Positions 1 through 21,750 of a stretch of DNA of 21,750 nucleotides are shown in pieces. The position numbers and the translations under genes are program-made. Under the pieces are notes generated by a model. The model made no database searches. It worked only from the letters and a program-made list of their open reading frames with translations, and was not told where the DNA came from. Origin of the DNA: a virus; the IMG/VR virus record IMGVR_UViG_3300047510_003605, positions 1-21,750 of that record. The stretch is one strand, 5' to 3'. Positions within the stretch are counted from its first letter, which is position 1; each line of letters begins with the position of its first letter.

Positions 1-51
1 TTATAATAATTGAGATATAAATATTGCCATAAAACATATGGAGATCTCATA

Positions 52-1512
52 ATGCATACATTTAAACATAGTGGTCATATTGAAGAGCTCATTTATTCGC
101 TGCCAATTATCAAACACTTTGGCGGCGGAAAATTTTTCATCCATCTTAATCAGATGGAATGGATCATTCAAAACTATTATGGCGGTGAAGCTCCAGAAGA
201 ATTAAAAAATCAATTAACTTCAGAAATGTTTGCTGAGATATCTGAACTTCTCACGGGGCAGGAATATATCACTTCGGTTGAAGTGTTTTCAAATCAAGAA
301 ATCACACATAATTTAGATAGGTTCAGAACAGCATTTGCAAATTGGCGTGGCAATTTAGTTGATTGTTACACCTCAATATTTCCAATACCAAATGAGAAAA
401 CGGAATCGTTGCGAAATACCGCATGGTTGAAAGCAGCACCTAAAACTTTTGAAGATAAAACTGTAGTTGTGTACTGCTCACCCGCGAAAAAACCCGAATT
501 GACTTCACCACAATGGGCTCAATGGAAAAATGAAGGCCTTGACAAAAAAGCATTTTTCCTTGGTAAAAAGCAAGAGTACGACGATTTCGTTAATGAATTC
601 GGGTGGGAGTTGCCATTAGTTGAACCGAAATCTCTTTTGGAAAAAGCCAGGTATATTGCCGGGGCCCAAAGATTTATTGGTTCGACCAGCGTCGAGCTGG
701 CATTAGCGCATGCGTTAGACGTTGATGCGCAATGGGAAAAAACACACGCCGCAAAAGCTGAAGAACAACCTTGGTATTTCAAAAATAAAAAGAATTCAAC
801 GGTCTTTTATGAGAATAGGCCAGAAGTACTTGGCGCCATGAATGTTTTTCCAGGAAAGCCAAAAAGCAAATATATGGTAGTCAGCATGAACGATGAGAAC
901 TATCAACCGCTTGCCGATTTCACCTGGAACAGAAACAAAAAACTCTATTGCGAGCGTCATGGTTACGCAGGCCACAACAAGACTACAGGAATTCGAAAAG
1001 ACATTCCGGTAGGCTTTGACAAAATCTTCTTGATGCTCGAGCTGATGAATTCCAACCCAGAATGTGAATGGTTTTGGTGGACTGGTTCTGATTCAATGAT
1101 CACGAATTTTTCTACTAAAATTGAAGACAAAATTGATGAAAACTATGATATGATTATAGCGAGTGATTGCAATGGGTTAAATGCCGATAGCATCCTATTC
1201 AAAAACTCAGCATGGACAAGAAACTATTTGCAGTACATTGTAGATTCTATGCCCACATATATCAATCATTATTTTTATGAACAACAAGCAATGATTGATA
1301 CGTATCAACAGTATCCAAATAACATTAAGGTAGTACCACAGCGTTACATGAATTCATATCTAAACCAATTATATCCGCAGCAAAGTGTATTCGATAAATT
1401 AGGCACCGATGGCACTTGGCAGAAAGGTGATTGGCTAATTCATTGGCCAGGAACTAGTTTACCGATGCGCTTGCAGCTTTCTCAACATTTTTTGAATGAG
1501 GTCGTAGAATAA
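52..1512 (+). CDS. Two-domain glycosyltransferase: GT9-like half fused to GT34-like half
   Basis: I chose ATG 52 because GGAGA lies 8-12 bases upstream; a TTG at 10 would add 14 residues that the paralogue at 6704 lacks. The 486-aa product has two parts. Residues 1 to about 250 resemble GT-B enzymes of the heptosyltransferase (GT9) type: the start HSGHIEELIYSLPIIKHFGGG and the later ARYIAGAQRFIGSTSVELALA match the same places in the 6704 gene. From about residue 275 the protein resembles the GT34 (GMA12/MNN10) galactosyl/mannosyltransferase domain: KYMVVSMNDENY, a RHGY motif, EWFWWTGSDSM and a terminal DWLIHWPGT like the family's FxxHFxGC. The usual DxD reads G-S-D (D347), so the first metal-binding Asp is missing. 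It probably transfers sugars in the cytoplasm. It ends 1 base before the RfbH-like gene, so it is likely in the same operon. Fold assignments are from motif memory. Confidence 0.72.
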   Translation: MHTFKHSGHIEELIYSLPIIKHFGGGKFFIHLNQMEWIIQNYYGGEAPEELKNQLTSEMFAEISELLTGQEYITSVEVFSNQEITHNLDRFRTAFANWRGNLVDCYTSIFPIPNEKTESLRNTAWLKAAPKTFEDKTVVVYCSPAKKPELTSPQWAQWKNEGLDKKAFFLGKKQEYDDFVNEFGWELPLVEPKSLLEKARYIAGAQRFIGSTSVELALAHALDVDAQWEKTHAAKAEEQPWYFKNKKNSTVFYENRPEVLGAMNVFPGKPKSKYMVVSMNDENYQPLADFTWNRNKKLYCERHGYAGHNKTTGIRKDIPVGFDKIFLMLELMNSNPECEWFWWTGSDSMITNFSTKIEDKIDENYDMIIASDCNGLNADSILFKNSAWTRNYLQYIVDSMPTYINHYFYEQQAMIDTYQQYPNNIKVVPQRYMNSYLNQLYPQQSVFDKLGTDGTWQKGDWLIHWPGTSLPMRLQLSQHFLNEVVE

Positions 1513-1513
1513 C

Positions 1514-2833
1514 ATGAAAGAAATCCTGGATCAGATTCGCCAATATATCGATCAAAAGCACGCTGATAAAACTTGGGTGGCTGGAAAAGATTTCGTGAAT
1601 TATGCCGGACCTCATTTTTCTGCCGATGAATACGTCGCAGCGGCTGAAGCCCTGTTGAGCGGTTGGCTTGTCATGGGAAATAAAAGCCTTCGCTTTGAAC
1701 ACGTGTTTCCTAAACAATTTGGGAAGACGTGCGGCGTATTGACTAATAGCGGATCTTCTGCGAATCTATTAATGATGACCGCGATGAGATCTAAACGTGG
1801 ATACAATTTTCCAGATGGCACAAAGGTATTAATGCCGATTGCAGGATTCCCAACGACCTTGAATCCAACAATCCAAAATAATTTTACTCCAGTTTTTTGT
1901 GATATTGAAATTGATACTCTGAACATTGATCTAGATCATGCAGAACGTTTGCTTGAAGAGCAACCAGATATCAAAATCATAACTTTTGCACACGTGTTAG
2001 GAAATCCTCCTAACATGGATAAAGTAATGGAACTAGTTAATAAGTACAAACTAGTTTTATTAGAAGACTGCTGTGATGGTTTAGGAACGTTATATGATGG
2101 AAAACCATTGGGCTCCTTTGGAGAAATGGCAAGCTGTTCATTTTATCCAGCGCATCACATGACAATGGGTGAAGGCGGCTTCGTTGCTATGAATGATCCA
2201 CAACAAGAAATCATTGTTCGCAGTTTACGTGAATGGGGTCGTGGCTGTTACTGCGTCGGGCCAGAAGCCAATAAATTAAAATGCGGCACCTGCAAAAAAC
2301 GCTTTCAGGCTTGGATTCCAGAAATGCCTGGTGAAATTTTTGATCATAAATACGTGTATGATGAAATTGGTTATAATCTAAAACCAATTGAATTACAGTC
2401 GGCCATGGGTTTAGAGCAGATTAAAAAATTGCCAGAAATTCATCAGCTACGTCAACGCAATTATAATTTGCTATTTTCGATTTATGAAAAGTATGAAGAG
2501 TTTTTCCATTTACCTAGAGCGCGTGATAAAGCAGATGTCAGCTGGTTTGCATTCCCTTTGACCATTCGTGAAGGTGCGCCATTTAAGCGTATGGATATTG
2601 TTGATTATTTAGAAGAAAATCTAATTCAAACACGTCCATACTTTGCTGGAAATATTATGTTGCAACCTGCGTATAGTCATTTAATGAATCCAAAAGATGC
2701 TAGAGATAATTATCCGGTCGCCACATTTACAATGAAAAATACTTTCTTCCATGGCTGTAGTCCTGTTATTACACCGGAACAAATTGCCTACATTGGCGAA
2801 AAAGTTGATGCATTTATGAGCTTATTCAAATGA
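1514..2833 (+). CDS. rfbH: RfbH/DdhC-type PLP sugar 3-dehydrase (E1, DegT family)
   Basis: The 439-aa protein is a full-length DegT/DnrJ/EryC1-family enzyme of the E1 subgroup, CDP-6-deoxy-4-hexulose 3-dehydrase, which removes the C3 hydroxyl of a 4-keto-6-deoxy sugar nucleotide. SFYPAHHMTMGEGG (209-222) has His214 where aminotransferases carry the PLP lysine; this swap marks dehydrases. Cys187, Cys245 and Cys247 give the C-X57-C-X1-C spacing known for the E1 [2Fe-2S] ligands, followed by Cys257 and Cys260. FDHKYVYDEIGYNLKP is also typical of RfbH. E1 needs a flavin/iron-sulfur reductase (E3), and none is in the window, so the host or another phage region must supply it. It starts 1 base after the previous stop, and its TGA overlaps the next ATG (ATGA). 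The subfamily is clear. The nucleotide carrier (CDP or dTDP) is not, since the nearby 4,6-dehydratase looks dTDP-type. Confidence 0.88.
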   Translation: MKEILDQIRQYIDQKHADKTWVAGKDFVNYAGPHFSADEYVAAAEALLSGWLVMGNKSLRFEHVFPKQFGKTCGVLTNSGSSANLLMMTAMRSKRGYNFPDGTKVLMPIAGFPTTLNPTIQNNFTPVFCDIEIDTLNIDLDHAERLLEEQPDIKIITFAHVLGNPPNMDKVMELVNKYKLVLLEDCCDGLGTLYDGKPLGSFGEMASCSFYPAHHMTMGEGGFVAMNDPQQEIIVRSLREWGRGCYCVGPEANKLKCGTCKKRFQAWIPEMPGEIFDHKYVYDEIGYNLKPIELQSAMGLEQIKKLPEIHQLRQRNYNLLFSIYEKYEEFFHLPRARDKADVSWFAFPLTIREGAPFKRMDIVDYLEENLIQTRPYFAGNIMLQPAYSHLMNPKDARDNYPVATFTMKNTFFHGCSPVITPEQIAYIGEKVDAFMSLFK

Positions 2834-3459
2834 TAACAAAACAAGAACTAATTGATTTTGAAACAGACATAGGCGAAACATTCAATCGTGGAGAAATCCG
2901 CGCGCCTATTCACTTGTATGCAGGCAATGAAGAGCAAATTATGCGCGTGTTTAATGAGTGTGGGATTGACACGCAAAATGATTGGATTTGTTGCACGTGG
3001 CGTAATCATTATCAAGCACTGCTAAAAGGAATTCCGCCTGAAGTAGTTAAAGAACAAATCATGGCTGGCAAGAGCATGGTTATGAACTTGCCACAATATA
3101 AATTTATCTGTTCTAGCATTGTTGGCGGTATTCCGAGTATTGCAACTGGCTTGGCGTTGGCGATAAAACTTAAAGGAACTAATGAACGTGTTTGGTGCTG
3201 GACAGGCGACATGAGCGCTGAAACGGGTGCATGGACTGAAGCATACAGATATGCACGAGCACAGAATTTACCAATCACGTTTGTTGTCGAAGATAATGAA
3301 CTTAGCGTTTTAACTCCTACACGCGAAGTATGGGGCGATGAGAAGTGGTACTTGCCTTCACAAAATCGTGTTTGGTATAAGAGCCAACATTTAATCTATT
3401 ACAAATATAAGAACACAAAATATCCGCATGCGGGTGCAGGCATAAGGGTGCAATTCTAA
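2830..3459 (+). CDS. Thiamine-diphosphate enzyme, E1-alpha-like subunit (short)
   Basis: The 209-aa protein resembles the alpha subunit of pyruvate/acetoin dehydrogenase E1 and the N-terminal part of transketolase. TWRNHYQALLKG (56-67) corresponds to the conserved R-x-H region. The ThDP-Mg motif starts at GDM (126-128), runs through ExAYRYARAQNLPITFVVEDN (137-156) and ends at Asn156. PHAGAGIRVQF closes the domain. Normal E1-alpha chains exceed 300 residues, so this is only the diphosphate-binding core. Its ATG overlaps the rfbH stop (ATGA), and its TAA overlaps the ATG of the beta-like gene (TAATG), which implies translational coupling and a heteromeric enzyme. Beside a sugar 3-dehydrase, the likely role is transfer of a two-carbon acyl unit to a keto sugar, as AviB1/B2-type pairs or YerE do. 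That role is inference; the family is well supported. Confidence 0.8.
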   Translation: MITKQELIDFETDIGETFNRGEIRAPIHLYAGNEEQIMRVFNECGIDTQNDWICCTWRNHYQALLKGIPPEVVKEQIMAGKSMVMNLPQYKFICSSIVGGIPSIATGLALAIKLKGTNERVWCWTGDMSAETGAWTEAYRYARAQNLPITFVVEDNELSVLTPTREVWGDEKWYLPSQNRVWYKSQHLIYYKYKNTKYPHAGAGIRVQF

Positions 3460-3998
3460 TGACTACACAACTTTATAACCAGAAACTTAAAGAAGCCATG
3501 AATTGGCTTGCAACTCAACCGAATGTTATGATGTTAGGGCAAGCAGTTTGCTATGCTGGTACAGGCTGCTATGAAAGTTTAACAGAAGTTCCAGCTGATA
3601 AAAAGATGGAATTTCCTGTTGCGGAAAATTTTCAAATTGGCGTTAGTATAGGTATGGCGATCAACGGTCTTGTGCCGGTAAACATTGTTCCTCGTTGGAA
3701 CTTCCTGCTGTGCGCCACAGATCAAATTGTCAATCATTTGGATAAGATGCATTCCCTGAGTCAAGGCCGCTGCCAACCTAAAGTTATTATTCGTGTTGCG
3801 GTTGGTAGTGAAAAACCAGTTGATCCGCAGGACCAACATAAGGGAAACTTTGCGGCTGCTTTCCGTTTAATGTGTAAAACAATTGATATAATTGAGTGTC
3901 CTACTCCAGAGTCTATTCTGCCGGCGTATGAAAAGGCGTATGGCCGCACAGATGGGCGTAGCACTATTGTTGTTGAGTTTCCAGATTACGGCAAATGA
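3459..3998 (+). CDS. Thiamine-diphosphate enzyme, E1-beta-like subunit (pyrimidine domain only)
   Basis: The 179-aa protein matches the pyrimidine-binding domain of E1-beta/transketolase. FPVAENFQIGVSIGMAINGLVPV (52-74) places Glu56 as the probable glutamate that activates the ThDP aminopyrimidine. ATDQIVNHLDKMHSLSQG (86-103) and VIIRVAVGSEKPVDPQDQHKG are the usual dehydrogenase-beta signatures. E1-beta is normally about 325 residues and has a C-terminal transketolase_C domain; here the protein stops cleanly after the pyrimidine domain (VVEFPDYGK). With its alpha partner it would form a minimal catalytic core. No E2 or lipoyl gene is nearby, so a role in an oxidative 2-oxoacid dehydrogenase complex is unlikely. 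Start and stop overlap both neighbours (TAATG upstream, ATGA downstream), which fixes the start. Confidence 0.8.
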   Translation: MTTQLYNQKLKEAMNWLATQPNVMMLGQAVCYAGTGCYESLTEVPADKKMEFPVAENFQIGVSIGMAINGLVPVNIVPRWNFLLCATDQIVNHLDKMHSLSQGRCQPKVIIRVAVGSEKPVDPQDQHKGNFAAAFRLMCKTIDIIECPTPESILPAYEKAYGRTDGRSTIVVEFPDYGK

Positions 3999-4813
3999 GA
4001 ATACTATTAACGGGCGGTTCTGGATTTATTGGCAAGTATTTAAGAAAACATTTAGAACACGAAATACTAGCGCCTTCATCTAGTGAGTTAAATCTCACCA
4101 ATGAAGATCAAGTACGTCTATATTTAGAAAATAATCCTGTTGATGTTGTTATACATTCCGCGGTGTTTGGCAGAGAGCAAGTGTGTTCCACTGATCAGGA
4201 AATTACTAATATTAATCTTCTGATGTTCAAAAACTTATACTCTTGCTTAGACCTATATGACAAATTTATTAATATTGGTTCAGGCGCCGAGTTCGGTTTA
4301 ACTCTTAGCAGTGATAACAGTAAAGAAGAAGATATATTTTTACAATTCCCAACAGAAGCCTATGGGTTAGGTAAAAACATTATTGCTAGAATTATTAGTC
4401 ACACTAACAATTTTTACAACTTAAGATTATTTTCTTGTATAGATCCTAGCGAACCAGATGGTCGCTTACTAAAAAAGTTTTTAAAATCAGTCAGGGAAGG
4501 AATTCCTTTTGTAGTTGATAAAGATAGGTACGTCGATTTTTTTAGTTTACATGATCTTACGGTTGTCATTAATGCGTTACTAGACAACCAGATTACGATC
4601 AAAGATTTAAATCTCGTTTATCAGCATAAGTATCTGGTGTCTTCCATGCTGTATAAATATTGCGAACATCATAATATTGATAAAAGCGCAGTTAATGTTA
4701 CTGGAACATCTAATATCAATTATACCGGAGATGGTTCAAAATTGCTTTCATTAAATCTGCAACTACGTGGGCTTGATGAAGAATTAAAATTATATAAGGT
4801 CTATGATGAATGA
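3995..4813 (+). CDS. NAD(P)-dependent sugar-nucleotide reductase/epimerase (extended SDR)
   Basis: The 272-aa protein starts with the Rossmann motif TGGSGFIG (6-13). It has the SDR catalytic set: Ser96 in NIGSGAEFG, Tyr123 and Lys127 in YGLGK. NPVDVVIHSA follows the NAD-binding half as in RmlD and GDP-fucose synthases. It should reduce or epimerise a 4-keto (or acyl-branched) sugar nucleotide. In the yersiniose A pathway a reductase (YerF) acts after the ThDP-dependent branching enzyme, and this gene's place directly behind the ThDP pair fits that job, but the exact reaction is inference. It is shorter than typical RmlD (about 300 residues). The ATG sits in an ATGA overlap with the previous stop. 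It ends a coupled block (1514-4813); a 69-base gap follows before the next gene. Confidence 0.78.
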   Translation: MRILLTGGSGFIGKYLRKHLEHEILAPSSSELNLTNEDQVRLYLENNPVDVVIHSAVFGREQVCSTDQEITNINLLMFKNLYSCLDLYDKFINIGSGAEFGLTLSSDNSKEEDIFLQFPTEAYGLGKNIIARIISHTNNFYNLRLFSCIDPSEPDGRLLKKFLKSVREGIPFVVDKDRYVDFFSLHDLTVVINALLDNQITIKDLNLVYQHKYLVSSMLYKYCEHHNIDKSAVNVTGTSNINYTGDGSKLLSLNLQLRGLDEELKLYKVYDE

Positions 4814-4882
4814 CAGCTTATTGCTCAGATCATATTTCAAATAACACCACCCATATTCAAAAACAAATTCGCAGAGACTAAT

Positions 4883-5827
4883 ATGAAAAAAATTGTATAC
4901 GTAACAGGATGTTTAGGATTTATAGGAGTTCATGTAACGCGTCAGTGTTTGGACTTAGGTTGGTATGTTATTGGAGTTGATAAATTAACTTATGCTAGTA
5001 ACTTACAGTTCTTGCCAGAATTTGAAGCACGGCCTAATTTTAAGTTTATCAAGTCAGACATAAATGATTTAGAAATGTTGTATGACTGCGATTACTTTAT
5101 TAACATTGCCGCAGAAACACACGTTGATAATAGTATCGAGAGCAGCGATCATTTCGTGCATTCAAACATTAATGGCGTTCATCACATCCTTAAACTAATC
5201 AATCAGAAGCCAAAACATAAAATGCCGGTGCTACTACATTTTAGCACTGATGAAGTGTATGGTGATATCCTTGAAGGTTTCCACACTGAGAAAGATTTAT
5301 TAAAGCCTAGCAACCCATACTCTGCTACTAAAGCGGCTGCCGATATGCTAATTCTAGCATGGGCCCGCACATTCAACTTGCCGTACATTATTGTTCGTCC
5401 AACAAATAACTACGGTATTGGGCAGTATGTAGAAAAATTAATTCCTAAGTCAGTTAAGTATTTGTCAATTGGCAAGAAGATCGACCTGCATAATAATGGG
5501 ACTCCAGTGCGAACTTGGCTACATGCAGATGATACGGCCCGTGCTGTTATCACTATTATTAATTCTGGTGTAACCAATGAAATCTTTAATATTTCTGGGA
5601 ATTATGAAGAAAAGAACATTGTTGTTGTTCGTAAGATTTTAGAACAAATGCTTGGCCCAGGAGCTGATACTGAACAACATCTTGTTCATATGGAACGGCC
5701 TGGTCAAGATTTACGTTATGCTATAGATGATTCTAAACTAAAGGCTCTTGGCTGGACAGCTAAAGCAAAATTTGATGTTGAATTAAAAAAGATTGTAAAA
5801 TATTATAGAAAAAACTTTATATGGTGA
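4883..5827 (+). CDS. rmlB: dTDP-glucose 4,6-dehydratase-like enzyme (RmlB family)
   Basis: The 314-aa extended SDR has the RmlB signatures in order: TGCLGFIG (8-15), GVDKLTYASNL (31-41), NIAAETHVDNSI (74-85), FSTDEVYGD (120-128) with the Thr-Asp-Glu active-site triad 122-124, YSATK (Tyr146, Lys150), and RPTNNYGIGQYVEKLIP (172-188). RmlB converts dTDP-glucose to dTDP-4-keto-6-deoxyglucose using tightly bound NAD. This supplies the substrate type needed by an RfbH 3-dehydrase, so the gene can serve as the first step of the cluster's pathway, although it lies downstream. A nucleotidyltransferase (RmlA/RfbF) is not in the window. It is slightly shorter than typical RmlB (about 355 residues). The SD is weak (AGAG before ATG). 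Use of dTDP rather than CDP is inferred from the YASNL and THVDNSI motifs. Confidence 0.85.
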   Translation: MKKIVYVTGCLGFIGVHVTRQCLDLGWYVIGVDKLTYASNLQFLPEFEARPNFKFIKSDINDLEMLYDCDYFINIAAETHVDNSIESSDHFVHSNINGVHHILKLINQKPKHKMPVLLHFSTDEVYGDILEGFHTEKDLLKPSNPYSATKAAADMLILAWARTFNLPYIIVRPTNNYGIGQYVEKLIPKSVKYLSIGKKIDLHNNGTPVRTWLHADDTARAVITIINSGVTNEIFNISGNYEEKNIVVVRKILEQMLGPGADTEQHLVHMERPGQDLRYAIDDSKLKALGWTAKAKFDVELKKIVKYYRKNFIW

Positions 5828-5838
5828 TGGAGGATTAA

Positions 5839-6702
5839 ATGCGCGTTTTTGATTGTTTTACCTTCTTTAATGAATTCGAAATTTTGGAATTAAGACTTGC
5901 AGAATTATATGATGTTGTAGATTGTTTCGTGATTTGTGAAGCTAACACCACGCACAACAATAATTCAAAGCCATTTTATCTAAAAGAGAATTTTTCAAGA
6001 TTCGAAAAATATGCAGATAAAATTAAACTATTAACAATATCTGATATGCCTAGGGATCATAATACTTGGGTTAATGAAAAATTTCAAAGGCGTGTTCTAG
6101 AACGAGGCTTAAGAGATCTTAGGGCAGATGATTTGGTGATAGTGAGCGACGCTGATGAGATACCGCGCGCCGATGCAATTCAAGCAATAAAAGATGATAC
6201 GAATGATTACGATAGGTATTTGCTTAGCATTCCTTTATTTTATTTTAAATTGAATTTCTATATGCACTCTCCAAATTTTAGACAGCGCAATATAGCTGTT
6301 TCTCGCGGTAGAGTATTTTCAGATCCACAATCTGAACGAGAATTTTATTTTGATAAAGCTGGGCTGCCGTCAAATTTCGCATGTGAAGATTTTTGTATAT
6401 TAGAGCATGCTGGTTGGCATTTTACATATTTTGCGCACGACAATAATCTTGCGGTTAACAAGCTTAAAAACTTCGCTCACGCAAATGATGCAAACACAAA
6501 TGAAATTGTGCAAAATATAAATCTTGACTATATGATCAAAAATAAAGTTGGTTTTTGCGGCTTCAATCATCCAGAAAAATTTGAATATATTACAATAGAT
6601 GATTATTTCCCAAAGACAGTTTTGGAGAATCCAGAAAAATATGATCATTTGATCGTAAAAGGCGACACAAAATCAATTTATGAATTTTACCCGGAGTGCT
6701 GA
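5839..6702 (+). CDS. GT17-family glycosyltransferase
   Basis: The 287-aa protein matches the GT17 family (beta-1,4-mannosyl-glycoprotein N-acetylglucosaminyltransferase type; bacterial and viral members have unknown acceptors). The N-terminus has DCFTFFNEFEILELRLAEL (5-23), then VDCFVICEAN (27-36), FSRFEKYADKIKLL, NEKFQRRVLERGL and the acidic metal site VSDADEIPRADAI (102-114). A later stretch, CEDFCILEHAGWHFTYF, also fits. It would be cytoplasmic and transfer one sugar to a growing glycan. The start has a strong GGAGG SD 6 bases upstream. The gene follows the 4,6-dehydratase after 11 bases, and its end overlaps the SD of the next gene, so all probably share one transcript. The family call is firm; donor and acceptor are unknown. 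Confidence 0.85.
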   Translation: MRVFDCFTFFNEFEILELRLAELYDVVDCFVICEANTTHNNNSKPFYLKENFSRFEKYADKIKLLTISDMPRDHNTWVNEKFQRRVLERGLRDLRADDLVIVSDADEIPRADAIQAIKDDTNDYDRYLLSIPLFYFKLNFYMHSPNFRQRNIAVSRGRVFSDPQSEREFYFDKAGLPSNFACEDFCILEHAGWHFTYFAHDNNLAVNKLKNFAHANDANTNEIVQNINLDYMIKNKVGFCGFNHPEKFEYITIDDYFPKTVLENPEKYDHLIVKGDTKSIYEFYPEC

Positions 6703-6703
6703 A

Positions 6704-7480
6704 ATGTCAAACTTAACTTTTTCCCATTCAGGAACATTTGGTGATATCATCTATGCTCTACCAATTATGAAGCAACTTGGCGGCGGCGATTTGTACTTGC
6801 GATTACACAATATGGACAACATGGCAAAAAAGGTTCTTGGTGTCGCCAACGCTGGCGCACACTCTGGTGAAATGACTAAAGAACAGTTTGACAGTTTAAC
6901 TTCATTAATGCAACAGCAATCATACGTGAAAAGTTGGAATGTCTGGAACGGTGAACACGTTGATGTCGCATTCGAAGAATACTGTTTACAAATTCCTAGA
7001 GATCAGCCGGGCAATTATGCTTTCAAATATGCCATGGCAGCTGGAGTAAATTTTTATGAAAACTATGAGGAATTAATGATTAGGCCATGGCTTGAAGTTA
7101 AAGATCCAATTAAAATTCCAAATAGACCAATCGTAGTTAATAGAATAAGTCGTCACCTTTATGGTTGTGATCCAGAGTTAACTGCTTGGAAAAAATTTAT
7201 TAGAATGGGATTACTTTCAACTGCAGTTTATGTCGGATTGCCAGACGAACATCTTTGGTTTCAAGACACGCTCGGCGTAAAAATTGATTATTATCCAACA
7301 TCAAATATTTTAGACTTGGCTCGCGTAATTGCCGGAGCTGAAATGTTTATTGGCAGTCAGAGCTTGTGTTTAAGTCTAGCGCTCGGTCTCGGTAAAACAA
7401 CATATTGCGAAGGCAGAAAAGATATTAGACCAGGTCGCAACGAATGTTTTTACATACGGCCAAATGTATTTTATTTCTAA
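6704..7480 (+). CDS. GT9-like (heptosyltransferase-type) GT-B glycosyltransferase
   Basis: I take ATG 6704 as the start, with CGGAG 8-12 bases upstream; the earlier ATG 6680 lies inside the preceding gene and lacks an SD. The 258-aa product begins TFSHSGTFGDIIYALPIMKQLGGGD, the N-terminal acceptor-side motif of GT9-like enzymes, and has ARVIAGAEMFIGSQSLCLSLALGLG near the C-terminus, the matching donor-side Rossmann motif. It is a clear paralogue of the first half of the 52-1512 gene, so this phage carries the domain once alone and once fused to a GT34-like domain. At 258 residues it is shorter than true heptosyltransferases (about 320-350). A cytoplasmic role in building the same glycan is likely. 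The sugar is not predictable. Confidence 0.7.
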   Translation: MSNLTFSHSGTFGDIIYALPIMKQLGGGDLYLRLHNMDNMAKKVLGVANAGAHSGEMTKEQFDSLTSLMQQQSYVKSWNVWNGEHVDVAFEEYCLQIPRDQPGNYAFKYAMAAGVNFYENYEELMIRPWLEVKDPIKIPNRPIVVNRISRHLYGCDPELTAWKKFIRMGLLSTAVYVGLPDEHLWFQDTLGVKIDYYPTSNILDLARVIAGAEMFIGSQSLCLSLALGLGKTTYCEGRKDIRPGRNECFYIRPNVFYF

Positions 7481-7492
7481 GGATGGTTCATA

Positions 7493-8260
7493 ATGTCTAC
7501 AAACGTTGTCAAATTTTATTCGCATGAACAGCAAGATGAATTTATTTTCAATCTATTTGGGGCAAAGCGTGGTGGTTCCTTTTTAGATATTTCATGTAGC
7601 CACCCGATCGTTGGCAGCAATACATATACATTAGAGGAATCCTTGGGTTGGGATGGAATAGGATTTGATATTGTTGATGTTGTTGAAAAATTAAATTGGG
7701 ACAAATATCGAAAAACTAAGTTTGTTCAGATGGATGCAACTTCACCAGAATTAACAGATTATCTTAAAAATAATGTTTCTGATGTGATAGATTATATTTC
7801 AATAGATGTTGACGCGTATCCTCATAATTATAGCGGACAAACTTTACAGCGCGTAATTGATTCTGGAATAAGATTTAAGGCTATGACATTTGAACATGAA
7901 TTTTATAAATTTGGTCATTTTGTTAGAGATCCTGCTAGAGATATTCTAGAAAGTCAAGGCTATGTGATGCTTTTTGAAAATGTTAAGCTGTGGCAACCTG
8001 GCGCAATTGCAGATCCGTGGGAAGATTGGTGGATTGATCCAAAATATTTTGATGAAAAAATTTTACAGTGTTATAAAAAGAATCTTTTTTATTTTGAATG
8101 TATTGACATTCTTCAAGACGTTCAAAAAATTGATTATACTGCGCAACATGAATTTTGCGCGGCGTATGCCGAAGAATATAACATTGAAGGACATAATGAT
8201 CTTTGGGGTCATTATCCACAGGTTAGACGAGAATGGCGTCGCCCACCAAAAGCAAATTAA
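7493..8260 (+). CDS. FkbM-like SAM-dependent methyltransferase
   Basis: The 255-aa protein resembles FkbM/Methyltransf_21 enzymes. QDEFIFNLFGAKRGGSFLDISC (14-35) is the typical start of the SAM-binding Rossmann domain, SNTYTLEESLGWDGIGFDI (42-60) the next strand, and DVIDYISIDVDAYPHNYS (98-115) the acidic motif. FkbM-type enzymes usually O-methylate sugars or polyketides, so it probably caps or decorates the sugar made or transferred by the upstream genes. The start has GGATGG upstream and lies 12 bases after the previous stop. It is the last gene of the glycan operon. An unusual Arg/Pro-rich tail (RREWRRPPKAN) ends the protein. Confidence 0.75.
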   Translation: MSTNVVKFYSHEQQDEFIFNLFGAKRGGSFLDISCSHPIVGSNTYTLEESLGWDGIGFDIVDVVEKLNWDKYRKTKFVQMDATSPELTDYLKNNVSDVIDYISIDVDAYPHNYSGQTLQRVIDSGIRFKAMTFEHEFYKFGHFVRDPARDILESQGYVMLFENVKLWQPGAIADPWEDWWIDPKYFDEKILQCYKKNLFYFECIDILQDVQKIDYTAQHEFCAAYAEEYNIEGHNDLWGHYPQVRREWRRPPKAN

Positions 8261-8296
8261 TATACTAATTATTGTGTAATTAATTTTTAATTTTGA

Positions 8297-8380
8297 TATA
8301 ATCATATTTGAGTCATTCTATAAGACTCAATAAGGCGTGTCACTTAATAAGTTGACATATTCTAATAGTTTTACCTAAGG
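8297..8380 (+). promoter_or_regulatory. Leader region: possible extended -10 plus hairpin
   Basis: The spacer before the 8388 gene has TATAAT at 8297-8302 with no good -35. A perfect inverted repeat TTGAGTC/GACTCAA (8-nt to 9-nt loop) lies near 8309-8331, then a TTGACA at 8352-8357 and the SD TAAGGAG. The TTGACA has no matching -10 because the SD lies there. The hairpin could be an attenuator or a weak end for the upstream operon; it has no U-tract. Confidence 0.35.
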
Positions 8381-8387
8381 AGTTTTT

Positions 8388-8687
8388 ATGACCAGCGTTG
8401 AAAAGATTGACAACTATCCTTCCCGTTACTATGAAGTTATGGAATATATTCTTGGCGGTAAAGATGTTACGCCAGATTTATTGGGATTTTCACCAGAAGA
8501 AGTTGTCTGGTCTCAAGAACAATGGAGTTCAACCACACAAGAGGCATTTCGTCTTTATCTGAATGGTCTTCGCGTCAAATATGGTTTCTCACAAGGTGAA
8601 GGCCGCATTGCTCTAGTTGATAATGGAGCAGAAACTTATGCTCTGCCGCGTGAGTTTGCTCAGCGGTATCTCAGCGCCAAAGCATAA
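8388..8687 (+). CDS. Small hypothetical protein
   Basis: The 99-aa soluble, acidic product (start TSVEKIDNYPSRYYEVMEYIL) has no signal peptide or membrane segment. It looks mostly helical in the first two-thirds and ends with LVDNGAETYALPREFAQRYLSAKA. I recognise no family. The start is secure: TAAGGAG ends 6 bases before the ATG. It stands alone between a leader hairpin and a strong terminator, so it is probably a monocistronic gene with its own expression timing, separate from the glycan operon upstream. Confidence 0.75.
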   Translation: MTSVEKIDNYPSRYYEVMEYILGGKDVTPDLLGFSPEEVVWSQEQWSSTTQEAFRLYLNGLRVKYGFSQGEGRIALVDNGAETYALPREFAQRYLSAKA

Positions 8688-8702
8688 GAGTAAAGTGCAA
8701 TA

Positions 8703-8743
8703 AAACAGAAAGGCCCGATTTTAATTGGGTCTTTCTGTTTAAT
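8703..8743 (+). terminator. Rho-independent terminator
   Basis: AAACAGAAAGGCCC (8703-8716) pairs with GGGTCTTTCTGTTT (8727-8740) over 14 bp with a single G-U wobble and a 10-nt loop. The 3' arm ends in TTT followed by AATATT, and the 5' arm is A-rich, so the stem could work in both directions. It sits 16 bases after the stop of the 8388 gene. Confidence 0.85.
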
Positions 8744-8936
8744 ATTATCAAATATGTGATTGACCGTACTACGTGTTGTCATACCTATTAAATTTTTATG
8801 CGCAATTCTTAAAATTTATAAGAATTGCCACGGTTAATAAAAGCGCGATATAGTAATATCTAAAATATAGATTTTTCATTTGAATAAATAAAAACGCATA
8901 GCATTTGTAGATCTCATATTCATAAGGAATACGTAA
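8744..8936 (+). promoter_or_regulatory. AT-rich leader with hairpin before the GT-A gene
   Basis: This noncoding stretch holds a perfect 10-bp hairpin, GCAATTCTTA (8802-8811) / TAAGAATTGC (8819-8828), with a 7-nt loop and no U-tract, so it is not a normal terminator. A smaller ATCTA/TAGAT repeat followed by TTTTT comes after it. AATAAATA at about 8883 is only loosely like a T4 late promoter. No promoter can be called with confidence. The SD is AAGGAA before ATG 8937. Confidence 0.45.
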
Positions 8937-9698
8937 ATGAAAAAGGTAAAAGGCAAGTTGAACATTCCAACTCGTGGTCCCCAGGGTATGCAAACTGGAG
9001 TTCCATATTCACCGCAGAGTGCACCAGCCGCGGCACCAGCAGGGCAAGGCCAACAGCAAGCTGGACAACGTCCTCCAGTAATCATGATTGCGGTGCCGGC
9101 TATGGAAACAGTTCACACTGAATTTGCGCAGCACTTGGCGATGGCAACTGCTCACCTAACTCGTGCCGGAGCTCTAGTAACGTGTGCGTTCAATATCGGT
9201 TCTGTCATCACTTTAGCACGCCGCAATCTAGTAAATCATTTCCTTCAGTCTGGCGCTGATTATATTTGGTGGCTTGACAGCGATATGAAATTCCCAATTG
9301 ACGCAGGCGTGAGACTATTAAATCGTAATAAGGATATCGTTGGCGTTAATTATCGTCGCCGTCGTTTTCCAAATCCAACATTTACTGCGATGGTTGGCAA
9401 GCCAGGCACTTACACTGAGCTTCAAACTACTCCAAACTCTCCTCCAATGGAAGCAATTGATGTTCTGCCACACGGCTGTGTAATGGTTAAGCGTGAAGTT
9501 TATCTGAAAGTACCACAACCTCATTATCTACAAGAATATATCCCAGAACTCAATATTGAACTTGGTGAAGATCTATATTTCTGTCGTGAAGCACAAAAAG
9601 TGGGTTATACCGTTTGGTGCGATCATGAATTAAGCCGCGAATGTGCCCACATCGGTGTGTTCCACTTTAACTGGGATCTTAGCGTGCCTAATGAATAG
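8937..9698 (+). CDS. GT-A-fold glycosyltransferase with low-complexity N-terminus
   Basis: The 253-aa protein has a Pro/Ala/Gln-rich, probably disordered N-terminus (about 10-46) and then a GT-A-type domain. VIMIAVPAMETVHTEF opens the domain, ADYIWWLDSDMKFP (107-120) carries the DxD metal site (D114, D116), and ELGEDLYFCREAQKVGYTVWCD (208-229) is the usual ED motif with a late His238 in CAHIG. Similar stand-alone enzymes occur in phages and may glycosylate virion proteins or surface glycans. The disordered tail is unusual for such a short enzyme and could tether it to a partner or particle. It has its own leader and is followed by the 9708-9772 structure, so it is separate from the glycan operon. 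The fold is well supported; donor and acceptor are unknown. Confidence 0.75.
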   Translation: MKKVKGKLNIPTRGPQGMQTGVPYSPQSAPAAAPAGQGQQQAGQRPPVIMIAVPAMETVHTEFAQHLAMATAHLTRAGALVTCAFNIGSVITLARRNLVNHFLQSGADYIWWLDSDMKFPIDAGVRLLNRNKDIVGVNYRRRRFPNPTFTAMVGKPGTYTELQTTPNSPPMEAIDVLPHGCVMVKREVYLKVPQPHYLQEYIPELNIELGEDLYFCREAQKVGYTVWCDHELSRECAHIGVFHFNWDLSVPNE

Positions 9699-9707
9699 AA
9701 TAGTGAT

Positions 9708-9772
9708 TCCCAAATAAATAGATAGTTAATTATCTGCCAAAGGCGTCAAACGCCTTTGGCGTTTATTTGGGA
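9708..9772 (+). promoter_or_regulatory. Perfect three-way-junction RNA element burying the SD of the next gene
   Basis: Three helices nest exactly. P1 is TCCCAAATAAA (9708-9718) with TTTATTTGGGA (9762-9772), 11 bp. P2 is AGATA (9720-9724) with TATCT (9731-9735), loop GTTAAT. P3 is GCCAAAGGCGT (9736-9746) with ACGCCTTTGGC (9750-9760), 11 bp, loop CAA. Only bases 9719 and 9761 are unpaired at the junction. The SD GGGAG (9769-9773) of the gene starting at 9780 lies mostly in the 3' arm of P1. P3 followed by GTTTATTT could also act as a terminator for the upstream gene. Whether P1 or the ribosome wins would set translation of the downstream gene. Confidence 0.75.
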
Positions 9773-9779
9773 GAATACT

Positions 9780-10604
9780 ATGGGCATCACAGTCAGCACG
9801 CTGTACAATACTCAGCCTGAGACAAAGATAGACTGGAAGCAGGATTGGAAAGAAGATACTAAAATGGATTTTCTTCTTGATGATCCACTACCAGTTGGCA
9901 CACTAACACAAACACTTTGTGGCACTTTAGATCCTATTGGTCAAGGCACTGCAAACTGCATGTGGATTGGTAACTTAGGCCAAGTCAACGGCTTGCCAGC
10001 TACTGAATTCATCAAAGTCAGAAATGAAACGTACGGTATTGAACTTGGATTAAAAGTTCGCGCGCGAACAAGTTCTGCCAACACTGCAACAATGTTAACA
10101 AGTGGAGCTCCTGGAGAGTTAATTACTTGTCGCGTGCCAGCACTTCCTATGCCGTTAGCGTATAGGCTCGCCTGGCAAATTGATTATTCTGTTGTGACTG
10201 GAATTGCAGGCACTCAGAGTCGTTTATCAGATTTTGAAATCAAAATGCTTTGGGATATGGACCCAGCTGCAGATTCGTTTAATCCGACCGCCTCAACTAC
10301 ATTAGTCCTAAATTATGCCGGTAACGGAAATTGGACAACGACAGACCTGCGCGCATTAAATCCTATCGTGATTACCCCTGATGCTGGCATGACTTCACGA
10401 AATGCAGATAGAACTCGTGTTGAACAAGACAGTTCAAATCTTGGATTTGACATTCTGTTACCGTTTCTGCAAACAGGGCTGCCTGCAAATTGGCCATCCT
10501 CAACTGGCACTCATCACGTTTACATGATTGCAAGTATTGGTGGCCAAGAAGTTGCTGCAATTAGAACAAAGATCAATGTAATCCCAGGAGCAGCCTGGAT
10601 TTAA
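9780..10604 (+). CDS. Hypothetical beta-rich protein, possibly structural
   Basis: I chose ATG 9780 with the SD GGGAGA 6 bases upstream; a TTG at 9756 would lie inside the P3 hairpin. The 274-aa product has no signal peptide or membrane segment. It is rich in Thr, Ala, Gly and Pro, with many short predicted strands (for example PGELITCRVPALPMPLAYRLAWQIDYSV and TSTTLVLNYAGNG-like stretches), which suggests a beta-sandwich protein such as a virion decoration, tail or lectin-like component. I recognise no family. It is followed after 2 bases by the 10607 gene, so the two are co-translated and may both belong to the virion. Its SD is occluded by the three-way junction, pointing to tight translational control. 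Confidence 0.7.
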   Translation: MGITVSTLYNTQPETKIDWKQDWKEDTKMDFLLDDPLPVGTLTQTLCGTLDPIGQGTANCMWIGNLGQVNGLPATEFIKVRNETYGIELGLKVRARTSSANTATMLTSGAPGELITCRVPALPMPLAYRLAWQIDYSVVTGIAGTQSRLSDFEIKMLWDMDPAADSFNPTASTTLVLNYAGNGNWTTTDLRALNPIVITPDAGMTSRNADRTRVEQDSSNLGFDILLPFLQTGLPANWPSSTGTHHVYMIASIGGQEVAAIRTKINVIPGAAWI

Positions 10605-10606
10605 TT

Positions 10607-11794
10607 ATGAAGCTTTATCAGCTGTTAACTGAAGCAAAAAAATCACTTGACATTTCAGCCGCGTTTGAAAGCGCGGCTGATTTGTTGACACGAGCTGGAA
10701 TTCAGAAAAGAAAACTTGAAGAACTCCGGCAAGGCCTTTACGATTTATCAACAGCTGTAAATGGGCGCGATTGTATGTCAGGTCGCGATTGGATGAAACT
10801 TAAAGAAGCATTAAATGATTGCTTCAGTGAAGCTTTTGAGAAAGTGTATTCTGAGCAGATAACTGAACAAGATGAGTGGCAGTTCATAATCAATCCATAC
10901 ACCGATGAACTAAATAAACATGGGCAGCTGCTACGCGACGATAATGTTCACAAAAAAGTTAAACAGCTCAACATGTTGTTGCGTGCCGCAGAAGAAAATG
11001 AAACACCTGATTCTGTCAAGGAAAAAATAAAAAAATTAAAATGCTTGGCTGAGGCATATATGCAGCTGGTAGAAGCGCGCAGACAAGTGAGCAACAATCT
11101 AATTGTTAAAAAACATAACACCAGCGCCTTTGAAATCTCAAAAAGCGTCACAGCAGATTCTCTCTTTGCGCCAATTAAAAAATCGCTCAAGCAGATAATA
11201 TCTGGCCCGCTTGACGAACTTGAAGCGCAATTACAGCAGGAATATGAAGATAAAGTAACGCGAATTAAAAGTAAAATTAAAAAGTTGGGTGGCAAGATCT
11301 CGGCGCCTGGTTATGGCAAACAAGGTGACTTGACAGCAGAGCAGTTGCAGCTGTTTAATAAGCTTTTTGATTATGATATTTTAGATTCTTATTCTGGAAA
11401 AAATGCACAATCTATTTTTGTTAATATCAGCCCAGTTGCTGAAATTAAGTATTATGCCTCTAGCAAGGCCAAGCAAGAAAGAGATCGAGTCGAGGCAGCA
11501 TTCATAGCAAAAAATGCAAATAAACTTCTGGCGATTATTTCAAATAAGGGCGTTCGGCCCGTGATAGAGCCAGTTGGAGAGCCTAAAATAACTGCAGGTT
11601 TAATTCAAGCAACACTCAAATTTACCTTCCCAGACGGTGCCAAATTTACAGTTATAAATAAAGTTATCATCAATAAATCTCAAAGCGGCGAAGCATTTTA
11701 TCAGTATCCCATCACGTTCCACGGAGTAACTTTAAGCGATGGGTTTAAAATGTCCTCACCATCAGAAAGTAAAATGCTGAGCCAATTCAATTAG
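10607..11794 (+). CDS. Hypothetical helical protein with T4-like capsid-targeting/protease-site N-terminus
   Basis: The 395-aa protein is largely charged and helical, with probable coiled coil around residues 130-230 (many Lys/Glu/Leu/Gln); the last third looks more beta. The first residues, MKLYQLLTEAKKS, resemble the capsid-targeting sequence of T4 internal proteins (MKTYQEFIAEA). LLTE-A also fits the gp21 head-protease rule of cleavage after Glu in (I/L)-x-E; T4 gp23 is cut at FLTE-A. If so, residues 1-9 would be removed and the rest packaged in the head, perhaps to be ejected with DNA. It is coupled to the beta-rich gene upstream (2-base gap) and followed by the 11800 gene after 5 bases. 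I know no domain in the body of the protein. Confidence 0.7.
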   Translation: MKLYQLLTEAKKSLDISAAFESAADLLTRAGIQKRKLEELRQGLYDLSTAVNGRDCMSGRDWMKLKEALNDCFSEAFEKVYSEQITEQDEWQFIINPYTDELNKHGQLLRDDNVHKKVKQLNMLLRAAEENETPDSVKEKIKKLKCLAEAYMQLVEARRQVSNNLIVKKHNTSAFEISKSVTADSLFAPIKKSLKQIISGPLDELEAQLQQEYEDKVTRIKSKIKKLGGKISAPGYGKQGDLTAEQLQLFNKLFDYDILDSYSGKNAQSIFVNISPVAEIKYYASSKAKQERDRVEAAFIAKNANKLLAIISNKGVRPVIEPVGEPKITAGLIQATLKFTFPDGAKFTVINKVIINKSQSGEAFYQYPITFHGVTLSDGFKMSSPSESKMLSQFN

Positions 11795-11799
11795 CACTT

Positions 11800-12219
11800 A
11801 TGAACAAGCACAATTTATTAAACTTGAATTATGATCAAATAGTTAATGATCAAACCCTGTGTTTAATAGTACGTCTAACAGCATTGAATTTAAGAATAAA
11901 TCCGTACCTAACGCTTGGAGACTTCTTTCAGCGATTAACAACACGCCAGCTACATGAACTTTATGATTTTGTCTTATTAGCTGAAGGTGGCGACGAAGTT
12001 GCAAATGACAATTTACTAGTGCTGTGTCAACTGTTGGCACGGGCCGAGGGAATTTTCGCGTCCTCTACCGAGGAAATTAGCACAAATTTAAAATTATTCT
12101 GCGTAATTATCAGGTCGGTCGTCCTGCACAACAAGGGAAAAGTTACGGTAAAGCTTGAAAATTTAACTTTTGGTGCTGAGTATTATGATATTAAACCTTT
12201 TATTCAACGAAACATCTAA
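11800..12219 (+). CDS. Hypothetical protein
   Basis: The 139-aa product (start NKHNLLNLNYDQIVNDQTLCL) is soluble and helical, with Leu-rich segments (LGDFFQRLTTRQLHELYDFVLLAEGG, LLVLCQLLARAEGIF) and no recognised family. It follows the 10607 gene after only 5 bases. The SD is poor, so translation may depend on coupling to that gene. The context suggests it belongs with the candidate virion proteins upstream, but nothing in the sequence proves this. Confidence 0.65.
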   Translation: MNKHNLLNLNYDQIVNDQTLCLIVRLTALNLRINPYLTLGDFFQRLTTRQLHELYDFVLLAEGGDEVANDNLLVLCQLLARAEGIFASSTEEISTNLKLFCVIIRSVVLHNKGKVTVKLENLTFGAEYYDIKPFIQRNI

Positions 12220-12236
12220 ATTATAGGAAAACATAT

Positions 12237-12515
12237 ATGAAATTCTCACCTCTTGCTTGGTGCAATGCGAATGTAGACAAAGTCGTTCATGCCTCTGTTA
12301 GTTTTTCAATGATGTTACTATTTTCTCTAATTTTTTTGGATTTTACATTTGGGTATTTGATAAGTTTTCTGATAACCATGGGGATTGGTGTCTTAAAAGA
12401 AGTCTATGACATGAGACCAGGTGGTTCAGGGTGGTCAAATGGAGATCTTCTTGCCGATTTAGTTGGAACAGTTTCTGCATTCATTGCAGTTTTCTCTCTC
12501 TTTGGATTTAATTAA
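12237..12515 (+). CDS. Small membrane protein of the YfiM/DUF2279 type
   Basis: The 92-aa protein has a short N-terminus and two hydrophobic segments, about 19-50 and 74-90. It carries motifs in the order known from YfiM/DUF2279 and related VanZ-like small proteins: DKVVH (14-18), GVLKEVYD (51-58) and SNGDLLADLVG (67-77). The function of the family is unknown; the conserved His, Lys-Glu, Asp and second Asp cluster around the membrane surface. In a phage it may change the inner membrane or wall late in infection, which is a guess. SD TAGGAAA upstream of the ATG. A long hairpin follows the gene. Confidence 0.6.
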   Translation: MKFSPLAWCNANVDKVVHASVSFSMMLLFSLIFLDFTFGYLISFLITMGIGVLKEVYDMRPGGSGWSNGDLLADLVGTVSAFIAVFSLFGFN

Positions 12516-12522
12516 TATACTA

Positions 12523-12578
12523 TTAACTTCTCGTGTGTATAACTTACAATTAAATTTGTTATTAACATGAGAAGTTAA
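12523..12578 (+). repeat. Long inverted repeat (hairpin) in spacer
   Basis: TTAACTTCTCGTG (12523-12535) pairs with CATGAGAAGTTAA (12566-12578): 13 bp with one G-U. After a 3x3 internal loop an inner helix ATAAC/GTTAT (12539-12543/12558-12562) closes an AT-rich loop. It lies 8 bases after the 12237 gene. There is no U-tract, so it may stabilise or mark the 3' end or bind a regulator. A weak CAACA/TGTTG stem followed by CTTTTTTT (12599-12629) just downstream is a better, though poor, terminator candidate. Confidence 0.6.
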
Positions 12579-12662
12579 ACTTTTGTACTACAACAACACA
12601 ACAGCTTAATGTTGATACTTCTTTTTTTCTAACTTTTAATTTTAATAAAGCGTGTATTTTAT

Positions 12663-12857
12663 ATGTTAAAATATAATGTAGAAATCACCCTGACGCGTGC
12701 AGAACCTTTAAAAGTTGCAACTCAATTAGAGGTTCGTGACGTAAGTTTAGAAGCTGCCTTAAATTATGTTAAGAACTTCACTGCTGAGAACAAAGTACTT
12801 GATGCCAGAATCATAGATGAAACTGGCAGACAGATCAGGTTGCCAAATTTTAATTAA
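12663..12857 (+). CDS. Small hypothetical protein
   Basis: The 64-aa product (LKYNVEITLTRAEPLKVATQLEV, then SLEAALNYVKNF, ending DETGRQIRLPNFN) looks like a compact beta-alpha-beta-beta domain. No family is recognised. The SD is weak or absent in the AT-rich leader (TATTTTATATG), which lowers confidence. It sits between the spacer hairpin and the promoter of the next gene, so it may be a monocistronic early gene. Confidence 0.55.
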   Translation: MLKYNVEITLTRAEPLKVATQLEVRDVSLEAALNYVKNFTAENKVLDARIIDETGRQIRLPNFN

Positions 12858-12863
12858 TTTCTG

Positions 12864-12892
12864 TTTACACAACTGCAATTTGATGATACAAT
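12864..12892 (+). promoter_or_regulatory. Sigma70-like promoter
   Basis: TTTACA (12864-12869), 17-bp spacer, TACAAT (12887-12892). It starts directly after the stop of the 12663 gene and drives the gene at 12926. It has the same layout as the promoters before 19171 and 19716. Confidence 0.7.
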
Positions 12893-12925
12893 CTAGCTCA
12901 TGATTGCACTCAAGAGGTTCAAACA

Positions 12926-13135
12926 ATGAACACATACTATAAGCACCACGCCGCCTCAATTGTTGAGGCATTCAATGAGATCAATTCTGGAGAAATTGAC
13001 AACACTCATTTTTTGGGTGCCAACGTGGTCATGTTGAGTAAATTGCATTATCAGAAGCTCATTGAAGAAATTGAATCTCTTAAAGTACAGCTTGAGTTTG
13101 CGACTCTAGCAAAACGCGCAAAAATCTTAGAGTAA
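12926..13135 (+). CDS. Small hypothetical protein, weakly antitoxin-like
   Basis: The 69-aa protein begins NTYYKHHAASIVEAFNEINSGE and continues with NVVMLSKLHYQKLIEEIESLKVQLEFATLAKRAK. The second half has the look of the C-terminal part of Phd/YefM antitoxins (a VVLS-x2-Y-x2-L strand-helix and then a helical tail). The expected N-terminal DNA-binding part is poorly matched, and no toxin gene is adjacent, so this is only a hint. Its start has AAGAGG upstream, and a good promoter lies 34 bases before it. Confidence 0.6.
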   Translation: MNTYYKHHAASIVEAFNEINSGEIDNTHFLGANVVMLSKLHYQKLIEEIESLKVQLEFATLAKRAKILE

Positions 13136-13159
13136 CTAATTTAGTTGCCATATAATTGT

Positions 13160-13744
13160 ATGGAATATACCTTCCTTTCTGCCTTCATTTTGTTGTTTTT
13201 AATTATTGATCCATTTGGCAATATTCCAATTTTTGCAAATGTGCTCAAGAAGTTTTCTCCTGCGACTCGCCTAAAAATTATTGTTAGGGAACATGCAATT
13301 GCGTTCACCATCTTGATGGGGTTCATGTTTGCAGGCCAGGCGTTTTTGAAAACTTTAGGATTGTCTAGTGCAAGTCTACAAATCGCCGGGGCTCTCATTT
13401 TATTCTTGCTGGCGATTCGCATGATCTTTCCGCCAATCGAAATTAACTCAGAAATTCCAGAGCATGAGCCATTAATAGTACCCCTCGCGATTCCTGCAGT
13501 TGCAGGTCCTAGCTCAGCAGCCACAGTCATGTTGCTTGTTAGCCAACAGCCAAAGTTGATTTTGCACTGGGTGCTGGCGCTGTCGGCCGCAATAACTTGC
13601 AGTTTACTCATCTTGATCACTGCAGATAAAATGCAAAAAATTCTTGGCAAAAGTTTTGTGGTGGCCTTAGAAAAGTTGATGGGATTGATTCTTGTCGCTA
13701 TCTCAATTGAGATGATGATTCGCGGTATAAAATCTATAATTTAA
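13160..13744 (+). CDS. MarC/YhgN-family integral membrane protein
   Basis: The 194-aa protein closely follows the MarC family, nearest in memory to E. coli YhgN. It begins MEYTFLSAFILLFLIIDPFGNIPIF, where DPxGNxPIF is the family hallmark, continues with AIRMIFP and VPLAIPAVAGPSSAATVMLL, and ends near EKLMGLILVAISIEMM. About six hydrophobic segments span its length, and the length is normal. The family's transport role is unproven; it was once wrongly linked to multidrug resistance. I chose ATG 13160 because it aligns with YhgN; TTG 13145 is possible. No clear SD is present, and a TATAAT lies just upstream at 13151, too near to serve as the promoter of this ATG. A MarC gene in a phage is unusual and points to capture from a bacterial host. 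Confidence 0.88.
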   Translation: MEYTFLSAFILLFLIIDPFGNIPIFANVLKKFSPATRLKIIVREHAIAFTILMGFMFAGQAFLKTLGLSSASLQIAGALILFLLAIRMIFPPIEINSEIPEHEPLIVPLAIPAVAGPSSAATVMLLVSQQPKLILHWVLALSAAITCSLLILITADKMQKILGKSFVVALEKLMGLILVAISIEMMIRGIKSII

Positions 13745-13757
13745 TTAATATAAAACT

Positions 13758-13964
13758 ATGACAACACTTTTATTGATTATCGGTTTTGGTATTTTTTTAA
13801 GTTTCAGAAAACCATCTTTTTTAAATTATGTTCTTTTGTCAATAACTGTTTTAACAATATTCATTTTATTTGCATTGAGCGTTTTACAATTTTACGAAGT
13901 CACAGTCGCTGAAAGATCAACTCAATTTGAGCGTGCAGTAAATTTAGCGAGTCCCAACCAATAA
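13758..13964 (+). CDS. Small two-segment membrane protein
   Basis: The 68-aa product has two hydrophobic stretches (about 2-14 and 23-47) and a short polar C-terminal tail (ERSTQFERAVNLASPNQ). No family is recognised. It follows the MarC-like gene by 13 bases and has no strong SD, so it may be coupled to it. A small membrane partner or regulator of the MarC-like protein is conceivable, but it may also be a holin-like or unrelated membrane peptide. Confidence 0.5.
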   Translation: MTTLLLIIGFGIFLSFRKPSFLNYVLLSITVLTIFILFALSVLQFYEVTVAERSTQFERAVNLASPNQ

Positions 13965-13979
13965 CAACACTACTAAGTT

Positions 13980-14008
13980 TTGACATACTTAATGCTGTCA
14001 AAGAAAAT
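13980..14008 (+). promoter_or_regulatory. Probable sigma70-like promoter
   Basis: TTGACA (13980-13985), 17-bp spacer, GAAAAT (14003-14008). The -35 is perfect and the -10 is weak. It is followed by the SD AAAGGAA and ATG 14030. Confidence 0.5.
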
Positions 14009-14029
14009 TAATTCAAAGGAACTGTAAAA

Positions 14030-14872
14030 ATGTTTAAGCACTTCATAATTCCAACTCTTGGGCGTATTAACAAACAAGTTACGTACAATAACCTGCCGCA
14101 GAAGTATAAAGACATTACATCTTTTGTCGTTCAAGACCACGAATATGATGAAATGAACAAACTGTATCCTGGTAAAGTTTTACGCTTGCCAGTACAAATT
14201 AATCGAATTGCTCCTACCCGAGAATGGATTTTTAACAAGTTTAGGACATGCCGTCATTTCGTCTTTGATGACGATCTAAATTTTGTCGTCAAAGAGCCAA
14301 ATCCAAATCCAGGTACAAAGTGGTTGAGCCGAAAGTTCACCGAACAAGACTTTGACGATGCATTTGCGCTGTTTAATAAGTGGATGGATGAAGGAATCAC
14401 TTACGGTGGGATGCAGCCAGCAACTGTTATGACTAATATTAAAGATAAGAATCAGTGGCCAATTCGCGATTGTCAGCGAATTATGACTAACGTTTTTTAT
14501 GATGGGCCCAGTATTCCTACTGATCTTGAGTGGAACCGCGTTGCGGCCGCAGAAGATTTAGATGTCAATTTACAGTTGCTAACACGTGGGTTTAAAAATC
14601 GCGTGACTTCTAAATACACAGTTAATCCCTCAGTAACAAGCGCCGCCGGCGGTTGTTCAGTTTGGCGAACTATTGAAGTACACAATGAAGCGCAGAAAAA
14701 ATTAGCTGAGTTGTGGCCAGACTTTGTCACCTTGACTGAGAAAAATGTTGAGGCCGGACCTTGGAAGGGTTTGACAAAATATGGCACCATTATTAGAGGT
14801 AAGAAGGCATATGAATCATCTAAAAACAAACTAAAACCGACTAGCATGTTGCAGTCTTTGCTAGAATATTAA
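14030..14872 (+). CDS. GT-A-like protein resembling TET-associated glycosyltransferases
   Basis: The 280-aa protein starts FKHFIIPTLGRINKQVTYNNLP, a typical nucleotide-sugar-binding opening. It has a metal-site-like FDDDLNF (Asp80-82) and a later AEDLDVNLQLLTRGF (174-188), which matches the ED motif of GT-A folds, then AAGGCSVWRT. This layout recalls the phage TET-associated glycosyltransferase (TAGT) group, whose members are proposed to glycosylate modified DNA bases, but I cannot confirm the subgroup. An equally possible reading is a general phage GT-A enzyme. SD AAAGGAA with its own promoter; the neighbouring ligase is a DNA-metabolism gene, which mildly favours a DNA target. No TET/JBP or base-hydroxylating enzyme is in the window. 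Confidence 0.6.
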   Translation: MFKHFIIPTLGRINKQVTYNNLPQKYKDITSFVVQDHEYDEMNKLYPGKVLRLPVQINRIAPTREWIFNKFRTCRHFVFDDDLNFVVKEPNPNPGTKWLSRKFTEQDFDDAFALFNKWMDEGITYGGMQPATVMTNIKDKNQWPIRDCQRIMTNVFYDGPSIPTDLEWNRVAAAEDLDVNLQLLTRGFKNRVTSKYTVNPSVTSAAGGCSVWRTIEVHNEAQKKLAELWPDFVTLTEKNVEAGPWKGLTKYGTIIRGKKAYESSKNKLKPTSMLQSLLEY

Positions 14873-14921
14873 CCTTTGTCATCTGTTTTAACGATAGAAT
14901 GTACGCAAACATAAAAATTTG

Positions 14922-14930
14922 TGTTATAAT
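14922..14930 (+). promoter_or_regulatory. Extended -10 promoter
   Basis: TGTTATAAT (14922-14930) is a perfect extended -10. A weak -35 (TGTACG at 14900-14905, 19 bp away) precedes it. It lies 24 bases before the ligase start. Confidence 0.6.
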
Positions 14931-14953
14931 TTCTCCATCTTTCGGAGTAATTT

Positions 14954-16237
14954 ATGTCTAATTTTGCTCAAATCATCAAAGAATGCCAAGCTGCTGGCGG
15001 CGCTGGTTCCAAGAAGGTTATCATGGAGGCCATCTCTCGGGCAGATGGCACTGCCCGCCTCCTGATTAAGGAGGCTCTTGATCCTTATCGTGTTTTTGGA
15101 GTAAAAAAATATCCGGCGCCAACAACTGAAGGACGCGGGGGAGAAGCCGCATATTTTGATTTCATGAACATGATTGATGACTTGGCAAGTAGGCGTGTAA
15201 CTGGAAAAGCTGCGCAACAGTTAGTCACCGATACACTAGCTTTATTCTCAGGTGAAGACCAAAAATACTTAGCACTTGTTATTGGTAAAGATCTTAAAGC
15301 TGGTTTTTCGGGTGACACAGTAAACAAGGTTTTCAAAAACTTAGTGCCAACTTTTGAAGTTATGCTTGCGGACAAGTGCGAGAGCATTGAAGAATTTGAA
15401 AAATCTATCAGCTTCCCCTGCCAAGCAGATTTCAAATACGACGGACAAAGAACGATCGCCTTAGTTGAAAATGGGAATGTCACATATTACGCGCGCTCAG
15501 GAAAAGAGAGTGAGCATCTGAATGGGTTGTTCGATCAAGAGCTTTTGCGATTGGCCAAGTGGTATGGCAGCGATATTGTATTGGATGGCGAAGCTTTTGC
15601 TTCTGACTTCACTGAAACCATGAATGCCAAGAAGGAAGGCAATGACGCCGCCAAGGCCAAGTTAAAATTGCGCGCGTTCTTCATCATGCCTTTGTCTGAT
15701 TGGAAAGCGCAAAAGACTGATATCACCATGCAGGTAGCGAGAGCAAAGTTATGTGATGGCCTTAACTTTATTAAGGCTGAAAAGATTATTGTCTCAGAAG
15801 GCCGAATGGTGGTCGACTATTCTGATATGATGAAGTACTGCAACGAGGTCATTGACGTTCACACACAAGAAGGTTTGATTCTTAAAGACTTTAACGCCGT
15901 GTATGAGTGGGACAGAACAATGGCCTGGTGCAAGGTTAAAAGATTTTACGATGTTGACGTCAAAATTGTAGATGTTTATGAAGGTCGAGCTGGTACTCGT
16001 TTGGCTGGCACTCTTGGCGGCGTCATGGTTGAAGGTGAAGATGAAAAAGGCCGGAAGATTGTCTCAAACGTGGGTAGCGGTTTTAGCGATGAAATGCGGA
16101 AAAAAATTTGGGAAAATAAAGAAGAATATATTGGCAAAACTGCTGTTGTTAAATTTCAAGAAATCTGCAAGGCTAAAAATAGTGACACCTGGTCATTACG
16201 GTTTCCAACTTTTGAGCATACTCGTGACGATAAATAG
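14954..16237 (+). CDS. ATP-dependent DNA ligase (T4 gp30-like)
   Basis: The 427-aa enzyme seals DNA nicks through an enzyme-AMP intermediate. All nucleotidyltransferase motifs are visible: motif I KYDGQR with catalytic Lys161 (T4: Lys159), DIVLDGEAF (211-219, motif III), LRAFFIMP (243-250, IIIa), EGLILKD (310-316, IV) and AWCKVKR (328-334, V, with Lys331 and Lys333). An OB-fold domain (from about 338) follows, and an N-terminal helical DNA-binding region (1-140) is like that of T4 ligase. It is somewhat shorter than gp30 (487). The SD CGGAG is clear. Its role is joining Okazaki fragments and repair during phage replication. The gene has its own extended -10 promoter. Confidence 0.93.
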   Translation: MSNFAQIIKECQAAGGAGSKKVIMEAISRADGTARLLIKEALDPYRVFGVKKYPAPTTEGRGGEAAYFDFMNMIDDLASRRVTGKAAQQLVTDTLALFSGEDQKYLALVIGKDLKAGFSGDTVNKVFKNLVPTFEVMLADKCESIEEFEKSISFPCQADFKYDGQRTIALVENGNVTYYARSGKESEHLNGLFDQELLRLAKWYGSDIVLDGEAFASDFTETMNAKKEGNDAAKAKLKLRAFFIMPLSDWKAQKTDITMQVARAKLCDGLNFIKAEKIIVSEGRMVVDYSDMMKYCNEVIDVHTQEGLILKDFNAVYEWDRTMAWCKVKRFYDVDVKIVDVYEGRAGTRLAGTLGGVMVEGEDEKGRKIVSNVGSGFSDEMRKKIWENKEEYIGKTAVVKFQEICKAKNSDTWSLRFPTFEHTRDDK

Positions 16238-16273
16238 CCTTCGTAATAAACATTTACACATTAGAGATTTATA

Positions 16274-16753
16274 ATGTCAAAAAATACAAGAGTGTTACTG
16301 ACAACAAAGAGAGATCTAACATCACGCTCTCCTGATCTTCAAGATTTTTTAGAATCTGTGTTCTTTAGAATTAATGAAGGTTCTACCCCAATTTGGGACG
16401 CCTATGGAAAAAATTCATGGTGCCTGATCTCAGGCAGTTATGATACTGATTATAATCGCGGGTGGTCAGCACAGATAACCTTCGACATTGTGAGCGGTGT
16501 GATCTATGAAATTGACGCTATAACATATGACCCTCTTACTAACATTCCGCCGTATTTAAGTAATGTTGGTAGCATTTTACCGTCAGCATGGATTTGGAGA
16601 AACCCGGCGTTTGCCAGAGCTGTTGAAAAAGAGGCTGAACGAAAACAAATGCAAGAAGCGTTCTACATCGCATTTGACGATGTTCCTTACATTTTCTTAT
16701 CTAAAGAAAAAACACTAGATTGGGTAAAACTTTTATCCATAAGAAATTGGTAA
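16274..16753 (+). CDS. Hypothetical protein
   Basis: The 159-aa soluble product (SKNTRVLLTTKRDLTSRSPDLQDFLESVFFRINEGS) has an alpha/beta look, a region rich in aromatic residues and Asp (YDTDYNRGWSAQITFDIVSG) and a helical C-terminus. No family is recognised. It starts 36 bases after the ligase stop with a weak SD (GAGA), and the next gene follows after 23 bases, so it probably lies in the ligase transcript and may serve DNA metabolism. Confidence 0.6.
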   Translation: MSKNTRVLLTTKRDLTSRSPDLQDFLESVFFRINEGSTPIWDAYGKNSWCLISGSYDTDYNRGWSAQITFDIVSGVIYEIDAITYDPLTNIPPYLSNVGSILPSAWIWRNPAFARAVEKEAERKQMQEAFYIAFDDVPYIFLSKEKTLDWVKLLSIRNW

Positions 16754-16776
16754 TCAACTATTTTAAATTACGCAGT

Positions 16777-17283
16777 ATGACTCAACTATCTATTCTTAAT
16801 GCCTTTGCTTGGCCAGGCGAACCAGAAGAAGCTAGTATTAAATTAAGATTAATACAGCGCCTTGCAACATATTCTGAAGTTATCATTCGACAAAAATATG
16901 AATTGGCGCATGGGCGTATACTACTTGTTGGTGACCGGCCAGGACCAAGCAGACCTAATGATGCGCACTATCACTTTACACCTTTCTTCTCATTGAAAAA
17001 TTCATCTATGTGGTTGAATAAACAATTAGAAAAATATCAAATTGATGAAGCCGCACTTGCGTGGTTAAACTCAACTCGGTTTGACGATACGCCTGAAAAT
17101 ATTCAGCTTATTACGCTGCTTAGGCCGTCTAAAATAATTGCTCTTGGAGAGGCAGCCAGCCAGTGGCTCGACCAACACGAGCACGTTCGTGTCAACCACC
17201 CGCAATACCAAAAGAGATTTTTATCAACTCAACAATATCAATTAATCCAATTGCTTGTTGATGCGACAAAAAGCATTAATTGA
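16777..17283 (+). CDS. Uracil-DNA-glycosylase-fold-like protein
   Basis: I prefer ATG 16777 because the earlier TTG 16720 overlaps the previous gene. The 168-aa protein has an order of motifs like the UDG superfamily: RILLVGDRPGP (47-57, compared with family 4/5 VGExPG), then PFF (69-71), LRPSKIIALGEAASQWL (115-131, compared with RPKVIVxLGxxA) and NHPQYQKR (140-147, compared with the HPS loop). Changes in the active-site motifs (VGDRPG in place of VGExPGxxE) mean that uracil excision cannot be assumed. Members of this superfamily in phages can act on modified bases or simply bind nucleic acid. It follows the ligase operon; the SD is weak. Confidence 0.5.
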   Translation: MTQLSILNAFAWPGEPEEASIKLRLIQRLATYSEVIIRQKYELAHGRILLVGDRPGPSRPNDAHYHFTPFFSLKNSSMWLNKQLEKYQIDEAALAWLNSTRFDDTPENIQLITLLRPSKIIALGEAASQWLDQHEHVRVNHPQYQKRFLSTQQYQLIQLLVDATKSIN

Positions 17284-17299
17284 AAGGTAAGTTACAAAA

Positions 17300-17500
17300 A
17301 TGCCAACTTGTGTATATGATAACGCTAATACCTTACGCCGCGAGTTTTGGCAAAACGGTAGAATTGTAGGTACAATTTCCGTGCAGTTTATTGAGGAGTC
17401 GGCAACAGAATGTGACAGTCAAATTATTTTTGGACTTTTAATCAGTTCACGTTTTGGTGCTGGCCTAATTTATGGTGATTACACGGCAATGCTAGTCTAA
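17300..17500 (+). CDS. Small hypothetical protein
   Basis: The 66-aa product begins PTCVYDNANTLRREFWQNGRIVGTISVQFIEE and ends with a Gly-rich stretch (FGAGLIYGDYTAMLV). It probably folds as a small beta domain. There is no signal peptide and no known family. The SD AAAGG lies 12 bases before the ATG. It lies 16 bases after the UDG-like gene and may be the last gene of that transcript. Confidence 0.55.
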   Translation: MPTCVYDNANTLRREFWQNGRIVGTISVQFIEESATECDSQIIFGLLISSRFGAGLIYGDYTAMLV

Positions 17501-17558
17501 ATAATTTGTCAGACTGCATTTTAATTAACAGATCACAGTCAATTGTCGTCTATTCACA

Positions 17559-17610
17559 TTAGTAATATATTTTACTAATTCTGCGTTATGCAGTAAATAC
17601 TCTCGCGAGA
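17559..17610 (+). repeat. Three adjacent small hairpins/palindromes in leader
   Basis: Hairpin 1 is TTAGTAA/TTACTAA (17559-17565/17572-17578). Hairpin 2 is CTGC/GCAG (17581-17584/17590-17593), with a 2-base gap between them. The perfect palindrome TCTCGCGAGA follows at 17601-17610. All lie between the 17300 and 17634 genes. They could be operator sites or RNA leader stems; there is no U-tract. Confidence 0.5.
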
Positions 17611-17633
17611 AATAATTAAAGTAGAGTAAGAAT

Positions 17634-18452
17634 ATGCCATTTTTAACCCCAGGCGAATGGGAAAAAACAAGATTTCAGCGCCTAAATTTGGAAACAAATG
17701 ACACCGTAATTCCGCTGTACGACGTGGACGTTTGGCAGCATTTGATTCCGCAAAGATGGCTTTTCAATAAACTGACGCTTTCTACTGAACTGGGATATGA
17801 CGCAGCTCCTCACGGCATAATGCCAAAAAAATACCCAGTTTATAGCAAATCAATCTTAAATCTTCAAGAAGCAGGCACAAATTATAGTATTTGGACTTCA
17901 GAGAAGGATATAAAATTTGAAGCTGGATATTTCTGGATGCCATTTTTTCATGGAGAACACTTATCAACAGATATCTTAGTTCACGACAACGAAATTCTTT
18001 GGTCATGCAGTGCTCGAGGCGTCCCAATAGGAGATGGAAGAATTTCTGAGTGGAACATAGATCCAGACATAAAGCTGCCACGTGCAATTAAGGATTTTGT
18101 AAAACACAAGATTTACATGAGCTATAATGGCGCGTTGAATTTTGAAACAATTGCTGGAAATATTATTTCAGTTCATTCTAGATTTACCACACAGTGGTTT
18201 GATTTCTATGACCCAAGATTTTTAGGTGCAGTTATTAGCTTGTACCGAGATAAAAATCCATTGCCCGCAGCAAAATTAAAACCAGGTCTATCAGGCACGT
18301 CAAAATATTTTTGGGGCAAAACTCAACAAGGCACCAGCGATGAAATAAGCGGCATGAAAGTTGATACTCGCACTAAAAATAAATTGCATGATGATAAGGA
18401 ATGGTACAAGCTAGGTTACAGTAACGAGAGAATCGTAAAAAAAGAAGTTTAA
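17634..18452 (+). CDS. ATP-grasp-like protein
   Basis: The 272-aa protein has features of a short ATP-grasp group. RWLFNKLTLSTELGYDAAPHGIMPKKYPVYSKSI is the N-terminal and central lobe, with the Lys of YSKS as probable nucleotide-binding residue. GYFWMPFFHGEHLSTDILVHDNEILW is like the G-E-x-S-x-D strand of ATP-grasp enzymes. YNGALNFETIAGNIISVHSRFTTQW has the N-F-E metal-binding type of motif. Such enzymes form amide or peptide bonds using ATP; here the substrate is unknown. The Gly-rich loop expected after the lysine is altered (NLQEAGTNY). The start has a weak GAGTAAG SD, and the leader holds three hairpins. The protein might act in peptide-like modification of DNA bases or proteins, but this is guesswork. 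Confidence 0.5.
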   Translation: MPFLTPGEWEKTRFQRLNLETNDTVIPLYDVDVWQHLIPQRWLFNKLTLSTELGYDAAPHGIMPKKYPVYSKSILNLQEAGTNYSIWTSEKDIKFEAGYFWMPFFHGEHLSTDILVHDNEILWSCSARGVPIGDGRISEWNIDPDIKLPRAIKDFVKHKIYMSYNGALNFETIAGNIISVHSRFTTQWFDFYDPRFLGAVISLYRDKNPLPAAKLKPGLSGTSKYFWGKTQQGTSDEISGMKVDTRTKNKLHDDKEWYKLGYSNERIVKKEV

Positions 18453-18589
18453 CTTAAATTGCCCAAGTAGTACAACTTATGAGAGAAAGCGGACTCTCAA
18501 AATGCTGATGACATTCAGCATATGTTCGTTTTAACTTTTTTCATGAAAGCAATAATAACATATCATGAAAACATACAGTTGGACCAGTT
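18453..18589 (+). promoter_or_regulatory. Leader with two hairpins and a repeated octamer
   Basis: TGAGAG/CTCTCA (18480-18485/18494-18499) and ATGCTGA/TCAGCAT (18502-18508/18515-18521) form two small hairpins. TCATGAAA occurs twice, at 18541-18548 and 18563-18570, 22 bases apart (about two helical turns), which would suit an operator. No firm promoter is seen. Confidence 0.4.
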
Positions 18590-19108
18590 ATGGAAACTTC
18601 AATTATTTGTGGTTCTTGGAAGTTGACAAGAAAAATAGGACAAGGCGAAAGAGAAAATGTTCGGGCCGGTCTATTTCAAGTTTTACTCGTAGATGCGCCA
18701 GAACTTCAAACCCAACTTCTTTCAAGTAGAATAATCGCAAATAGACTCGGCCACCGACCTCGTGTGTTTTTAAATCACGCTCGCGCAGTTCGACTTAGAC
18801 AACAAGCAGAATTACAAATGTCTTGGATGCATGCCGTGAATGATGATCTGATGTTACAAGATGATTTAACATTTGAAGAATTCATTGCCATCTATCGGAA
18901 AGTTGATATTGTTATAGAAACATTCGGAGACAAGCTAGATAAAAATCTTCTTGAAGATGGGCTGGTAACACTTTGGAAAAATACCGGAGGGAGGGGTGGA
19001 CTTCTAGGCGGAAGAGGTGCTTGGATATCTGAAGAAGAGCAAAATAGGTTATTCCCTGATGTAATTAATAGGCGAATGCTTTGGAATAAATTTATTTCTC
19101 ATAGGTAG
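18590..19108 (+). CDS. Hypothetical protein
   Basis: The 172-aa product has a short N-terminal strand region, a basic helical middle (RIIANRLGHRPRVFLNHARAVRLRQQAEL, about 47-75), an acidic region (DDLMLQDDLTFEEFIAIYRKVD) and a glycine-rich loop NTGGRGGLLGGRGAW (131-145). The middle could bind nucleic acid, but no family is recognised. It may have its own transcript, since hairpins and an octamer repeat separate it from the ATP-grasp-like gene. The SD is weak (GGACC). Confidence 0.6.
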   Translation: METSIICGSWKLTRKIGQGERENVRAGLFQVLLVDAPELQTQLLSSRIIANRLGHRPRVFLNHARAVRLRQQAELQMSWMHAVNDDLMLQDDLTFEEFIAIYRKVDIVIETFGDKLDKNLLEDGLVTLWKNTGGRGGLLGGRGAWISEEEQNRLFPDVINRRMLWNKFISHR

Positions 19109-19137
19109 TTTACAAACCCAAATTGTTTTGATATGAT
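19109..19137 (+). promoter_or_regulatory. Sigma70-like promoter
   Basis: TTTACA (19109-19114), 17-bp spacer, TATGAT (19132-19137). It sits before the first heptad-repeat gene and overlaps the end of the preceding gene region. Confidence 0.7.
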
Positions 19138-19170
19138 CAATCTATTGACAAATTAATTTTGAGACCAAAC

Positions 19171-19647
19171 ATGAAACGTGCTCTGAATAAAACTTCTTAC
19201 CCAAACAAAATTGTTGGTCTGCACGAAAAAATTACTGGCGTGCATTCATTAGTTTATGGCAATGTATCTCATGTTTCCGGCCACGTATCTAACATCTCTG
19301 GTTTTCTGACCGGCCTAAGTGGCAATATAAATCAAATCTATGGTCACGTGTCTAACATATCTGGTGATGTAACTCATATCCAAGGGCATGTAACTAACAT
19401 TCGAGGCTTTACATCTAATATCTCTGGTAATGTTTCTAGTCTATGCGGTGATGTAACTCGGATCTCTGGCAATGTCTCCAATTTGCGAGGTGATGTGTCC
19501 GGCATCCACGGTAATGTATCTGATATTTGTGGTGATATGACCGGGATCAAGGGAAATGTAAATGGTATCAGTGGTAATTTGGATGATTGCGAATTGACAA
19601 AAGAGCAGCGCAAAGCCGGTATTGATATTAGTGATTTAATTGCATAA
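19171..19647 (+). CDS. GxVSxIx heptad-repeat protein (copy 1)
   Basis: I chose ATG 19171 because the paralogue at 19716 starts at the same place; the leading TTG at 19159 is rejected. The 158-aa protein has an N-terminal MKRALNKTS, then about 17 heptad units of the pattern G-[ND]-V-[ST]-x-[IL]-x (for example GNVSHVS, GDVTHIQ, GDVTRIS), and a C-terminal cap GNLDDCELTKEQRKAGIDISDLIA. A 7-residue period with a small Gly and alternating hydrophobics suggests a beta-solenoid. Small proteins of this type are common in phages and, as far as I know, have no assigned function. The repeat is 21 bp at DNA level. It has its own promoter and lies head-to-tail with a longer copy, a clear tandem duplication. 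Confidence 0.8.
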   Translation: MKRALNKTSYPNKIVGLHEKITGVHSLVYGNVSHVSGHVSNISGFLTGLSGNINQIYGHVSNISGDVTHIQGHVTNIRGFTSNISGNVSSLCGDVTRISGNVSNLRGDVSGIHGNVSDICGDMTGIKGNVNGISGNLDDCELTKEQRKAGIDISDLIA

Positions 19648-19652
19648 ATTGG

Positions 19653-19681
19653 TTTACAACTGTTAAATGTGTTGATACAAT
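19653..19681 (+). promoter_or_regulatory. Sigma70-like promoter
   Basis: TTTACA (19653-19658), 17-bp spacer, TACAAT (19676-19681). It lies 35 bases before ATG 19716 and has the same layout as the promoter of copy 1. Confidence 0.72.
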
Positions 19682-19715
19682 AATCCCACTTTCAAATTGT
19701 TCAGGAGAACCAGAC

Positions 19716-20357
19716 ATGAAACGCGCCTTGAATAAAACTTCACCCGAATATATTGCTATTGAAGGTTTGCATGATGGCATTACTGGTGATGTTTCTAATA
19801 TTCGTGGCCTTGTGAGTCACATTCGCGGTAATGTTACATATCTCTCCGGGGACCTTACTAATGTATGGGGAGTTGTTCCAAACAATCTGGCCGGAAATTT
19901 GACTTATCTTAACGGCGATATCTCTAATATTCGTGGTAAGTGTGTTAATATTGTTGGAGATGTCAGCCGTATCTCTGGCGATATCAGTAATATCACTGGT
20001 AATGTTTCTGATATTGCAGGTGATGTGTCTAACATTCGTGGTAGAGTGTCTGTCCTTGCCGGTTGCGTATCTAAGATCAGCGGAGATGTATCAAGCATTT
20101 CTGGTGATGTTACAGACTTGTCTGGAGATGTATCAAACATTTCCGGCGATGTTTTTAATTTGCGAGGTGATGTGTCTAACATCGTGGGTAATGTGTCTAG
20201 GGTTTCTGGAGATGTAACTGGGGTTTATGGTAATTTGACTGATGTTGTTGGGAATCTAGATGATTGTGGGCTAACAGAAGAGCAACGTAAAGCTGGTGTA
20301 AAAATTAGTGATTTAATTGCATCTAATAATTGTAAACTATTAGATGAGTTGTTATAA
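19716..20357 (+). CDS. GxVSxIx heptad-repeat protein (copy 2)
   Basis: The 213-aa paralogue of the 19171 gene has the same start (MKRALNKTS), the same C-terminal cap (GNLDDCGLTEEQRKAGVKISDLIA) and about 23 heptads. One unit is irregular with 8 residues (VVPNNLAG), and several lack the first Asp/Asn (LVSHIRG, KCVNIVG). Copy 2 has a 12-residue extension (SNNCKLLDELL region) absent from copy 1. The different repeat numbers of the two copies suggest unit gain and loss after the duplication. AGGAG gives a good SD. The promoter of the next gene overlaps its 3' end. Function unknown; a beta-solenoid fold is inferred. Confidence 0.8.
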   Translation: MKRALNKTSPEYIAIEGLHDGITGDVSNIRGLVSHIRGNVTYLSGDLTNVWGVVPNNLAGNLTYLNGDISNIRGKCVNIVGDVSRISGDISNITGNVSDIAGDVSNIRGRVSVLAGCVSKISGDVSSISGDVTDLSGDVSNISGDVFNLRGDVSNIVGNVSRVSGDVTGVYGNLTDVVGNLDDCGLTEEQRKAGVKISDLIASNNCKLLDELL

Positions 20358-20358
20358 T
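20330..20358 (+). promoter_or_regulatory. Sigma70-like promoter
   Basis: TTGTAA (20330-20335), 17-bp spacer, TATAAT (20353-20358), inside the end of heptad-repeat copy 2. It drives the zinc-ribbon gene and possibly read-through into the first RNA unit. Confidence 0.6.
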
Positions 20359-20389
20359 GATTTAACAGTTTAACTCCAAGGTGACTAAC

Positions 20390-20641
20390 ATGAAATACCG
20401 CGTGATCAAAATGAGTGATATGTCTCAATGCGGATGCTGTGGTCGTAGTGGATTGAAACGAACAGTTCACTTGGAGATGGTAGAAACTGGCGATGAAGTG
20501 TTTTTTGGTGTTAACTGTGCAGCAAACGCATTGCGCCAAAAATATCAGGGTAAAAATTATCGAGTTTCGGCTGAAGCAATCAAGAACATGGCGCATAGAG
20601 TAAAAACGGAAGGAGCTTTAGTTGTTTTGGAATCTGTTTGA
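20390..20641 (+). CDS. Small zinc-ribbon-like phage protein
   Basis: The 83-aa product has SQCGCCGRSGLKRTVHLEM (12-30) with Cys14, Cys16 and Cys17, and VNCAANALRQK with Cys43. The C-x2-CG ... G-x2-CAA pattern is that of a family of small phage proteins that probably bind zinc. The function is unknown; a nucleic-acid or protein-binding adapter is likely. ATG 20390 is preferred over GTG 20381 because AAGG (20378-20381) is then at proper SD spacing. The region just after its stop is the first structured RNA unit, which could be its 3' UTR. Confidence 0.72.
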   Translation: MKYRVIKMSDMSQCGCCGRSGLKRTVHLEMVETGDEVFFGVNCAANALRQKYQGKNYRVSAEAIKNMAHRVKTEGALVVLESV

Positions 20642-20936
20642 AGTGTAACGAGGGTGCCACGCCTATGTCCACTAATCCCTATGTGGTTATGCGCACCATG
20701 GCGAAAAATGATTAAAGAGGTCAAGCGAATTTAATCATCCCCTGTCAAGCGAGCAGGATTGTCGTCCTGAGAAAGACAATATGGGATCGGATTAGGGACC
20801 GAGACCATATTGAAGTGCACTCTCAACCTGAATAGACAGGTAAAAACGATCAAGGGGAGCCGCCGGACTTGAGCCGGGTGCATCCTGAATAGACAGGAAA
20901 AAGGTCGTAAGGGGAGCCAAGTGCATTTCAATATGG
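20642..20936 (+). ncRNA. Structured noncoding RNA unit A
   Basis: This stretch has no convincing reading frame, is richer in GC than its surroundings and is full of helices. The closing helix is CCATATTGAAGTGCAC (20805-20820) with GTGCATTTCAATATGG (20921-20936), 16 bp with one G-U. Inside it, a 35-nt module occurs twice, 57 nt apart (20827-20861 and 20884-20918): CCTG-AATAGA-CAGG hairpin, A-rich linker, a 6-nt segment and AAGGGGAGCC. The two 6-nt segments, ACGATC and GGTCGT, are complementary to each other. The 5' domain has ATGATTAAA/TTTAATCAT (20708-20716/20730-20738) and CCTG/CAGG (20741-20744/20754-20757) hairpins that share a GTCAAGCGA loop. CAATATGG (20777-20784) could also pair with CCATATTG. 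The 5' end is not fixed; it may be cotranscribed with the zinc-ribbon gene. No known RNA family is recognised. Confidence 0.65.
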
Positions 20937-20958
20937 TGAAGAGAATTAGTAAATGTAG

Positions 20959-20987
20959 TGTACATATCCTAAGGTAGTTGTTATAAT
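20959..20987 (+). promoter_or_regulatory. Sigma70-like promoter
   Basis: TGTACA (20959-20964), 17-bp spacer, TATAAT (20982-20987), with an extended TTGT before the -10. It lies between RNA units A and B. It is close in sequence to the promoter at 21591-21619. Confidence 0.75.
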
Positions 20988-20993
20988 ATCTAC

Positions 20994-21286
20994 ATAAATT
21001 AAAAATATAGTTTTTATCAGAATTGATGGGTGGAGATTACGTCTCCCTTAACTGGTGGCCTGGTAATCAGGGAACTGCATGTCTGCAACAGTGGCATGAG
21101 AAATACAGGAGCAACAGTGACGTAATTGACAGATCGGAAAGACGATCTTTATATTGAAGTGTATTTTAAAATCCCGTAACTTCCTAGTAAATCCGGAATA
21201 ATCTAGGAAGCAACCGGAAAAAGGGTAAAAATCGCAAGAGTGGGATATTCGGCGGTGAGAATCCGCAGAGAGTATGCTTCAATATA
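20994..21286 (+). ncRNA. Structured noncoding RNA unit B
   Basis: The start is the predicted transcription start. The closing helix TATATTGAAGTGTA (21150-21163) / TATGCTTCAATATA (21273-21286) is 14 bp with two G-U pairs and is homologous to that of unit A. The 5' domain has GGAGA/TCTCC (21032-21036/21042-21046), a CCTG/CAGG hairpin (21059-21062/21068-21071) and AGATCG/CGATCT (21131-21136/21143-21148). Inside the closing helix, ATCCC/GGGAT (21171-21175/21242-21246) encloses CTTCCTAG/CTAGGAAG (21180-21187/21203-21210). TCCGG in its loop (21192-21196) can pair with CCGGA (21214-21218), an H-type pseudoknot. GCGG/CCGC (21252-21255/21263-21266) follows. The inner part is unlike unit A. Confidence 0.65.
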
Positions 21287-21300
21287 AATTAGCAAAGCAG

Positions 21301-21329
21301 TTTACAATTCAGAATTTTTATGATAAAAT
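21301..21329 (+). promoter_or_regulatory. Sigma70-like promoter
   Basis: TTTACA (21301-21306), 17-bp spacer, TAAAAT (21324-21329). It lies 14 bases after unit B and about 30 bases before the tRNA-like element. Confidence 0.65.
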
Positions 21330-21358
21330 ATTCTGTATTGATGTTCTTTAAAAAACTT

Positions 21359-21448
21359 GGGGGCTGTTCTCTGCGGATGACTGTAAATCATTTGCCTTTA
21401 ATATGCAGAGTGGCTGGCGATTAGGTTCGATTCCTTCAGTCCCCACCA
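21359..21448 (+). tRNA. Degenerate tRNA-Tyr-like element (anticodon GTA, no D-arm)
   Basis: The acceptor stem is GGGGGCT (21359-21365) with AGTCCCC (21438-21444; one G-U), then A and an encoded CCA (21446-21448). The anticodon arm GATGA-CTGTAAA-TCATT (21376-21392) has a normal 5-bp stem with anticodon GTA (Tyr) at 21383-21385. The T-loop consensus GGTTCGATTCC is present (21424-21434), but only three T-stem pairs form. Only 10 nt lie between acceptor and anticodon stem, so there is no D-arm there. A D-arm-like TGGCTGGCGATTAGG lies after the anticodon arm. CTCTGC (21369-21374) pairs with GCAGAG (21405-21410) around it. It is probably not a standard working tRNA: a tRNA mimic, relic or processing element. 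Confidence 0.55.
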
Positions 21449-21584
21449 TATGGAAACACATTTTAGATTGGGCATATATTGTCAAGTTTACAATTGTCGC
21501 GAACTTACATTATACGTTATTTGGGTCGGTAGAACTGAGTCGCTCTCAGATCCAGACTAAGATACACAGTGTATTTCCATATGG
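21446..21584 (+). ncRNA. Structured noncoding RNA unit C (closing helix domain)
   Basis: CCATATGGAAACACA (21446-21460) pairs with TGTATTTCCATATGG (21570-21584), 14 of 15 pairs. The 3' arm matches that of unit A (GTGYATTTCMATATGG). A CTGAG/CTCAG hairpin (21535-21539/21545-21549) lies inside. The 5' arm begins with the CCA of the tRNA-like element, so the two folds compete for those bases. If transcription starts near 21336, the tRNA-like element would be the 5' domain of this unit, as hairpins are in A and B. TTTACA at 21487-21492 with TTATAC or TATACG about 17-18 bp later is a weak internal promoter candidate. Confidence 0.55.
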
Positions 21585-21590
21585 GAGCAG

Positions 21591-21619
21591 TGTACAAATT
21601 CTAAAACTCTTGTTATAAT
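21591..21619 (+). promoter_or_regulatory. Sigma70-like promoter
   Basis: TGTACA (21591-21596), 17-bp spacer, TATAAT (21614-21619) with extended TTGT. It is nearly a copy of the promoter at 20959-20987 and drives the gene starting at 21652. Confidence 0.8.
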
Positions 21620-21651
21620 AGCTACATCAGCTAAACAAGTTGGAGATTGAA

Positions 21652-21750
21652 ATGGTTTACTCTCAATATCTTCAAATTGGAAAAAACGAAATGCAGCTTG
21701 CTGCAGTAGCTCAGGGCTTAACACCACGAGCAGAAAAACATGTTAAACGC
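21652..21750 (+). CDS. Hypothetical protein, N-terminal part (cut by window end)
   Basis: The reading frame opens at ATG 21652 with the SD GGAGA about 7 bases upstream and a strong promoter before it, and runs off the window. The 33 visible residues (MVYSQYLQIGKNEMQLAAVA, then QGLTPRAEKHVKR) look soluble and helical. No family can be named from this fragment. Confidence 0.65.
   Translation, partial: MVYSQYLQIGKNEMQLAAVAQGLTPRAEKHVKR

Follow-up and report, generated by a model that had tools for sequence, protein, structure and literature searches.

The window, by which we mean the whole 21,750-base stretch of virus record IMGVR_UViG_3300047510_003605 analysed here (+ strand), contains a glycosyltransferase-like (GT) gene followed by a gene for a 274-amino acid protein, referred to below as the 9780 gene after its first base. 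The segment 9700–9781 that lies between them is the leader described in this paper, and its features are collected in Table 1.

Table 1. Genes, putative promoters and predicted RNA helices at the 9780 locus
Feature	Position	Strand	Details
AATAAATA, probable late promoter of the GT gene	8883..8890	+	54 nt before the GT start; 95% conserved with G001
Upstream glycosyltransferase-like gene	8937..9698	+	phrog_1574, phrog_12406; stop ends 9 nt before P1
Outer helix, 5' arm	9700..9705	+	pairs with 9776–9781 (6 bp), including the A and U of the start codon; RNAfold
P1, 5' arm (anti-SD arm)	9707..9719	+	pairs with 9761–9773; 13 bp, two of them G-U
AATAAATA, putative T4-type late promoter octamer	9713..9720	+	first seven bases in the P1 5' arm; motif as in PMC2984593
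P2 hairpin	9720..9735	+	9720–9724/9731–9735, 5 bp; possible extra G-U pair 9725/9730
Inferred late transcript start	9725..9728	+	5–8 nt past the octamer, by analogy with T4
P3 hairpin	9736..9760	+	9736–9746/9750–9760, 11 bp, 3-nt loop (minimum-energy fold)
P1, 3' arm	9761..9773	+	Shine-Dalgarno (SD) GGGAG, 9769–9773, wholly inside
Putatively gated gene, 274 aa	9780..10604	+	no known family (no Pfam, no PHROG)

Homologues of the 9780 product were found neither in phages nor in genome contigs. Among viral contigs the searches returned only IMGVR_UViG_3300014834_000367 (97.8 kb, incomplete; hereafter G001), which is the sole close relative found there, with 87% protein identity, and an N-terminal match in a further contig, G002. 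The N-terminal DWKQDWKE of the product recurs in a small protein beside a tail-tube-like gene (L004/G002); in L004 this protein (2343–2747) has an Ig-like-looking C-terminal part and adjoins a gp19-like gene. DWKQDWKE may be a shared virion-attachment segment, and its neighbourhood fits, but does not show, a role of the 9780 product as a virion protein. Structure prediction gave an all-beta protein at pLDDT 44, and was set aside as yielding no confident model. The other GT relatives examined lack both the 9780 gene and its leader, and the majority have their GT gene directly followed by a small gene; gene and leader therefore seem to have arrived together.

Elsewhere in the window, a cluster of sugar genes (1514–8260) specifies aminotransferase-like, two-part transketolase-like, epimerase-like and glycosyltransferase-like proteins, perhaps for the sugar modification of DNA or surface. 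A hairpin of the more usual terminator-like form (AGAAAGGCCC...GGGTCTTTCT, 8700–8745) lies past the gene ending at 8687 and is present, with changes, in G001. Two paralogous proteins with short GNVSNISGDVT-type repeats (19159–20357) are probably fibre-like or beta-solenoid.

RNA fold of the 9780 leader

The region 9690–9800 folds with a free energy of –40.8 kcal/mol (RNAfold) compared with –19.6 ± 3.4 for shuffled sequences (z –6.3), and none of 200 shuffles was as good. When 1340 gene leaders of the window, T4 and four T4-like contigs are ranked by stability of fold, it comes second and its G001 homologue eleventh. In the minimum-energy fold the + strand RNA from 9707 to 9773 forms a perfect three-way junction spanning 67 nt. 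A sequence-only reading of this DNA had proposed such a junction, and on the strength of its stability and of the compensatory changes described below we regard it as confirmed. That reading gave the sizes of P2 and P3 correctly; its 11-bp P1 is extended here to 13 bp, with two G-U pairs, its two unpaired linker bases disappear, and the SD which it placed for the most part in the P1 3' arm is contained there completely. Sequestration, its central proposal, is supported by a computed probability of only 0.07 that the SD is unpaired in the long RNA; the corresponding value in G001 is 0.01.

The G001 leader shares this plan, including the pairing of P1 to the SD, the loss of which in homologous leaders the sequence-only reading had named as evidence against itself. 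When the 30 pairs are compared between the two phages 16 are the same, five have changed on one side and eight on both sides with pairing retained, and one, in P2, is broken. Within P1 one double and four single changes have occurred, all of them still pairing. P3 has changed on both sides in six of its 11 pairs, which indicates that its shape is conserved and its sequence is not; P3 and its loop are almost wholly different in sequence between window and G001. The outer helix is not clearly conserved in G001. Since the element is seen in these two sequences only, the covariation amounts to good, not overwhelming, support.

A scan of viral contigs with a DNA pattern for the P2 region gave a match in G001 only. 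A pattern resembling P1 gave at least 123 matches in viral contigs; 11 of the matches listed lie beside a plausible start, and among those listed there was no three-way junction with the octamer in its arm. A hairpin of similar design occurs in another viral contig (L155, 8007–8105), where CTCCTCATAAATAATAAATG pairs with CATTTATTTGGAG before an ATG and a late-promoter-like octamer lies in the arm.

A putative late promoter in the P1 arm

The 5' arm of P1 contains the octamer AATAAATA, and the equivalent site in G001 lies at 83644–83651. The late promoter reads NATAAATA in T4-like cyanophages and TATAAATA in T4 (PMC2984593). In G001, 14 of the 23 + strand NATAAATA sites are intergenic, in a contig of which intergenic DNA makes up 7.6%. 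Upstream of gene starts the motif is found more often on the coding than on the opposite strand (19 vs 3 in G001, 33 vs 10 in T4 and 45 vs 17 in G003). Sigma-70-like promoters around the locus are at chance level. The octamer AATAAATA is very probably a late promoter.

G001 is T4-like, since it encodes relatives of the T4 terminase (terL), tail sheath, gp15, clamp loader (gp44), UvsX, UvsW, gp4 and ligase. No late sigma factor gp55 turned up in its incomplete 97.8 kb fragment, nor did tblastn with gp55 proteins from relatives hit either G001 or the window. Five of the six larger relatives searched (G003, G004, G005, G007 and G008), all sharing the GT gene, do possess gp55.

A proposed stage-specific translation gate

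Based upon these features we think it likely that the element is a translation gate specific to stage, or to the gene's own promoter, like those known from T4 genes e, soc and 49 and from I-TevI. RNA initiated upstream would carry both arms of P1 and fold into the three-way junction, which would conceal the SD together with part of the start region and keep the 9780 gene from being translated from this long RNA. With the late promoter AATAAATA written in the 5' arm, RNA starting there would begin past the arm and retain only P3 as a 5' hairpin, leaving the SD free. The roles of P2 and P3 would be to bring the arms of P1 together in the long RNA, and P3 may also shield the late mRNA at its 5' end.

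In late RNA starting 3 to 9 nt past the octamer the computed probability that the SD is unpaired rises to 0.81–0.83 in the window and 0.90–0.92 in G001, and the choice of start within this range does not affect the outcome. When the 5' arm alone (the part upstream of the start) was shuffled, the SD was equally hidden in 8 of 300 cases for the window and in none of 300 for G001. The same procedure retrieves the experimentally known gate of T4 gene e. The analysis shows the fold and its retention in one relative, where the motif lies, how it is enriched as a promoter and, by computation, the release of the SD. From these we infer that the motif is active as a late promoter, where its transcripts start, that readthrough RNA reaches the leader and that translation is affected.

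RNA from the GT-gene promoter is a possible source of such readthrough. Since the GT gene has its own AATAAATA, long RNA could be made late in addition to early, and the gate may perhaps serve to insulate the 9780 gene from the GT gene no less than to time its expression. The sequence-only reading, which is supported in part, had envisaged a terminator combined with a temperature-, protein- or ligand-sensitive gate and missed the promoter in the P1 arm. This promoter offers a simpler mechanism with a known precedent.

The numbers call for some restraint. Switch-like leaders account for 5 of 71 late-promoter leaders drawn from T4 and its relatives and for 37 of 1496 controls (p 0.04), a count that includes both of the cases under study. 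Such gates are, as in T4, a sporadic device only slightly commoner at late promoters. Selection for the overlap of promoter and arm is not proven by numbers alone, and the overlap might have arisen by chance; it also counts against a gate that an AT-rich complement of the promoter arises easily.

Two other late-promoter leaders of G001 are possible further gates, since in each an arm at or just past the octamer is predicted to pair with the SD region: 89–130 (L088; CATAAATAGTCTC...GAGACTATT) and 62366–62412 (AATAATCTTTAT...ATAAAGATTAT). In T4, genes 4 and 53 have divergent late promoters (77337–77385; L096), each situated in an arm for which pairing with the SD is predicted (P 0.99 and 0.95).

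Alternative explanations

Translational coupling would also open the leader: ribosomes that terminate at the GT stop (9698) would overlap the beginning of P1 and expose the SD, making translation of the 9780 gene dependent on that of the GT gene. P1 begins 9 nt past the GT stop in both phages, and if 12–15 nt past the stop are covered, opening the SD is computed to cost 0.1–0.6 instead of 9.6 kcal/mol in the window and 2.4–0.1 instead of 7.7 kcal/mol in G001. With 9 nt covered, however, the cost remains at 8.1 and 5.8 kcal/mol, respectively. Coupling leaves the promoter motif in the arm unexplained, and nearly all relatives lack the 9780 gene after their GT gene, so that the pair is not an old unit. 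As the whole explanation we consider it rather improbable, but the promoter gate could operate alongside it. To a combined reading, in which one junction serves three controls (the late-promoter SD gate, release by ribosomes finishing the GT gene, and P3, conserved in shape only, as a protective 5' hairpin), we would give about the same low credence as to coupling by itself.

That the element should instead be the intrinsic terminator of the GT unit, with P3 and its T-rich tract as the working parts and the pairing to the SD a side effect, is less probable still. A terminator scan does list P3 with the tail TTTATTTGGG, and the G+C-rich hairpin of such terminators is present, but the uninterrupted U tract that should follow is broken (TTTATTT) and the G001 tail, ATTTATTT, is poorer. 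The T-rich tail is dictated by its pairing to the promoter-bearing arm, of which it is the complement. Since the predicted late start precedes P3, this hairpin belongs to the late leader of the 9780 gene itself and would there stop that gene's own late message; this position and the interrupted tract together make termination unlikely. Nor does a terminator need P1, yet P1 is conserved with a compensatory change. The terminator function attributed to the element by the sequence-only reading is accordingly weak.

The sensing roles that had been suggested find even less favour. A structured leader that hides an SD is what an RNA thermometer, a riboswitch or a protein-bound operator would have, and a ligand might find a binding site in a three-way junction. 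Opening the SD, however, is computed to cost 11.1, 9.6 and 9.1 kcal/mol at 20, 37 and 42 °C; as this cost barely depends upon temperature, a thermometer is unlikely. No Rfam covariance model matched the element up to an E value of 1, so that it belongs to no known riboswitch class, and P3 with its loop differs between the phages, with no conserved pocket visible there for a ligand or protein. We attach very little weight to any of these three roles. The same low probability is assigned to a DNA-level element, such as a cruciform or an inverted-repeat insertion, without a role in RNA: the inverted repeat is long and perfect and its position lineage-specific, but the G-U pairs kept in P1 point to RNA, as does the way in which the 3' arm exactly overlaps the SD and the 5' arm a promoter.

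Comparison with known late gates

The proposed late-promoter gate has close counterparts. In T4 genes e, soc and 49 the SD is hidden in RNA made from upstream, and in gene e the late promoter lies in the DNA of the 5' arm and repression is approximately 100-fold (PMC3014915). The 9780 leader would resemble gene e, and also soc and 49, in that the SD and start are hidden in early or long transcripts, the promoter is in the 5' arm and the late transcripts lack this arm. The arm promoter of e is TATAAATA while that of the 9780 leader is AATAAATA; the e structure is a simple hairpin close to the promoter whereas ours is a three-way junction of 67-nt span; and, unlike e, the 9780 leader has a separate long hairpin, P3, which would stay in the late mRNA. 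Lastly, gene e encodes lysozyme, while the protein gated here would be one without a known family.

I-TevI likewise has its SD hidden in RNA made from upstream, and the location of its late promoter prevents late RNA from adopting the inhibitory fold (PMC2988022). The 9780 leader is like those of I-TevI, I-TevII, I-TevIII, segB and Aeh1 mobE (PMC2988022) in having its late promoter so situated that late RNA would escape; those are homing endonuclease genes, and the structures described for them are hairpins (PMC2988022). The cyanomyovirus late promoter NATAAATA (PMC2984593) is the same octamer upstream of genes, but it was described there as a promoter only, without a link to an RNA gate. A simple stem-loop is usual in the described gates, though not essential to the mechanism, and in both of our phages its place is taken by a three-way junction. 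The substitution of a three-way junction for a hairpin is probably a new form of the T4 e-type late translation gate.

With this gate, a timing device long familiar from T4 would also serve an uncultivated T4-like phage and a gene newly acquired by it, with an RNA structure more elaborate than the simple hairpins described. It suggests that gates with a late promoter in the arm can be proposed from sequence alone, by asking whether a NATAAATA octamer falls in an arm that pairs with the SD, and that the genes behind such gates may be ones which the phage cannot afford early. If the reading with three controls were true, a lineage-specific gene would bring with it its own complete timing module.
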